From: Ignavibacteria bacterium RIFOXYC2_FULL_35_21
GTDB lineage: Bacteria > Bacteroidota > Ignavibacteria > Kapaibacteriales > UBA2268
DNA: 62,561 bases
Direction: 5' to 3'
Assembly (NCBI GenBank): GCA_001804705.1
Contig: MHAY01000067.1
Span: 1-62,561 of the forward strand
Numbering within the stretch: position 1 is the first letter of the stretch; every line of letters begins with the position of its first letter. Shown piece by piece: positions 1 through 62,561 of this stretch. The translations under genes were made by a program, and so were the position numbers. The notes beneath the pieces are model-generated. The model had not been told where the DNA came from, did no database searches, and saw only the letters and a list, made by a program, of their open reading frames with translations.

Positions 1-154
1 GGATTTTATTTGTTTTATGTTCCTCTTCAAAAAGAAAAATTTTATTTTGCATTGTTGTTGAATAAAAAATGACTTTATAAGGAACGACTAATTAAATGCC
101 TAATTTATGACCATGTATTATGGATATCATATAAGAAGGGGAAGAAAGGTTTTT

Positions 155-1300
155 TTACTTCTCATAAATTTCTTGCGGTTCACTGACAAAAAGCTGAGGT
201 TCTTCTGAGAATTTGTACCTAAATTTTATTGGCTTGCCTTTAATTGTTTTTATATCATTTAACGATTTAAGAAAGTCCGTCATTTTCCTTGCAGACCATT
301 CAATATTTGTTCTTTTAATAATCTCAACAGATGAAAGCTCTTTATCTTTGAGCAGGTCATAAACTCTGGTTTTTATTTCTTCATCCTTATCGGCAGGAGC
401 TACATCCTTTAACGGCTCCTCTATTAAGTTCCCATCAAAGTCCACAGCCTTTGCACCTTTTTGAATAAGTTTAAGATTAGCATTCAGTTCCCCTCGTTCG
501 GGGTAACGCACATAGATTGTTCTGTCTTTTCGCAATCCGTCTGTCACACCAGCCCAGGTGCCGCCCTTCTCGTCGGATTGAGCTACATATATTTCATCGG
601 CTAAACCGTAAATTATTGGGTTTCGAGCCATAGCCAATTGTACACTCCAGGGAGCCTTCGGGAAGAATGTGCTGAGAACAAGTAAGTCTCCTCTAACGAT
701 TTCGTTGTAATATTGCCTTATTCCCGAAGCAAATGTCAGAACTCCCTGTGGAAGTACAATTACACTATGTCCAATATACTTTATTGCCGAATCCAAAGCT
801 TGTCTGTCAACACCTTTTGCAAAACCGCTGACAACAACCTTGAACTGTTCGGAAGCCATCTTTGCAATGTTATCCGTGAATTTCAGGGATACTTCACTTG
901 CATTTCTCGAGCCGACAATTGCAATTGACTTTTCATTTAGAATTTTTTTATTACCTTTAACGTACAGAACAGGAGGTGAATGTTTAAGTTTAAGATTGCT
1001 TTTTAAAGTTGCAGAGTAATCCTCTGAATTGATTGTAATGATTTCAAATCCCTGTAATAATAGTTCTTCGGTCAGAAAAGAGAAGTTTGGAATCTCAATT
1101 TTTAAATTTAATAAGGCCACAATATCATTTCCCTGAAGGAGAAATTTCTCACTCCATTCTGTTATACTCAAATTGAAAAATTCTTCAAGCGATAATTTAT
1201 TTTCATGAAGAACACTAATAATCAGCTTGTTGATTTTTTCAATATTCCAGCCTTTTAGCTGGGTTAACCCAATCCAATATGGAATTTCTGACATTATCAT
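155..1300 (-). CDS. dprA: DprA/Smf-like DNA-processing protein
   Basis: A 381-residue protein with the DprA Rossmann-fold signature: IAIVGSRNAS at about residue 125 and VVSGFAKGVDRQALD at about 157, followed by a C-terminal winged-helix-like segment (about 310-355). DprA proteins bind single-stranded DNA and load RecA during transformation; relatives in the SLOG superfamily occur in conflict systems. The start ATG overlaps the stop of the upstream RecQ-fusion gene as ATGA, so the two are translationally coupled. A second ATG lies two codons later. I infer that this copy works with the helicase next to it and may not be a housekeeping DprA, because it sits with restriction-modification genes. 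The family call is strong; the role is inferred. Confidence 0.88.
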   Translation of the reverse strand: MIMSEIPYWIGLTQLKGWNIEKINKLIISVLHENKLSLEEFFNLSITEWSEKFLLQGNDIVALLNLKIEIPNFSFLTEELLLQGFEIITINSEDYSATLKSNLKLKHSPPVLYVKGNKKILNEKSIAIVGSRNASEVSLKFTDNIAKMASEQFKVVVSGFAKGVDRQALDSAIKYIGHSVIVLPQGVLTFASGIRQYYNEIVRGDLLVLSTFFPKAPWSVQLAMARNPIIYGLADEIYVAQSDEKGGTWAGVTDGLRKDRTIYVRYPERGELNANLKLIQKGAKAVDFDGNLIEEPLKDVAPADKDEEIKTRVYDLLKDKELSSVEIIKRTNIEWSARKMTDFLKSLNDIKTIKGKPIKFRYKFSEEPQLFVSEPQEIYEK

Positions 1301-3318
1301 TTAATATTGCCTCCGACCGTTTTTGCTATTACCAAAGGTGCAATCAGTTTAGCACCTAACAAAGTAAGATAGCGTCCTATTTCTTTTATTGTAGCTCCGC
1401 TGTCATATATATCGTCTATTAATAGTATAGACTTATCTTTAATATCTGCAACATTCAAATATAAAAAAGAATCACAAACATTTCTCATCTTAGATAAATG
1501 ATTCTGAAAAATTTTCTGCGGCTGTGTTTTTATACACTTGATTAGAGCATGAGAAATCTTTATATTTAACAGTTCGCATATTTTTATTGCAAAGTTTTTG
1601 ACTAAATCACCTGATTCTGTTGGAGGAACATACAAAATCAAATCTAATTTCAAATCTCCATAATGTTTACGGTATGCATTCAAAACTAATTGTATAAGCT
1701 CATCGGGAAAATCGCCCCCATTCTCATATTTACATTTGTGAATAGTACTACCGACTTTAGAGAATCCATAGAATGATGCCGCAACACCATTAATTAAATT
1801 ACTCTCATTTGATTTAAAATTCAGGACGGGGAAATTGTTAAATCTGAATTGTTCTAATTTCTTTAACCATTCATCTTGCACGATAACTTTTTTTATTATC
1901 TTATTTGTGTCAACATCACATTTCCCGCAGTTTTCAGTATAATTATCTCCAAGGTAATCGCAAAGAAATTTCATTCTGCAAGTGTCAATATCTACATACT
2001 GAATCATCTTTTCAAGTTCTTTCAGTTTTGTTTCTCTTAATTCTTCAAAAAGCTTAGTATTGAGTTTCGGGGCTAAAAATTTATATTCAAATTTTGCTTT
2101 TCCCCGAATAAATGTTTCGTTAATGATTTTCTGGTCAATCAAATCAGCAAGGATGACTCTTGTCTGTGTTGATGTTAGGTTCGATGCTAATATCAAATCA
2201 GTTTCACCCATTATTTTTTGCTTAATTAGATTAATAATCTTATCATATTTATCGAGTGATGGTTTTGAGCCATTGATGAAAGCTAAGGGTAAGTCAGTAT
2301 CTTCATCGGGATTATAAAATAGAATTATATAAGTTTTTATTCCGTCCCTGCCTGCTCTGCCGATTTCCTGGTAATAGTGTATAGGCGATTCGGGCATTTG
2401 AGTATGAAAGATGAATCTAATATCAGGTTTATCAATGCCCATTCCAAGAGCATTTGTAGAGACAATACATTTCCATCGGTTTTCGATTAAGCCTTTCTCA
2501 ATATTTTTTCTGGTTATCCCATCCAAATCCCCGTGATAGGCAACAGAAGGTATTCCGGCGAACTCAAGCCAGCTCGCATATATTTCGGCATTGCTTCTTG
2601 TACCTGTGTAGATTAATCCATTGCCATCGAATCTATTGATATTTCTTCCGAGCCAGATAAATTTTTCATCTTCAGATTTTACTTTAATAACATTCAGATG
2701 AAAATTACTCCTTAAAAGATTTCCACGAATTGAAGACATATTTTTTCCAATTTGAACTTTAATATCTTCTTCGACTTTAGGAGTGGCAGTAGCTGTGGTA
2801 GCGAGGATTGGGAAAGTGGTTGGAAGTAATCCTGCAAGATTCACTATTCGCCTGTATGATGGGCGGAAATCATGCCCCCACATAGAAATACAATGTGCTT
2901 CATCAACTACGAGCATTGATATTTTAATCTGGCTTGCAGTTTCTAACCATTCGGAATTTTCCATTCTTTCAGGTGCTATATATAAAATCTTTATTTTATT
3001 TTCTTTAGCATCCGAAATAATTCTATTATTTTCATTTAATGTTTGATTGGAATTAATGCAACTGGCATTTATACCTAATTGTTTCAGTTTATTGACTTGG
3101 TCTCTCATTAAGGCTATTAGAGGTGAGAATATAATCGTTGTGTCTTCAAATTGAGTAGCCGGAAACTGGAAACAAAGAGATTTGCCGTAGCCGGTCTTTT
3201 CAATTAATAAAATTCTATCGCCCTTGAAAATCTTTTCAATGACAGCCCACTGAGTGTCATAAAAGCTTTCTAATTTGAAAACTTTCTTTAAAATGACCTC
3301 AGCTTCAGTCCTTGTCAT
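1297..3318 (-). CDS. RecQ-family helicase fused to a ComF-like phosphoribosyltransferase
   Basis: A 673-residue protein. The N-terminal part is a RecQ superfamily-2 helicase: Walker A TGYGKS (about residues 42-47), DEAH box (139-142) and motif VI QEIGRAGRDG. A cysteine cluster follows at about residue 450-475 (CRMKFLC then CGKCD). The last zinc ligand of the usual RecQ pattern (C-x2-C-D-x-C) is replaced by Asp, while an extra Cys lies earlier. The C-terminal ~180 residues are a type I phosphoribosyltransferase domain, with the PRPP-binding motif ILLIDDIYDSGAT near residue 630 as in ComFC. It lies 24 bp downstream of the methyltransferase gene on the same strand and overlaps the DprA-like gene by 4 bp. 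Helicase and PRTase identities are clear; the substrate of the PRTase is unknown. Confidence 0.9.
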   Translation of the reverse strand: MTRTEAEVILKKVFKLESFYDTQWAVIEKIFKGDRILLIEKTGYGKSLCFQFPATQFEDTTIIFSPLIALMRDQVNKLKQLGINASCINSNQTLNENNRIISDAKENKIKILYIAPERMENSEWLETASQIKISMLVVDEAHCISMWGHDFRPSYRRIVNLAGLLPTTFPILATTATATPKVEEDIKVQIGKNMSSIRGNLLRSNFHLNVIKVKSEDEKFIWLGRNINRFDGNGLIYTGTRSNAEIYASWLEFAGIPSVAYHGDLDGITRKNIEKGLIENRWKCIVSTNALGMGIDKPDIRFIFHTQMPESPIHYYQEIGRAGRDGIKTYIILFYNPDEDTDLPLAFINGSKPSLDKYDKIINLIKQKIMGETDLILASNLTSTQTRVILADLIDQKIINETFIRGKAKFEYKFLAPKLNTKLFEELRETKLKELEKMIQYVDIDTCRMKFLCDYLGDNYTENCGKCDVDTNKIIKKVIVQDEWLKKLEQFRFNNFPVLNFKSNESNLINGVAASFYGFSKVGSTIHKCKYENGGDFPDELIQLVLNAYRKHYGDLKLDLILYVPPTESGDLVKNFAIKICELLNIKISHALIKCIKTQPQKIFQNHLSKMRNVCDSFLYLNVADIKDKSILLIDDIYDSGATIKEIGRYLTLLGAKLIAPLVIAKTVGGNIK

Positions 3319-3342
3319 TGATGCTAAAAAAAATAAATATAT

Positions 3343-4521
3343 TTAACAATTTGATTCAACCAAAAGGGATTCCTCATTTACAGTTTTTAACGATTTTAAT
3401 TCAAAATATTTGTAATCTATATTCTGTGAGAATAAATTATCTGAAATTGTTTTTAGTTTATCTTCAGTAATTCTTATTGCTTCGCTTGATTGGTCAATTC
3501 CAATCCAAGCTCTACCGTTTTTATGAGCGGCCTTTAAAGTGGTACCAGAACCACAAAAGCAATCCAATACAATACTACTTTCATTTGATGAAGTTTTTAT
3601 TATTATGTCTAGTAAATCAGAATTTTTTTCCGTTGGATAAACCGGATATTGAGGGTCTTTAAATTCCCAAATATCTTGAATCCGCTTACCTTCCTGCTCT
3701 TCAAAAAATATCTTTTTCCTTGGATTACCGGTTTCACTCCACTCTATTATACCTTCCGCATCCCATTTTTCTAATATTTTGATGTTGGTTCTCCAATGCC
3801 TACCTTTCGGTGGGTAAATTCCTTTAAAAGGTTTAGAAGTATTACCATTTTGAGTTTCTCCAGGGGCATGCAAAGGTATTGTTGTATAGTACCTTCCATC
3901 TTTATCAATTTTGGAAAAGAGTTTAGTTCTATCTTCATCAGTATATTGAATTTTTGGTTCATTCCAAATAAAATTATCGGTTTTGGAATAAAATAGGATT
4001 AAATCTTTTATATTGCCATACCCTTTTCTGTTAAAATTTTTTGGATTGCATTTTATTCTACCAATATCATTTCGATAATTTTCTAAACCGAAGATTTCAT
4101 CCATGATAATTTTAACATAATGGCCTATCTTATAGTCTGTATGTAAATAAATTGAACCTTTGTCAGATAATAGTAATTTTAGTAGTACTAATCTTTCACG
4201 GAGAAATTCAATAAATTCTGCTCCTTTTAATTTGTCCTTATACGCAATAGTACCATTTGCGATATTGCTAATCGTATTAGCTCTTCCTTCCGATATTGTG
4301 AAGGTGTTGTTTGTAGCAAAAGGTGGATCTATATAAACTAAATCAATCTTTCCTGTCAAATCAAATTTTGTTATGAGTTGTTTTAAAGCAATGAGATTAT
4401 CTGAATTAATAAGTAGATTATCGCTGTCAGATTTATTTTTTTGGATTAATTCTAAATCAGGGATATTGTTAAATATTTCCTTTTCGGTTCTTTTATTTTG
4501 ATAATGAAGTTTCATATTCAT
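3343..4521 (-). CDS. site-specific DNA methyltransferase, beta class (N6-adenine or N4-cytosine)
   Basis: A 392-residue methyltransferase. The catalytic motif IV is IDPPF at residues 64-68, and the AdoMet-binding motif I (LDCFCGSGTT) comes near the C-terminus at about 320. This order (IV before I) defines the beta class of amino-methyltransferases. It transfers a methyl group from AdoMet to an exocyclic amino group in a recognition site and would protect the host from the endonuclease encoded just upstream. The two genes abut, with the endonuclease stop one base beyond the methyltransferase ATG. A second ATG two codons downstream is an equally possible start. The recognition sequence cannot be read from the protein. 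Confidence 0.9.
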   Translation of the reverse strand: MNMKLHYQNKRTEKEIFNNIPDLELIQKNKSDSDNLLINSDNLIALKQLITKFDLTGKIDLVYIDPPFATNNTFTISEGRANTISNIANGTIAYKDKLKGAEFIEFLRERLVLLKLLLSDKGSIYLHTDYKIGHYVKIIMDEIFGLENYRNDIGRIKCNPKNFNRKGYGNIKDLILFYSKTDNFIWNEPKIQYTDEDRTKLFSKIDKDGRYYTTIPLHAPGETQNGNTSKPFKGIYPPKGRHWRTNIKILEKWDAEGIIEWSETGNPRKKIFFEEQEGKRIQDIWEFKDPQYPVYPTEKNSDLLDIIIKTSSNESSIVLDCFCGSGTTLKAAHKNGRAWIGIDQSSEAIRITEDKLKTISDNLFSQNIDYKYFELKSLKTVNEESLLVESNC

Positions 4522-5304
4522 TTATAATTGATATAGAAATTCACGCAAAACAAGACTGCTCATAATATTATAACTCTCATACTTAGTTGTGATATCTTTA
4601 AACATTTTATTTCTTCCTTTAATATATAATACACCATCAAGTATTGCTATTTTAACAGCCTTGACATTTTTTGTTTCTAAAGTGCTGATTGCATCATTAA
4701 ATTGAGCATTTTGATGACCACCGAAATCAGTAAGGAACTTAGCTTCACCGATTACATATTGCCCATTAAAGCGTCCTATGAAATCAAGGCCTTTGTTACG
4801 TTTATAATTCAAATCGCTTTTCGCAAAAGCCATTAATTGGCTATCGCTTCCTTTTAGAATTGCATCTTTTTTGTTTTTCAGAAATTCATCATGTTCTAAT
4901 GGTTTTAATCCAAGTGATTTGTTATTTAGCCACCGATTAAATAGTGGCCCTATTTGGCGGTTTGTTTCTTTTGGTTCGCTACATCTCTCGAAAATTTTAT
5001 TTAAACCCATTTCATAAAGTCGTCCACAAATCCTTCTGATTGTTTTAGGATTTCTGGTGATAGAAGATGGGTCTCTTTTAAGAAATGCAATATAGCTGTC
5101 TTTTATGGGGAATAATTTTAGCTTTAATAATTCATTGATTAACAATTCATTATTTTTTTTCTTAAAAGCAATTTCAATATTTTTCCAACTTTCATTATCA
5201 ATATCTCTTATACCTTCGGGAATAGTTGGATAGACCTGGAAAAGGTCATCAAGATATGACTTTTGGTTTGCATATTCGATGCTTAATTCAATCCAATAAT
5301 TCAT
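4522..5304 (-). CDS. type II restriction endonuclease, PD-(D/E)xK fold
   Basis: A 260-residue protein with a PD-(D/E)xK-like active site: D174 in GLDFIGRF and E187-x-K189 in VIGEAKF, followed by a Gln-rich stretch (HQNAQFND) often seen after the core Lys. The N-terminal half contains an Arg-rich stretch and NRQIGPLFNRWL. I have a weak recollection of Tsp45I-like enzymes, not verified. The gene is immediately upstream of the beta-class methyltransferase on the same strand, the classic type II pair. Family assignment rests on motif and context. Confidence 0.75.
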   Translation of the reverse strand: MNYWIELSIEYANQKSYLDDLFQVYPTIPEGIRDIDNESWKNIEIAFKKKNNELLINELLKLKLFPIKDSYIAFLKRDPSSITRNPKTIRRICGRLYEMGLNKIFERCSEPKETNRQIGPLFNRWLNNKSLGLKPLEHDEFLKNKKDAILKGSDSQLMAFAKSDLNYKRNKGLDFIGRFNGQYVIGEAKFLTDFGGHQNAQFNDAISTLETKNVKAVKIAILDGVLYIKGRNKMFKDITTKYESYNIMSSLVLREFLYQL

Positions 5305-5387
5305 CTTATTTTTTTCTTATGTTAAATTTAAATGATTTATTCTAAAATAAGAAGAAAAATCGGGAAATTATAATTTTTAGAAGTAAT

Positions 5388-5405
5388 AATATTGTAAACA
5401 ATATT
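5388..5405. repeat. palindrome upstream of the restriction endonuclease gene
   Basis: AATATTG-TAAA-CAATATT is a perfect 7-bp inverted repeat about 85 bp upstream of the endonuclease ATG (minus strand). It could be an operator, since restriction genes are often controlled at the promoter, but no controller-protein gene is visible beside it. Confidence 0.4.
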
Positions 5406-5436
5406 TTCGATTCAAGTTTAAAAGGGAAATATAGAA

Positions 5437-5507
5437 AATCAATAATTTCGTTTACGCTTTATTTAAGAAAGAAATATCTAGCGTAAACAACTTCCCGGTT
5501 ATTGATT
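5437..5507. repeat. nested inverted repeats between small ORF and restriction endonuclease gene
   Basis: Two nested inverted repeats share one centre: the outer arms AATCAATAA (5437-5445) and TTATTGATT (5499-5507), and the inner arms GTTTACGC (5450-5457) and GCGTAAAC (5481-5488). It lies between the stop of the 73-residue ORF and the start of the endonuclease gene. It may be a terminator-like or regulatory hairpin; there is no long T-run. Confidence 0.45.
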
Positions 5508-5517
5508 ATACTATCAA

Positions 5518-5739
5518 TTAAATTAAATTGTTCACTGAATCCGAAATAATATGTGGCGAACAAACTTCTCCATCATTATAAGAATCATCATTAAACCGAG
5601 AAACAACCCCAACATATTTTTCATTCTTATTTACATTTACTTTCAATGGAACTAAATATGCCCCTGTCGTATAAATTTGTGGATGGGAATCGGTTATAAC
5701 TTCCCCATTTAAAATCATATCAATTATCAAGTCTTTCAT
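5518..5739 (-). CDS. small hypothetical protein
   Basis: A 73-residue ORF starting with ATG 28 bp downstream of the methyltransferase-nuclease fusion on the same strand. The sequence is soluble and acidic to neutral, with no membrane segment; the stretch VGVVSRFNDDSYNDGEVC is notable. I do not recognise a family. Its position suggests co-transcription with the fusion gene. A role as accessory or control factor is possible but not shown. Confidence 0.5.
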   Translation of the reverse strand: MKDLIIDMILNGEVITDSHPQIYTTGAYLVPLKVNVNKNEKYVGVVSRFNDDSYNDGEVCSPHIISDSVNNLI

Positions 5740-5767
5740 AATAGTATGTAAACCAAAAATGAAAAAA

Positions 5768-7966
5768 TCATTTTACAATAAAAACAATATCACCAATAGC
5801 TTTATATACAATACTTCTATTTTTGTATTTAAAGGATATTTTCAAATCATCAATATTTTTTTTCGAGAAACTATCAAGATAATTCATAATACTTGGAGTT
5901 AATAAATCTAGATTACGTTTCAATTTCCAGGAATTGTCAAAGTCATCCGTATCAACCAAAACAAGAAATAATCTATTTGAAGAGTCAAATCTCATTTCAC
6001 CTTGTTCTTCATAAAGGTTTTGAACAAGTAGTCTGGGATAATTCATTGCTTCTTTTAGAATTTCAATTCTTACTTTTTTGATTTCATTCAGTGCATTTAA
6101 ACAAAAATCATCATTTTTGTTTTTCATTTTCTCTACAATTTCATAATATGTATCGTCAGCTTTTTTATGATTAGAATATGTAATCAAGGCTTGCTTTGCT
6201 TTTTGTTTCAATTCTGTTAATTCAGTTTTTAAACCAAGTTCTTTTCTTTTTTCCTCGATATAATTAGCTGGAAGATAAGTAACCTTTAAATCAAAAGGAA
6301 TGTTATTAATAAAGAAATCGACTTTCTTAATTTGACCTAACGTTGGAAGTACAATAGGATGAGATTTGAAAATATATTCAATAAGAATGCTAGACCAATG
6401 ATTATACCAGCTACAAAGAAGATATCCATAAACTGCTCTGTTTATTTCATTATCAAATTTTGAAATTAATTCATCATATTTCTTATATACTTTTACATAC
6501 CTATCAACTAAGTATCTATCAAGAGCATTTTTATAATCACCACCCCAGTCAAAATATTTTAACTTATAAAGTTCAGAAACTAGCTCATCTTTGTTTATAA
6601 GTGATAATTCATCCTGGTTTTTTTGTTTGAAATATGAATCTAAAATAGAGTGAGAATTTTCCAAATCTTTGGAAAGAATATTATAGATTTCATTGAATTG
6701 GTTATTCAACGTTTTTGAAGATATTTGAATATTAATCTTTTCAATAAAATCCTCAAGAAATTCCTTTCTGGTAATTGATTTTATTTTAAGCCATAATAAT
6801 GCTGATGAATTAAAATTAAATTCTTCAAGTCTGTATGAATCATAACGCTCTTTCCAATAGTTAAAATCCTTAACTAAATCTTTCATAGAAAAACCTATAT
6901 TTAATAACGGATAATTTTTACAAACAAATAAAATTTCATTACTTCCTGCCACACTACCTTTACCGCCTCTTCCATTAAGATATGTTTGAGATTCAATACT
7001 TACATTTTTATATTTTTTCAGGATATTTTCTAATTCATTTATACTAGGATAACTTCTATTATTCCAACTTATTAACCAATTTGGTATATCTTTTGATAAA
7101 GAAAATAGTTGATTTAATGATTTAACAATATCTTGCTTTTTATCAAAACCACTATACTTTTTTGGTTCATATCTCTTTATATTATTTATAAAACTTTTAT
7201 CTTTCCAATATTCAACGAAAGTCTCAAGTAAATGATAAAAACTCTGATAATCGGCATGACTGTCGCAATATGGTGGATCGAAATATATTAAGTCAATTTT
7301 ATCTAATTTTGGTAATAAATCTAAAATATTTTCATGACAACTAAGATTTTCTTTTCCATTATCAAAAATTGCGCTATTATAAATTGGAACTAAATCTTTA
7401 ATTATATCTTTTATAAGTCTCGCTAAATTTGGATTTCTTTTGACTCTATCTGGACTATTGGCATAATTTAAAGCTTGTGTATGAGCGAAATGTCCCATAG
7501 TAACTTTTCTTGTTAGGCTCCTATTGACCAGAGTAAAAGCGAGAGCTTCTTTATATTTATTTTCAAGTAATTCAATATTAGCTCTCACTTTATCTAAAAA
7601 TTCAGCTTGATCTTCCTCAAAAAAAACATTTGTATATGTTTCTTTAAATAAAGTGAAATTTGAGTAATCAAAATTTTCATTTGAAAATAGAAAATTTAAA
7701 TCATCATTTGATAGAGTTACATTGGAATTTTCAATAAGTGATAGTCCAATTTGATGATTAAAATTGAGAAAATCATTTGTTATTGTTCTAATACCAAGTT
7801 GCTTAAATAGAAAAGCTACTGACTGCGAACCCGCAAAGGCATCTAATGCTGTATCAATGTTCTTTGGAATATATTTATTTATCCAGCTAAGCCAAATATA
7901 TTTAGCTCCAAGGTATTGAGGTTCAGGAAATTTATATTCAAAATATGTATTATCTTTAAAAAGCAT
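5768..7966 (-). CDS. D12-class adenine methyltransferase fused to a PD-(D/E)xK-like domain
   Basis: A 732-residue protein. Residues 1-350 form a Dam/D12-class N6-adenine methyltransferase: motif I LDAFAGS at 41-47 and catalytic DPPY at 230-233, with a C-terminal methyltransferase strand EILFVCKN near 344-351. Residues about 360-732 are extra. They contain HPIVLPTLGQIKKVDFF followed by PFDLKV, which reads as a PD-(D/E)xK active site (D550, D559-x-K561), with long charged helices after it. The simplest reading is a one-polypeptide restriction-modification enzyme. D12 enzymes are normally ~270-300 residues, so the fusion is unusual. It sits between another complete R-M pair and an exonuclease gene. 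The nuclease domain is inferred from motif spacing alone. Confidence 0.8.
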   Translation of the reverse strand: MLFKDNTYFEYKFPEPQYLGAKYIWLSWINKYIPKNIDTALDAFAGSQSVAFLFKQLGIRTITNDFLNFNHQIGLSLIENSNVTLSNDDLNFLFSNENFDYSNFTLFKETYTNVFFEEDQAEFLDKVRANIELLENKYKEALAFTLVNRSLTRKVTMGHFAHTQALNYANSPDRVKRNPNLARLIKDIIKDLVPIYNSAIFDNGKENLSCHENILDLLPKLDKIDLIYFDPPYCDSHADYQSFYHLLETFVEYWKDKSFINNIKRYEPKKYSGFDKKQDIVKSLNQLFSLSKDIPNWLISWNNRSYPSINELENILKKYKNVSIESQTYLNGRGGKGSVAGSNEILFVCKNYPLLNIGFSMKDLVKDFNYWKERYDSYRLEEFNFNSSALLWLKIKSITRKEFLEDFIEKINIQISSKTLNNQFNEIYNILSKDLENSHSILDSYFKQKNQDELSLINKDELVSELYKLKYFDWGGDYKNALDRYLVDRYVKVYKKYDELISKFDNEINRAVYGYLLCSWYNHWSSILIEYIFKSHPIVLPTLGQIKKVDFFINNIPFDLKVTYLPANYIEEKRKELGLKTELTELKQKAKQALITYSNHKKADDTYYEIVEKMKNKNDDFCLNALNEIKKVRIEILKEAMNYPRLLVQNLYEEQGEMRFDSSNRLFLVLVDTDDFDNSWKLKRNLDLLTPSIMNYLDSFSKKNIDDLKISFKYKNRSIVYKAIGDIVFIVK

Positions 7967-7978
7967 ATGGCAGATTTT

Positions 7979-8080
7979 TTAATTGTTATATCCTTTGTAT
8001 CTATGCTCAAAATCCTGTTTATAGAAATAAAAAGTATTATTTTCAATAACAGTTCTGAATTTTTTGTTTAATGACTTCAT
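7979..8080 (-). CDS. 33-residue upstream ORF, in frame with the methyltransferase-nuclease fusion
   Basis: ATG at 8078-8080 opens a 33-codon ORF (MKSLNKKFRTVIENNTFYF at its start) that ends in TAA at 7979-7981. Four codons later, in the same frame, the ATG of the 732-residue enzyme follows. It is either a leader peptide controlling the enzyme, or the original N-terminus of the fusion cut off by a nonsense codon. Protein-like composition and the shared frame support a real feature, but a chance ORF is not excluded. Confidence 0.35.
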   Translation of the reverse strand: MKSLNKKFRTVIENNTFYFYKQDFEHRYKGYNN

Positions 8081-8194
8081 TGTTTATGTGCTTTAAGGTA
8101 AATAATATCAATTACAAAATTACATTTTTATATACTAACCTAATAAATCATTTTTCATTAAAAATCATGAGTTATAAATAATTAAAAGTTTCCC

Positions 8195-8941
8195 TCACCA
8201 CCTCAAAAACTCCTTCCATCTCAGGAAAAGCTCCCATGTGGCAGTTACGTCCCGAAGGCAGTATTCGGCAATGTCGAGTATTTTTCCCTCATTATAAAAC
8301 TCAGATACCTTTGAACCATCTATTCCGCCGCCTTTGGGTGAAGTAATACCGAACTCTCGTGTGTAGAAGTCGAAGTTGAAACGCTTGGTTGCTCCATAAG
8401 GACCGGGACTGAAGAATGTCAATTCATCAAGTAAATCAGTGTGCAGAGGATATGAGAATTTTGTACCTGCCATAAGGTTCCTTGTCGGCTTAATACCGAG
8501 AATGGCAGAGCGAAGCATGAGAAATGGTGCATCGAAGTTTCTGCCGTTGAATGTAATAAGGTGAACATTCTTATACCGTTCATCACTGAATATACCCCAA
8601 AAACTTTTTATCATTTCAAATTCGCTGTTAATTTCACATTCTGCACCGGATTCAAGAGTCTCTGTTCTTTTTTGGGGATTAGTTTCATCCATCGAGAAGG
8701 CTTTCTTCTTTTTCAGCTTATAAGAGCCGTCTTCATGTGTTTCCATAAGCTGTAAGCCAATGCAAACGACTTTACCCGTAAGAGGCGAAAGTGCCATTTC
8801 TGAAAGCTTTTTTGCTTTTTCTTCTTCTGTACCTGCACCACGGACAATGTATTCCTGCTGTGATTCGGAAAATTTTCCATAGGGACGGGGTGATGTTTCT
8901 ATGTCATAAATAAGGTAGAACCTGGGTTCATGAGCTGCCAT
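8195..8941 (-). CDS. PolB-like predicted 3'-5' exonuclease (DEDDy family)
   Basis: A 248-residue protein resembling the proofreading domain of family B DNA polymerases. Exo I is YDIETSP (D13, E15), Exo II is ITFNGRNFDAP near residue 130, and Exo III is YCLRDVTATWELF near the C-terminus, with the Tyr-x3-Asp spacing of the DEDDy subgroup. It should hydrolyse DNA (or RNA) 3' ends with two metal ions. The start is supported by AGAGGA upstream of the ATG. These stand-alone proteins are widespread in Bacteroidota and related phyla, so the link to the defence genes downstream may be coincidental; 228 bp separate it from the fusion enzyme. Confidence 0.85.
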   Translation of the reverse strand: MAAHEPRFYLIYDIETSPRPYGKFSESQQEYIVRGAGTEEEKAKKLSEMALSPLTGKVVCIGLQLMETHEDGSYKLKKKKAFSMDETNPQKRTETLESGAECEINSEFEMIKSFWGIFSDERYKNVHLITFNGRNFDAPFLMLRSAILGIKPTRNLMAGTKFSYPLHTDLLDELTFFSPGPYGATKRFNFDFYTREFGITSPKGGGIDGSKVSEFYNEGKILDIAEYCLRDVTATWELFLRWKEFLRW

Positions 8942-9242
8942 TGTATCCTCTTTTTTAATAAATTTTTACATTGAATTTAAATAAATTAGATTTAATATGA
9001 TTTTCAATTTATATAATAATTTTGTTAACTACTCAGGTTATTTAGACTGAAGGCTGATAGACCTTTAGCGTTTCTTCAATCTACAGTCTATTAGTCTATA
9101 ACCTATCTACCTGAATTATTATTAATTTTGTATTAAATGCAATAACAATTAATGCAATACGATTATTCAATTTATAAAATTTGCCGTTAATTTTCGTAAT
9201 TTTATAATTTGTTACATTGAATTTTTTATTATTAATCAAATA
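8942..9242. other. intergenic region between divergent exonuclease and bamD genes
   Basis: About 300 bp without a gene; it must hold the promoters of the two divergent genes. It contains an imperfect inverted element: TAGACTG near 9048 and CAGTCTA near 9085, with CTGATAGAC and GTCTATTAG between and beyond. It looks like a dispersed palindromic repeat. I could not fix promoter boxes with confidence. Confidence 0.5.
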
Positions 9243-10004
9243 ATGACACAACAAAGCATTAAATTTTCTATAAATCTATTTTTTGTCGTCTGTATTTTAT
9301 TTTTTCTTTCGGCTTGCAGTCAGACTAAACAGCGGGATGTCAAATCTGCCGAAGAAACTTTCAATGAAGCTATGGCTTTATTCAATGACGAGGATTACCT
9401 AGATGCAGAAAAGCTGTTCGAATTAATCAGGCTCCAATATTCAGCCAGCCAATTTGCCGATGATGCCCAATTTTATTTAGCCGAAGCAAATTACTACAGA
9501 AAAGAGTATTATTTTGCTGCATATAATTACAATATGTGCCGCAGGATTTATCCTCATAGTGAATATAACAAGAAAAGTCTTTTCAAATCAGGAATGTGTT
9601 ATTATAAACTGTCTCCTGATTATGACAGGGACCAGGACTACACAGTTAAGGCTATCCAGGCATTTTCTGAGTTCCAAACTATCTATCCCGATGATTCTTT
9701 GTATAATGAAGCTACAACATATATAAAGGAACTCAGGGAAAAACTCGCACATCGCGAATATTTTACGGCAGAACTTTACAGAAAATTGTTCAGTCCCGTA
9801 TCTTCAATAATATACTATGATGCAGTTATCAATGATTATCCCGACACTGAATACTATGAACCTGCATTGCTCGGAAAAATTGAAGTTTTGATAGAATTAA
9901 AAAGATTTGATGAAGCAAGAAGCCTGATTGACTTATATAAAAAACTTTTCCCGGGCAGTATCAATCTTGATAAAATCAAAAATCTGGAACAATTGTTAAA
10001 ATAG
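9243..10004 (+). CDS. bamD: outer membrane protein assembly factor BamD (lipoprotein)
   Basis: A 253-residue lipoprotein. A signal peptide of about 25 residues ends in the lipobox LSAC, and the mature chain consists of TPR-like helices (AEETFNEAMALFNDEDYLDA, then AQFYLAEANYYRKEY), as in BamD/YfiO. BamD is anchored on the periplasmic face of the outer membrane and assists BamA in inserting beta-barrel proteins. Two genes follow closely, a probable outer-membrane protein and a T9SS plug-like protein, consistent with an envelope-biogenesis operon. Length matches the family. Confidence 0.85.
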   Translation: MTQQSIKFSINLFFVVCILFFLSACSQTKQRDVKSAEETFNEAMALFNDEDYLDAEKLFELIRLQYSASQFADDAQFYLAEANYYRKEYYFAAYNYNMCRRIYPHSEYNKKSLFKSGMCYYKLSPDYDRDQDYTVKAIQAFSEFQTIYPDDSLYNEATTYIKELREKLAHREYFTAELYRKLFSPVSSIIYYDAVINDYPDTEYYEPALLGKIEVLIELKRFDEARSLIDLYKKLFPGSINLDKIKNLEQLLK

Positions 10005-10017
10005 TGGTGCAAGTGAT

Positions 10018-10668
10018 ATGAGAAAGATTCTAATAGTTCTGTTCTCGATATGCCTTCTGCAAAGCAGTAAAGCACAGCTTAATTATCCTTTGAGTGCAGG
10101 TCCATTCCTGTCGGCTAAAGCCGGATACAACACAAGCTATTCTCCATGGGAACGAAAAAATCTATTTGCGTTTAACGGATTGCCCGATTTTGGATTCTCA
10201 TTTTACATTCCGGCAAGTGATGAATTCAAGTTAGGACTCCTGGCAGATTTATCACTTTCGACTTATGCTTATCAGGTTAAAGGAATGTCCTCTGATACAA
10301 AATTCACTTTGAAATACAGCTATTTTACGTTATGCCCCGGTTTTCATTACAGTGGAATTTATGCAGGATTAAATCTTGGTTTGCCTGTATTCGCCGATTA
10401 CGGAGTGAAACTTGAAACAAGTAAATTAAATATTTTGGCAGAAGTCAGATTGGGGGGAATAATACCGATAATAGAAGATGAAACAGGCAGGGTGAATATA
10501 TTATTTCATTGCGGATATATGCTGACAGGTATTTATAAAGATTTTGTGAAGGATGACCCTTTATTACATCATTTCCCACCTGACTCGTCCCAAAATTTCA
10601 CAAACGAGTTTAATCCTCATACAATATCATTCTCACTTGGATTGAACTACATGTTCAATTTTCGATAA
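10018..10668 (+). CDS. exported protein, probable outer-membrane beta-barrel
   Basis: A 216-residue protein with a clear signal peptide (about 19 residues, cleaved after SSKA). The rest has alternating hydrophobic and polar residues and many aromatics and glycines (SAKAGYNTSYSPW; YFTLCPGFHYSGIYAGLNLG), and it ends in a segment with terminal aromatic residue -NFR, all as in small beta-barrels. It starts 13 bp after bamD and is followed 7 bp later by the next gene, so all three are probably one operon. No specific family recognised. Confidence 0.6.
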   Translation: MRKILIVLFSICLLQSSKAQLNYPLSAGPFLSAKAGYNTSYSPWERKNLFAFNGLPDFGFSFYIPASDEFKLGLLADLSLSTYAYQVKGMSSDTKFTLKYSYFTLCPGFHYSGIYAGLNLGLPVFADYGVKLETSKLNILAEVRLGGIIPIIEDETGRVNILFHCGYMLTGIYKDFVKDDPLLHHFPPDSSQNFTNEFNPHTISFSLGLNYMFNFR

Positions 10669-10675
10669 GAAAAAA

Positions 10676-12040
10676 ATGAAATATTTTTCTTATCGGGCTT
10701 TTACACAAACAATGACGACTTTGTTTATCGTTTTTTCCTATCCTAATTTATCGTTAGGCCAGGATACCTTAGAAATCAAAGAGGCTGACATCAAAGTTCC
10801 TCCTCAGGTGAGGATGATTCGTGCATATGGAAAAGATGACGAAAGACTTCCCCCCATAATCATTTCTGATAATAAGAATAACACCGCAAATCTGCCTTTC
10901 GGTGAGCAATTCATTACAATAGAGTTTGATGTTGATGCTTCTGTCCCTCCAAGCTTTTATGCGAAGTTTGTGCATTGCTCTTATGACTGGCGTGAAGATG
11001 ACAATGTTTTTTTGAATGATATTACCCTTTTGAGAACAAGTAATATAATGTGGGAATCCTCACCTGTGTTATCTTATTATTACACTTATCGGGGGAAATT
11101 ACAAGTACCCAACGAACAGGTTAAATTTCCTTTTGCAGGAAATTGGAAAATGAAATTATATGATTTGTATGACAATGAAACTGTATATGGAGAAGCTCGA
11201 TTCTTCGTGATTAATCCAAAAGTAGAATCTGAAATGTACTTGTACAGCGATTTTTATGAGCCTGAACCCAAGGTTACACCGTCTGCCTTTAATGTTGAAA
11301 TTCTTACAGCATCGCTCCAACAACTTTATGATTCAAGATTGAACACAGCAGTAATTTATAGAAACAACCGCTGGTATGAGCCTTATTACATAACCGAATC
11401 ATTTTCAAATCCGAATGAACAATTATACAAATACAAGTTTCAGACTATGGTCTCAGGATTTTCAGTGGCAGGTAAAATTTTCAGGATTTCAGGTATTCCT
11501 GCTGAAAATGCTTACAGAATTTTAAATCTTGGCAATATTGCAATGTTTCCAAATATAAGCACACCTGTCAGATTGCCCTTATCCGATTTGAGAAGAAACG
11601 GAATGTATTATGAAAGGGATGATGACGGCATCATGATTACAAGATATATAACTCACAGTGATGATAATTATGCTTTTGTGGAATTTCTGCTTGACCCTGA
11701 AGGATGGGTCAGCAAATATGATGTATATGTATCAGGTTCTTTCAACAACTGGAAACCTGATGCAAACTGGCAGATGTATTATGATGAGAATGACAGGTAT
11801 TATCACCTCAGGCAGTGGGTCCGACGAGGCAGGCATAATTACTTGTATGCAACAGGCAAATACAATTATGAAACCGCAAGAGTAGAAAAGATTGCTTATG
11901 ATGAGTTTGAAGGGAACACTGTTACATCAGGTTCGACATTAATTGCAATGATTTACTACCGCGAATTCGATTACGGGGGCTATGATGCTCTTGTAGGAAT
12001 CGCCGCCGCAAATATTTATGGCTCGATTAGGAAGAGATAG
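10676..12040 (+). CDS. T9SS plug / DUF5103-type exported protein
   Basis: A 454-residue exported protein with a signal peptide ending near LSLGQ. It carries DUF5103 hallmarks: FVHCSYDWRED near residue 100, a lipid-exposed beta region, and PFAGNWKMKLYDLYDNE near 160. The C-terminal part (about 355-400) resembles a CBM48/glycogen-binding-like beta-sandwich (YVSGSFNNWKPDANW). In the type IX secretion system the plug protein blocks the SprA translocon channel from the periplasmic side. Its place after bamD supports an outer-membrane role. The family call comes from memory of DUF5103 and is fairly good. Confidence 0.7.
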   Translation: MKYFSYRAFTQTMTTLFIVFSYPNLSLGQDTLEIKEADIKVPPQVRMIRAYGKDDERLPPIIISDNKNNTANLPFGEQFITIEFDVDASVPPSFYAKFVHCSYDWREDDNVFLNDITLLRTSNIMWESSPVLSYYYTYRGKLQVPNEQVKFPFAGNWKMKLYDLYDNETVYGEARFFVINPKVESEMYLYSDFYEPEPKVTPSAFNVEILTASLQQLYDSRLNTAVIYRNNRWYEPYYITESFSNPNEQLYKYKFQTMVSGFSVAGKIFRISGIPAENAYRILNLGNIAMFPNISTPVRLPLSDLRRNGMYYERDDDGIMITRYITHSDDNYAFVEFLLDPEGWVSKYDVYVSGSFNNWKPDANWQMYYDENDRYYHLRQWVRRGRHNYLYATGKYNYETARVEKIAYDEFEGNTVTSGSTLIAMIYYREFDYGGYDALVGIAAANIYGSIRKR

Positions 12041-12074
12041 ATTTTAAAACAATAAATCTCATTCCATCATAATT

Positions 12075-12107
12075 CAATTTGTTCTATAAATTGATTTTTG
12101 TTATTTT
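12075..12107 (+). terminator. weak candidate terminator
   Basis: CAATTT and AAATTG form a 6-bp stem with a 7-base loop, followed by a T-rich run, just after the T9SS plug-like gene. The stem is AT-only, so the call is weak. Confidence 0.3.
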
Positions 12108-12116
12108 CCATTTGAT

Positions 12117-13256
12117 ATGATACAATCAAAATCGAATATGACAAAAAGAGATTTCCTGAGACTAAGTTCTGTTGGTTTATGCGGGCTATGTTTACAGGGA
12201 ATTCCTTTTTCTCTTCTTGCAGGTAACGAAAAAAAACTCTGGAAATGGAGCAAGGAAGCATCATTTTACCATAGCAAGGACAAAATTGTATATTGCGAAC
12301 TTTGCCCTCACGAATGTATTTTATCACCTGGTGAAAGAGGATTTTGCAGAAATAAAATTAATGTTGACGGAAAATATTATACTGTCGGATATGGAAATCC
12401 CTGCACCGCAAACATTGACCCAATCGAAAAGAAACCTCTTTATCATTTTCTGCCATCTACAAGAGCTTATTCGATAGCTGTTGCAGGATGCAATTTCAGA
12501 TGCCTGAATTGCCAGAACTGGACTATATCGCAGGTACAGCCGGAAGAAACAAATAACCTCGATATGTTCCCGGAAGTTGTTGTAAAAAACTCTCTCGTCA
12601 ACAAATGTGAATCAATAGCCTATACATATTCCGAACCCAACTCATTTTATGATTATATGTATGACACTGCAAAGTTGGCAAGTTCGAAAGGGATTAAAAA
12701 TTTATATATATCGAATGGTTACATTAATGATAAGCCGTTGAGAAGGCTTGCAAAGTATATTAACGCTGCAAATATAAACCTGAAAACCTTCAAAAATGAA
12801 ATTTATAAGAAACTGAATGGCGGAACATTAGCTCCAATACTAAATACATTGAAAGTATTAAAAGAAGAAGGTGTGTGGCTTGAGATTACAAATCTTGTGA
12901 TTCCGACTTGGACAGATGATTTCAATATGATAAAGGAAATGTGCAATTGGCTTGTCGCAAACAAACTTGACAATTGCCCTCTTCACTTTTTGAAATTTAT
13001 ACCCTTGTACAAACTGACACACCTTCCAATAACACCTGTCTCGACGCTTGAGAAAGCCCGAAAAATCGCATTAGATGCCGGTATGAAGTATGTGTATCTC
13101 GGTAATGTTCCCGGGCATGAAGGAGAAAATACTTTTTGTCCAGAATGCAAAAAGCAAATAATTAAAAGAAAAGGATTCTATATACTTGAAAATAATATTA
13201 AGAATGGTAAATGTAAATTTTGTGGTGAGAAAATTGCAGGTGTGTGGGGAAATTGA
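12117..13256 (+). CDS. amrS: AmmeMemoRadiSam-system radical SAM enzyme with Tat-like leader
   Basis: A 379-residue radical SAM protein. The 4Fe-4S motif is GCNFRCLNCQNW near residue 122, with CELCPHEC and GERGFCRNK upstream as in the AmmeMemoRadiSam/PflA-activase-like group. Near the C-terminus are two CxxC pairs (FCPEC and CKFCG), a zinc ribbon. Residues 8-36 (MTKRDFLRLSSVGLCGLCLQ) resemble a Tat-type leader with KR instead of RR, so ATG at 12138 may be the true start. The AMMECR1 and MEMO partners are not in this window. The physiological reaction of the family is unsettled. Export of an iron-sulfur radical enzyme through Tat would be consistent with the leader but is inference. Confidence 0.8.
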   Translation: MIQSKSNMTKRDFLRLSSVGLCGLCLQGIPFSLLAGNEKKLWKWSKEASFYHSKDKIVYCELCPHECILSPGERGFCRNKINVDGKYYTVGYGNPCTANIDPIEKKPLYHFLPSTRAYSIAVAGCNFRCLNCQNWTISQVQPEETNNLDMFPEVVVKNSLVNKCESIAYTYSEPNSFYDYMYDTAKLASSKGIKNLYISNGYINDKPLRRLAKYINAANINLKTFKNEIYKKLNGGTLAPILNTLKVLKEEGVWLEITNLVIPTWTDDFNMIKEMCNWLVANKLDNCPLHFLKFIPLYKLTHLPITPVSTLEKARKIALDAGMKYVYLGNVPGHEGENTFCPECKKQIIKRKGFYILENNIKNGKCKFCGEKIAGVWGN

Positions 13257-13279
13257 ATTAATATTAAAAATTAAAATTA

Positions 13280-15508
13280 ATGGCAGAGAGTAAAAAAGAA
13301 AAAGTCAGTGAATTGCAATATATAAAAGGTGTGGGACCCGTGAGAGCGGCGGCTCTTGCTAAGGATGGCATTCTCACTCAGCAGGATTTACTGAACTACT
13401 TTCCCCGGAATTATATTGACCGCGATGCAATTTCCTCATTTAAAGCTTTGTCTGTCAAACTGAGGCAGGAAGATTTATTCGAAACAAAAAGCGTACCCAA
13501 GGATTTTTCTCTCCGAAATGAAATAATTACTATCGGACAAATCACAGACAGTCAGGAAAAACATTTTGGGAAAAACAGAAAAATGTTGAAACTGACCATA
13601 GCTGACGGCAGTGGTGGATTTGCCAATATAATATTCTGGTCTTATACAGAATATTATATGAAAACTTATCCTGTAGGAGAAATGGTGGCTATCAGCGGTA
13701 GAGCCGAATTAGATATTGTCGGAAGAATAACATTCAACCATCCGGAAATTGAAAAATTCCATCCCGAAGATGAAAAACTTTACAGGGAAGGGAGAATATT
13801 GCCTGTATATCCAATGACACAGGCAATGAAATCCGGCAAATGGAATATGCGTGTTTTAAGGCAGGTAGTATATTCAGCCATTGAAAATCAATTATCATTA
13901 ATAAAAGAAAATCTGTCGGAATTAATTTTAAATAAGTTCAAATTAATCAATCGCACCGATGCTTTCAGGCAATTACATTTCCCGGATAATATTGATATTG
14001 TCGGAAAAGCAAAATACAGGATGAAATTCGAGGAAGTATTTTTCTTCGAACTCTTTCTTGCAATAAGACAGAAAAAAAGTAAAGTTACTGAGCCCGGAAT
14101 ATTGATGAATCCCAAGAGCCCAAGGGCAAGGCGGCTTTATGAATCTCTCCCGTTTAGTTTGACAAGCGACCAGAAGAAAGTCATCAGGGAAATCACCGAT
14201 GACATGAAAAGCGGCTCTCATATGAACAGGCTTTTGCAGGGTGATGTCGGTTCGGGAAAAACAATTGTCGCTCTTCTCACGATGCTTGATGTCATTGATA
14301 ACGGCTATCAAGTGGCAATAATGGCTCCGACTGAAATTCTTGCTGAACAGCATTACCACACTTTCACAGATTATATGTCTGATTTTAATATTAAAATTGT
14401 TCAGCTAATCGGCGGCCAAAAAACTAAAGCAAGAAACCAGATTCTTGACGATATTAAATCCGGAAAAGCAAATATAATTGTTGGTACTCATGCAATGTTC
14501 GAAAGCACGGTTGCTTATAAAAATCTTGGATTGGTTGTCATTGACGAACAGCACCGTTTCGGAGTTGCCCAAAGGAGTCAACTGAAAAAGTTAGGCGAAG
14601 ATTCTCATACCGTATCCCGTGTCCCCCATATACTCGTTATGTCTGCCACTCCTATACCACGTACATTATCAATGACACTCTATGGGGACCTTGATGTTTC
14701 GATAATCCGTGAAATGCCTCTGAACCGCAAACCAATAAATACAAAAGTAGTTTTTGAAAGCCAGTTGCCTGAAATATATGATTTCATTAAAAAAGATATA
14801 AGCAAGGGCCATCAGGCTTTCATTGTTTTTCCTCTGGTGGAAAAATCCGAGAAACTTGAGTTAAAATCAGCAGTGGAGCATTTTGATATGTTGAAAAATA
14901 ATATATTTCCTGAGCTAAAGTGTGGGCTACTTCATGGACAAATGTTATGGTATGAGAAAGAAGACACAATGAAAGCTTTTCTCAATAAACAATATGATAT
15001 CCTGATTGCAACTACTGTTATTGAAGTGGGGATTGACATACCAAATGCAACGGTTATGCTAATAAACAATGCAGAGAGATTCGGTCTTTCGACATTGCAT
15101 CAGCTAAGAGGAAGGGTTGGAAGAAGCAGCTTGCAGTCTTATTGTTTCCTTGCAACGAAAGATAATTACAGGTTTGAAATGAAGAGAAAAGATGTTCAGG
15201 AAGAAGAAAGAAAAGCCGCAATCATCAGGCTGAAAACAATGGAGGAAACAACAGATGGTTTTAATATTTCTGAAGTTGACCTGAAACTGCGTGGTCCAGG
15301 TGATGTTCTTGGCACAAGGCAATCCGGGCTACCTGCATTCAAATTTCTCGACCTTGTCAGGGACGGCGACATAATAACTGAAGCAAGAAGAGAAGCATTC
15401 TCAATAATAGAAGATGACCCTCACCTACGAAAACCACAAAATGAAATCCTGAGAAATGAATTCATCAAATTATATAAGGATGGAAAACATTTTTTTGATA
15501 TAGCTTAA
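13280..15508 (+). CDS. recG: ATP-dependent DNA helicase RecG
   Basis: A 742-residue RecG. An N-terminal helix-hairpin-like segment (YIKGVGPVRAAALAK) is followed by a wedge/OB domain (about 90-180) and then superfamily-2 motors: LLQGDVGSGKT near residue 315, DEQHRFG for the DEAD-type box, SATPIPRTL, and a C-terminal RGRVGRSSLQSYC motif. RecG remodels stalled forks and Holliday junctions. The length is slightly above the usual ~690, with a short insertion after the first domain. It begins 23 bp after the radical SAM gene and is followed directly by a terminator. Confidence 0.97.
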   Translation: MAESKKEKVSELQYIKGVGPVRAAALAKDGILTQQDLLNYFPRNYIDRDAISSFKALSVKLRQEDLFETKSVPKDFSLRNEIITIGQITDSQEKHFGKNRKMLKLTIADGSGGFANIIFWSYTEYYMKTYPVGEMVAISGRAELDIVGRITFNHPEIEKFHPEDEKLYREGRILPVYPMTQAMKSGKWNMRVLRQVVYSAIENQLSLIKENLSELILNKFKLINRTDAFRQLHFPDNIDIVGKAKYRMKFEEVFFFELFLAIRQKKSKVTEPGILMNPKSPRARRLYESLPFSLTSDQKKVIREITDDMKSGSHMNRLLQGDVGSGKTIVALLTMLDVIDNGYQVAIMAPTEILAEQHYHTFTDYMSDFNIKIVQLIGGQKTKARNQILDDIKSGKANIIVGTHAMFESTVAYKNLGLVVIDEQHRFGVAQRSQLKKLGEDSHTVSRVPHILVMSATPIPRTLSMTLYGDLDVSIIREMPLNRKPINTKVVFESQLPEIYDFIKKDISKGHQAFIVFPLVEKSEKLELKSAVEHFDMLKNNIFPELKCGLLHGQMLWYEKEDTMKAFLNKQYDILIATTVIEVGIDIPNATVMLINNAERFGLSTLHQLRGRVGRSSLQSYCFLATKDNYRFEMKRKDVQEEERKAAIIRLKTMEETTDGFNISEVDLKLRGPGDVLGTRQSGLPAFKFLDLVRDGDIITEARREAFSIIEDDPHLRKPQNEILRNEFIKLYKDGKHFFDIA

Positions 15509-15528
15509 AACCAATCTGGTTTTTTTTA
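15507..15528 (+). terminator. terminator after recG
   Basis: AACCA-ATC-TGGTT stem-loop directly after the recG stop codon, followed by eight T residues. Short stem but ideal position. Confidence 0.6.
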
Positions 15529-15535
15529 TAAACAA

Positions 15536-15565
15536 CCCCCTTAATCCCCCTTTGATAAGGGGGAA
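15536..15565. repeat. C/G-run palindromic repeat, copy in inverted orientation
   Basis: CCCCCTT-TGAT-AAGGGGG hairpin preceded by CCCCCTTAAT. It is the reverse complement of the family seen at 32801-32868 and 39501-39532. Typical dispersed palindrome of this bacterial group. Confidence 0.7.
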
Positions 15566-15652
15566 TTTTCAATTTTTGTATTGTAATAATCACTCATTTA
15601 TTGTTAAATTCACGATTAATAAATAAACTTTTCTAAAATAAAATTATTAAAA

Positions 15653-16111
15653 ATGAAAAACATAAATATCAGAACCGGTGAATTAAAAGATAAAGAGACA
15701 CTCGTGAAATTCAATATCGCACTTGCAAAAGAATCCGAGAAGATAAAACTCTCGAATGAAGTTGTTGAAAAAGGTGTCGAGGCCGTTCTTCAGAATTCCA
15801 ATTTAGGATTTTATCTTCTTGCTGAAAAAGACGAGCAAATAATCGCTTCGCTAATGATTACAAATGAATGGTCGGATTGGCGGAACGGAATGTTTTGGTG
15901 GATACAGAGTGTTTATGTCCTCCCCGATTACAGAAGAAAAGGTATATATTCAAAACTCTATGAACATATTAAGGAATTAGTTTCAGTAAAAGCTAATGTT
16001 CTGGGTTTCAGACTCTATGTTGAAAAGAACAATAATACGGCAATTACAACATATAAGTCATTGGGAATGAAGAAAACAGCATACAGACTTTTTGAAGAAA
16101 TTATTGAATAA
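15653..16111 (+). CDS. GNAT-family N-acetyltransferase
   Basis: A 152-residue protein with the GNAT fold: motif A reads VYVLPDYRRKGIYSKLY (acetyl-CoA pyrophosphate loop R-x-x-G-x-G/I) near residue 84, and motif B has LYVEKNNNTAITTYKSLGM with the usual Asn and Tyr. It would transfer an acetyl group from acetyl-CoA to an amine; the substrate cannot be told. It is monocistronic, flanked by repeats on both sides. Confidence 0.85.
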   Translation: MKNINIRTGELKDKETLVKFNIALAKESEKIKLSNEVVEKGVEAVLQNSNLGFYLLAEKDEQIIASLMITNEWSDWRNGMFWWIQSVYVLPDYRRKGIYSKLYEHIKELVSVKANVLGFRLYVEKNNNTAITTYKSLGMKKTAYRLFEEIIE

Positions 16112-16181
16112 TAAATAATTGTTGTCAATCTGAATTTAGTTCAGAATCCAATTGTTTATTAATTAAAATTTACGTTTATGG

Positions 16182-16202
16182 ATGCTGAATCAAGTTCAGC
16201 AT
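16182..16202. repeat. short hairpin repeat (ATGCTGAA/TTCAGCAT)
   Basis: ATGCTGAA-TCAAG-TTCAGCAT, a perfect 8-bp inverted repeat in the gap before the hydroxyacyl-CoA dehydrogenase gene. Related half-sites occur near 32541 (CATGCTGAGTCCATGAC). Confidence 0.5.
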
Positions 16203-16298
16203 GACAAAAAAAACATTATTTCTTTTTATCATAATTATTTCTTACTTTCAAAATAAAAATAACAGAAAATTTTATCTTAATTATTCAGGAGTTCGGAA

Positions 16299-17177
16299 AT
16301 GGAAATCAAAAAAGTGTTAGTTCTCGGTGCCGGTACAATGGGAAATGGTATTGCCCATGTTTTTGCTCAAACAGGTTATGATGTTGTTCTATGTGATGCC
16401 TTCGAGGATGCCCTTAAAAAAGGTATTTCGACCATTGAAAAAAACCTTGCAAGGCAGGTTAAGAAAGGTACAATCACTGATGATGATGTCAAGGCTATAA
16501 TGGGAAAGATTCATGGTACAACAAATCTTGCAGATGGTGCAGATGTTGACCTTGCAATCGAAGCCGTAACTGAAAACAAAGAACTAAAATTCAAAATTTT
16601 CAAAGAGATGGATAAGGTGATTAAACAGGGTGTAATAATTGCAACAAATACTTCGACAATCTCGATTACTGAAATTGCCGCACAAACAAGCCGTCCTGCT
16701 TTAATCATCGGTATGCACTTTATGAATCCCGTGCCTATGATGAAGCTTGTCGAGGTAATCAGGGGACTTGCAACAAACGATGAAACATGGGAAACAGTAA
16801 AATCAACGACAGAAAAATTAGGAAAAACGCCGATTCTAGCAAATGATTATCCCGGCTTCATTGCAAACCGTATCCTGATGCCTTTGCTTAATGAAGCAAT
16901 TTTTGCTGTTATGGAAAGTGTCGGTACCGTTGATGCAATTGATGAGGTGGCAAAGCTTGGATTGGCTCATCCGATGGGACCTCTTGCACTTGCAGACCTT
17001 ATCGGACTCGACACTACACTGGCAATTATGAAAGTGTTGCATGAAGACATTGGTGACCCAAGGTTCAGGCCTGCACCATTATTAAAGAAAATGGTAGCCG
17101 CAGGATATTATGGAAGAAAAACAGGTAAGGGTTTTTACGATTATTCAGGTGAAAAACCTGTACCAATGAAATTTTAA
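16299..17177 (+). CDS. hbd: 3-hydroxyacyl-CoA (3-hydroxybutyryl-CoA) dehydrogenase
   Basis: A 292-residue single-domain dehydrogenase. The NAD-binding loop is [15 protein letters not shown] at residues 9-23; the catalytic region has [18 protein letters not shown] with the active-site His, then [12 protein letters not shown] and a C-terminal helical dimer domain ending [11 protein letters not shown]. It oxidises (S)-3-hydroxyacyl-CoA to 3-ketoacyl-CoA, or the reverse, in beta-oxidation or butyrate-type routes. CAGGAG upstream of the ATG sets the start. It fits with the acyl-CoA genes at 21-36 kb although it is 4 kb away. Confidence 0.93.
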
Positions 17178-17220
17178 TATTCATCAAGGTATCACTTATA
17201 AAAATTAGTTCTTTATTTTG

Positions 17221-17352
17221 TTGAATAGCCACTATCTTTAGATAGTGGAGGGTTATTTCCACGAGAATTGACTTTAGTCACTTATTTTATGTGGATAAAT
17301 CCCAATATGTGCTGCGAACCACCACCACTACTTAAAAGTAGTGGCTATTCAA
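17221..17352. repeat. 132-bp inverted-repeat element, copy 1
   Basis: The element begins TTGAATAGCCAC and ends GTGGCTATTCAA, perfect 12-bp terminal inverted repeats. Internal hairpins are CCACTATC/GATAGTGG at the left, GACT-TTAGTC in the centre and ACTACTT/AAGTAGT at the right. Two further copies are at 32615-32746 and 33260-33391. It has no coding capacity. It looks like a MITE or a REP-type element mobilised in trans, which is inference. Confidence 0.8.
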
Positions 17353-17478
17353 GAAATGTTAATCATATTTTTATAATCTTTCAGATGTCTCGATAAGTTT
17401 GTAAATTTGAAAATATATTATTTTTTCTTAAATAAATTAGATTGAATTCTATAACTATTTAAATATATTCCTTGAGAA

Positions 17479-18189
17479 ATGATTATGATGCGTGAAAGTA
17501 AACCTCAGAAATTTGACTCGGATGACCCTGACGTCTTAGCAGCTTACCAGGCAGAAACAAATGGTGAATACCTTTTAGCTATTGATTTCTATAAAAAAGC
17601 ACTCGAAAAAAATCCTGAATTGGGCATAGTCTATAAGCATGCCGGTAATGTTTATTATCGAATCGGTATGCTCGACAATGCTGTTGAATACCTCAGGAAA
17701 GCAGTTGATAAACTTCCGAACTACCCAACTGCTCTTTACGAATTAGGTCTTGCATATTATCGTCAGGTGAAAATCAGGGAGGGAATCGAATGTCTGAAAA
17801 AAGTTCTCGAAATTGACTCAGGTTTCCTGATGGCACATTACTGGCTTGGCATTATGAATTATCATTATGGTCATCTCAAAGATGCAAAGTTCCACTATCA
17901 GACCGTTACAGAAAGAAACCCTAATTTTACGATTGCTTTCTTTCATCTGGGTGTTACTAATCTCAGACTTGGATATTATGACGAAGCTATCAAAGACCTG
18001 AACGAAGTTACAAAGAAGAATCCCGACAGTCCTGCGGCTTATGCATTACTCGGCGATGCATACCTAAACATTGACCATAAATTTGAGGCAAGAAAAGCAT
18101 ATCAGAAAGCACTTGAATTAGACCCTGAAGACAGGAAAGCCATGCGTGGCTTAGTTCTATTGGATGATTTTAATGAGATAATATTTTAG
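17479..18189 (+). CDS. TPR-repeat protein
   Basis: A 236-residue protein made of about six tetratricopeptide repeats of 34 residues (for example AVEYLRKAVDKLPNYPTALY and EAIKDLNEVTKKNPDSPAAY). No signal peptide, so probably a cytoplasmic scaffold. ATGs at 17479, 17485 and 17488 are all possible starts. No neighbour suggests its partner. Confidence 0.85.
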   Translation: MIMMRESKPQKFDSDDPDVLAAYQAETNGEYLLAIDFYKKALEKNPELGIVYKHAGNVYYRIGMLDNAVEYLRKAVDKLPNYPTALYELGLAYYRQVKIREGIECLKKVLEIDSGFLMAHYWLGIMNYHYGHLKDAKFHYQTVTERNPNFTIAFFHLGVTNLRLGYYDEAIKDLNEVTKKNPDSPAAYALLGDAYLNIDHKFEARKAYQKALELDPEDRKAMRGLVLLDDFNEIIF

Positions 18190-18231
18190 ATTTCAAAATC
18201 GAAATTTCAGAATGATGTTAAATAAATAATT

Positions 18232-18510
18232 ATGTTTGAATTTGAATGGGACATCAATAAAGCCGAATCAAACTTTAAAAAACACGGTATTAGCTTTGAA
18301 GAGGCAGCAACGGCTTTTGATGATTATTTTGCATTGTATATGGAAGATATTAACCATTCAGTTTTAGAGCAAAGATATTTACTGATTGGTTATACAATAA
18401 ATAACCGGATTGTCGTTTTATCTTATACTGAAAGAAATGAAATATTTCGATTAATAAGTGCCAGATTAGCAACAAAACGAGAAAGAAAAGTATATGAAGA
18501 AAAACGTTAA
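18232..18510 (+). CDS. brnT: BrnT-family toxin (RelE-like ribonuclease)
   Basis: A 92-residue protein matching BrnT: FEWDINKAESNFKKHGISFE at the N-terminus, then IGYTINNRIVVLSYTER and LISARLATKRERKVYEE at the C-terminus. BrnT is an RNase that stops translation and is neutralised by BrnA. The gene overlaps the antitoxin ORF by 17 bp, the usual toxin-first order for this family. Confidence 0.92.
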   Translation: MFEFEWDINKAESNFKKHGISFEEAATAFDDYFALYMEDINHSVLEQRYLLIGYTINNRIVVLSYTERNEIFRLISARLATKRERKVYEEKR

Positions 18511-18751
18511 ATACATTAACAGGAAAAAAGTAACAGTTATAAAAGAACCTGAAGCACTTTACAAAGATGACATGCTTCCAGAATACGATTTTTCAAAAGC
18601 AAAACCATTTAGAAATAGAGTAGGAAACAGTAAGGTTGTTGTTGAATTAGATTCTGATGTGTCCGAGTACTTTCAAACTTCAAAACAAGTCAACCTGACA
18701 CTTAAAGCAATAATCAAATCATTAAGAAAAACTCGTTTGGTCAATTCATAA
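18494..18751 (+). CDS. brnA: BrnA-family antitoxin
   Basis: An 85-residue protein with the antitoxin motif LPEYDFSKAKPFRN in the middle and a C-terminal ribbon-helix-helix-like segment (VVVELDSDVSEYFQTS). BrnA dimers bind DNA and repress the brnTA promoter while sequestering the toxin. The start codon lies inside the end of brnT. Confidence 0.85.
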   Translation: MKKNVKYINRKKVTVIKEPEALYKDDMLPEYDFSKAKPFRNRVGNSKVVVELDSDVSEYFQTSKQVNLTLKAIIKSLRKTRLVNS

Positions 18752-18795
18752 AGAATTTCACCTTATTATTTCTAATTTATTATTGAAGAAAAATT

Positions 18796-19014
18796 ATGAA
18801 AATAAAATATGACCCGGAAGTTGATGCAATCTATATTGATATAATTGAAGAAAAAAAGTCTGTAAAGACTATTCATTTAAGTGAAGACATAGCCTTGGAT
18901 TTTTCAGGAAATGAAGAATTAGTTGGCATTGAAATTTTGGATGCCTCGAAAGTTATCGGGCTTGAACGCAAAGGAAAGCTGGTACTTGAAAGGCTTGAAG
19001 CAGTAGCAGTATAA
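18796..19014 (+). CDS. DUF2283 domain protein
   Basis: A 72-residue protein with the DUF2283 pattern: MKIKYDPEVDAIYIDI at the start, then a hydrophobic strand and GIEILDASKVI. The function of the family is unknown; members often lie near toxin-antitoxin or nuclease genes, as here. It starts 44 bp after brnA and stops 4 bp before the inverted repeat that bounds the next cassette. Confidence 0.85.
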   Translation: MKIKYDPEVDAIYIDIIEEKKSVKTIHLSEDIALDFSGNEELVGIEILDASKVIGLERKGKLVLERLEAVAV

Positions 19015-19072
19015 TAAAGTCAGAATCGCGGATTAAACAGATTAAAGGATTACACTGATTTTAAAAAAAAAT

Positions 19073-19453
19073 ATGCTTTATGAAGATATAACTGAGAAGA
19101 TTATTGGATGTGCGATGAGAGTTCATTCTTTTCTTGGTAATGGGTTTCAGGAGTTAATCTATCAGAGAGCGCTGGCATTAGAATTTCGTGAGATTGGGCT
19201 TGATTTCGTTAGAGAACAGGAACAAAGAATTTATTATAAAGATTATCCTGAATCAATAGGAACAAGAAGAGTTGATTTCCTCGTTGAAAATAAAATTTTA
19301 GTAGAAATAAAGGCAATAACAGAATTAAATGATATTCATCTGGCACAGATATTGAATTATCTAACAGCATATAAATTAGAAGTTGGTTTATTAATAAATT
19401 TCGGAGAAAAGAGTTTAAAGTTTAAAAGATTGATAAAAACAAATAAAATCTGA
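19073..19453 (+). CDS. GxxExxY-family protein (PD-(D/E)xK-like)
   Basis: A 126-residue protein named for its motif GNGFQELIY near residue 22. The core has RRVDFLVENKILVEIKAI, a PD-(D/E)xK-like active site (D in VDFLV, E-x-K in VEIKA). The family is very common in environmental bacteria and has no agreed function; a nuclease is plausible from the motif. The gene fills the cassette bounded by the inverted repeats at 19019 and 19630. Confidence 0.88.
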   Translation: MLYEDITEKIIGCAMRVHSFLGNGFQELIYQRALALEFREIGLDFVREQEQRIYYKDYPESIGTRRVDFLVENKILVEIKAITELNDIHLAQILNYLTAYKLEVGLLINFGEKSLKFKRLIKTNKI

Positions 19454-19460
19454 ATCACTG

Positions 19461-19564
19461 ATTAAACGGATTATTGGATTGCACGGATTTAAATAATAAA
19501 AGAAGAAAAAAAATCAGCGTAATCATTATCACAAATTAAACGGATTATTGGATTGCACGGATTT
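19461..19564. repeat. two 30-bp direct repeats
   Basis: A 30-bp block beginning ATTAAACGGATTATTGGATT occurs at 19461-19490 and again at 19535-19564, 74 bp apart, inside the right arm of the GxxExxY cassette. It is a tandem duplication of part of the terminal repeat sequence. Confidence 0.85.
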
Positions 19565-19640
19565 TAATAATTAGAAAAGAAGAAAAATAATCCGCGTAAT
19601 CCATTAATCCAATAAATCCGCGATTCTGACAATTAATATT

Positions 19641-19806
19641 AGTAAGCGTTGTCTTACTACGTTCTTGTTCGAAAACTGGTAATTTTTGTGTGAGAAAGAA
19701 CGTAAATAGGACACGCTCCCGATAGGGGGCGTTTTCCTTTTTGCTTTTTCTCACAGGTATACCAGTACCTCGGACAAGGGCAGATTGTGGAAATGCCCTT
19801 TTTTTT
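19641..19806 (+). ncRNA. candidate structured RNA ending in a terminator (6S-like?)
   Basis: A 166-nt stretch with no ORF and extensive nested pairing. AGTAAG/CTTACT forms a 5' hairpin. Then CTTGTTCG (19664-19671) pairs with CGGACAAG (19771-19778), ACTGGTA (19675-19681) with TACCAGT (19760-19766), and TGTGAGAAA (19689-19697) with TTTCTCACA (19747-19755). An apical hairpin CGCTCCC-GATA-GGGGGCG sits inside. Three consecutive helices separated by small internal loops form one long rod, followed by a terminator. The shape recalls 6S RNA, but an attenuator or riboswitch for the gene 90 bp downstream is also possible. Confidence 0.5.
19776..19806 (+). terminator. terminator of the structured RNA
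   Basis: AAGGGCA (19776-19782) pairs with TGCCCTT (19794-19800) and is followed by an unbroken T-run to 19806. The 5' arm shares three bases with the closing stem of the RNA upstream. Confidence 0.75.
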
Positions 19807-19895
19807 ATTTTAAAAAAATGAAACCGGAAACGAGAGATAAGCATAAATATAGAATGTGTATTTGAATATTATATTATTAATTAGGGAACTGAAAA

Positions 19896-21083
19896 ATGAG
19901 ATTTTTATTAGATGGAACAACTGGTTTATTAGGAAGAAATCTTTTATTTGAAATCTTAAAATATAATCTAAATTGTCTTGACGAAATAGAAATTATTATA
20001 CTAGGAAAAGAATCTGGAGGTGTTTGTTTGGAATGTCGTATGGATGACATAATTCTTAATGATGGGTTCGATTATCTAAACATAGAAAAAAATTTGGATT
20101 ATTTCAGTCATATTAAAAGTCGCATAAAATTTATCGAGTTCGATTTAACAAAACCTTGTCTGGGTTTAAACCCTGATGATATTCAAATTTTAAGAAAAGA
20201 AAAAATTGATTTCTTCTTTCATATCGCCGCACTACTAAATTTCAATGACACTCATGAATTGACTAAGAAACTTTATTTGATAAATTTTAAAAGCAATATA
20301 ACATTAATAAATTTATCTATTGAATTAGGGATAAAAGAATTTATATACGTAAGTACAGCTTACTCTGCAGGTTCTACTCAAATTGAAATTAATCCAGATT
20401 TTATTAATCGAACTGGTTTTTTCCGAAATCCTTATGAAAAATTTAAGCTTGAAACAGAACTGTATTTATTGGATATTGCAAAACGAGAGAACATTAATTA
20501 TAAAATTTTCAGACCTACTACAATTTCAGGAAGACTAATTGAAAAGGAAATTGGTTCAATTAATAAATTTGATGTTTTTTATGAATGGGCACGGTGGATT
20601 ATGAAATATAAAATGAAAATACTAAAAAATTCAAATGATGCTTATAATCAACCCTTAGGATTAACTTTTAGAATTACTATGCATGCCGAATCTGGGATGA
20701 ATATAATTCCGGCGGATTATGCTGCTAAACTACTTTATTATTCTTCACTTGATAATCTTAACGAGAAAAATTTTCATTTAGTTAATGATTATGACATCCC
20801 TACAAATTTAGCTGCAAAATTAATTCTTGATACCTTAAATATTCAAGGATATTGTTTTGTTGAAAAAGAACCTGAAGAAAAAAATAAATTTGAACAATTC
20901 TACTATCGTACAGTAGGGAAAATATTTACACCATACGTTATTGACCCACCACTTCATTACAATAATGACAATTTAAAAGAAATTAAAAAGAATTATAATT
21001 TAACTTGTCCAGAAATGAATGAAGGAAATTTTCAAAAATTGTTAGATTATGCAAAAAAACATAATTTTGGTATTGCTGAATAA
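19896..21083 (+). CDS. extended SDR / thioester-reductase-like NAD(P) oxidoreductase
   Basis: A 395-residue Rossmann protein. The dinucleotide loop is DGTTGLLGRN at residues 6-15 (T-G-x-x-G-x-x-G-like), followed by FFFHIAALLNF, YVSTAYSAG and the catalytic YEKFK (Y-x3-K). The arrangement resembles the NAD_binding_4/male-sterility reductase group that reduces thioester-bound acyl chains. It stands alone downstream of the candidate structured RNA. It is notably AT-rich compared with the acyl-CoA genes that follow, so it may be acquired. Substrate unknown. Confidence 0.75.
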   Translation: MRFLLDGTTGLLGRNLLFEILKYNLNCLDEIEIIILGKESGGVCLECRMDDIILNDGFDYLNIEKNLDYFSHIKSRIKFIEFDLTKPCLGLNPDDIQILRKEKIDFFFHIAALLNFNDTHELTKKLYLINFKSNITLINLSIELGIKEFIYVSTAYSAGSTQIEINPDFINRTGFFRNPYEKFKLETELYLLDIAKRENINYKIFRPTTISGRLIEKEIGSINKFDVFYEWARWIMKYKMKILKNSNDAYNQPLGLTFRITMHAESGMNIIPADYAAKLLYYSSLDNLNEKNFHLVNDYDIPTNLAAKLILDTLNIQGYCFVEKEPEEKNKFEQFYYRTVGKIFTPYVIDPPLHYNNDNLKEIKKNYNLTCPEMNEGNFQKLLDYAKKHNFGIAE

Positions 21084-21166
21084 TATTTATAATAATTATA
21101 AACGTTGCATTATGCTTAAATAATGAAGGAAATGAAGTTATCTTGTAAACAATGAAGGTTATTAAA

Positions 21167-21391
21167 CTAACAGTTACTTTCATTGAGAAAACCGCTCAGT
21201 GTCTGTAACTTTTTCCCATTCTTTTTTGAGGTTTTTATCTCAACAATACTATCCTTAATACCTGTTATAACAGCTAATTTATTTTGCAGCTTTTCATAAT
21301 CATTATTCAACTTTTCCCATTTAGAAAAAGGAACTATTACTGCTGCTTTACTACCCTTTTCATTTATAATATATTGTAATGCAGTATTCAT
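21167..21391 (-). CDS. orphan antitoxin-like protein (Phd/YefM-like)
   Basis: A 74-residue protein with the antitoxin-type N-terminus YIINEKGSKAAVIVPFSKWEKL and a basic C-terminus ending LSGFLNE, as in solitary Phd-like antitoxins. No toxin-sized ORF follows it on the minus strand before the SDR gene. The family call is from pattern resemblance only. Confidence 0.6.
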   Translation of the reverse strand: MNTALQYIINEKGSKAAVIVPFSKWEKLNNDYEKLQNKLAVITGIKDSIVEIKTSKKNGKKLQTLSGFLNESNC

Positions 21392-21453
21392 TTTTCAACC
21401 TTTTATTAATAATTTTTTATTTTATTGACAAATATAATGAGAATTTATTTTTA

Positions 21454-21957
21454 TTACTCTGCCTTCTCTTTCTCAACAGTAAGAAGAACTTTATCCGAGT
21501 CAACCTGTTCGCCAGCTGTGGCATTTACTTCTGTGATGATGCCTGATATTGAAGAATACATTGTGGTTTCCATTTTCATAGCTTCAATAATAATCAATCC
21601 TGTTCCTTCTTCAACCTTTTGTCCCTTGCTTACCAATACTTTTACAATACTGCCGGGCATGGGTGGTTTTACTATCTGTTTATCACCGAGATTTTTATCC
21701 TCTTCACCGAAGGATTTTTCTTCTGCTTTAACTTTTTCCAAAGTGAAATTATTGCCGTCAATATTAACATAGAAACGGCTGTCATCCTCAGCAACATAAA
21801 CATTTGTCTTAGAACCATCGAAAAGGACAGAGAAAATATTAGTATCAATTAATATTGATGAAAATTCAAATTTTTCATTATTAATAACGATAGCCTGATT
21901 GTCATTTTGCTTTTCAAGCTTTAACTCATACTCATTATCCTTAAATTTCAGTTGCAT
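21454..21957 (-). CDS. biotin carboxyl carrier protein subunit of an acyl-CoA carboxylase
   Basis: A 167-residue protein whose C-terminal ~75 residues form a biotinyl domain with the biotin-lysine motif IEAMKMET and the preceding MPGSIVKVLV. The N-terminal part is an irregular linker. It follows the biotin carboxylase gene by 19 bp on the same strand. The two together equal the alpha subunit of methylcrotonyl- or propionyl-CoA carboxylases (~650 residues), here split into two genes. It carries carboxybiotin from the carboxylase to the transferase encoded at 24525-26132. Confidence 0.88.
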   Translation of the reverse strand: MQLKFKDNEYELKLEKQNDNQAIVINNEKFEFSSILIDTNIFSVLFDGSKTNVYVAEDDSRFYVNIDGNNFTLEKVKAEEKSFGEEDKNLGDKQIVKPPMPGSIVKVLVSKGQKVEEGTGLIIIEAMKMETTMYSSISGIITEVNATAGEQVDSDKVLLTVEKEKAE

Positions 21958-21976
21958 ATTTAATTCCGAATTATTT

Positions 21977-23485
21977 TCATTTTGTTGAACCGGTGCATAT
22001 TTCCCAATAACCTATTGTCTGCCATGGTGAACTCATCTCACTTGAAACCGACACATTATTATTTGTAGTTTTCTTTTTCTGATTGTCAAATAATGCCGCT
22101 CCAATCAATGCTTTGTTCAGAATACCCGAATTGTACTCAGTTCCAATTTTCATGTTTTGAGCAATGAAATCGGTGAAAGTATTGCCCTTAATAAATTCCT
22201 CATGCTCGAGGCATTTTGCCATAAATCCGATTGAAGTTTTCACACCAAGAATTACATTTTCCTTCAATGCAATGAGCATCTTATTACGTGCTTCCTCACG
22301 TGTGGGAGCCCATACAATCAGCTTGGCAAGTACCGGGTCATAAAATACGGGGATTTCTGCCCCCTGGTAAATACCTGAATCATAGCGGACTCCGGGACTC
22401 ATCGGCACTTTCAGAAATAAGATTTTTCCCGAAGATGGCATGAAATTATTATCAGGGTCTTCTGCATATATTCTACATTCAATCGCATGTCCTGTCTGTT
22501 TCAAATCTTTCTGCTTGAACGGTAGTTTCTCGCCGCTTGCAATTTGAACCTGCAATTTAACAAGGTCAATTCCCGTTGTCATTTCGGTGATTGGGTGTTC
22601 TACCTGTATTCGTGCATTTACTTCTAAGAAATAAAAATTTTTGTCTTTATCAACGAGAAATTCCACTGTCCCAAGATTATTATAATTTGCTGTCTTTATA
22701 ACTTTGACGGCTGTCTCACCCATTTTCTTTTGAAGTTCTGCATCCATTATAGGCGAAGGTGTTTCCTCGATAATCTTTTGATGACGCCTTTGGATCGAAC
22801 ATTCCCGCTCAAACAAATAAACAACATTTCCGAAATTATCGGCGGCTACCTGGAACTCGACATGCCTTGGTGATTCAATATATTTTTCAAGATAAACCTC
22901 ATCACTTCCGAAAGCAGACTGAGACTCTCTCATCGCTGATTCGACAGCAGTTTTGAGTTCTTCTATCTTTTTCACTACCCTCATTCCTTTGCCGCCGCCT
23001 CCTGCAGATGCTTTGATGAGAACAGGAAATCCCATCTCGTTTGCTGTTTTCTCAAATTCATTAATATCCTTTGAACTGCTTTTCATTCCTGGAATGACAG
23101 GAATACCTGCATCAATCATTGTAACACGCGACATGACCTTCGAGCCAAGAAGCTTCATAGGTTCAGGTTCGGGACCGATAAAAATCAAACCTGCATCTCG
23201 AACTTTTTTATTGAAATCTGAATTTTCTGCGAGGAATCCATATCCCGGGTGAATGGCATCACATCCTGTATCCTTTGCTGCTTTAATAACACCTTCCATA
23301 TTCAGATATGACTGAAGTGCTGGTGGAGGCCCAATACATATTGATTCATCTGCTAATTGAGTATGTAGTGCCTTACTGTCTGCTTCCGAATAAACAGCAA
23401 CAGTTTTTATTCCCATCTCTTTGCATGAGCGGATAATCCTGCATGCAATTTCACTTCTATTAGCTACTAATATCTTCTTAATCAC
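21977..23485 (-). CDS. accC: acyl-CoA carboxylase biotin carboxylase subunit
   Basis: A 502-residue ATP-grasp enzyme with the biotin carboxylase signature: KILVANRSEIACRIIR at the start, HPGYGFLAENSDF near residue 80, the Gly-rich loop KASAGGGGKGMR near 160 and EVNARIQVEHPITE near 290. It carboxylates biotin with bicarbonate and ATP. The start codon is GTG with AAGGA upstream. It belongs with the methylcrotonyl-CoA carboxylase beta gene two genes upstream, so the physiological substrate is probably 3-methylcrotonyl-CoA; a shared role with other carboxyltransferases is possible. Confidence 0.92.
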   Translation of the reverse strand: MIKKILVANRSEIACRIIRSCKEMGIKTVAVYSEADSKALHTQLADESICIGPPPALQSYLNMEGVIKAAKDTGCDAIHPGYGFLAENSDFNKKVRDAGLIFIGPEPEPMKLLGSKVMSRVTMIDAGIPVIPGMKSSSKDINEFEKTANEMGFPVLIKASAGGGGKGMRVVKKIEELKTAVESAMRESQSAFGSDEVYLEKYIESPRHVEFQVAADNFGNVVYLFERECSIQRRHQKIIEETPSPIMDAELQKKMGETAVKVIKTANYNNLGTVEFLVDKDKNFYFLEVNARIQVEHPITEMTTGIDLVKLQVQIASGEKLPFKQKDLKQTGHAIECRIYAEDPDNNFMPSSGKILFLKVPMSPGVRYDSGIYQGAEIPVFYDPVLAKLIVWAPTREEARNKMLIALKENVILGVKTSIGFMAKCLEHEEFIKGNTFTDFIAQNMKIGTEYNSGILNKALIGAALFDNQKKKTTNNNVSVSSEMSSPWQTIGYWEICTGSTK

Positions 23486-23599
23486 AATCTAAATTTTCCT
23501 TTTCAAATTTTATATACATAAAGATAAAATTACAATTTACAATTTTTTAATTTTTAATGAATTTTTAATATAATAATTTTCAATTTTTAATATCTTACT

Positions 23600-23669
23600 T
23601 TCAACCTTATGAACTTTATAAACTTTTTACTTCGAAAATTGTTAATCCTTGTTTTTAAATATTTTCTTT
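23600..23669. repeat. dispersed AT-rich repeat, copy 1
   Basis: Contains ACTTTATAAACTTTTTAC and GTTAATCCTTGTTTTTAAAT; nearly the same string recurs at 39541-39625. It is intergenic, between accC and the hydratase gene. Confidence 0.6.
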
Positions 23670-23693
23670 TTTCTATTTTCTATCTTCAATTTT

Positions 23694-24506
23694 CTATTTG
23701 CTCTTTCCTTTCTTCGAAACCCACGAAGGAGGCCGCTTCTCCAGGAATGCATTCATACCTTCCTGCCCTTCAGGGCTGATTCGTAATGATGCAATCAACT
23801 GTGCTGTGTATTCTGTAACCTCAGGAAAATTCATCTGGGGAACTTTAAAAATAAGTTCTTTGACAGTTTTAACTGCTTCGGGTCCATTTTGAAGAATCTG
23901 CTGAATAACCTCGTTTACATATTTATCAATCTCGTGATTTGGAACAACCTTATTAACAAGACCGATTTCCACGGCTCTATGAGCATTTATCCTTTCACCA
24001 GTAATGAACAACTCCCGGGTATTTGCAAGTCCAATCCGGGCGATTACAAAAGGTGATATAACTGCAGGAACCAAACCTATTTTAACTTCACTTAATCCGA
24101 ATTGTGCTGTATCTGCTGAGATGAGTATATCGCAAACAGACATAAGCCCGACACCACCTCCGATTGCCGAACCGTTTATTCTTGCTATTGTCGGCTTCGG
24201 ATGAGTATAAATCAGAAGCATCAATTCGGCAAGCTTCAGCGACTCTTCGTAATTCTGGTCATAAGAATATTTCATTACATCCTTAAGCCATTTAAGGTCG
24301 GCTCCTGCACAAAAGGTTTGACCGTTACCTGTTATGACAATCACTCTTATATCGCTTTCATTTTTAAGTTTGTCGAAAGCATCATAAAGTTCATAAATCA
24401 AAGTGTTATTAAGAGCATTATGAACCTGGGGCCTGTTCAGGGTAATAATACATACAGCCCCCTGGTGTGAAAGCGATATCGTTGAATACTCGTGATGTAA
24501 ATTCAT
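23694..24506 (-). CDS. liuC: methylglutaconyl-CoA hydratase / enoyl-CoA hydratase family
   Basis: A 270-residue crotonase-fold enzyme. The oxyanion-hole segments are GQTFCAGADLKWL near residue 65 and INGSAIGGGVGLMSVCD near 110. The stretch SEVKIGLVPAVISPFVI near 143 is characteristic of the LiuC/AUH subgroup that hydrates 3-methylglutaconyl-CoA to HMG-CoA. It sits between the two halves of the carboxylase, 18 bp after the beta-subunit gene. It is placed in leucine catabolism by this context. Confidence 0.85.
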   Translation of the reverse strand: MNLHHEYSTISLSHQGAVCIITLNRPQVHNALNNTLIYELYDAFDKLKNESDIRVIVITGNGQTFCAGADLKWLKDVMKYSYDQNYEESLKLAELMLLIYTHPKPTIARINGSAIGGGVGLMSVCDILISADTAQFGLSEVKIGLVPAVISPFVIARIGLANTRELFITGERINAHRAVEIGLVNKVVPNHEIDKYVNEVIQQILQNGPEAVKTVKELIFKVPQMNFPEVTEYTAQLIASLRISPEGQEGMNAFLEKRPPSWVSKKGKSK

Positions 24507-24524
24507 ATTATCTTTCTTAATTTT

Positions 24525-26132
24525 TCACATTCTGAATATGCCGTACTTCTGGTCTGGTATTGGTTTATTCAATGCCATTGAAATCCCGAGAGCAAGGGCA
24601 TTTCTTGTATTGAGGGGGTCAATGATTCCGTCATCCCAAAGCCTCGCACTTGCATAATATGGGCTTGATTCATGTTCATATTTCTCAAGTATGGGTTTCT
24701 TAATTAAATCAATCTCTTCTTTTGATAATGTTTTCCCGGAAGCCTCTAATTGCTTTATTTTCACAGTAGCAAGAACGTCAGCCGCCTGTTCACCGCCCAT
24801 AACGGATATAATTCCCGTATTCCACATCCACATCAAATTGGGATAATATCCCCTGCCGCACATTGCATAATTGCCGGCACCGTTTGAACTGCCTACAATA
24901 ATTGTAAACTTTGGCACTTGAGCATTAGCAACGGCATGAACAAGCTTGGCACCGTCTCTTGCAATACCGCCATGCTCATATTTTTTTCCGATTATAAATC
25001 CTGTAATGTTTTGTAAAAAGATTAGTGGAATTTTTCTTGATGTGCAAAGCTCGATGAAGTGAGCACCTTTCAGGCTTGACTCTGAAAATATAACACCGTT
25101 GTTACCCAAAATTCCGACAGGGTATCCCATTATTCTTGCAAAGCAGGTAATTAAAGTCATTCCGTAATTTTCTTTGAACTCCTGGATTCTGCTCCCATCA
25201 ACGATTCTTGCGATTACCTCGCGAATGTCAAAGGGCTGGCGAATATTTTTTGGAACAATACCATAAATTTCTTCAGGAGCAAGAAATGGTTCTTCGGCTT
25301 CTTCCCGTCCTATATCAAATTTTTTCTGTTTATCAAAATTCTCTACAATGTTCCTTGTTATATCGAGTGCGTGTTCATCGTTTTGTGCAATATGGTCGGA
25401 AACACCTGAAATCTTAGTATGAACATCAGCGCCTCCAAGTTCTTCATCCGTAACAATCTCACCTGTTGCAGCTTTACAAAGAGGAGGGCCGCCGATAAAA
25501 ATGGTTGCCTGGTTGCGAACCATAACAGTCTCATCGCTCATTGCAGGGACATAAGCACCCCCCGCCGTGCATGAACCCATAACTACAGCAACCTGTGGAA
25601 TACCCGCAGCTGACAGCCTTGCCTGGTTATAAAAGATATTTCCGAAGTGGTCTTTGTCAGGAAAAACACCATCCTGCAAAGGAAGAAATACACCACCTGA
25701 GTCAACAAGGTAAATACATGGCAGATTATGCTGCATTGCTATTTCCTGAGCTCTTACGTGCTTTTTAACGGTAATAGGGTAATATGTACCACCCTTGACG
25801 GTAGCATCATTAGCAACAATCATACATTCCCTTCCTTTAATCACGCCTACTCCCGTAACGACACCTGCGGCAGGAGCATCGTTATCATACATGTCCCATG
25901 CGGCGAAAGGCATCACTTCAAGAAATGGAGTATCCTTATCGCAAAGCAGTTTGATTCTGTCCCGGACAAGTAATTTTTTCCTGTCTAAGTGTTTCTGCCT
26001 TGCTTTCGGTGTGCCGCCCTGTTTGATTAATTCATATCTTTCTTTTAATAGCTTTGACAATCCGAGATTGTATTCCCTGTTTTCCTGGTAAGCAGCACTC
26101 TTTGTTGAAATTTTTGACTTAAAACGATTCAT
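24525..26132 (-). CDS. liuB: methylcrotonyl-CoA carboxylase beta (carboxyltransferase) subunit
   Basis: A 535-residue carboxyltransferase of the acyl-CoA carboxylase beta family. Landmarks are [19 protein letters not shown] near residue 110, [29 protein letters not shown], and near 370 the second oxyanion region [15 protein letters not shown]. This spectrum is that of methylcrotonyl-CoA carboxylase rather than propionyl-CoA carboxylase. The enzyme carboxylates 3-methylcrotonyl-CoA to 3-methylglutaconyl-CoA. Order in the operon is icmF, liuB, liuC, accC, biotin carrier. Confidence 0.9.
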
Positions 26133-26160
26133 TTATTTATTTCCGCTTTTATTTTAAATT

Positions 26161-29100
26161 TTACATTCCTCTTCTGTATTTACCGCCGATTTCATAAAGA
26201 ACTTTTGTGATTTGTCCCATCGAAGCATATTCGACAGTATTTAATAATTCTTCAAATATATTCCCTTTTGTAAGAGCAACCTCACGGAGCCTGTTCAATG
26301 CTTGTTCAAGTCCTTCTTTATTTTTCTTCTGGAAAGAATGAAGTTGTTTTAGTCTTTCATTCTTTTCTTCGTCTGTTGCTCTTGTTATGAGCATTTTATC
26401 ATAAGGATTTCCTGATTCTTCCCTGATAAATTTATTTACCCCTATTATGGGATAATCCCCTGATTGTTTCAATGTTTCATAATACATTGATTCTTCCTGA
26501 ATTTTTGAACGCTGGTACTGTGTTTCCATCGCACCCAACACACCACCGCGTCTTGAAATTCTTTCAAATTCATCAAGCACAGCTTCTTCGACAAGGTCAG
26601 TCAATTCTTCCATGATGAAGGAACCCTGGTTCGGATTTTCATTTTTTAACATTCCAAATTCATTCGATAAAATCATCTGGATTGCCATTGAACGCCGCAC
26701 TGATTCCTCAGTTGGTGTAGTTACTGCTTCATCATAAGAATTTGTATGTAGAGAATTGCAGTTGTCGTAAAAAGCAAGCAAACCCTGTAATGTTGTTCTT
26801 ATATCATTAAAATCTATTTCCTGGGCATGAAGGGAACGTCCTGATGTTTGTATATGATATTTAAGCTTCTGGCTTTTCTCATCTGCTCCATATTTGTTTT
26901 TCATTGCAATTGCCCATATTCTTCTCGCTACCCTGCCTATTACCGAATATTCAGGGTCCATTCCATTCGAGAAAAAGAAGGAAAGGTTTGGAGCAAACTC
27001 ATCAACAGGTATCCCTCTGTTCATAAAATATTCGACATAAGTAAAACCATTTGCAAGTGTGAAAGCAAGCTGAGTAATTGGATTAGCTCCTGCTTCGGCA
27101 ATATGATATCCGCTTATGCTTAGAGAATAATAATTTTTTATAGCATTTTTTGAAAGATATTCCTGTAAATCCCCAATCAGCTTCATAGCAAAATTAATAG
27201 AAAAGATGCAGGTGTTCTGCCCCTGGTCTTCCTTCAGCATATCAGCCTGAACAGTGCCACGCAATTTTCTGAATGTATCAATCTTTAATCTCTCTTTTTC
27301 TTTATCGCTCAGCTTTTTGCCATTTTTCTGAACCTTTTCAAGCTCCCGTCTGTATGCAACCATGAAAAAGAAAGCTACCATAATTGGAGCCGGAGCATTG
27401 ATTGTCATTGAAACAGAAGTCAGCGGGTCAGTTTGGTCAAAGCCTTTCAGCAAAACATTCATATCCTCGATTGTACAGATTGAAACTCCGCTTTCACCGA
27501 TTTTCCCGTAAATATCAGGTATCTCGCTTGGGTCTTCACCATAAAGGGTAATTCCATCAAAGGCAACTGAAAGTCTTTTAGCATTATCAGCCTGGCTGAG
27601 AAAATGGAATCTTTTATTAGTTCTTGCAGGTCCACCTTCTCCGGCAAACTGTCGCTTAGGGTCTTCCGTAGTTCTTTTGAAGGGAAACACACCCGAAGTA
27701 TAAGGAAAATTCCCCGGCAAATTTTCTTTATAAAAGAATTTCACAAGTTCTTTCCATGAATCATACCAGGGCATGGAAATTTTCGGAATCTTTGTACCCG
27801 ACAGGCTTTTATTATATAAACCGATTGAAAATTCTTTACCCTGAATTTTATATTTCATCTCATCAACCTGGTAGCATTTTTTAAGTTCATCCCAGTTTGA
27901 AAGATAATTTACAGTATCAGGTTCAAGTTTGTTCCATTTTTCAGCAAATTTTTCTTTCAGAACTTTCATAGCTCCTGAATCTTCAATCTGCTTTATTGAT
28001 TCCTTTATAGCATAAGCATCATTCGCTAAATTTGCCTGTTCTTCAGATTTCCTTTTGTATTCTCTGACCGAATCTGAAATCTCTGCAAGATAATTAACTC
28101 TCCTGTTGTCAATCAATCCGAAATCTTTTTCGAGAGAAACAGGCAATAAATCAATCATTTTCTTATTCGGTTTGTAATTGCCTTTTTTCTTGTCCTGGAG
28201 CAGGTTTAGAAAGTCTTTGAATAATTTGTTTACACCATGATTATTGAATTGATTACTGCTGGTTGCATAAACCGGTAATTCGACTTTATCGAGAGGCATT
28301 GTATGTGGAACTTTCAGTTGATGTGTCCTGATATAATGAACTTTCACTTCTCTCAAAGCATCTTCTGAACCGATTTTTTCAAATTTATTAATGACAATAT
28401 AATCAGCCATGTCGAGCATATCAATCTTTTCAAGCTGTGTAGGAGCTCCGAACTCGGCGGTCATCACATACATCGAATAATCGCTGATTTTTGTTACACT
28501 GCTGTCTCCCTGCCCGATACCGCTCGTCTCGACAAAAATAATATCGAAGCCGAAAGATTTCAGAACAGAAATCGAATCCTGAATTGAAGCACTCAACTCA
28601 TTAATGCTCTCTCGTGTGGCAAAGCTTCGTAAATATACTCTGTCATTATAAATCTGGTTATACCTGATTCTGTCTCCAAGCAAAGCACCACCCGATTTAC
28701 TTTTTGAAGGGTCAACGGCAAGTACACCTATATGAACATTTTCAGTAAATGACATAAACCTGCCAATCAACTCATCAATCAGCGAACTTTTACCGCTACC
28801 ACCTGTTCCTGTAATGCCAATAACAATAGATTTATTCTTGTCCTGCTTTTTATACAAGCTTCTCAATGAGTCATACTCTTTTGTTTTAAGTGTATTATTC
28901 TCAAAGAAGGAAATCTGTCTTGCAATTTCATAGTGGTTTTTAATGCCGTTTTTCTTTAAGTAGGGTTCCGTGATTTTTATTTCTGCTTTATTTTTCTTCT
29001 TCTTTCTAAATTCTTGGATTCGTTTTATGATATCATCAGAGATACCGTCTATACCTATTTTCTGCCCGTCAACAGCATGATATAGCCTGTTCACACCATA

Positions 29101-29418
29101 TTTCTCGAGAGCCTCGATTTCTGCAGGTAATATAACTCCGCCACCGCCGCCAAATATTAATTTATCTGTAGCTCCAAGCCGCTTCAGCTCATCAACCAGA
29201 AACCTGAAATATTCATTATGACCACCCTGGTAGGAACTTATCAAAAGTGCGTCAACATCTTCCTGTATAGCTACTGTTATAACTTCACTTACGGAACGGT
29301 TATGCCCAAGGTGAATAACTTCAGCTCCCCGCTTCTGTAATAATCTTCTGTATATATTCACCGACACATCATGCCCGTCAAAAAGGGCAGTTGCTGTTAA
29401 TACTCTTATTTTACTCAT
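26161..29418 (-). CDS. icmF: fused isobutyryl-CoA mutase IcmF (B12 domain, G-protein chaperone, mutase)
   Basis: A 1085-residue fusion. Residues 1-135 bind adenosylcobalamin (DGHD at 14-17 with the cobalt-ligand His16). A MeaB-like G domain has GITGTGGSGKSS near residue 205 and a VDPSKSKSGGALLGDR loop. From about 545 the TIM-barrel mutase begins, with YTSGVFPFKR near 570 and IQTSGRSLHAQE near 855. Phe and Gln at the substrate positions replace the Tyr and Arg of methylmalonyl-CoA mutase and mark the isobutyryl/n-butyryl-CoA interconverting enzyme. The built-in G domain guards the cofactor. It leads the carboxylase operon. Confidence 0.93.
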   Translation of the reverse strand: MSKIRVLTATALFDGHDVSVNIYRRLLQKRGAEVIHLGHNRSVSEVITVAIQEDVDALLISSYQGGHNEYFRFLVDELKRLGATDKLIFGGGGGVILPAEIEALEKYGVNRLYHAVDGQKIGIDGISDDIIKRIQEFRKKKKNKAEIKITEPYLKKNGIKNHYEIARQISFFENNTLKTKEYDSLRSLYKKQDKNKSIVIGITGTGGSGKSSLIDELIGRFMSFTENVHIGVLAVDPSKSKSGGALLGDRIRYNQIYNDRVYLRSFATRESINELSASIQDSISVLKSFGFDIIFVETSGIGQGDSSVTKISDYSMYVMTAEFGAPTQLEKIDMLDMADYIVINKFEKIGSEDALREVKVHYIRTHQLKVPHTMPLDKVELPVYATSSNQFNNHGVNKLFKDFLNLLQDKKKGNYKPNKKMIDLLPVSLEKDFGLIDNRRVNYLAEISDSVREYKRKSEEQANLANDAYAIKESIKQIEDSGAMKVLKEKFAEKWNKLEPDTVNYLSNWDELKKCYQVDEMKYKIQGKEFSIGLYNKSLSGTKIPKISMPWYDSWKELVKFFYKENLPGNFPYTSGVFPFKRTTEDPKRQFAGEGGPARTNKRFHFLSQADNAKRLSVAFDGITLYGEDPSEIPDIYGKIGESGVSICTIEDMNVLLKGFDQTDPLTSVSMTINAPAPIMVAFFFMVAYRRELEKVQKNGKKLSDKEKERLKIDTFRKLRGTVQADMLKEDQGQNTCIFSINFAMKLIGDLQEYLSKNAIKNYYSLSISGYHIAEAGANPITQLAFTLANGFTYVEYFMNRGIPVDEFAPNLSFFFSNGMDPEYSVIGRVARRIWAIAMKNKYGADEKSQKLKYHIQTSGRSLHAQEIDFNDIRTTLQGLLAFYDNCNSLHTNSYDEAVTTPTEESVRRSMAIQMILSNEFGMLKNENPNQGSFIMEELTDLVEEAVLDEFERISRRGGVLGAMETQYQRSKIQEESMYYETLKQSGDYPIIGVNKFIREESGNPYDKMLITRATDEEKNERLKQLHSFQKKNKEGLEQALNRLREVALTKGNIFEELLNTVEYASMGQITKVLYEIGGKYRRGM

Positions 29419-29478
29419 TTTCTATACTAATACCAAATATCTAATATTTTATTCTTCTTATTTGTCATATTTAATCAT

Positions 29479-29898
29479 CTATTTTGGTGTTTTTGTACAT
29501 CCTGGAAATAATGAACCCCAAAAACTTGCAGCTCTGTATGGTTTCCCTGGATCATATCTTATTACTTCAGCTTCTTCAATATCATTTACATTTACTATAA
29601 TACTATTGAAAAAATATTTTGATAAAGTATCTTGCATGAGACTATCCCTTTTTAAAAACAAAGTTTCAGTTGGGAACAGCATTGCTTTTCCAATTACATT
29701 CACAGAACTATCACTTAAACTGCCTCTAAACACATCAAAATAGTAGTATTCACCGGTTCTTAATTTAATCCATACAAATTCATCCTTTTCATTTAAGAAA
29801 TTGAATATACTTGTTTTTATTCTTATTGTTGAATAACATCCAGTTAAATTAAGTACAATGAAAATACAAAATATTATATGAAAAAGTCTTATTCTCAT
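29479..29898 (-). CDS. small lipoprotein, unknown function
   Basis: A 139-residue protein with a type II signal peptide (lipobox LTGC). The mature chain has predicted beta strands (EFVWIKLRTGEYYYFDVF; SVNVIGKAMLFPTETLFLK), and the segment IVNVNDIEEAEVIRYDPGK near 110 resembles a pattern seen in other hypothetical lipoproteins. No family recognised. It lies between icmF and an acyl-CoA dehydrogenase on the same strand. Confidence 0.65.
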   Translation of the reverse strand: MRIRLFHIIFCIFIVLNLTGCYSTIRIKTSIFNFLNEKDEFVWIKLRTGEYYYFDVFRGSLSDSSVNVIGKAMLFPTETLFLKRDSLMQDTLSKYFFNSIIVNVNDIEEAEVIRYDPGKPYRAASFWGSLFPGCTKTPK

Positions 29899-29938
29899 AA
29901 GACAATGTCCGTAATTATTTTGAAATTAACTATTTAAT

Positions 29939-31078
29939 CTACTTCAACAAACTCCTCGCAATCACCAATCTCTGAATCTCACTCGTTCCTTCGTATATCT
30001 CTGTAATTTTTGCATCGCGATAATATCTCTCGACATTAAAATCTTCCGTGTAACCATATCCGCCGTGAATTTGAACTGCCTTTCTTGCACAATCCATAGC
30101 CACTTCCGATGCTTTTAACTTAGCCACCGCAGACTCGGTTGAATAATTCAAACCTTTATCTTTCATTATAGAAGCCCTCCAGTTAAGCAGCCATGCGGCT
30201 TCGTATTCCATCCACATATCGGCAAGCATCCATTGAATTGCCTGGAAACTTGCTATCGGTTGGTCGAACTGGAAGCGTTCCTTTGCATACTTAATCGAAT
30301 CCTCTATACAAGCCCTTGCAATACCCAATGCCTGTGCGGCTATGCCAAGCCTGCCCCCGTCGAGAGTAACCATCGCAACTTTGAAACCTTTGTTTAGTTC
30401 CCCAAGCAAATTTTCTTTTGGAACTTCACAATCTTCCAGAATTATTTCAGCAGTGGAGGAAGACTTAATACCAAGCTTTTTCTCGATTTTTCCGATTTTG
30501 TATCCGGGTGTGTCTCTCTCGACAATAAATGCGGTTACTCCCCTCGTTTTTTGACTTGGGTCGGTGGATGCTATTAAAATAAATACCTCTGCTTCCTTGC
30601 CGTTCGTAGCAAACAATTTTGAACCGTTTAACACCCATTTGTCAGCAACCAATTTTGCTGTAGTCTTGGTTGCACCGGAATCAGACCCGGCACCTGCTTC
30701 AGTCAGCGAAAAACTACCTATCCTTTTTCCTGAAAGAAGGTCCGGAAGATACTTCTTCTTCTGTTCCTCAGTACCAAATCTGTAAATAGGGTCGCAAACA
30801 AGTGAGGAATGAGCCGATACAATAACACCTGTGGAAGCACACCATCGTGAAATTTCTTCGACTGCTAAGAAATAGGACACATAATCCATTCCTGCACCAC
30901 CATAATCCGTTGGATAGGCTATGCCCATCAAGCCAAGTTCACCGGCTTCTTTGATAATATCTTCAGGATATCTATGGTTCTTCTCATTATCTGATGCAAC
31001 AGGGCCAATTTTTTCCTGTGCAAATTTTGATACCATTTCCTTAAGCATCTTTTGCTCTTCGGTTAACAAATAATCCAT
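29939..31078 (-). CDS. short-chain acyl-CoA dehydrogenase
   Basis: A 379-residue flavoprotein with the butyryl/short-branched acyl-CoA dehydrogenase pattern: SLTEAGAGSDSGATKT near residue 128, KLGIKSSSTAEIILEDC near 205, HGGYGYTEDFNVERYYRD near 340 and the catalytic Glu363 in EIYEGTSEIQRL. It desaturates acyl-CoA at C2-C3 and passes electrons to ETF. The substrate may be butyryl-, isobutyryl- or isovaleryl-CoA. GAGAGG upstream of the ATG supports the start. Divergent from the second dehydrogenase gene at 31348. Confidence 0.9.
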   Translation of the reverse strand: MDYLLTEEQKMLKEMVSKFAQEKIGPVASDNEKNHRYPEDIIKEAGELGLMGIAYPTDYGGAGMDYVSYFLAVEEISRWCASTGVIVSAHSSLVCDPIYRFGTEEQKKKYLPDLLSGKRIGSFSLTEAGAGSDSGATKTTAKLVADKWVLNGSKLFATNGKEAEVFILIASTDPSQKTRGVTAFIVERDTPGYKIGKIEKKLGIKSSSTAEIILEDCEVPKENLLGELNKGFKVAMVTLDGGRLGIAAQALGIARACIEDSIKYAKERFQFDQPIASFQAIQWMLADMWMEYEAAWLLNWRASIMKDKGLNYSTESAVAKLKASEVAMDCARKAVQIHGGYGYTEDFNVERYYRDAKITEIYEGTSEIQRLVIARSLLK

Positions 31079-31347
31079 TTAGACCTCTCTTTATAATTTA
31101 TTGTTTTTTTTATGAAATATGAAAATAATTTTCAAGTTTAATAATATTTTGTTAATATATAAATTTAAAGAAAACAAAATAACAATAGAAATTTAAATAA
31201 CCAATAAGTCAAAATTGTAATCGTATTCTTATAGGAATAACAACCAACTTATTTATAAATTTAGTATTTTCATATTTTCTAAGGTTAAAGTTTGGTTTAT
31301 TAGAGAAAAAACAAACGGAAATAAAACAAAAAAACAAGGATTTAATT

Positions 31348-32508
31348 ATGGATATCAATCGCAATTTTACTAATGAACAAATTCTTTTGAGAGACACTGT
31401 CAGAAAATTTGCCGAAGAAGTAATCAAGCCAAAAGCTCGTGAACTGGATGAGAAGGAAGAATTCTCTTATGAAAACACAAAAAAAATGGCTGAGATGGGA
31501 TTACTCTCATGCTTTCTGCCGGATAAGTATAATGGAGCTGGACTTGACTATGTTTCTTATATAATGGTTGTCGAAGAGCTGGCACGTGTTGACGGTTCTC
31601 ATGCAGCGACAATTGCAGCTCATAATTCACTCGGAGCAGGTCCATTATACTATTATGGCAATGAAGAGCAAAAGAAAAAATATCTTCCGAAATTTGCAGA
31701 AGGATATTTATGGGGATTTGGATTAACTGAGCCTGAGGCTGGTTCTGATGCCGGAAATACTCAAACAACTGCCGTTCAGGATGGAGATTACTGGGTGCTT
31801 AACGGGTCAAAGATTTTCATTACAAATGCTTCGACAGATATAACACTCGGCTCAACTGTTCTTGCATGTACAGGCACTAAACCAGGAGGAAAGAAAGAAC
31901 TTTCCTGCTTCATAGTAGAAAACGGAACTCCCGGTTTTACTACAAAAGCTATGAAAAACAAACTGATGTGGAGAGCCTCAAACACAAGCGAACTTTATTT
32001 TGAGGATTGCCGTGTACATAAAGATAATATGCTTGGCAAAAGAGGAGACGGTTTCCACCAGATGCTCGGCACACTCGACAACGGAAGGCTTTCCATTGCC
32101 GCTATGGGTCTTGGATGCGCCCAAGGAGCTTATGAAGCCGCGTTAAATTATGCAAAAGGAAGAAAGCAGTTCGGCAAATCAATTTCAACATACCAGGCAA
32201 CAGCATTTAAACTTGCTGATGTTGACATGGGTTTGGAACTCGCAAGAAATTATCTGTATGAAGTTTGCCGTATGTTGGACAGGAATGAAAATATTACAAA
32301 GGAAGGTGCTATTGCAAAACTTAATTGCTCTGAACTTGCTCATACGGCGGCAAACCATTGCGTTCAAATTCACGGAGGCTATGGCTTAATGAAAGAATAC
32401 GATGCGGAAAGATTTTACCGCGACCAGAAATTACTTGAAATCGGCGAGGGTACTTCCGAAATTCAAAGATTAGTCATATCGAGAATGATTGGTTGTTTTG
32501 ATGTTTAA
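31348..32508 (+). CDS. acyl-CoA dehydrogenase (second copy, divergent)
   Basis: A 386-residue acyl-CoA dehydrogenase with FGLTEPEAGSDAGNTQTT near residue 130, NKLMWRASNTSELYFEDC near 210, IHGGYGLMKEYDAERFYRD near 345 and the catalytic Glu367 in EIGEGTSEIQRL. AAGGA precedes the ATG. It is only moderately similar to the neighbour at 29939-31078, so the two probably take different acyl groups. The 269-bp gap between them carries both promoters. With MCC and LiuC close by, isovaleryl-CoA is a natural substrate for one of them, by inference. Confidence 0.9.
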   Translation: MDINRNFTNEQILLRDTVRKFAEEVIKPKARELDEKEEFSYENTKKMAEMGLLSCFLPDKYNGAGLDYVSYIMVVEELARVDGSHAATIAAHNSLGAGPLYYYGNEEQKKKYLPKFAEGYLWGFGLTEPEAGSDAGNTQTTAVQDGDYWVLNGSKIFITNASTDITLGSTVLACTGTKPGGKKELSCFIVENGTPGFTTKAMKNKLMWRASNTSELYFEDCRVHKDNMLGKRGDGFHQMLGTLDNGRLSIAAMGLGCAQGAYEAALNYAKGRKQFGKSISTYQATAFKLADVDMGLELARNYLYEVCRMLDRNENITKEGAIAKLNCSELAHTAANHCVQIHGGYGLMKEYDAERFYRDQKLLEIGEGTSEIQRLVISRMIGCFDV

Positions 32509-32614
32509 TCACAATTTATAATTGGTATGTACTTTGATTTTGTCATGCTGAGTCCATGACCACCGCCGATGCGATGGTAAAACAAAAATATGACAAATTA
32601 AAATCGTTCTTTAT

Positions 32615-32746
32615 TTGAATAGCCACTATCTTCAGATAGTGGAGGTTTATTTCCACCCGATTCTGACTTTAGTCACTAATATTAAGGGGATAAATCCCGA
32701 ATTGTGGTGAGTAACCATCCCACGACTTAAAAGTCGTGGCTATTCA
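32615..32746. repeat. ~132-bp inverted-repeat element, copy 2
   Basis: Starts TTGAATAGCCACTATC and ends GTGGCTATTCA, with the internal hairpins CTATCTTCAGATAG and ACGACTT/AAGTCGT. Nearly identical in sequence to copy 3 (33260-33391) and in the same orientation. The two bracket the small thioredoxin-like gene. Confidence 0.8.
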
Positions 32747-32800
32747 TAATATATCAAGATTTCTGGTAATGTGTCATTAACAGCTTCTCGAAGCATCTTT

Positions 32801-32868
32801 CCCCTTTACTAAAGGGGGATTCAGGGGGTTTCTTTTTTCCCCCTTTACTAAAGGGGGATTCAGGGGGA
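32801..32868. repeat. two tandem C/G-run palindromes
   Basis: CCCCTTT-ACT-AAAGGGG at 32801-32817 and CCCCCTTT-ACT-AAAGGGGG at 32839-32857, each followed by ATTCAGGGGG. It is the same family as at 15536-15565 and 39501-39532. The region 32509-32962 otherwise contains only copy 2 of the inverted-repeat element and short repeats. Confidence 0.75.
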
Positions 32869-32962
32869 TTACAGATTCTTCGTCGCTTCACTCCTCTGAA
32901 TGACATTATATTTCCGGTTTAATAGACTAAAAATTTATTATGAGAAATAATGTAAAAATAAA

Positions 32963-33262
32963 ATGAATAAAGTAGATTTAATATTTCAGTATTTTGATGG
33001 ATGTCCCCATGCAGGAACATTGAGACAAAATGTTAAGGAGGCGATTTCAGGATTTGAAGGAATTATTGATTACAAAGAAGAATTAATTGATACACAGGAA
33101 CTCGCAATAAAGAATAAATTCAGAGGTTCCCCGACATTACTTATAAATGGAGAAGATTTAGAGAATATGCCGTCTCCAGAACACCCTGCACTTGCCTGCA
33201 GGTATTATCCGAACGGAATTCCTTCTAAGGAAAAAATAATTGAACGAATTAAACAATTATGA
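32963..33262 (+). CDS. thioredoxin-like (DF-family) small protein
   Basis: A 99-residue protein with the N-terminal FQYFDGCPHAGTLRQNV motif (a single Cys in the CxxC position) and the cis-Pro-like GSPTLLINGED in the middle; the LACRYYPNGIPS stretch carries a second Cys. This resembles the DF-family (seleno)protein/thioredoxin-like group near mercury and thiol-metabolism genes. The stop codon TGA is formed by the first bases of the inverted-repeat element copy 3. Function not known; probably thiol or metal handling. Confidence 0.7.
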   Translation: MNKVDLIFQYFDGCPHAGTLRQNVKEAISGFEGIIDYKEELIDTQELAIKNKFRGSPTLLINGEDLENMPSPEHPALACRYYPNGIPSKEKIIERIKQL

Positions 33263-33391
33263 ATAGCCACTATCTTCAGATAGTGGAGGTTTATTTCCAC
33301 CCGATTCTGACTTTAGTCACTAATATTAAGGGGATAAATCCCGAATTGTGATGATTCAACCTGTCCACGACTCAAAAGTCGTGGCTATTCA
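33260..33391. repeat. ~132-bp inverted-repeat element, copy 3
   Basis: Starts TGAATAGCCACTATC and ends GTGGCTATTCA. Its first three bases are the stop codon of the upstream gene. Nearly identical to copy 2, 515 bp away. Confidence 0.8.
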
Positions 33392-33531
33392 AATATTAAA
33401 TTTCTCAATTAAACTGTAACACACTCGTATTACATAATGATTTTTTATTTGCTTTGTTTTAAAAAAAGTATAAATTGTAATTCTACAAAAATTGAAAATT
33501 CGATTACTAATAAATTTTAGGAGTTATTATT

Positions 33532-34578
33532 ATGGTAGGTATAGTTGGTTATGGTGCTTATGTGCCGGCGTTCCGAATCAAGGCAAGCACAATTGCAGAC
33601 CAGTGGGGCGATGACATTGTCGCTATCGAAAGAGGTTTGCTGATGAAAGAAAAAACGGTTCCCGGCAAAGATGAAGACACCATTACAATTTCGGTTGCAG
33701 CAGCTAAAAATGCTGTAAAACGTGCAGGCATTGACCCTCAAAAAATAGGAGCGGTTTATATTGGTTCCGAATCGCATCCTTATGCAGTAAAGCCCTCAGG
33801 CACAGTCCTCATAGATGCTCTCGGAATTGGTCCTGATGTACACGTAGCAGATTTTGAATTTGCGTGTAAAGCAGGTTCCGAGGCAATGTTCGTTGCTTAC
33901 AGCCATGTCAAATCAGGTAATATGGATTATGCAATGGGTATCGGCTCTGATACATCACAGGGAGCTCCGGGCGATGCACTCGAATATTCTGCCTCAGCCG
34001 GTGGTGCTGCTTTTATTTTCGGAAAGGATAATGTAATTGCCGAAGTTCTGCACACACATTCTTTCACAACTGATACAGCAGACTTCTGGAGACGTGAATA
34101 CCAGCATTATCCACGTCATGGCGGAAGATTCACTGGCGAACCTGCTTACTTCAAGCATCTGCTTGGCTGCGGTAAACTATTGCTCGAAAAATCAAAAATG
34201 AAAGCAAGCGATTTTGCTTATGCAGTATTTCACATGCCTAACGGTAAATTTCCTTTAAAAGGCGGTGAGATTCTTGGCTTCAAAAAAGAGCAGATGGAAC
34301 AAGGGTGGCTCGTAAATATAATGGGTAATACTTACTCAGGCTCATCTCCGACAGGTTTGACAGCAATTCTTGATGTTGCAAAACCGGGAGATAAAATCTT
34401 TATGGTTTCGTTTGGTTCCGGTGCAGGTAGTGACGGCTTTATTTTCAAAGCTACACCGAGAATCACACAGGTTCAAAATAAAGCACCCAAAACAAGGGAT
34501 ATGCTGAACGGAAAGAAAATATACCTGGATTACGGCAAGTATGCCGCATTCAGAAGAAAAATAAAGTTCCTTGAATAA
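33532..34578 (+). CDS. archaeal-type hydroxymethylglutaryl-CoA synthase
   Basis: A 348-residue thiolase-superfamily enzyme of the archaeal HMG-CoA synthase branch. The catalytic triad is visible: Glu80 in IGSESHPYAVKPSG, Cys112 in FEFACKAGSEAM and His234 in VFHMPNGKFPLKGG. It condenses acetyl-CoA with acetoacetyl-CoA to HMG-CoA. TAGGAG precedes the ATG. It is followed, after a 311-bp AT-rich gap, by a thiolase and a DUF35 gene, the partners that form one complex with this type of synthase in archaea. Bacterial mevalonate-pathway enzymes normally belong to a different branch. Confidence 0.85.
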   Translation: MVGIVGYGAYVPAFRIKASTIADQWGDDIVAIERGLLMKEKTVPGKDEDTITISVAAAKNAVKRAGIDPQKIGAVYIGSESHPYAVKPSGTVLIDALGIGPDVHVADFEFACKAGSEAMFVAYSHVKSGNMDYAMGIGSDTSQGAPGDALEYSASAGGAAFIFGKDNVIAEVLHTHSFTTDTADFWRREYQHYPRHGGRFTGEPAYFKHLLGCGKLLLEKSKMKASDFAYAVFHMPNGKFPLKGGEILGFKKEQMEQGWLVNIMGNTYSGSSPTGLTAILDVAKPGDKIFMVSFGSGAGSDGFIFKATPRITQVQNKAPKTRDMLNGKKIYLDYGKYAAFRRKIKFLE

Positions 34579-34889
34579 AAAATTATGTTGTTTAATGATA
34601 CTTTAAAATTAGAGAATTTAATTTTCAATTTAAAATTTAAAATTTTCAATAAATGATAAATATTAAATTTAAAATGATAAAAATGAAAACATGTAGTTTT
34701 TGAAACATTTTAAAATTTCATTACAGAGGTACAGAGATTAAAAAATTGAAAATTTGTTTATTAAAAATTCATTGAAAATTGAAAATTAGAAATTGAAAAT
34801 TAATTTAGAAAAATATGATAAATTAATCGTAACATAACCTAATACAATGAAAATAAAAAGATGGTAAAAAATAATAAATGGAGGTTAAA
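34579..34889. other. AT-rich low-complexity gap
   Basis: About 310 bp with no ORF. It is dominated by repeats of ATTGAAAATT/AATTTTCAAT, so strand slippage may have expanded it. A promoter for the thiolase gene may lie here. GGAGG at 34880-34884 sets the thiolase start at ATG 34890. Confidence 0.5.
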
Positions 34890-36038
34890 ATGCGCGAAGT
34901 CGCAATAATCGGCGTTGGCATGACCAAATTCGGCGAGCTTTGGGGGCAAGGCATCAGGGATGTCTTTGCAGAAGCGGCTCTCAAAGCCATCGAAGATGCC
35001 GGCGTTGCTCAAATTGATTCTTTATATGTTGGATGCATGTCCAGCGGCTTGTATTCCGGTCAGGAGCATATCAGCTCCGTAATGGCTGACTACATCGGGC
35101 AAAAAGGAGTTCCCGCCGCAAGAGTTGAATCTGCTTGTGCATCGGGCAGTACATCCGTCAGAGCGGCATTTATGGAAGTCGCATCAGGTATGAGCGATAT
35201 TGTTCTTGCAGGCGGTGTCGAAAAAATGTGGGATGTCGAAGACGGAACTTTCGTTCTTGCAACTGCATCCGACCAGGAATATGAAGCATATAGCGGAGTT
35301 ACATTCCCGGGATTATATGCAATGATGGCACGTGCCTACATGGAAAAATACAAACTGACACGTGAAGAACTTGCACAAGTCCCAATTAAAAATCACAAGC
35401 ATGCAGTTCACAATCCAAATGCTCAGTATCCTTTTGAACTGGATTTAAAAGGTGTGCTTAGCTCTTCGATGGTTGCTGACCCACTGAGATTGATGGATTG
35501 CTCTCCAATCACAGACGGTGCTGCAGCAGTCATTCTCTGTCCTTTGGATAAGGCAAAAAAATACTCGAAACATCCGATAAAAATCAGGGCAATAGGTGCT
35601 GCAACAGGACCGATTGCTTTGCATGACCATGTTGATATGACAAAGTTAGATGCAGTTCGTATTGCCGGAGAAAGAGCTTACAAAATGGCTCAGTTGAAGC
35701 CGAATGATATTTCTTTTGTCGAAATTCATGACTGCTTCTCGATTGCTGAAATCATAGTTGCCGAAGAACTTGGATTCTTCAAGTATGGCAAAGCTGGTAA
35801 AGCAATAGCAAACGGTGAAGGAACCTACGGAAGCAAAATCGTGATTAATCCGAGCGGCGGTTTGAAAGCGAAAGGTCATCCTGTCGGTGCTACCGGTGTT
35901 GCTCAAATCATCGAATGTGTCGAGCAGTTGAGCGGCAAAGCTGGCAAACGACAGGTGAAAAATGCAAAATACGGTATGGCTCAGAACATGGGCGGTTCAG
36001 GTGGCAGTTGTGTTGTACATATATTGGAGGCAGTATAA
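34890..36038 (+). CDS. archaeal/SCP2-type thiolase (acetoacetyl-CoA thiolase)
   Basis: A 382-residue thiolase. It has [16 protein letters not shown] with the nucleophilic Cys near residue 82, [10 protein letters not shown] near 278, and [17 protein letters not shown] near 325 with the active-site His. This is the SCP2-thiolase branch, as in the archaeal acetoacetyl-CoA thiolase that associates with HMG-CoA synthase and DUF35. The start is chosen at ATG 34890 because GGAGG lies 5 bases upstream; an in-frame ATG at 34878 lacks such a site. The stop codon overlaps the next gene's start (TAATG). Confidence 0.88.
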
Positions 36039-36427
36039 TGGCTATTAGTCCGAGATATACACGCGAAATTCCGCATCGTTACAGGCTCGAAGCCCAGAAG
36101 TTCGAATGCGGTGCAGTCAGTCTTCCGAACAGGTATGTTTGCCCCGATAACTGCTGTAAGAAATCGAAGAAAATCACATTGAAAGGAAAAGGAAAAATCC
36201 TGACTTATACAATCATATACATTGCAAGTGACCCTTACACAAGGATGAAACCTTTTGCAGTTGCCGTCATAGAAACCGAAGAAGGAGCAAGGCTCACAGC
36301 CCAGGTTGTTGATTGCAACTTCGATGATTTAAAAATCGGTGCAAAGGTCGAGCTTGTCTTCCGCAAAGTCATGGAAGAAGGTCCATCAGGCATCATAAAC
36401 TACGGATACAAAGCAATCCTGGTTTAA
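36038..36427 (+). CDS. DUF35 OB-fold / zinc-ribbon protein (thiolase-HMG-CoA synthase scaffold)
   Basis: A 129-residue protein of the DUF35 family: an N-terminal helix, a rubredoxin-like ribbon (YVCPDNCCKKSKK) and an OB-fold (KGKGKILTYTIIYIAS). In archaea this protein bridges thiolase and HMG-CoA synthase and gives them a shared CoA-binding pocket. The start ATG overlaps the thiolase stop, with GGAGG at 36026-36030. The ribbon has three Cys in C-x3-CC spacing, so the zinc site may be altered. Confidence 0.82.
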   Translation: MAISPRYTREIPHRYRLEAQKFECGAVSLPNRYVCPDNCCKKSKKITLKGKGKILTYTIIYIASDPYTRMKPFAVAVIETEEGARLTAQVVDCNFDDLKIGAKVELVFRKVMEEGPSGIINYGYKAILV

Positions 36428-36448
36428 TGTTTTTTATTAATATTATAA

Positions 36449-36487
36449 GTCACTCTGGAATAAATGTATTTTGGAGTGGCTTTTTTG
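36449..36487 (+). terminator. terminator of the thiolase-DUF35 transcript
   Basis: GTCACTC (36449-36455) pairs with GAGTGGC (36474-36480), one G-T pair, followed by TTTTTTG. Clear rho-independent form. Confidence 0.8.
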
Positions 36488-36590
36488 TTTTGATATTTCA
36501 AAAATAATGAAGTTTTAGGAGTTGTGGTGAGGAATTTGTGTAGATAAAGAAGATCGAAAGCGAGTAAGTTATTTTTTCGATTGAATAAAC

Positions 36591-37751
36591 TTAATAATTG
36601 TCGTAATCAAAGTCATCAAAATCTGTATAATTAAGACCCAATATAAATTCTATAGACAAAGATTTTGCAACCGGGTTAACTGCGTTTGGATTAAGATAAA
36701 TGTAGGACTTTACATTTGTATCATCATGCACCTTACTACAAATTGTATTGTCTTCTAAAAATATTATACCGGATAAATAATTTGAAACTTTATGAATTGT
36801 ATGCCGACCTGTGAATTTTGAATTAAATGTCTTAAATTTTGCTTTATCATGTTTATATTGACAAAATACACGTCTAGATAAAGCACGATAAAATTTGCAA
36901 TTATCATTTGTAAAGTTTGTAACTACAGAATTGTACCAAGGGAAAACAACCAACACAATGATTGTTGGCTTCTTTTTAACAAACTTATTTGCATATTTAA
37001 ATAGAAGCCTGTGAAAATTTTCTGCATGGCTGAATGCGTTATAAGTTCTTTCAGCGGTCTGAATACCAGCAATCCATAATATTCTATAGGATAAATTTGG
37101 CATTATTAAACTATTAAAAAAAGTAGTTTTTGATGGGGTTATAGATGATTTTAACTCTTGAAGTAGTTTATTCCTTTTTTCCTGAAAATCTTCATAAGAA
37201 ATATCAAGGGCGTATTCAGCCGAAATATGAAAGTCGGTTCTACCAAAATGTAATTTTAATTCTTTATATATTCCTTCAAGAATATCTGTAACATTATCTT
37301 TAAAACATTTAACATCAAAATATAGGGATAGGTCCTTAATAAAACCGTCCAGATTAGCTGCAGATCCTCCTAATTCTAAAGCAAATGTTTTTGTCTTACC
37401 GAGAGTTACATTTGGTTTTATTGGTTTATAAATGCTTGTTTCAAGGTTCATTAATCTTTGATTTAAATAATCATAAGCAGCAAGTTCAGCAAAGGCACCT
37501 TCCCAATTTTTCTCACTTTCAATTTCGTTAACTTGAACAATTATATCTTTTAAGAATAAAGGATTACTCGCATAAATATTTTTTATTCTTTGCAGCCTTT
37601 CTATAAAATTTGTCTTGAAATCATAATAATCAGATGGGTTATTTAATGCACCTATTACATGATTATAAACGTCATTTTTAGTGTTAAAGGTTGTTGTCCC
37701 TGAACCGAAAATGTTATCAATAATATTTGAGTAATTTTCTGTAGCTGTCAT
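36591..37751 (-). CDS. PD-(D/E)xK-like nuclease, last gene of a putative defence operon
   Basis: A 386-residue protein of unrecognised family. Residues 85-95 read AFAELAAYDYL, 130-150 carry AANLDGFIKDLSLYFDVKCF: Glu89, Asp135 and Asp146-x-Lys148 fit the PD-(D/E)xK nuclease core. The C-terminal half has a hydrophobic strand (PTIIVLVVFPWYNS) and ends in a very acidic tail (FDDFDYDNY). It is the third gene of a minus-strand run with 37869-38393 and 38404-39177. No methyltransferase lies beside it, so it is not a simple R-M endonuclease. The nuclease assignment is a motif reading. Confidence 0.55.
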   Translation of the reverse strand: MTATENYSNIIDNIFGSGTTTFNTKNDVYNHVIGALNNPSDYYDFKTNFIERLQRIKNIYASNPLFLKDIIVQVNEIESEKNWEGAFAELAAYDYLNQRLMNLETSIYKPIKPNVTLGKTKTFALELGGSAANLDGFIKDLSLYFDVKCFKDNVTDILEGIYKELKLHFGRTDFHISAEYALDISYEDFQEKRNKLLQELKSSITPSKTTFFNSLIMPNLSYRILWIAGIQTAERTYNAFSHAENFHRLLFKYANKFVKKKPTIIVLVVFPWYNSVVTNFTNDNCKFYRALSRRVFCQYKHDKAKFKTFNSKFTGRHTIHKVSNYLSGIIFLEDNTICSKVHDDTNVKSYIYLNPNAVNPVAKSLSIEFILGLNYTDFDDFDYDNY

Positions 37752-37868
37752 ATCGTTTGTTTAAATTATTTACCAACTGCTCGTATTTTGGGCAAGTCGG
37801 ATTATAAATAAAATTACTTAGATAATTATAAAAAAGTTCTTTGTTTATAAAATAATTTACATATAAAA

Positions 37869-38393
37869 TTAACCTTTCTGTCCAGAAAGTAATTGTATCA
37901 TTTCTATTTCTGCTTCACGTTCTAATTTATAATTTGCTTCAGTACCACTTTTGGAATGTTGAAAGATTTTTTTAGCTTTTATTGCATGTTTAAGGAAAGT
38001 ACTTGGATTTGACAAATTAATACTATGATCTTTTAGCAATTTTGTAACATCCCTAGTACGAAAATATTTGTTCTCGGACTTTACTTGTGTGAAATAACCT
38101 GATAATACTGCTTTATCAGTATCGCTAGTTTCTTTTGGAATTTTATTAAGCCACTCCCCAAAAGTATCTGGTAACTTATTTGGATCTAAAGGTTCCTTTA
38201 ATTCTGGATTTTCCCCATCATTTTCTCCATCTTTTTTTGGTGGTTCGATTGGTTTAAGTGAATCAATTTCTTTAAAGATCTTTAAATGAGACACTATCTT
38301 TTCATATTGGCTTGACACAAATTCTGATGTACCTTCTATCAAAATTTCATTTTGTCCAATTTTCAAATTGATTTTTGCAATGTTATCTGACAT
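37869..38393 (-). CDS. small charged protein with DNA-binding-like C-terminus
   Basis: A 174-residue protein starting at ATG 38391-38393, chosen because AAGGAG lies 7 bases upstream; a longer version would run into the previous gene. The N-terminal ~65 residues are predicted beta/alpha (INLKIGQNEILIEG). A proline- and acid-rich linker follows (about 70-100), then a C-terminal ~90-residue domain with YFRTRDVTKLLKDHSINL and ANYKLEREAEIEMIQLL, which looks like a winged helix. No family recognised. It is 10 bp after the first gene of the operon. Confidence 0.6.
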   Translation of the reverse strand: MSDNIAKINLKIGQNEILIEGTSEFVSSQYEKIVSHLKIFKEIDSLKPIEPPKKDGENDGENPELKEPLDPNKLPDTFGEWLNKIPKETSDTDKAVLSGYFTQVKSENKYFRTRDVTKLLKDHSINLSNPSTFLKHAIKAKKIFQHSKSGTEANYKLEREAEIEMIQLLSGQKG

Positions 38394-38403
38394 AAATTTC
38401 TCC

Positions 38404-39177
38404 TTATAGTTTCCAATAATTATAATTGTCTTCCACATATTTACTCCCTGGTGGTAATAAGTAAATTTTATCATCATCAGTTAGCTCAATGTATTGAAGT
38501 TTATCTAACTTAGTCAATAGATTTCTTTTGATATAAGTCTTATTTTTATATTTTAAGTTAATGCAAAGACTGTCTATTTTTAAGAACTGGCTTGTTTCAG
38601 CATATAATAGCAAAAGAATTTGATCTTTTAAAGTTAAGTGAGGATTTAATATTCTTTTTATACCATTTAATTCAAAAATAAGTTCAAGTTTACGACTTAC
38701 CAGATTATTCACTAATGTTTGTGCCTCTGTAAATGGTATCTTATAATTTAAACGATAAAGTTCTGCTAACACCCATTCAGAAATTGTAATTATTAATAAT
38801 GCATCAGCCTTATTTGGATTAATGTCACCACTTAAATGACCAACACCCCTTCTATTTCTTATATTATAAATAGCACCAATACATCGAGGTATATGTAGTC
38901 TATATGAATCGTGAACTGTTGTAGGAGCTCGTTCAATTCTTTGTAATTCTGAGAATATATTCCTTATAGAAGTACTAATTGGTGTATATAAACCTCCAAA
39001 ACAAGCAAATTGTATGATACGAATTGTAGCTTCAACAAATTTACCTCCGTTTAATTCAGATGGTTCCCACTTATCAATAATAAAATTTGTTTTTATTTCA
39101 ATATAGCTATCTAAAAGAGCATCAACAAGTTCTTTCGGAAATATAATTTTTAAGTCTTTTTTAAATTGTTCTATCAT
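38404..39177 (-). CDS. HEPN-like protein with C-terminal winged-helix-like domain
   Basis: A 257-residue protein. ATG at 39175-39177 is taken as the start; an upstream in-frame TTG is less likely. The N-terminal ~170 residues are helical and contain IRNRRGVGHLSGDINPN near residue 120: the RN-x5-H pattern recalls the catalytic RNase motif of HEPN domains. The C-terminal ~80 residues (LTLKDQILLLLYAETSQF and later LTKLDKLQYIELTDD) look like a winged helix. I infer an RNase/sensor role within a three-gene unit. It is a new family to me. Confidence 0.55.
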   Translation of the reverse strand: MIEQFKKDLKIIFPKELVDALLDSYIEIKTNFIIDKWEPSELNGGKFVEATIRIIQFACFGGLYTPISTSIRNIFSELQRIERAPTTVHDSYRLHIPRCIGAIYNIRNRRGVGHLSGDINPNKADALLIITISEWVLAELYRLNYKIPFTEAQTLVNNLVSRKLELIFELNGIKRILNPHLTLKDQILLLLYAETSQFLKIDSLCINLKYKNKTYIKRNLLTKLDKLQYIELTDDDKIYLLPPGSKYVEDNYNYWKL

Positions 39178-39500
39178 GTTTAAATGTTGATTATAACTTA
39201 ATTTTGCTAGCAAATCATATTATTATTAATAAATTTAATCAATTACAATCTAAAATACAATATATATGTAAAATATACAATGCCCTCTCTCTCAATGCAA
39301 ATGGCTTTTTTAATATTACAATGTTCTCTATCTGATGATTATAAATTTCTTTGATCCGTTATTGTTTCCACTTTTCAATTATTTTCAAAATCCTTTTAAA
39401 ACCATTTTCTTTTTATATCATTCCCTCAACCTTATCTTTGTCCCGCTTTGTTCTTTGCTAACTAATGTCGGGCTGTATCAGCCGAAACCGGGATGATTTT

Positions 39501-39532
39501 CCCACTTTGTAAAAGGGGGATTCAGGGGGATT
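39501..39532. repeat. C/G-run palindromic repeat
   Basis: CCCACTTTGTAAAAGGGGG followed by ATTCAGGGGGATT: a partly degraded copy of the family at 15536 and 32801. Confidence 0.65.
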
Positions 39533-39540
39533 TCTTTCTA

Positions 39541-39625
39541 ACTTTACAACTTTATAAACTTTCAACTTTGTCCTTATATCATCATAAATCAAAAATCGTT
39601 AATCCTTGTTCTTAAATTTTTTTTC
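39541..39625. repeat. dispersed AT-rich repeat, copy 2
   Basis: ACTTTATAAACTTTCAAC and GTTAATCCTTGTTCTTAAAT repeat the string at 23600-23669 with few changes. Confidence 0.6.
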
Positions 39626-39773
39626 TCATCACTTTCTGTCGCACACGATAGGACATCAATAGGACAAAATGAGACAAAACAGGACAAATTGAGACAAATA
39701 TTCCATATTCGCAATAATGAATAATTCTTTTAAATCAATAATTATTCCCCAATAGCAATGCAAAAATTAAAAA

Positions 39774-39825
39774 AATAGGACAAAATAGGACAAAATAGGA
39801 CAAAATAGGACAAAAGGTTACATAC
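39774..39825. repeat. 10-bp tandem repeat array (CAAAATAGGA)
   Basis: Four perfect contiguous CAAAATAGGA units (39781-39820) flanked by partial units (AATAGGA before, CAAAA after). The same word in looser form (AGGACAAAAT, GAGACAAA) is scattered over the 130 bp upstream. The 10-bp period matches one DNA turn. Confidence 0.9.
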
Positions 39826-40090
39826 TCTGCGGCTTTGCGGCTCTGCGTCAAAATAAAATGTCCTGTAATCCTTTAATCCTGTTCAGACAAATTGCTACTC
39901 TTCGTAACAAGAAAAATTTCACTCAACACCCAAAACAATAATTCAAAATCCAGCATTCAAAATTCAAAATTTCTCGATGTGGTTTGTGATTTATTTTGAT
40001 ATTTAATAGATTGCAAAGTCAAAAAAGAAGCAATTCTTTATTTACACTTTGGAAGCATTATTATTATTTATAAAATTAAAAGAGTTCATT

Positions 40091-41335
40091 ATGAAAATTC
40101 ATGAGTATCAGGCAAAAGAATTATTGAGAAAATTTAATGTTCCTGTTTTATTTAGCAAGGTAATTTTTGGTGCTGATGAAGCAGGGAAAGTGGCATTTGA
40201 AGATTTCACCGAAAAGGGAATCGAGACGGTTGTCGTAAAAGCACAGGTTCATGCCGGAGGCAGAGGCAAGGGCATCATGCACAATGTTGACACTAACGAG
40301 CAGGTCGAACTTTTTGGCAAACCGCTCAGAGGTGTCAATGTAATCACGAATGATAATATCCCCGATACTGTTTACCAGATTGCGTTGAATATGCTAAACA
40401 ATAAGCTGGTAACTATTCAGACAGGTGCCGCAGGGAGTGTCGTCAGACGTATTCTTATTGAAGAAGGTGTCGGAATTGCAAAAGAATTTTATGCAGGAAT
40501 AGTTCTCGACAGACAGACAGGAAAAAATACAATTATGTGCTCAACCGAAGGCGGTGTTGAAATTGAAAAGGTTGCTGAAGAAACACCTGAGAAAATTTTG
40601 AAGGAGCAGGTTGAACCATCCATTGGATTTCAAAGCTATCAGGCACGCAGACTTGGGTTTGGTCTTGGCTTAAGCGGTGAGCCATTTAAAAATTTCCAAT
40701 CTTTTATAAAGAATTTATACAGGGCTTATGAATCGCTCGATTGCAGTCTGCTCGAAATCAATCCGCTCGTCCTGACAGAAGACGGGAAAATGATTGCTTT
40801 AGATGCAAAGATGAATTTTGATGATAATGCATTATTCAGACATCCCGACTATCTTGACCTGAGGGATACACACGAGGAATCACCACTCGAAGTGGAAGCC
40901 TCGAAATATGATTTGAATTACATCAAGCTCGACGGGAATGTCGGCTGCATGGTTAACGGAGCAGGCTTGGCAATGTCAACAATGGATTTGATTCAGCTTT
41001 CGGGAGGCAATCCTGCAAACTTCCTCGATGTAGGAGGTGGTGCTAATCCCGATAGGATTGCAAACGCATTCAGAATTATGATGAGCGACCCAAATGTAAA
41101 AGCGGTGCTAATAAATATTTTCGGCGGTATTGTCCGTTGCGATAAAGTTGCCGATGGTATAGTTCAGGCATTGCAAGGTGTCGAGGTAAACATTCCTGTT
41201 ATTGTCCGTCTCGACGGCACTAATGCCGAAGAAGGTGCTGAAACACTGAAGAAATCAGGATTGCAATTTAAAGTAGCAAAGAATTTTGAAGATGCCGCAA
41301 AGAAAGTAACAGAAGTTGTGGCAAGTGTAGCTTAA
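40091..41335 (+). CDS. sucC: succinyl-CoA synthetase (ADP-forming) beta subunit
   Basis: A 414-residue ATP-grasp protein. The start MKIHEYQAKELL is the family's N-terminus, so ATG 40091 is preferred over an upstream TTG. ATP-binding KAQVHAGGRGKG is near residue 45 and the C-terminal ligase domain carries the GGIVRCDKVADGIV motif. It forms succinyl-CoA or regenerates ATP in the TCA cycle; the alpha partner sucD is not in this window. In this genome it would close the route from acyl-CoA degradation to succinate. Confidence 0.95.
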   Translation: MKIHEYQAKELLRKFNVPVLFSKVIFGADEAGKVAFEDFTEKGIETVVVKAQVHAGGRGKGIMHNVDTNEQVELFGKPLRGVNVITNDNIPDTVYQIALNMLNNKLVTIQTGAAGSVVRRILIEEGVGIAKEFYAGIVLDRQTGKNTIMCSTEGGVEIEKVAEETPEKILKEQVEPSIGFQSYQARRLGFGLGLSGEPFKNFQSFIKNLYRAYESLDCSLLEINPLVLTEDGKMIALDAKMNFDDNALFRHPDYLDLRDTHEESPLEVEASKYDLNYIKLDGNVGCMVNGAGLAMSTMDLIQLSGGNPANFLDVGGGANPDRIANAFRIMMSDPNVKAVLINIFGGIVRCDKVADGIVQALQGVEVNIPVIVRLDGTNAEEGAETLKKSGLQFKVAKNFEDAAKKVTEVVASVA

Positions 41336-41360
41336 GAAATTTTAAATTTTAATTTTTTAT

Positions 41361-41393
41361 TGGCTGATTGGATTTTCAGACAGCCATTCTATT
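41361..41393. terminator. hairpin between convergent sucC and tsaD
   Basis: TGGCTG (41361-41366) pairs with CAGCCA (41381-41386); the run after it on the plus strand is T-rich (TTCTATTATTTCTTT). It probably serves sucC. Confidence 0.55.
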
Positions 41394-42414
41394 ATTTCTT
41401 TCTTTTAGCTCTTAGTGAACTCGCATTAACCTTAAAGGTTAAATCCTGATAAGCATCGGGTCCATTTTCAAGCAACCTTTTTTCTGCTATGAAGCCTATC
41501 ATTGCGGCATTATCAATACAATAATCGGGATTTAGAACAACAACTTTTATGCCTTGAAGTTTTGCTAAATCAGTTGCTCTTTTTCTTAGACATGAATTTG
41601 CAGATACACCACCTGCAATAATCAGGTGTTTTACATTATACTCGACTGATGCATCTATACTTTTCTTAACAAGCACATCAACGATTGCCTCCTGTACAGA
41701 AGCACAAACATCAGATAGTTTATCTTCAGGTAATCCCTGTGGAAATTGTTTTTCTAAAAAATACCTCACAGATGTTTTTAATCCGCTGAAGCTGAAATTA
41801 TAATTTCCGCTATGAAGCATTCCTCTCGGAAATACATAAGCTCTGGGATTTCCGGTCTTTGCAAGTTTGTCTATTTCAGGTCCCGCAGGATATGGCAATC
41901 CGAGCATAGTTCCGATTTTATCGAATGCTTCTCCCGATGCATCATCTACTGTTGAACCAAGAACTTTATATTTTGAATAGGATTCGACTTTGAAAAGTGC
42001 AGTATGCCCCCCGCTAACAACAAGTGCTATGTATGGTAACACAATTGTCTCATCCTGAATATTTCCTGAATACAAATGCCCTTCAAGATGATTGACTGGA
42101 ATAATCGGAAGATTATATTTTATTGAAAGTCCTTTTGCAAAGTTGGAGCCGACGATTAATGACCCAATCAGACCGGGTTCAGTAGTAACAGCAATAGCAT
42201 TCATTTCTTCAATATTCTTTTCTGCTTTCGTAAGAGCTTCCCTGACAACTAAGCTGATGCTTGCAAGGTGAGCCCTGGAGGCAAGCTCAGGAATTACCCC
42301 GCCATACTTGCTGTGAAAATGCTGTGATGATATAATATTACTCAGCACCCGTGAATTGCTGATAACTGATGCAGCGGTTTCATCGCAGGAACTTTCGATT
42401 GCAAGTATATTCAT
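41392..42414 (-). CDS. tsaD: tRNA N6-adenosine threonylcarbamoyltransferase TsaD
   Basis: A 340-residue ASKHA-fold enzyme with ILAIESSCDETAAS at the start, the metal-binding HLEGH motif near residue 110, YIALVVSGGHTALF near 127 and IIAGGVSANSCLR near 270. With TsaB/E it makes t6A37 in ANN-decoding tRNAs. The start codon lies one base after the purH stop, so both are read as one unit. Confidence 0.96.
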   Translation of the reverse strand: MNILAIESSCDETAASVISNSRVLSNIISSQHFHSKYGGVIPELASRAHLASISLVVREALTKAEKNIEEMNAIAVTTEPGLIGSLIVGSNFAKGLSIKYNLPIIPVNHLEGHLYSGNIQDETIVLPYIALVVSGGHTALFKVESYSKYKVLGSTVDDASGEAFDKIGTMLGLPYPAGPEIDKLAKTGNPRAYVFPRGMLHSGNYNFSFSGLKTSVRYFLEKQFPQGLPEDKLSDVCASVQEAIVDVLVKKSIDASVEYNVKHLIIAGGVSANSCLRKRATDLAKLQGIKVVVLNPDYCIDNAAMIGFIAEKRLLENGPDAYQDLTFKVNASSLRAKRKK

Positions 42415-42415
42415 T

Positions 42416-43969
42416 CTAATGTCTGAAATGTCTTAATCCTGTGAATATCATTGCTACATTATGTTCATCAGCCGCAGCTATAACTTCATTATCCCTTACA
42501 GAACCTCCCGGTTGAATTACCGCTGTAGCTCCAGCTTCGACAGCCTGAAGCACACCATCGGGAAACGGGAAGAAGGCATCAGATGCAACTGCCGAGCCTT
42601 TCAAATCCAGTCCCATCATCTTTGCTTTTTCAACAGCAATTCGTGAGGAATCAACACGCGACATCTGCCCGGCACCGATGGCAAGTGTCCTGTCGTTTGC
42701 AGAATAAACAATTGAATTTGATTTTACGTGCTTTGCTATTTTCCAGCCAAACATTAAGGCTGAATATTCTTTCTCTGTCGGTTGTCTTTTTGTTACCACT
42801 TTCAAATTTGCATCATCATATAAAAGCATATCTGTTGATTGAACAAGAAACCCACCTGAAACAGATTTTATTTCAAATCCTAAAGATTCTCTGAGCTTGT
42901 TGTAATCTGCCGTTATCAGTCTTCTGTCTTTTTTCCTTGTGAGTATTTGAAGTGCGTCCTCAGAATATTCAGGTGCAATCAAAACTTCTGTAAATAGGCT
43001 GTGAATGGTTTCGGCAGTTTCCATGTCAACAGGTCTGTTCATTGCTATTATTCCGCCGAAAGGTGAAACAGTATCTGTTGCAAAAGCCTTGTGGTAGGCT
43101 TCTGATAAAGTATTACCGGTTGCTACTCCTGAAGGATTTGTGTGCTTGATTATTGCAAGTGCAGTCTCATCAAATTCAAGAATTAATCTTGAAGCTGCGT
43201 CTATATCGAGTATATTATTATAAGATAGTTCCTTGCCATGTAATTGTTTGAATATTTTGAAGAATGAGCCGTAAAGCAGAGCCTTCTGATGTGGATTTTC
43301 ACCATATCTCAAGGTTTGTTGAATTTTCATTCCTATTGTCAGCTTTTCAGGAAGCTCAATTTTATTTACTTTTCTGAAATATGAAGAAATCAGAGAATCA
43401 TAATAAGCTGTATGGTTAAATACCTCTCCTGCAAGTTCCTGCCTTACTTTAACGGGTAAAGTATTATTATTGTTTTTAAGCAAATTGATTATTTCAACAT
43501 ACCATTTTGGATTTACGATAACAGCAGTCCATAAATAATTCTTTGCTGCAGCCCTCAGCATTGTTGGACCGCCAATATCAATATTCTCAATTATTTCTTC
43601 ATGAGTACTGCCCTGTTTTTCAAGTGTCTCTTCAAAAGGATAAAGATTTACTACGAGTAAATCAATAGAAGACAGGTGATGTTCTTCAAGCTGTTTTACA
43701 TGTTCTTCTTTATTCAGTTCGGCAAGTAAACCTGCATGAACTGCCGGGTGAAGGGTTTTTACCCTGCCATCGAGAATCTCAGGAAAATTAGTTAATTCAC
43801 TGACACTTTTCACAGTTATTCCTTCATTTTGGAGAAGTTTAGCAGTTCCTCCCGTAGAATAAATTTCTATACCAAGTGAAGATAATTCCTTTGCAAAATC
43901 AACAATACCTGTTTTATCCGATACTGAAATTATAGCTTTTTTAATAACATGGTTTTCTGGTGTTATCAT
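42416..43969 (-). CDS. purH: bifunctional purine biosynthesis protein PurH
   Basis: A 517-residue enzyme from ATG 43967-43969, chosen because TTAGGA stands 8 bases upstream; an in-frame ATG at 43996 would add 9 residues. The N-terminal MGS-like IMP cyclohydrolase domain has ISVSDKTGIVDFAKEL and YSTGGTAKLL; the C-terminal AICAR transformylase part has IKHTNPSGVATG near residue 255 and SDAFFPFPDGV near 460. It catalyses the last two steps of IMP synthesis. Next gene in the run is tsaD. Confidence 0.95.
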   Translation of the reverse strand: MITPENHVIKKAIISVSDKTGIVDFAKELSSLGIEIYSTGGTAKLLQNEGITVKSVSELTNFPEILDGRVKTLHPAVHAGLLAELNKEEHVKQLEEHHLSSIDLLVVNLYPFEETLEKQGSTHEEIIENIDIGGPTMLRAAAKNYLWTAVIVNPKWYVEIINLLKNNNNTLPVKVRQELAGEVFNHTAYYDSLISSYFRKVNKIELPEKLTIGMKIQQTLRYGENPHQKALLYGSFFKIFKQLHGKELSYNNILDIDAASRLILEFDETALAIIKHTNPSGVATGNTLSEAYHKAFATDTVSPFGGIIAMNRPVDMETAETIHSLFTEVLIAPEYSEDALQILTRKKDRRLITADYNKLRESLGFEIKSVSGGFLVQSTDMLLYDDANLKVVTKRQPTEKEYSALMFGWKIAKHVKSNSIVYSANDRTLAIGAGQMSRVDSSRIAVEKAKMMGLDLKGSAVASDAFFPFPDGVLQAVEAGATAVIQPGGSVRDNEVIAAADEHNVAMIFTGLRHFRH

Positions 43970-44014
43970 ATTAATTCCTAATTCATAAATCTTCATAATT
44001 ACTTTTTTTTCTTA

Positions 44015-44788
44015 CTATGGCTTCTTTGGACTACCTTTCAATCCTTTTATAAAGGGACAATAATAGCTTTTATCTCCCATTACTATTTTAACAAAATATA
44101 GGCCATTATTAATTACATTACCGAATTCTCGAAAATGTTTTCCTGGTTGATTATATCCGCTATATATTGTTTTTATAAAAGTTTTTTTAATATCATATAA
44201 ATCTATTTCGATGTTGCCGGAGTTTTTTACAGAGTATTCCAAAGAACCCGATTCAATGAATGGAGTCGGAAAAATAATCAGATGAGGCGAATTTGTATCA
44301 TTTGGATATTGTCTATCAGTATATAGATTAAACACAATATCTTTATTCATATTTTTGGAAAAAGGGTAATAATATTTGTCGCTTTTAAGCCATTCAGGAG
44401 TATCTTCAGTACTGTCGGGAATAAATAGAGTATCATTTTCAGAAACAGTAAATTCTTCTGTTGTATCAATAAAATCTTCATTCAAGGTTATTCTAATTTT
44501 ATAGGGCACATTGAGCTCAATATTTTCAAATAAATAAACAATGTCAGTGGTAGTATCTTCAATAGTGTAAGTAGTTGCTACAACTTTTTCATTTTTCAAC
44601 AGCTCAACTTTTATTCCTGAAAGATAATAGCTCGCATAATATTTCCCTAAGACAACCCCTGATTCATGAATTCTAAGGAGTTCAACATAAACAAAACCAA
44701 TCATTTTATTATTTTGTACCTGAACTTCTGTGTTTTCACAAGAAAAAAATAGAATTGCACATAGAAAAAAAGGCAATATGTTTTTCAT
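44015..44788 (-). CDS. lipoprotein with a T9SS-like C-terminal sorting domain
   Basis: A 257-residue protein with a signal peptide ending in the lipobox FFSC. Residues 30-110 form a beta-rich domain (GIKVELLKNEKVVATTYTI) like carboxypeptidase-regulatory folds. The last ~75 residues (from IFPTPFIESGSLEYSV through LYFVKIVMGDKSYYC) look like a type IX sorting domain. Having both a lipid anchor and this tail is unusual. GAGGT precedes the ATG. Substrate unknown. Confidence 0.65.
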   Translation of the reverse strand: MKNILPFFLCAILFFSCENTEVQVQNNKMIGFVYVELLRIHESGVVLGKYYASYYLSGIKVELLKNEKVVATTYTIEDTTTDIVYLFENIELNVPYKIRITLNEDFIDTTEEFTVSENDTLFIPDSTEDTPEWLKSDKYYYPFSKNMNKDIVFNLYTDRQYPNDTNSPHLIIFPTPFIESGSLEYSVKNSGNIEIDLYDIKKTFIKTIYSGYNQPGKHFREFGNVINNGLYFVKIVMGDKSYYCPFIKGLKGSPKKP

Positions 44789-44900
44789 ATCATACCTCGT
44801 TAATAATGTTTTCTTAATAAAATTTTATAGAATACAAAATTAGAAATTAATTGTTTATTTTTAGAGTATGTAATAAAATAAAATAAATTATTGGAAGTTG

Positions 44901-46220
44901 TTATTTCTTCAAATGATTCAACAAAATCATAAATTCCCCAAGGAGATAGAAAGAACCTATAACCAGTATTGGCTGTGGTTTCGAGAGGACAAGATCGGCC
45001 GCTTCCTTAACATTACTCGTAATGACAATATTCTTAATACCGGCTTCCATGGCTTTAATTTTTAAATCCGCAGGTTCAGCCGCCCTGTCATTATCCGGTT
45101 TTGTTATTATTAATCTTGAACAAATTAATTTTAAATATTTCAAAATATTTATAGCATCCTTATCCGACATAAGTGCAAAAACAATATTCCACTTTTTGTT
45201 CTCAAGCCCGCAGTCAATCAGAGTTCCAACTGTTTTTTGAACAGCATCAGGATTATGAGCAACATCCAAAATGATAGGAAAGTCTTTATTTACAAGTTCA
45301 GTCCTGCAATGAAAATTTGTGTTTCTGACAATATTTATAAAACCAGTGCACAAAGACTCTTTTGATATGTTAAAGTTTCTGCTAATTATTTTTATTGCAG
45401 CCCATGCTGTTTTGATATTATCAATTTGATGGGAACCTACAACACCTACATTAAGATTCGGATAAGTGCAAACCGATGAGTGTATATTCAAATTCATTGT
45501 CAAATCACTATTGCAGGTGAACTGTTCGCATTTGAAAAATTCATCTGCAAATATTAATTCACAATGTTTTTCTGTTGATTTTTCACTAATTACTTTATAT
45601 ACTTTGTCTTCATTTTTCGAAACAACAACAGGCTTACCTTGTTTAATTATACCGGCTTTTTCAAAAGCAATCTCGGTTAAGGTATTACCGAGGTATTCTG
45701 AATGGTCATAATCTATTTTAGTAATTATACTCACTAACGGACTTAAAACATTTGTGGAATCGTACCTCCCGCCCATCCCCGTTTCTATAACGGCAACTTC
45801 AACTTTATTTTCCGAAAAATATTTGAATGCCATTGCAGTAGTTATTTCAAAAAAAGTAGCTCCGATTGACTCTGCATACGGTAGTAATTCTTCCGAAAGC
45901 CTGATTAAATCATCATCAGAAATTAAATTTCCATTTATACTGATTCGTTCATTAAAAGTAACGAGATGAGGCGAAGTATAAAGTCCGGTCTTATATCCTG
46001 CCTCGATTAAAACAGAAGCAATCATCGAACAGACAGAACCCTTGCCGTTTGTTCCTGCCACATGCACAGAATGAAAATGATTTTGCGGCTTCTCAAGAAA
46101 ACCGAGTAATTTCTTAGTTCTTCCGAGGCCGGGTTTTATACCGAATCTCTGAAAAGAAAATAATTTATCGAGAATTTCTTTCTTTTTCTTATATTTTGTT
46201 TTATTTAGACTAAGTTTCAT
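44901..46220 (-). CDS. folC: bifunctional folylpolyglutamate/dihydrofolate synthase
   Basis: A 439-residue Mur-ligase-fold protein. The P-loop is HVAGTNGKGSVCSM near residue 55, then TSPHLVTFNERI, VIETGMGGRYDSTNV and ILDVAHNPDAV near 300 as in FolC. It adds glutamate to dihydropteroate and folates. ATG at 46218-46220 is preferred; an upstream in-frame TTG gives 10 more residues. Divergent from the SDR gene at 46292. Confidence 0.93.
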   Translation of the reverse strand: MKLSLNKTKYKKKKEILDKLFSFQRFGIKPGLGRTKKLLGFLEKPQNHFHSVHVAGTNGKGSVCSMIASVLIEAGYKTGLYTSPHLVTFNERISINGNLISDDDLIRLSEELLPYAESIGATFFEITTAMAFKYFSENKVEVAVIETGMGGRYDSTNVLSPLVSIITKIDYDHSEYLGNTLTEIAFEKAGIIKQGKPVVVSKNEDKVYKVISEKSTEKHCELIFADEFFKCEQFTCNSDLTMNLNIHSSVCTYPNLNVGVVGSHQIDNIKTAWAAIKIISRNFNISKESLCTGFINIVRNTNFHCRTELVNKDFPIILDVAHNPDAVQKTVGTLIDCGLENKKWNIVFALMSDKDAINILKYLKLICSRLIITKPDNDRAAEPADLKIKAMEAGIKNIVITSNVKEAADLVLSKPQPILVIGSFYLLGEFMILLNHLKK

Positions 46221-46291
46221 GCTTAGTTTACTCAATTTGTTAAATTTCAATACAAACTTAATAAAAATATATAATTTAATCAGGTCTTTAT

Positions 46292-47020
46292 ATGAATAGA
46301 TTATTTAACAAAAAAGTAATTTGGATAACCGGTGCAAGCCGTGGTATCGGTGCGGAAATTGCCCGTAAGCTTGCTAAAACCGAAGCAATTTTGGCATTAA
46401 GTGCGAGGACGGCTCAATCCTTTAAAAGTACAAAAAAGGAATTAGCGCAATTTAAAAATGTATTTATTTTCCCCTGCGATGTTTCTATACATGAGGAAGT
46501 CTATGAAGTTTATAATAAAATTTCAGATAATTTAGGGAACGTTGACATATTGCTCAACAATGCGGGAGTGGCAGCTTTCAAACCATTTGACGAATTAACA
46601 GTTGACGATTACAATTCAATGATTAATACAAATCTATTTGGAACCTTTCTTGCAACAAAAACAGTTCTTCCTTCGATGATTAAAAGAAAAAAAGGAATAA
46701 TTCTGAATATTATATCCGTTGCTGCAAAAAAAACATTCAAAGGCTCGGCATTATATTCAGCTTCAAAAGCAGGCGTTCTGGCTATGAGCCGTTCGATGAG
46801 GGAAGACCTGAGAGAGAAGGGAATAAAAGTCATAGATATTTTCCCCGGTGCTACAGAAACTGAATTATGGAGCGAGAAATCAAGAAGTAAATATGATTGG
46901 CGAATGATGAAACCCGACAATCTTGCTGATATTGTTGTTGATGTTTTGCAAAAATCAATGAATGATAATTTTATGATTGAAGAAGTTATTGTAAGGCCAC
47001 AATTAGGGGATTTAAGCTAA
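46292..47020 (+). CDS. short-chain dehydrogenase/reductase
   Basis: A 242-residue classical SDR: TGASRGIG at residues 14-21 for cofactor binding, NNAG near 90, and the catalytic tyrosine in YSASK near 152. FabG-like in layout but without enough detail to name a substrate. The next gene starts on the very next base after its stop codon. Confidence 0.9.
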   Translation: MNRLFNKKVIWITGASRGIGAEIARKLAKTEAILALSARTAQSFKSTKKELAQFKNVFIFPCDVSIHEEVYEVYNKISDNLGNVDILLNNAGVAAFKPFDELTVDDYNSMINTNLFGTFLATKTVLPSMIKRKKGIILNIISVAAKKTFKGSALYSASKAGVLAMSRSMREDLREKGIKVIDIFPGATETELWSEKSRSKYDWRMMKPDNLADIVVDVLQKSMNDNFMIEEVIVRPQLGDLS

Positions 47021-48250
47021 ATGAAAATATTTATAATAACATTAATTTGGGGAATTATTTTATTCCAACTTTCATTTTCACAAAATGATAAGCGATTTAA
47101 TCTTGGTTTGAAAAAAATTGAAACAGGACAGTATTTGGATGCGATAAAAATATTCTCTGATATAATAAAAAGTAAGCCACAATCCTCTTATGCTTTTTAT
47201 AATAGGGGCCTGGCTTATGACCGATTAAACATAACCGATAAAGCAATGTCTGACTATACCCGGGCAATTAATCTTAGTAGTAAAAACTTTGAAGCATACA
47301 ACAACAGAGGCACATTAAAAGACAAATTAGGTGATTGGGATGGCGCCTTTAAAGACTATAATAATGCAATAAAAATCAATCCGAAATATGCACTTGCTTA
47401 TTATAATCGCGGTATTTCTAAAAGTGAAAAAGGCGATAGGAAAGGGGCAATAGAGGATTATGATATTTCAATTAAGTATGACCCATACTATGCGAGTACA
47501 TGGTATAACCGTGCTATTTTAAAAAGCGAGGAAGGGAAAGATTCTTCGGCACTCTTCGATAATACAGAAGCAATCAGGCTTAATCCGAAATTTCGGGATG
47601 CTTATTATAACAGGGGAAATGTCAAAAGGAGAATGAAAAATTACACTGATGCAATTCAAGATTACAATGAAACTCTTAAATTAGATTCTCTTTTCGTCAA
47701 TGCTCTGAATAACAGGGGGCTTGCAAAGTATGGCCTAAAAGATATTGATGGAGCAATAAGTGATTATAGCGAAGCTATAAGAATTAAACCGGAATATTAT
47801 CTTCCCTACTGCAATCGCGGCATCATCAATTTTGAGCAAAGAAAAGCGAGCGGTTCCAGCGATGATTATATGAGTGATTTCAACAAGTCAGTGCAACTCA
47901 ATCCGGATTATTCAAATGCATATTATTATCGGGCGCAAGCAAAAAAATTCCTTAAAGATTATCAAGGTTCTATTGATGATTTCTCTCAATATATCAGGCT
48001 AGAACCTGATTATGCGACGGGGTATTTTAACAGGGGGCTTGTCAAATATGAATGGGAAAAATATGAAGATGCTATTCCCGATTTTGATGCGGCATTAAAT
48101 AAATATCCTGAATACAAAGAAGCTCTCTACTATCGTGGCCTTGCTTATTATAATCTTGGTAAAAATGATAAAGCTTGTGAAGACTGGAAGAAATCTATAG
48201 AACTTGGTAATAAAGAAGCCGATTATATGTACCAAAGCTACTGTAAATAA
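47021..48250 (+). CDS. exported TPR-repeat protein
   Basis: A 409-residue protein with a signal peptide (about 20 residues, FQLSFSQ) and about ten TPR repeats marked by the recurring A-x-YNRG pattern (for example ALAYYNRGISKSEKGDRKGA and NAYYYRAQAKKFLKDYQGS). It is probably periplasmic and serves as a binding scaffold. It follows the SDR without a gap. Confidence 0.88.
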   Translation: MKIFIITLIWGIILFQLSFSQNDKRFNLGLKKIETGQYLDAIKIFSDIIKSKPQSSYAFYNRGLAYDRLNITDKAMSDYTRAINLSSKNFEAYNNRGTLKDKLGDWDGAFKDYNNAIKINPKYALAYYNRGISKSEKGDRKGAIEDYDISIKYDPYYASTWYNRAILKSEEGKDSSALFDNTEAIRLNPKFRDAYYNRGNVKRRMKNYTDAIQDYNETLKLDSLFVNALNNRGLAKYGLKDIDGAISDYSEAIRIKPEYYLPYCNRGIINFEQRKASGSSDDYMSDFNKSVQLNPDYSNAYYYRAQAKKFLKDYQGSIDDFSQYIRLEPDYATGYFNRGLVKYEWEKYEDAIPDFDAALNKYPEYKEALYYRGLAYYNLGKNDKACEDWKKSIELGNKEADYMYQSYCK

Positions 48251-48253
48251 TTA

Positions 48254-48290
48254 AAAATTAATAATTAATAATTAATAATTAATAATTAAA
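48254..48290. repeat. 7-bp AT tandem repeat (ATTAATA)
   Basis: About 4-5 units of ATTAATA just upstream of the uvrC start. Likely hypermutable by slippage. Confidence 0.8.
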
Positions 48291-48305
48291 AATGAATAGT
48301 GAAAA

Positions 48306-50174
48306 GTGAATAATGATAATATAAATATTGAATCAGAAGTACTAGGGCTTCAGGAAAAGCTTAAATCGTTACCAACGAATCCCGGTATTTATCAATTCAA
48401 AAACCAGATTGGTAAAATTATATATATTGGAAAAGCAAAAAACCTGCGGAACCGTGTGAAATCTTACTTTCAGACGAGGAAGCCAGTTGATGCAAAAACA
48501 AAAGTGTTAATTCAAAAAATTAAAGATGTAGAGGTAATTGTAACCGATTCCGAAACAGAAGCTTTGATACTTGAAGATACACTGGTAAAAAAATACAGGC
48601 CAAAGTATAATATCCTTCTTAAAGATGATAAGTCTTTTCCTTATGTACGACTGACTAATGAACCTTATCCCAGAATATTTGCGACCCGAAAAGTCATTAA
48701 GGATGGCTCAAAATATTTTGGGCCATATACAGAAGTCAGGCAATTAAAAATTTTATTGAAAACAATCAGGTCATTATTTCTTATGCGTAGCTGCGATTAC
48801 AATCTGACCGATGAATCCGTAGCTAATAAGAAATATAAACTCTGCCTCGATTATCATATAAAAAAATGTGAAGGTCCCTGCGAGGGACTTATATCACGGG
48901 AACAATACAACGAAAATGTTCGCCAGGCAGTACAAATTATTAATGGCAAGACACGTGAAATTGAGCGGAAGCTCGAATGTGAAATGGATGTGCTTTCCGA
49001 ACAAATGAAATTTGAAGAAGCCACAATTGTTCGCAACCGCTATCTCATATTAAAGGATTATCTGTCACATCAAAAAATTGTTTCAACTGAAACGATTGAC
49101 CGGGATGTGATTGCTCTCGCAAGAATAAATGACAGCGCCTGCATACTGATTTTCCAGATTAGGGACGGCAAATTGATTGGAAGAAGGCATTACATAATAT
49201 CAAACACTTTAGATCAAACTGATGAGTATATTATACAAGTTGCAATTGAAAAATGGTATCTCGAGACTAATTTTATTCCAAATGAAATTCTACTCCAAAC
49301 CGAGCCTGAACAATTGGATTTTATAATTGAATGGCTCGAAAAAATCAGCGGTTATCATGTTGATATCCAAATCCCAAAAATCGGTGAAAAGAAAAAGCTA
49401 ATCAACATGGCAGTAACCAATGCTGATTTTCTTTTGCGTGAGTATCATCTTGCCATGGCAAAAAGAGAACAGGCCATACCCAAAATACTTCATTCAATAC
49501 AAAGAGACCTCAGGCTCAGCAAGCCTCCCCGGCGTATCGAATGTTTCGATAATTCCCACATTCAAGGGAGCGAACTCGTTTCATCAATGGTTGTTTTTGT
49601 TGACGGCAAGCCCAAAAAATCAGATTACAGGAGATATAAAATTCAAACCGTTGACCATAACGACGACTTTGCCGCTATGAGAGAAGTCATATCGAGAAGG
49701 TATGATAAATCATCTGATGAAAAATCCATCATACCGGATTTAATAATAATTGACGGGGGAAAGGGGCAATTGTCTTCTGCCGTTCAGATACTAAAAAAAG
49801 CCGGATTGTCAGATAAGACAACCGTAATTGGACTTGCAAAACGAATAGATGAAATTTTCTTTCCCGGGAAAAGCGAGCCTTTACTTTTACCAAAAACATC
49901 CAGCAGTCTGAAACTCATACAACATCTCAGGGATGAAGCACATCGCTTTGCTATAACTTATCATCGTCTGCTGAGAAGTAAAAGAACATTACAAACAGAA
50001 CTGACAGAAATTCCCGGGATTGGCGAAAAGATTGCACAGAAGCTATTAATCCAGTTGAACTCGGTAGAAAAAATTAAAAATTCTGACTTAGAAGAATTGA
50101 CAGATATAGTTGGACATAAAGCCGCTGAAAGGGTATTTGAATATTTCAATAAAACAGAAATTCAACAAAATTAA
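48306..50174 (+). CDS. uvrC: excinuclease ABC subunit UvrC
   Basis: A 622-residue UvrC. The GIY-YIG nuclease lies at about residues 20-100 (PGIYQF, then YIGKAK), a Cys cluster follows (KKCEGPC), and the UVR motif, the RNase H-like 5' nuclease (IECFDNSHIQGSE near 415) and a C-terminal helix-hairpin-helix (EIPGIGEKIAQKLL) complete the set. It cuts both sides of bulky DNA lesions with UvrAB. The only start with a continuous frame is GTG 48306, just after an AT repeat; no good ribosome-binding site is seen. Confidence 0.96.
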   Translation: MNNDNINIESEVLGLQEKLKSLPTNPGIYQFKNQIGKIIYIGKAKNLRNRVKSYFQTRKPVDAKTKVLIQKIKDVEVIVTDSETEALILEDTLVKKYRPKYNILLKDDKSFPYVRLTNEPYPRIFATRKVIKDGSKYFGPYTEVRQLKILLKTIRSLFLMRSCDYNLTDESVANKKYKLCLDYHIKKCEGPCEGLISREQYNENVRQAVQIINGKTREIERKLECEMDVLSEQMKFEEATIVRNRYLILKDYLSHQKIVSTETIDRDVIALARINDSACILIFQIRDGKLIGRRHYIISNTLDQTDEYIIQVAIEKWYLETNFIPNEILLQTEPEQLDFIIEWLEKISGYHVDIQIPKIGEKKKLINMAVTNADFLLREYHLAMAKREQAIPKILHSIQRDLRLSKPPRRIECFDNSHIQGSELVSSMVVFVDGKPKKSDYRRYKIQTVDHNDDFAAMREVISRRYDKSSDEKSIIPDLIIIDGGKGQLSSAVQILKKAGLSDKTTVIGLAKRIDEIFFPGKSEPLLLPKTSSSLKLIQHLRDEAHRFAITYHRLLRSKRTLQTELTEIPGIGEKIAQKLLIQLNSVEKIKNSDLEELTDIVGHKAAERVFEYFNKTEIQQN

Positions 50175-50188
50175 TTTGAACATTATTT

Positions 50189-52117
50189 ATGGAAACTTCT
50201 CTTAATATTTTAGAAGAAAAGCTGAGTGATTTACTCAAAGAAAATGGTAATGAAGCGTTTTACAAAATACCATCACTTTGGATTGACCCTTATAGAAATT
50301 CTTATGAAAAAGATTTATGGGTTTCACCTTTTGAATTTTATTTGAATAGAATTAAAGAAATTAAAATACTCGCAAAAGAAGAGCCTGTCTCACTTCCCGA
50401 AAAAGGTTGGACTAAGGAAGCGGTTGTTTATAACATTTTTGTCAGATACACAACTTCTTTCGACCATAATAATGATGGAATAATTAATATAAATGACAAT
50501 TACAAAGGTTTCAGAGAAACAGGAACTTTTCTTAAAGCAATTTCCCTATTGCCATATATATATTCTCTCGGAGTTAACACAGTATATCTTCTCCCGATTA
50601 CTTCAATCGGAATTGATGGCAAGAAAGGAACACTTGGCTCTCCTTATGCAATAAGGAATCCATACAAAATTGATGATAACCTATCAGAGCCCGTTTTGAA
50701 CTTAAGCGTTGAAAAGGAGTTTCAGGCATTCGTCGAAGCGGCGCACTTGCTTGGAATGAAAATAATAATCGAATTTGTGTTCAGAACAGCGAGTATTGAC
50801 GGCGGCCTTGCTATTGAACATCCTGAATGGTTCTATTGGATTAAAGATAACATTGAAAACAGAGAACAAGGTTCAACCGATGAATCTAAATACGGCCCTC
50901 CGATTTTTTCTGAGGAAGAATTTATTCTGATAAGGAAAAAGATCGAGGATTCTGATTTTAGTGAGCTTTCACCTCCTTCGGATATATACAAGGAATTTTT
51001 CACAGAGACTCCTGAAAAAGTAATTAAAGAAAATAACAAACTTGTTGGTATTCTGAAAAACGGTGATAAATGCAAAATACCCTGTGCATTTGCTGACTGG
51101 CCCCCTGACGACACTCAGCCGGTTTGGAGTGATGTTACATACCTAAAACTTTATGAACATCCAGACTTCAATTACATTGCTTATAATACTGTGAGAATGT
51201 ATGATGAGGAATTGAATAGTGAAAAATATAAAGTTTCTGAACTTTGGGAAAATATTTGCAATATCATACCTCATTATCAGAAAAATTATGATATTGATGG
51301 TGTGATGATAGATATGGGACACGCACTTCCATCTTCTTTGCGACAGGAGATTGTACAAAGAGCAAAGGATGTAAATGAAAATTTTGTCTTCTGGGAAGAA
51401 AATTTCTTAATGAAACAGAAATCCATCGAAGATGGCTATGAGGCTGTTGTGGGCTATTTATGCTTCGATATTCACAAGCCTGACAAAGTTAAAGAATTTA
51501 TCGGCATATTATCAGAAAAAGGATTTCCTATTCCTTTCTTTGGCACTCCCGAAACTCACAACTTGCCGAGGGCCGCATCGAGACAAGGTGGTGTACAATT
51601 TTCAAAATTCGTGTGGACGATAATAAATCTCATACATGGAATACCTTTTATTCACTCAGGATTTGAACTAAGCGAAACTCACCCGGTCAATACCGGTCTA
51701 TGTTTTGAACCTTGGGAGCTATCCAATTATCCTCCCGAGAAATTACCATTGTTTTCCGAATGCCAACTATGCTGGACATCTGAAAATGAATGGACAAGAT
51801 ATATGAGAAAAATATCTGCTATAAGAAAAGAGATAATCAATCCGAGGGATTACAGCACAGATAATATTATAGCATTAAGTAGCTCTAATATCAATATAAT
51901 CTCATTCATTAGAAAGGGCATTGATGGAAAAAGTTATTTGTTCATAGGAAACATGAATCCCGAAAAAGAACTTTATTTCTATGTTAAACTACCGGGGAGT
52001 TCCCATTTATTCAGGGATGTTTTTTCAGGAAAGTTTTTCCAATTTTATAATGATGAAATTATAACGAACCTAAAACCGTTTGAAATGATGTTCGGGGAAT
52101 TAGTTTTTGAAATTTGA
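50189..52117 (+). CDS. GH13 (alpha-amylase family) glycoside hydrolase or transferase
   Basis: A 642-residue TIM-barrel protein of the alpha-amylase superfamily. The barrel begins near residue 75; VNTVYLLPIT and GSPYAIRNPYKI are typical of region I. The nucleophile Asp is in VMIDMGHALP (about residue 374), the acid Glu in FWEENF (about 402), and the third catalytic position lies in GTPETHNLPRA (about 453), where NHD is usual. This pattern resembles the maltosyltransferase-like GH13 group. It starts 14 bp after uvrC and has no signal peptide, so an intracellular glucan enzyme is likely. Confidence 0.75.
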   Translation: METSLNILEEKLSDLLKENGNEAFYKIPSLWIDPYRNSYEKDLWVSPFEFYLNRIKEIKILAKEEPVSLPEKGWTKEAVVYNIFVRYTTSFDHNNDGIININDNYKGFRETGTFLKAISLLPYIYSLGVNTVYLLPITSIGIDGKKGTLGSPYAIRNPYKIDDNLSEPVLNLSVEKEFQAFVEAAHLLGMKIIIEFVFRTASIDGGLAIEHPEWFYWIKDNIENREQGSTDESKYGPPIFSEEEFILIRKKIEDSDFSELSPPSDIYKEFFTETPEKVIKENNKLVGILKNGDKCKIPCAFADWPPDDTQPVWSDVTYLKLYEHPDFNYIAYNTVRMYDEELNSEKYKVSELWENICNIIPHYQKNYDIDGVMIDMGHALPSSLRQEIVQRAKDVNENFVFWEENFLMKQKSIEDGYEAVVGYLCFDIHKPDKVKEFIGILSEKGFPIPFFGTPETHNLPRAASRQGGVQFSKFVWTIINLIHGIPFIHSGFELSETHPVNTGLCFEPWELSNYPPEKLPLFSECQLCWTSENEWTRYMRKISAIRKEIINPRDYSTDNIIALSSSNINIISFIRKGIDGKSYLFIGNMNPEKELYFYVKLPGSSHLFRDVFSGKFFQFYNDEIITNLKPFEMMFGELVFEI

Positions 52118-52142
52118 AATATCTAATTTTACAATGATGTCA

Positions 52143-52250
52143 GTCTGAGCTTGTCGAAGACTGATTAGAAACTGATTGTCACTCCAAGTTTATCGTTGAG
52201 TGATATTAAAGGGTAATAGTCATAATTCGACAGGCTCAGTATGACAGATT
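52143..52250. repeat. TTCGACA/GCTCAG/TGACAG dispersed repeat
   Basis: GAGCTTGTCGAAGACTGATT at 52147-52166 and ATTCGACAGGCTCAGTATGACAG at 52228-52250 are opposite-strand copies. The same words recur at 56346-56380, 56456-56480 and 56596-56616. They are a common intergenic repeat in this bacterial group. Confidence 0.7.
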
Positions 52251-52268
52251 ATTTAATCATTTGAGAAT

Positions 52269-52682
52269 ATGGCTGATAATATTGGGAATAAACCAATCGT
52301 CTTTTTTGATGGAGTTTGTAATCTATGTAATTCCATTGTTCAGTTCATTATCAGGCATGATAAAAAGGAGAGATTTTTATTTGCTTCATTACAATCTGAA
52401 AAATCAAAGGAAATTCTAAGTAATTTCAATTTTACACAATCAGATATTGAAACAATTATTTTACTTGAAGAAAATAAATTATATTTTGTTTCCACAGCCG
52501 CTTTAAAGATTGTTAGACATTTGAATTTCTTATGTTCTCTTTTATATATTTTTATTATTATACCCAAACCTTTGAGGAATTACGTCTATAGAATAATAGC
52601 AAAGAACAGATATAAATGGTTCGGCAAAAAAGATAGTTGCATGGTACCATCTCATGAATTGAAAAACAGATTTATTGATTGA
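52269..52682 (+). CDS. DCC-family thiol-disulfide oxidoreductase
   Basis: A 137-residue protein with FFDGVCNLCN (the DxxCxxC motif at residues 14-20) and a thioredoxin-like body; one hydrophobic stretch lies near 95 (LLYIFIIIPKPLRNY). Members of the DUF393 family reduce or shuffle thiols of unknown targets. It is just upstream of the squalene-synthase-like genes and may be co-transcribed. Confidence 0.87.
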   Translation: MADNIGNKPIVFFDGVCNLCNSIVQFIIRHDKKERFLFASLQSEKSKEILSNFNFTQSDIETIILLEENKLYFVSTAALKIVRHLNFLCSLLYIFIIIPKPLRNYVYRIIAKNRYKWFGKKDSCMVPSHELKNRFID

Positions 52683-52686
52683 TTTA

Positions 52687-53601
52687 ATGATAGACTACGA
52701 ACAAATTGATGTATTGGAACTTGTCAAACCGGACGGAGGTAAATACAAGGCCTCATCTATTAGTGGTGCTTTCGAGTTCTGTCGTCAAATTACAATTTCT
52801 CATTATGAGAATTTTCCGGTTGCTTCTTTTCTGGTTCCTAAATCATTAAGAAAATATGTAAATGCAATTTATACTTATGCCCGAATAGCCGATGATATTG
52901 GTGATGAACTTACTTCAATCGGTAAAGAAAAAAGGTTAAAAGCATTGGATGATTATGAACAACTCTTGCTAAACAATGAAGGTCAACAAAATAACAATCC
53001 GGTCTTTCTTGCTATTCATCAAACTATGAAAGACAGAAATATTCCGGTCGAGCCTCTACAGAAATTACTTATAGCGTTCAGGAGAGATGTTGAATTTGTC
53101 CGGGCAAATACAATTGATGATTTGCTGAATTATTGCTCCTATTCTGCAAATCCTGTCGGAGAGCTTGTTCTCAGGCTTTTCAATAATTACAATGATATTA
53201 CAGCTCCTTTATCTGATAAAATATGTACAGGATTACAACTTGCTAACTTCTGGCAGGATTTATCTATTGATTTAAAGAATGGTAGAGTGTATATTCCCTT
53301 AAATATTCTTGAAAATTACAATATCAACCAACAAAATATATATGAAAAGGGTTCAAATGAAAATTTGTTTAATTGTTTGAATGAATTATATTTGCAGACA
53401 GAGAAATACCTTCGGGACGGATATAAATTAATTGAATATTTGAATAATTACAGGTTGAAGCTTGAAATCAAGGCATCAGCTCTCGGAGGTCTGGAAATAA
53501 TTGAGAAAAGCAGGAATTTGGGAACTGATATAATTAAGAGCAGGCCTAAGCTTTCTAAATTAGATTTCATGAAAATTTTTATTAAAGCAGTCATAAAATA
53601 A
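52687..53601 (+). CDS. hpnC: HpnC-like squalene/phytoene synthase family protein
   Basis: A 304-residue trans-prenyltransferase. The first Asp-rich motif is YARIADDIGDE near residue 65 and the second GLQLANFWQDLSID near 195. ATG 52687 is preferred over an in-frame TTG 12 bp upstream, which would overlap the DCC gene. Paired with HpnD, HpnC acts in the three-enzyme conversion of farnesyl diphosphate to squalene in bacteria without classical squalene synthase. It precedes hpnD by 8 bp. Confidence 0.85.
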   Translation: MIDYEQIDVLELVKPDGGKYKASSISGAFEFCRQITISHYENFPVASFLVPKSLRKYVNAIYTYARIADDIGDELTSIGKEKRLKALDDYEQLLLNNEGQQNNNPVFLAIHQTMKDRNIPVEPLQKLLIAFRRDVEFVRANTIDDLLNYCSYSANPVGELVLRLFNNYNDITAPLSDKICTGLQLANFWQDLSIDLKNGRVYIPLNILENYNINQQNIYEKGSNENLFNCLNELYLQTEKYLRDGYKLIEYLNNYRLKLEIKASALGGLEIIEKSRNLGTDIIKSRPKLSKLDFMKIFIKAVIK

Positions 53602-53609
53602 AATAGTTA

Positions 53610-54512
53610 GTGAATTACATAACTCATATTGAACTTGCAAACTATGAAAATGTTCCGCCTCCTGAATTAGAGAGGTCGAATTTTTACTATTCATTTTCAA
53701 TTCTACCTATTGAAGAACGAAAGGCTATTCACTCTGTATATGCCTTTTGCAGTTATATCGATGATATTGTTGATAACACACCTTCCCACGATATTGCAAT
53801 TATAGATAAAAAGAAAAGACGCCTCGACTGGTGGGAAAATGAAGTAGAAAAGATTTACTCGGGTGAATCAGCAAGTCCCCTGATAATGCCTCTCGTAAGT
53901 GTTATCAAGCGGTTCTCAATTCCCAAGCAATACTTCCAGACTTTGATTCATGGCTGTCGCAGAGACCTAATGCAGAACCGCTATCAAACTTTTGATGAAC
54001 TAAAGGATTACTGCTACGGAGTTGCAAGCACGGTTGGTTTAATCAGCATCGAGATTTTCGGACATAAATACGAAGAAACAAAAAATTATGCGATTAATCT
54101 TGGCTATGCACTGCAATTGACTAATATTTTGCGTGACATTAAATCAGATAAAGACAGGGGCTATATTTATTTACCTCAAGAAGATTTGATTCGATTTAAT
54201 TATTCTGAGGAAGAGCTGCTCAGGGAAGTTTACAATGACAACTTTGTAGAACTGATGAGGTTCCAGGTGCAGAGAGTTAGAGAGTATTACCATAAAGCCC
54301 GTACATTATTAAGGCCCGATGAAAGAATCACGATTTCAGCGGCTGAAATAATGGATTCAATCTATTACAGGCTCCTCGAAAAAATTGAACTAAAAGAATA
54401 TAATGTCTTCGAAAAAAGAATCAAAGTAGCAGCAATTCACAAAATCCTGATTGCTATGAAGCATTGGCTTTCTATTAAAGTATTTGTCAAGAGATTGAAA
54501 AAACATTTTTAA
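53610..54512 (+). CDS. hpnD: HpnD-like presqualene diphosphate synthase
   Basis: A 300-residue squalene/phytoene-synthase homologue with AFCSYIDDIVDN near residue 44 and GYALQLTNILRDIKSDKDRG near 170. HpnD makes presqualene diphosphate from two farnesyl diphosphates, and HpnC then acts on it. The start is GTG 53610. HpnE (the flavoprotein that finishes squalene) is not encoded nearby, so a different product such as a carotenoid precursor cannot be excluded. Confidence 0.85.
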   Translation: MNYITHIELANYENVPPPELERSNFYYSFSILPIEERKAIHSVYAFCSYIDDIVDNTPSHDIAIIDKKKRRLDWWENEVEKIYSGESASPLIMPLVSVIKRFSIPKQYFQTLIHGCRRDLMQNRYQTFDELKDYCYGVASTVGLISIEIFGHKYEETKNYAINLGYALQLTNILRDIKSDKDRGYIYLPQEDLIRFNYSEEELLREVYNDNFVELMRFQVQRVREYYHKARTLLRPDERITISAAEIMDSIYYRLLEKIELKEYNVFEKRIKVAAIHKILIAMKHWLSIKVFVKRLKKHF

Positions 54513-54530
54513 TTCTGGCTTCTACAAGCT

Positions 54531-54776
54531 TTATGCATTAGCAAATTCTACTTGATTCTGTACAACAATTTTCACGGGAGAAATTTTATTTGGAATAGGT
54601 AAATTATTTTGCTTTAATAAATCAATATGCTCCTTCATGCCCCATTTTGCTTTGTAGATACAATCTTCAATTGAGTTTCCTACTCCTGTGAATCCTTCAA
54701 GGTCGGGAGAATAATATCCGAAAAAGTCAGGTTCTACCGTTGCTTCAATGACAAGTGAATAGTCTATATCAATCAT
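54531..54776 (-). CDS. hicB: HicB-like antitoxin, orphan
   Basis: An 81-residue protein with the HicB-type N-terminus YSLVIEATVEPDFFGYYSPD and the conserved GFTGVGNSIEDCIYKAK core, near-typical for the partial RNase H fold. No HicA-sized ORF is found next to it. It lies convergent with hpnD. Solitary HicB genes are common and may act as regulators. Confidence 0.8.
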   Translation of the reverse strand: MIDIDYSLVIEATVEPDFFGYYSPDLEGFTGVGNSIEDCIYKAKWGMKEHIDLLKQNNLPIPNKISPVKIVVQNQVEFANA

Positions 54777-54984
54777 AATGTGTTTCCTTTTCTAAAGTCC
54801 GAAGATTTTTTATTCTCTTTACTATTAACCTTAAAATAAAATTATTAAACACATATTTAACAAATATTTATTTTATAACCACCCATAGCAAAATAAAAGT
54901 ATATCTTTGAATAATCATAAATTATCATTATTTTTTTTAGATTTGTAGTTTATATTTATGCAATGTTAGCTATGGAATTATATT

Positions 54985-55458
54985 ATGGTTATTGAATTCG
55001 CTAAGGAAGAATTAGCTCAAATTGAAAAAATTAAATCTAAATACCCACAGCCGAAAGCTGCTATTATGCCTGTATTGTGGTTGGCACAAAAAAAATTCGG
55101 ATGGATTTCGGATGATGTGAAAAAATATGTTGCTGAACTATTAGGGCTGTCCTATTCCCATGTTCACGGTGTTGCCAGCTTTTACACAATGTACTTTAAG
55201 AAGCCGATGGGAAAATATCATCTCCAGGTTTGCACAAATATATCATGTATGCTCCTTGGTGGCGAAGAGATTTATTCTCACATAAGTAATAAGCTTGGCA
55301 TTGGGCATAACCAGAGAACGGCTGACGGCAAATTTTCGCTTGAAGAAGTAGAGTGCATGGGTGCCTGCGGCGGTGCTCCTATGCTCGCCATAAATGAAGA
55401 TTACCATGAATTCGTCAATATTGATGAAGTTGATATGCTGTTAGATTCATTAAAATAA
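54985..55458 (+). CDS. nuoE: NADH-quinone oxidoreductase subunit E
   Basis: A 157-residue thioredoxin-like [2Fe-2S] protein. The cluster ligands are C-x4-C in VCTNISCML near residue 85 and C-x3-C in VECMGACGGAP near 123. It is the peripheral subunit of complex I that passes electrons from NADH with NuoF. No other nuo gene is in the window; the gene stands alone with a rhomboid-like gene right behind it. Confidence 0.94.
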   Translation: MVIEFAKEELAQIEKIKSKYPQPKAAIMPVLWLAQKKFGWISDDVKKYVAELLGLSYSHVHGVASFYTMYFKKPMGKYHLQVCTNISCMLLGGEEIYSHISNKLGIGHNQRTADGKFSLEEVECMGACGGAPMLAINEDYHEFVNIDEVDMLLDSLK

Positions 55459-55459
55459 A

Positions 55460-56317
55460 ATGTTTGAACAGGAACATATAAAGTCAATATCTTTCAGACT
55501 GCTATTAGTAGCAGGTTTTATCTATATTACCGACATTTTCGTTCAGGGAAAAATCTCCTCCGTAATTGCTTTACAACCTTATCTGATTCTTGAAAAGATG
55601 GAACTGTGGCGGCTTCTCAGCTTTCCTTTTGCAAGAGGAACAGTAGAAAGCACTATGTTATTTTTGCTTGTGTTTTATCTTTATGGCCCAAAACTGGAAG
55701 AAATCCTGAATAGAACCCTCTTCTCACTTATACTTATCCTTGTTACTATTCTTCAGGGTACAATACTGACGCTCGTATTCTGGAAGTCTCCGGCAATGCT
55801 GTCGGGAATGGAAGGCATATCCTTTTTTGTTATGCTTCTTTATACTTTTTTCAAGAAAGGAAAAAGAATATATATTTGGATTTTCAAACCGGTCAAAACT
55901 TCCGTATTAACTTCGATAATTTTTATCGGCTGGGGTACAGCATTGCTTTCTCATTCACTTTTAATTAACGGGCATAGTATTTTAATTAAAGGCATCCTGT
56001 CTGCATTCATCGGATTAACAGCCGCAGGTGTGTCTTTTATGCAAATCAGGACAACCAAGAATTTGATTAAAGCGAGGCTTGCCGAAAGAGGCTTGGAAAT
56101 ACCTAAACCTGAAGAATTGACTCCTGCACTTATCGAACAGAATGAACTCAGAAAATATGCTCAAAGCCTGAGGGACGAGCCATCATATTATGGTGACATT
56201 AAATACACTGAAGACCGGTTGAATGAAATCCTCGATAAAATCATTGCTCACGGCAAAGACTCACTTTCACCCGAAGAAAGACGCTACCTCGAAGGCTACT
56301 CGAAGAATGTCGAATGA
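55460..56317 (+). CDS. rhomboid-like membrane protein without catalytic Ser motif
   Basis: A 285-residue membrane protein with about six hydrophobic segments (residues 13-40, 60-75, 85-110, 115-130, 145-165 and 170-195). LEKMELWRLLSFPF near residue 45 matches the rhomboid loop-1 region, but the expected GxSG is replaced by GMEGISFF. The C-terminal ~90 residues are soluble and helical. It starts 2 bp after nuoE. I read it as a pseudo-rhomboid or DUF1751-like protein. Confidence 0.65.
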   Translation: MFEQEHIKSISFRLLLVAGFIYITDIFVQGKISSVIALQPYLILEKMELWRLLSFPFARGTVESTMLFLLVFYLYGPKLEEILNRTLFSLILILVTILQGTILTLVFWKSPAMLSGMEGISFFVMLLYTFFKKGKRIYIWIFKPVKTSVLTSIIFIGWGTALLSHSLLINGHSILIKGILSAFIGLTAAGVSFMQIRTTKNLIKARLAERGLEIPKPEELTPALIEQNELRKYAQSLRDEPSYYGDIKYTEDRLNEILDKIIAHGKDSLSPEERRYLEGYSKNVE

Positions 56318-56410
56318 CATTAATCACGAATTACGAATGACGAATAAAAAACCCTTCAATAAGCTCAGGGTGACAGTTATGTTTTGCGCATTTTGCGACT
56401 TCTTTGCGCA

Positions 56411-56480
56411 CTTTGCGTGAACCAAATTAGTATTGATAAGGTTTCCAACTATGGATTCTTCGACAAGCTCAGAATGACAG
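56411..56480. repeat. 70-bp direct repeat, copy A
   Basis: Begins CTTTGCGTGAACCAAATTAG and ends with TTCGACAAGCTCAGAATGAC; copy B at 56548-56616 differs at a few bases. Confidence 0.85.
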
Positions 56481-56547
56481 TGAGGAGACACTTCTACAGG
56501 CTCAGTGTGAAGTCATACTTTGCGCCCTTTGCGTCTTCCCTTTGCGT

Positions 56548-56616
56548 CTTTGCGTGAACCAAATTAGTATTGATGCGGGTTTCAGGCTATGGATTCTTCG
56601 ACAGGCTCAGAATGAC
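56548..56616. repeat. 70-bp direct repeat, copy B
   Basis: Begins CTTTGCGTGAACCAAATTAG and ends TTCGACAGGCTCAGAATGAC, 137 bp from copy A. Confidence 0.85.
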
Positions 56617-56666
56617 TTACTTCCTACTTCAAATTTCCCATTTCCAAATTATCAATTTTCAATTCT

Positions 56667-57659
56667 TCAAGGTAAATTCCGAAAGACAAAGAATCTCAAT
56701 AAAAGTTCAATCAGTAACAATGCTCCTGCGGCGATTGCGAATGGCAAAAATTCTTCTGAACGGCGGCTCCAGACGGCTACATCTATTTTCGTTTTTTCTA
56801 ACTTGTCAATTTCATTATAAATATTTTCGAGTGCCTTGTTGCCCGTAGCACGGAAGTATTTTCCGTCTGTGGTTTTTGCGATTTCTTTCAGCACCTGCTC
56901 GTCAATTTCGACAGGCACATTCTGGTATTGAATACCGAAGGGAGTTTTAAAGGGATATGGTGCCACACCGCGCGAACCGACACCAATCGTATAAACGCGG
57001 ATTCCGAATGATTTCGCAATTTCTGCGGCAGTCAGCGGAGCAATAAATCCTGTGTTGTTCACACCATCTGTTAGTAGTATAATCACCTTGCTTTTCGCCT
57101 TGCTGTCCTTCAATCGTGTTATAGCAGTAGCCAAGCCGTTGCCAATAGCAGTTCCGTCAATAATCATCCCGCTTTTGATTGAGCCGAACAGGTTTTTCAG
57201 CACATCATGGTCTATCGTAACAGGGCATTGAGTAAAGCTTTCACCGCTGAACACAACCAAACCGATTCTGTCATCAACACGGTTATCAATGAATGTCATT
57301 GCGTTTTTCTTAGCGGCTTCGAGCCTGTTGGGTCGAAAGTCTTCCGCAAGCATCGAGGTTGATATGTCGAGTGCCATCACAATGTCAATACCTTCGGTAG
57401 TTACATTCTTATGGCTCGAACTCGACTGAGGCTTTGCAAGAATAATGATTAATAATCCGATTACAAATATTCTCAAAACAAATAAAATATGCCTCAGCCT
57501 GACACGCAGAGTTGGTTTTGATTTTTCAAATCCCTGTGTTGAAGATAAAATCAATGCAGGCTGTTGCTTTTTCAACCGGTAAACATACCATGCTGTTAAA
57601 AATGGTATTAAAATTAACAAATATAGAAACTCAGGATAAGCAAATACTATGTTTCTCAT
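56667..57659 (-). CDS. batA: BatA-like von Willebrand factor A protein
   Basis: A 330-residue membrane protein with two N-terminal transmembrane helices, a VWA domain with the MIDAS motif DISTSM near residue 95, and a C-terminal hydrophobic helix (FLPFAIAAGALLLIELLL). BatA/BatB proteins form part of the aerotolerance (Bat) cluster that pairs with a MoxR AAA+ ATPase. Its ATG overlaps the stop of the upstream gene (ATGA). Confidence 0.88.
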   Translation of the reverse strand: MRNIVFAYPEFLYLLILIPFLTAWYVYRLKKQQPALILSSTQGFEKSKPTLRVRLRHILFVLRIFVIGLLIIILAKPQSSSSHKNVTTEGIDIVMALDISTSMLAEDFRPNRLEAAKKNAMTFIDNRVDDRIGLVVFSGESFTQCPVTIDHDVLKNLFGSIKSGMIIDGTAIGNGLATAITRLKDSKAKSKVIILLTDGVNNTGFIAPLTAAEIAKSFGIRVYTIGVGSRGVAPYPFKTPFGIQYQNVPVEIDEQVLKEIAKTTDGKYFRATGNKALENIYNEIDKLEKTKIDVAVWSRRSEEFLPFAIAAGALLLIELLLRFFVFRNLP

Positions 57660-58609
57660 TGACCACTCCCCTCTTCAAGTTTCGGAACATCTTCCTGAAC
57701 GGGTATTGAGCGATTCACAAAATCTACTGCATAATTCATTACAAGTGTATTCTCATCAGGCAGAGGCTGGAACTTGGCAAACTTAACCAGGTCTGCCGTC
57801 TCAAACACTTTTTTCATAAATGAAATTAGTTCTTCATCAATAGCTGATTCATTCATACCTTGTATTATATCAGGTGTAATCATTTCGAGAGCAGGAATCA
57901 AGTACCTTCTTTCTATATAGAGCCTGATTATTTCAGTCAGGCGTATATGATATAATTTCACTTTACCTTTTTGCAACAGCTTCTCGGAATCAAGCTGTCG
58001 CAGTGATTCGAGAGCAATAATATGTGGCGGAATTTTCGGGTCATATTCCATTGGAACTTCCTTTTTCTTTTTATATCTCTTCCATAAGTAATATGCGAGA
58101 AAAGCAAGTCCAATGACAGCAATTCCAATAATAAAATACAAAAGATATTCTTCCCATGATATAGGTTCATCAAGCGGAGGCTTTATATCCTTTATTGCCT
58201 GTGCTGTATCAACCGGTACGGTATTGAATTTCAGGTACAATGTATCTGTTGAAAGTGGATACAAATCTGGCATTCCTTTTTTTGCATACATTACAACAAA
58301 AGATGGAATAGGGTGCCAGCCGCTATCGAATGATGTTATGATGAACTTCTGTTGAATAGAATATATTCCATTAGAATCGAGTGTGTCAATCTTTGAACGG
58401 TTCAATACCTCAATTTTACCTATAGTATCAGGCACTATGGGTAGAACAATATTCGTCTTTTTATCACTCCTTGCTTCAAGAGTCAGCTTAAGCTGGTCTC
58501 CGATCAATACATTATTGGTATCTATCCAAGCCCTGACCGAAACATTCTGTGCTTTTAATGAAAATGATACTAAAATTAAAACAACAACAAAAATATATTT
58601 AATCCTCAT
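57656..58609 (-). CDS. BatD-like exported membrane protein
   Basis: A 317-residue protein starting at ATG 58607-58609, where a signal peptide (IFVVVLILVSFSLKAQ) begins at once; a longer frame would overlap the preceding gene. The periplasmic part is a beta-sandwich (residues 20-160), followed by a transmembrane helix (LLYFIIGIAVIGLAFLAYYL) and a cytoplasmic helical domain (about 200-300). This layout fits BatD or DUF4381-type partners of BatA. Operon order is 58638-62018, this gene, batA. Confidence 0.7.
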   Translation of the reverse strand: MRIKYIFVVVLILVSFSLKAQNVSVRAWIDTNNVLIGDQLKLTLEARSDKKTNIVLPIVPDTIGKIEVLNRSKIDTLDSNGIYSIQQKFIITSFDSGWHPIPSFVVMYAKKGMPDLYPLSTDTLYLKFNTVPVDTAQAIKDIKPPLDEPISWEEYLLYFIIGIAVIGLAFLAYYLWKRYKKKKEVPMEYDPKIPPHIIALESLRQLDSEKLLQKGKVKLYHIRLTEIIRLYIERRYLIPALEMITPDIIQGMNESAIDEELISFMKKVFETADLVKFAKFQPLPDENTLVMNYAVDFVNRSIPVQEDVPKLEEGSGQ

Positions 58610-58637
58610 CACTTGCTTCTTCAAATTTTCAATCCAA

Positions 58638-61600
58638 TCATTTATTAACGAGCATTGATTTTGTTTCAACTTTATTTCCTGTTTTCAACCTGTAATAATA
58701 CTTTCCTGTAAACATCCCGGCCGCATCAATATTGTAAGTATATTTCCCGGCATCCATTCTTGCATTTATTATCGTTTTAACTTTAGAACCGAGATAATCA
58801 AATATTTCCAATCTGACATCACTTCGTTTTTTGATTTCAAAACTTATTGAAGTTATAGTATTGAATGGATTGGGATAATTCTGTCCTAACCAGCTTAAAT
58901 AAGATTCATTATCTACACCGACATATTCAGCAGTTGTGAAATTCCATGAACGGTTGAATATTCCTTCGCCATTTTCATCAATTGAACTCATTTTCCAATA
59001 ATATCTCTGGCCGTATTTAAGATTTTTCAATTCATAAGAATTTCCAATGATACCAATTGTATCCAAAACAATTTTCGAGAAAAGAAAATTCTCTGCTAAT
59101 ATCAAATGATAAGAAGTTGCACCTTCAACATTTTCCCATTGAAGCGTTACGTCATTAGGTAATGAATCACTCTGAGTCTCAGGATAAAGCAAATTCGGAG
59201 CCTGTATTGCCGTTGTGAAAGTCCATGTATCAGACCATTGACTGGGACCTCCTGCTCCTTTTGCTGAAATATGCCAGTAGTAAGTTTTTTTACCCTGTTC
59301 CAAATCCTCAACATTAATTGAGTCCATATTTATGCCATCTCTATGATAAAAGATATCTGAAAATGTGGAATCGCTTGCTATTTGAATCTTATAAAATGAA
59401 GCCCCATCAACCCTATTCCATTTCAACACTTGTGCATCCTTAATTCCTTTTGAATTATCGGATGGTAAAACAAGGGCAGGTTGAGAAGGAACAGAAGGCA
59501 ATCCGGTTACAGTAGAAGTAAATACTCCTGCACCATGAGTTGCCGCTGCGAGCAAGGCGTCACTGTGCCTTGCGTCGAGCATATCTACAACAACATTACC
59601 AATAGTTGTTGCTCCTTCCTGCTGCCAGACAGTAAATTCACCATCAAGATAAGCAGTCGAATAAATACCTGTCGAAGTTCCGGCATAATACATATTTGTA
59701 CCATTCACTTTGAGTATTTCAATCCAATTAACTGCAGGCCCGCTTCCCCCGCCTCCGGGGAACTCTTCAAGGTTACCTGATATAGGAACCCAGTTTTGAC
59801 CCCCGTTAGTAGTATAGAAAATACTTTGAACACTATAATTTGAAAATGAAACGATAACTTTATTGGCATCATCTTCATCAACTGCGAAACTACTCACATA
59901 AGCATTTCTTGGAAAATTACTCCCTGTGATTTCAATAGGAGTTGGAAATCCTGTATTTGCATCAGTCAACTTAAAAACTTTACCATTCGATGTCCCATAA
60001 TAGACAATATTGGCAGGATTAGTTGATACCTGCAGTGCTGTCATAACTGCAACAGAATCAAGTAGTCTTGTTTGAGGAAGGCTGTCCCATCCTATCGAAG
60101 TAGAATCCCTGGTATCAACTTCGGGTATTGATGAAAGGTCATTATTCCGCCAAATCAATTTTCCACCACCGAGATAGAGCAAGTTATTATTATGTGGGTC
60201 AAGCTGGAAAGGTGAAAACCATATAAAATCTTTTGCTCCGATTGGGTCAATTCTTGTCTTTACGGTAACATTACCTTCAGTATCGTATTTCAATTTCCAT
60301 ATTTTTATTTTCGGCTGATAAAATGAATTTTGTGATGTTATAATAAATGAGCCTCCGTCGGCAATTGTACAATTAAGCCCATCGCCTTGTGTCAGACTTT
60401 TCCAATCTACATTTGCATTATCAGTATTAGTAAACAATGTTTCATTATCCTGCAAGCCTCCGATTATTTTATTATCGCCTGAGCTTGTGTGGTCAATTGC
60501 CACTGTGTAAAATTGAGTTGTGTAATAACCATTATTAAGCGAAATCCATTCGACATTATCGGACATATTGTTCATCGTTTTCGCTACACCGCCATCAGAA
60601 CCTGATAGCATGATGTTTGAATTTGACGGCATAAAAACTATTGCGTGCTGGTCAGGATGTTGATTCGGATATACCTGGTAACCAGTACCTGTAAAGGTGC
60701 TATTGTATCCACCAATCCAAAATGTGTTATTTGAAGTTGCAAATGCATCATTTGAACGATATAAATTTGTTCCACCTATGAAGACTACATCAGGATTATC
60801 AGGTTTAACTTTCACAACCAAATTGTATGAACCTTGAGGATTGAAATGTCCCCTTCTCGTTGAAGGCATCGGAAGATTCTGTGACCTGTCTTCCCAGGTT
60901 CCACCCCCACCGGCACCATTTCCCGAAATATAAGTGTATTTGAATAAGCTGTTCCATAATGTATCGCCAACCTGGTTAAGGGTTGCTTTTCCTGAACCTG
61001 TTGTAACAGCCGCAAGGAAATAAACCTGGTTCTCATCTGATGGTGCAATACCAATTACAATCCTGCTGTAAATACCCGGAAAATTTGTGGGAGTAATATC
61101 AGTCCAATCCATACCGTCAGTTGAACGGTAAATACCTTTTACTCTTGAATCATTATTGTCACCGACAGTTCTCTGGCTCAATGTCGCATAATAAACAGCA
61201 TGCGATGTCATAGCTAAATCGGTATAATAGCTGTAAGCATTTCCGAATCCCCCGAGAACTGATTCCCAGCTTGTACCGCCGTTTGTTGTCCTGTAAATTC
61301 CACCGAGTGCAGTTGATACATGAATTATATCATCATTATTTCTTGTATAATCCAAAACTATATTCCATATATAATCATATTGGCTTTCCCAAACGCTTGG
61401 CTTGGAGACTGTTGACAATAAAGGAAACCATGATAAGCCGTTATCAGTTGATTTGAAAATTCCGTTTCCGCTGATGTTTGCTGAGTTCCCGTAAAACTCA
61501 CCTGTACCGTAATACCATGTGTCTTGTTTTCCTGCTCTCGTATCCTGGATAATGCAGGATACAGAATGCATCTGGTCAGGTGCAGTAACTTTTACCCATG

Positions 61601-62018
61601 ATACTCCTCCATCTGTTGAACGCCACATGCCACCCGATACTCCGCCGGCAAGTATGATATTTTCATTACGAACATCAACTGCCAAAGCTCTTGTCCTTCC
61701 TCCGACATTTATAGGCCCTCGCCTTATCCAGCTTTCACTCAATAAATAATCATAATCGCTTTTAAGGTTTTGCAATGCACCCGGGAGATTTGATACAAAA
61801 TATAATTCCTTTTGCCTGATATGGCCGGGAATTTTTCCTGTTGTCGGGTCACGGTATCTTAATAAATTTAACTCGTTCATGTTTTTCAGTGAAAGTCCGT
61901 CATCTAAAGAAGATTTATCATTATTCACCATAGAATAATAATTACTAAAAAATATCAGTGCTGATATTGCCGAACTGCCAAGCAGCAGAATAAACCATGT
62001 ATATAATTTTGTTTTCAT
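58638..62018 (-). CDS. large T9SS-exported protein with Asp-box and fibronectin-like repeats
   Basis: A 1126-residue protein from ATG 62016-62018. An N-terminal hydrophobic signal segment (WFILLLGSSAISALIFF) is followed by BNR/Asp-box-type repeats (RSTDGGVSW, KSTDNGLSW, RTTNGGTSW, RSTDGMDW) forming a beta-propeller up to about residue 860. Two fibronectin-type modules follow (each ending in SDTWTFTT- or SWNFTT-like strands), and the last ~80 residues are the type IX sorting domain starting with QNYPNPFN. It is released or anchored outside the cell; its sialidase-like propeller lacks visible enzyme motifs, so binding is more likely. Confidence 0.85.
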   Translation of the reverse strand: MKTKLYTWFILLLGSSAISALIFFSNYYSMVNNDKSSLDDGLSLKNMNELNLLRYRDPTTGKIPGHIRQKELYFVSNLPGALQNLKSDYDYLLSESWIRRGPINVGGRTRALAVDVRNENIILAGGVSGGMWRSTDGGVSWVKVTAPDQMHSVSCIIQDTRAGKQDTWYYGTGEFYGNSANISGNGIFKSTDNGLSWFPLLSTVSKPSVWESQYDYIWNIVLDYTRNNDDIIHVSTALGGIYRTTNGGTSWESVLGGFGNAYSYYTDLAMTSHAVYYATLSQRTVGDNNDSRVKGIYRSTDGMDWTDITPTNFPGIYSRIVIGIAPSDENQVYFLAAVTTGSGKATLNQVGDTLWNSLFKYTYISGNGAGGGGTWEDRSQNLPMPSTRRGHFNPQGSYNLVVKVKPDNPDVVFIGGTNLYRSNDAFATSNNTFWIGGYNSTFTGTGYQVYPNQHPDQHAIVFMPSNSNIMLSGSDGGVAKTMNNMSDNVEWISLNNGYYTTQFYTVAIDHTSSGDNKIIGGLQDNETLFTNTDNANVDWKSLTQGDGLNCTIADGGSFIITSQNSFYQPKIKIWKLKYDTEGNVTVKTRIDPIGAKDFIWFSPFQLDPHNNNLLYLGGGKLIWRNNDLSSIPEVDTRDSTSIGWDSLPQTRLLDSVAVMTALQVSTNPANIVYYGTSNGKVFKLTDANTGFPTPIEITGSNFPRNAYVSSFAVDEDDANKVIVSFSNYSVQSIFYTTNGGQNWVPISGNLEEFPGGGGSGPAVNWIEILKVNGTNMYYAGTSTGIYSTAYLDGEFTVWQQEGATTIGNVVVDMLDARHSDALLAAATHGAGVFTSTVTGLPSVPSQPALVLPSDNSKGIKDAQVLKWNRVDGASFYKIQIASDSTFSDIFYHRDGINMDSINVEDLEQGKKTYYWHISAKGAGGPSQWSDTWTFTTAIQAPNLLYPETQSDSLPNDVTLQWENVEGATSYHLILAENFLFSKIVLDTIGIIGNSYELKNLKYGQRYYWKMSSIDENGEGIFNRSWNFTTAEYVGVDNESYLSWLGQNYPNPFNTITSISFEIKKRSDVRLEIFDYLGSKVKTIINARMDAGKYTYNIDAAGMFTGKYYYRLKTGNKVETKSMLVNK

Positions 62019-62137
62019 AATAATTCCATTTGTATTGCAGATATTTAATATAATTACTTCGTAACAATTCAATATGTACATATTGTAAAAAAAGATCTAA
62101 GAACAAGAATTAACAATTTTTGATTTATTATTTTCAC

Positions 62138-62458
62138 CTACTGCTTTTGACTATTCTTCTGAGCTGTTTCAACACTTTTTACAAAAATAGCAATCAATTC
62201 ATTACTCTCACTTAAAGCTAAGAGAATTTGTTCTTCATTTTTATAAAGTTTGGTACGAAAAATTATTTTCAAGCAGATATTACTTTCTCTGAGTTCTTTC
62301 AACACGATTTTTATTTTATGTATAAAATCTCTACGGGATTCTCCACTTTGCGCCTCGCCATAATTTAATGCAGTTGATGTTCCAGAACGCAAAAGTTGTC
62401 CGGCTAAGTGGGTTGCTGCTTTTGTATCTGGCATAGTTTTAGCAATTTCAATAATCAA
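62138..62458 (-). pseudogene. four-helix-bundle protein (23S rRNA IVP-like), 5' end decayed
   Basis: Encodes 106 residues with the family core THLAGQLLRSGTSTALNYGE and HKIKIVLKELRESNICLKII. The usual ATG start is missing: the frame opens with TTG at 62456-62458, and nine more family-like codons (ITLSINFAV) reach back to an in-frame TAG at 62486-62488. A full-length protein would be ~118 residues. It may be a pseudogene or use a TTG start. The family is known from intervening sequences of 23S rRNA genes, but no rRNA is here. Confidence 0.6.
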
Positions 62459-62561
62459 TACAGCAAAATTTATTGAGAGTGTTATCTAAAGATAGATAAA
62501 AAGATCTCTCTATAATATTCAAAACTATTGTTCTCATTTATATTCCAACATAACCGTAAAC

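Follow-up and report, generated by a model that had tools for sequence, protein, structure and literature searches.

A PsyrTA (RqlHI)-type gene pair, probably a toxin–antitoxin-type defence pair, next to a Tsp45I-type restriction-modification system in Ignavibacteria bacterium RIFOXYC2_FULL_35_21

Positions 1-62,561 of contig MHAY01000067.1 of Ignavibacteria bacterium RIFOXYC2_FULL_35_21 are here called the window. Two minus-strand genes were found by an ORF check close to its first letter: psyrT/rqlH (1297-3318(-)) encodes a 673-aa fusion of a RecQ-family helicase (residues ~1-470) and a C-terminal phosphoribosyltransferase (PRTase) domain (residues ~480-673), which is the putative toxin, and psyrA/rqlI (155-1300(-)) encodes a 381-aa DprA-like protein, the putative antitoxin. 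Both ORFs and their 4-bp ATGA overlap are present where an earlier note on this DNA had placed them. The minus-strand sequence at the junction is AATATTAAATGATAATG; the stop codon TGA of psyrT shares ATGA with the start codon ATG of psyrA, which results in the 4-nt overlap at 1297-1300(-), and GGAGG was found upstream of the overlapping psyrA start.

On the same strand, psyrT starts 24 nt after the end of a type II DNA methyltransferase gene (N6_N4_Mtase; 3343-4521(-); PADLOC MTase_II 567.8 bits, PF01555 146.3 bits), and this gene is abutted by the gene of a Tsp45I-type restriction endonuclease (4522-5304(-); PF06300 408.7 bits, PADLOC REase_II 442.7 bits). Two restriction systems had been claimed for this region. 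The Tsp45I-type pair (3343-5304(-)) is complete, whereas 5768-7966(-) matches methyltransferase models, as a D12-type adenine methyltransferase (PADLOC MTase_II 166.3 bits at residues 11-351, PF02086 50.4 bits), and other families at sub-threshold level only, so that it is listed as a possible second R-M element. The C-terminal part of its product, about 380 aa, is without assigned nature, and the GC content of 5768-7966(-) is 25.9% as compared with 34.9% for the window. Elsewhere in the window, three ORFs of 386 aa (31348, 34878 and 36591) were considered as repeats and rejected; no long matching stretch was seen in the DNA alignment and the equal lengths therefore look coincidental. The ORF at 31348 encodes an acyl-CoA dehydrogenase.

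The fusion protein matches the PADLOC PsyrT profile PDLC03928 with 841.5 bits (E 1.2e-253), covering residues 2-671 of 673 and profile positions 2-688 of 689. The Pfam domains DEAD, Helicase_C and RecQ_Zn_bind were detected, while Pribosyltran at residues 621-660 scored marginally below the Pfam cut-off (26.2 versus 26.3 bits). The protein passes the broader RecQ family model TIGR00614 (338.1 bits, cut-off 219.8), and is the only RecQ above the family cut-off in the source genome, but it stays below the level of a canonical RecQ in the equivalog model TIGR01389 (373.9 bits, cut-off 640.2). Its AlphaFold2 model has a mean pLDDT of 89.5 and RecQ-type helicases are among the 50 matches listed in a structure search. 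In an alignment of 32 sequences including that of the window, the helicase residues K46, D139 and H142 and the PRTase residues D635 and D636 are identical in all sequences and D639 in 29; the Walker A motif, the DEAH motif and the PRPP-binding acidic residues are thus all intact in the window protein. By motif, K46, D139 and D639 correspond to K49, D148 and D663, which were mutated in E. coli RqlH (PMC4670107). The Pfam helicase domains, the PRPP motif IDDIYDSGAT and the conserved acidic residues bear out the RecQ-PRTase fusion proposed before. The description of the PRTase as ComFC-like holds as a weak resemblance, with 27.8 bits in the ComF family model TIGR00201 against a cut-off of 233.55; searches of the PRTase sequence against solved structures yielded weak matches, nearly all of them to purine PRTases (best E 0.0098).

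The zinc site of PsyrT comprises Cys 447, 453, 464 and 467. According to the 32-sequence alignment the usual fourth Cys is absent and C453 is additional, in agreement with the shifted Cys noticed previously, and the nearest relatives have lost further ligands. By this alignment, the shifted Cys reflects zinc-site erosion in the clade of the window PsyrT.

The DprA-like protein matches PADLOC PsyrA PDLC03927 at residues 27-348 (265 bits, E 3e-79) and Pfam DNA_processg_A (PF02481; 139.5 bits). Its predicted structure (mean pLDDT 92.8) matches DprA and ShosA 8zva, and the PsyrA profile matches the ShosA structure 9vzo with E 7.6e-26. The window pair hence resembles ShosTA in that a PRTase goes with a DprA-like partner that aligns to ShosA structures, but its PRTase is fused to a helicase. 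The ShosT model, whose length of 237 positions points to a protein without helicase, gives only a weak match to the window protein (19.4 bits), too low for assignment as ShosT. The earlier note had considered that this might be the only DprA of the genome; however, a second, canonical DprA is encoded on another contig, with 227.1 bits compared with 141.4 for the window copy.

The pairing of RecQ-PRTase fusions with DprA recurs far beyond chance, which was the other point on which the earlier reading depended. Among the 37 named loci with a PRT score of at least 100 bits, 30 have DprA downstream, 3 lie at a contig edge and 4 are without it. The low-scoring, mostly actinobacterial fusions (solo RqlH) share the RecQ-PRTase architecture of the window protein but nearly all are without a DprA partner (37 of 40). 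A toxin gene located upstream with overlap or near-overlap was seen in the survey, and the same toxin-first arrangement is reported for rqlHI.

The PsyrT HMM behind the pairing counts was built from an alignment of the window and 13 other loci and the DprA HMM from the window, 9 other PsyrA sequences and the canonical DprA of the genome, all from phylum genomes. Near-full-length PsyrT (at least 781 bits) was found in at least 23 of 296 genomes, the source genome included, plus 3 cut or interrupted copies; the number is a lower bound since three candidates were scored per genome. DprA accompanies 22 of these 23 loci (the window being one of the 23), a count that is partly given by construction due to the origin of both HMMs in phylum genomes, which leaves the counts for the named loci unaffected. 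One of the 22 (L017) has just two weak DprA fragments, and the sole unpaired locus (L014) carries, by eye, an apparent DprA remnant. At 711 bits or more there are 27 matches, and the 4 outside the 23 are two contig ends, one interrupted copy and one unfetched locus. With a threshold of E 1e-20, PsyrT has matches in 25 of 50,697 phage records; all of them cover less than 80% of the protein, so that this set yielded no full-length phage-borne PsyrT. Among 72,556 plasmids there are 222 matches at the same threshold, 4 of which cover 80%. In Halorubrum (L060) the gene after a split fusion encodes an ADP-ribosylglycohydrolase (PF03747, 269.6 bits). As an alternative partner this enzyme stays a single case among the two haloarchaeal copies looked at; none is annotated near the other one in its incomplete gene table.

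Based on the full-length family match, the gene order, the overlap, the conserved residues and the pairing across many taxa, the identity of the two genes as PsyrTA/RqlHI is close to certain. They share with the described system the order of RecQ-PRTase gene and DprA-like gene, the toxin gene in first position, the overlap and the catalytic motifs, and differ from the E. coli pair in the PsyrT sequence (~32% identity to the E. coli protein compared), in the partly lost zinc site and in adjoining a type II instead of a type I R-M system. The window copy is an ordinary new copy of an already described system and no new DNA-import machine. It is highly likely that the pair is of the toxin–antitoxin defence type and forms a small defence cluster with the Tsp45I-type R-M system.

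In the published work on E. coli, the toxicity of RqlH required the PRTase domain and was countered by RqlI, with which RqlH interacts (PMC4670107); the same paper describes the PRTase domain of PsyrTA as genotoxic unless restrained by the DprA-like partner, cites Sberro 2013 for PsyrT being toxic without PsyrA, and regards the pair as non-canonical for a TA system (Russell and Mulvey 2015). Later papers treat PsyrTA as a defence system. Going by these relatives, PsyrT and PsyrA of the window would form a complex in which both PsyrA and the helicase domain would restrain the PRTase domain that is needed for toxicity. If DNA metabolism is disturbed, for example by an attacking phage, this restraint may be lifted, and DNA stress, filamentation and growth arrest would follow. 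The putative toxicity of the window PsyrT and its relief by PsyrA are carried over from proteins at a distance, as the alignment of PsyrT with the E. coli protein shows just 32% identity. By analogy with ShosTA, in which a phosphoribosyltransferase and pyrophosphatase disturbs purine pools and the antitoxin is a DNA-binding, DprA-like protein, the probable target of PsyrT is the nucleotide pool or bases near DNA, its chemistry being a guess. An anti-invader role of the window pair is plausible. In one study of E. coli PsyrTA phage protection was undetectable and a growth defect appeared in the expression assay (PMC12409345), and the anti-invader role therefore rests on the family assignment and on related systems, among them a DprA-PRTase pair of P2-like phages that protects against phage (PMC9122126).

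In some relatives the pair is embedded in a type I R-M or an Hma operon. The order hsdMS-psyrTA-hsdR occurs in E. coli and Providencia; the E. coli allele with this order occurs in 53 of 5426 genomes, and a query that extends from psyrA into hsdR likewise matched 53, an agreement in counts. The pair is flanked by HmaB and HmaC in locus L055 and preceded by HmaB in L064. Together with the 24-nt distance in the window, these arrangements would suit a guard co-expressed with the R-M operon, with a toxin set off by an attack on the R-M enzyme or on the host. We consider this unlikely, because same-strand R-M or Hma genes at a distance of 150 nt or less were seen in 6 of 32 named paired loci among those checked (the scan covered the immediate neighbours of 8 loci, with blastp in addition for the genes of L076 and L044), and because embedding in R-M operons, already known for other defence systems, could be no more than a sign of common regulation or joint transfer. 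PsyrTA is reported as under-represented in defence islands of metagenome-derived genomes, yet as co-localising with other families inside them (PMC10924106). The comparison of neighbourhoods covered 13 of 16 chosen paired loci (96 proteins) and 10 of 16 solo loci (93 proteins), with ORFs <120 or >1500 aa left out, mechanical gene calls, a solo control from a different phylum, and counts that refer to models matched, many of them redundant, and not to proteins; no R-M model occurs among the PADLOC matches of the 93 solo-locus proteins. The more specific form, in which PsyrTA recurs in or directly behind R-M and Hma operons through being wired to them, the PRTase toxin guards the restriction enzyme, and the product of the PRTase is sensed or undone by the DprA-like partner, which has a fold in common with phosphoribohydrolases (LOG), is quite unlikely.

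That RqlH and RqlI cooperate in genome maintenance instead of defence, RqlH as a housekeeping helicase for DNA repair and RqlI as its accessory regulator, is an improbable reading. It would accommodate the many solo fusions, the status of PsyrT as the only RecQ of the genome above the family cut-off, the M. smegmatis RqlH, a working 3'-5' helicase according to the title of Ordonez 2012 (in the references of PMC5512222), and the beneficial DNA function proposed by Russell and Mulvey (PMC4670107); however, the spread in the phylum is patchy, R-M genes are neighbours, and an E. coli double deletion is described as being without fitness loss (PMC4670107).

Very improbable is a DNA-import module in which helicase, PRTase and DprA handle incoming single-stranded DNA like the functional trio ComFA/ComFC/DprA (PMC9005727): the kinds of domain are the same, an interaction of ComFC with DprA is on record for C. 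jejuni and S. pneumoniae (PMC9005727), and the analogy has been published before (in the Discussion of PMC4670107 and in PMC5512222), but the window helicase is of RecQ type, its PRTase is weakly ComF-like, canonical DprA, ComEC and a ComF-like protein (TIGR00201 102.7 bits, likewise below the strict cut-off of 233.55) are encoded on other contigs, several relatives adjoin R-M and Hma genes, and the authors of PMC4670107 saw no detectable transformation in the E. coli isolates they used. Of the DNA-import or anti-invader module put forward in the earlier note, the import half is thus unsupported and the anti-invader half fits the PADLOC assignment and the R-M setting; the three activities of the supposed rebuilt competence module are truly combined here, in a form already described as PsyrTA/RqlHI.

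A gene fusion that resembles rebuilt competence machinery thereby resolves to a catalogued toxin–antitoxin defence pair. If the coupling of PsyrTA to R-M operons were true, the run REase-MTase-psyrT-psyrA of the window would be its type II form. The divergent PsyrT clade with a degraded zinc site is a useful set for comparison, and the questions that concern the whole family are how the PRTase acts, what triggers it, and whether sitting inside some restriction operons has a function.

The gene pair at the start of the window is a divergent PsyrTA (RqlHI) system in a small defence cluster, an association that is real, exceeds chance and is already explained. The gene psyrT (1297-3318, minus strand) encodes a protein of 673 aa with DEAD, Helicase_C, RecQ zinc-binding and C-terminal phosphoribosyltransferase (PRTase) domains, and psyrA (155-1300, minus strand) encodes a protein of 381 aa with a DNA_processg_A (DprA) domain. 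Both open reading frames and their ATGA overlap were found as described in the earlier note, whose assignment as a RecQ-PRTase fusion next to DprA was borne out by the domain search; GGAGG is located 5′ of the psyrA start. The PADLOC PsyrT model spans the whole fusion protein (841.5 bits, E 1.2e-253) and the PsyrA model matched the DprA protein with 265 bits (E 3e-79). PsyrTA and RqlHI are one system: Russell and Mulvey (PMC4670107) give PsyrT as the P. syringae orthologue of RqlH and describe an operon with rqlH upstream of rqlI, the products of which interact. According to the same authors RqlI carries a DprA homology region, RqlH is genotoxic when RqlI is missing, the PRTase domain is needed for this genotoxicity, and RqlHI is termed a non-canonical toxin-antitoxin system.

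Structure models were obtained with mean pLDDT values of 89.5 for PsyrT and 92.8 for PsyrA. In the fold search all 50 matches listed for PsyrT were RecQ-type helicases, while PsyrA matched DprA and ShosA (8zva, TM by query 0.60). Weaker matches of PsyrA were the molybdenum-cofactor carrier and LOG phosphoribohydrolases, and its sequence profile is in accord with the fold search (ShosA 9vzo, 7.6e-26; LOG, 2e-4). The residues K46 (Walker A), D139 and H142 (DEAH box) as well as D635 and D636 (PRPP site) were identical in all 32 aligned sequences and D639 in the PRPP site region in 29 of 32, the window protein included in both cases. The residues K49, D148 and D663 tested in E. coli RqlH (PMC4670107) are the motif equivalents of K46, D139 and D639; the E. 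coli protein in the alignment is a relative and not F11 RqlH itself. Among six close relatives of the window PsyrT in one alignment, all six have kept the equivalents of C453 and C467, but a single one has kept the equivalents of C447 and C464. Judged from these sequences, the RecQ zinc site is eroding in this clade. Since C447 and C464 are mostly lost in close relatives, the previously noticed shifted Cys is real as a clade feature, but gives no sign of a new function.

The pair had also been read as a rebuilt ComFA/ComFC/DprA module with a role in DNA import, to which no finding of this analysis points, and the analogy itself is already in print: Russell and Mulvey discuss ComF and DprA and state that ExPEC have a second, more canonical DprA (PMC4670107), and the PRTase-helicase and DprA unit has been termed a 'related system' to ComFA/ComFC (PMC5512222). 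The window genome (97.75% complete) contains one ComEC (177.1 bits), a ComF-like protein on another contig (102.7 bits) and two DprA-family genes, the canonical copy being located on another contig (227.1 bits), so psyrA is not a single DprA used for competence. The window PsyrT is the sole RecQ above the family cut-off in this genome; several relatives additionally carry an ordinary RecQ, the frame of which is approximately 860-910 aa long.

For the analysis of pairing across genomes, the best 80 loci from named genomes in a longer list from a profile search were scored with separate helicase, PRTase and DprA models. The PRTase part scored 100 bits or more at 37 loci, and the finding of a downstream DprA gene on the same strand in 30 of them upholds pairing beyond chance; the contig end was reached in three and DprA was missing in four (L046, L069, L079 and L110). 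Among 40 loci with a lower PRTase score, mostly from actinobacteria, DprA was present in two, one was at a contig edge and 37 were without DprA; the remaining three contained no intact fusion. This split is in line with the literature, in which RqlHI pairs are described for Gram-negative bacteria and solo RqlH for Gram-positive ones (PMC4670107). In a Halorubrum cibi locus (L060, 9980-13129) one frame encodes the helicase part and another the PRTase part, and the next gene encodes an ADP-ribosylglycohydrolase, not DprA. A phylum survey of 296 genomes, including that of the window, yielded 27 PsyrT matches of at least 711 bits in 26 genomes, followed by a match of 416 bits. By identity to the window protein, PsyrT of this phylum splits into window-like sequences (58-63%, 6 aligned) and distant ones (29-32%, 7 aligned). 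DprA adjoins PsyrT in 22 of 23 full-length phylum copies examined, counting locus L017 with DprA only as weak fragments; the exception, locus L014, has only an apparent DprA remnant. There, a short frame after psyrT (3561-3917) has by eye a PsyrA-like C-terminal end, and the antitoxin gene looks decayed with the toxin frame open.

In the window, a methyltransferase gene (3343-4521, minus strand) is located 24 nt upstream of psyrT and abuts a Tsp45I-type endonuclease gene (4522-5304, minus strand); this Tsp45I-type restriction-modification pair and PsyrTA make up a four-gene minus-strand run of endonuclease, methyltransferase, psyrT and psyrA. Further upstream, a very AT-rich gene (5768-7966, minus strand, 25.9% GC) encodes a D12 methyltransferase of 732 aa; its C-terminal part of about 380 aa, for which PADLOC, Pfam and NCBIfam scans gave no identification, may be a fused restriction enzyme. 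From 9.2 kb on, ten sampled genes were mostly housekeeping-like (BamD-like, type 9 secretion plug, RecG, 3-hydroxyacyl-CoA dehydrogenase and others).

Neighbours were compared with PADLOC (E 1e-10) between 13 paired loci (96 proteins) and 10 solo loci (93 proteins), which belong to different phyla and thus serve as a rough control. The paired-locus neighbours matched 500 models, many of them redundant; type I methylase, specificity and mads models predominated among those with the most proteins matched, where each of the 25 listed had 2 to 4. The solo-locus neighbours matched 18 models, none of them restriction-modification (R-M) models. Type I R-M operons in which PsyrTA is flanked by hsdS and hsdR occur in E. 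coli DA33133 (L123, 2664-12743), Providencia (L076, 6695-16683) and a Bacteroidia genome (L044, 4768-16426), in the last of which three small genes separate hsdS from psyrT. At other paired loci hsdS precedes PsyrTA (L054), hsdR follows it (L063), HmaB precedes and HmaC follows it (L055), or HmaB precedes it (L064). Altogether, at no fewer than 6 of 32 named paired loci (L044, L054, L055, L063, L064, L076) a same-strand R-M or Hma gene is located within 150 nt, a lower bound because the scan covered part of the neighbours. Moreover, an HmaA-like helicase (L045) and a GmrSD-like (Orf5/HEC-06) protein (L050) are encoded just upstream of PsyrTA. In a set of 5426 E. coli genomes, the E. coli psyrTA allele was present in 53. 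A query that takes in psyrA and hsdR was also covered in 53, counted apart, so that the two sets may differ. With the Providencia pair as query, a less stringent search gave at least a partial match in 1655 of 5426 and covered more than 80% of the query in 54. Defence genes inside type I R-M operons are already known for DarTG2 (PMC12255303) and TgvAB (PMC11411939). No report of PsyrTA embedded in such an operon was among the literature matches listed, where a preprint on embedded defences (Payne 2024) is cited, and no novelty is asserted.

Most likely, the PRTase of PsyrT would be kept in check by PsyrA and set free upon disturbance. As an analogue, ShosTA may be considered, in which ShosT is a phosphoribosyltransferase and pyrophosphatase upsetting purine metabolism and ShosA binds DNA (review PMC12593503 on Pu et al. 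2025). Rousset et al. (PMC9122126) report phage protection by a DprA-PRTase pair and assign the antitoxin role in shosTA, syrTA and rqlHI to DprA homologues. However, the expression assay of one study on an E. coli PsyrTA revealed a growth defect and no detectable protection (PMC12409345), and the RqlH PRTase domain by itself was not toxic (PMC4670107).
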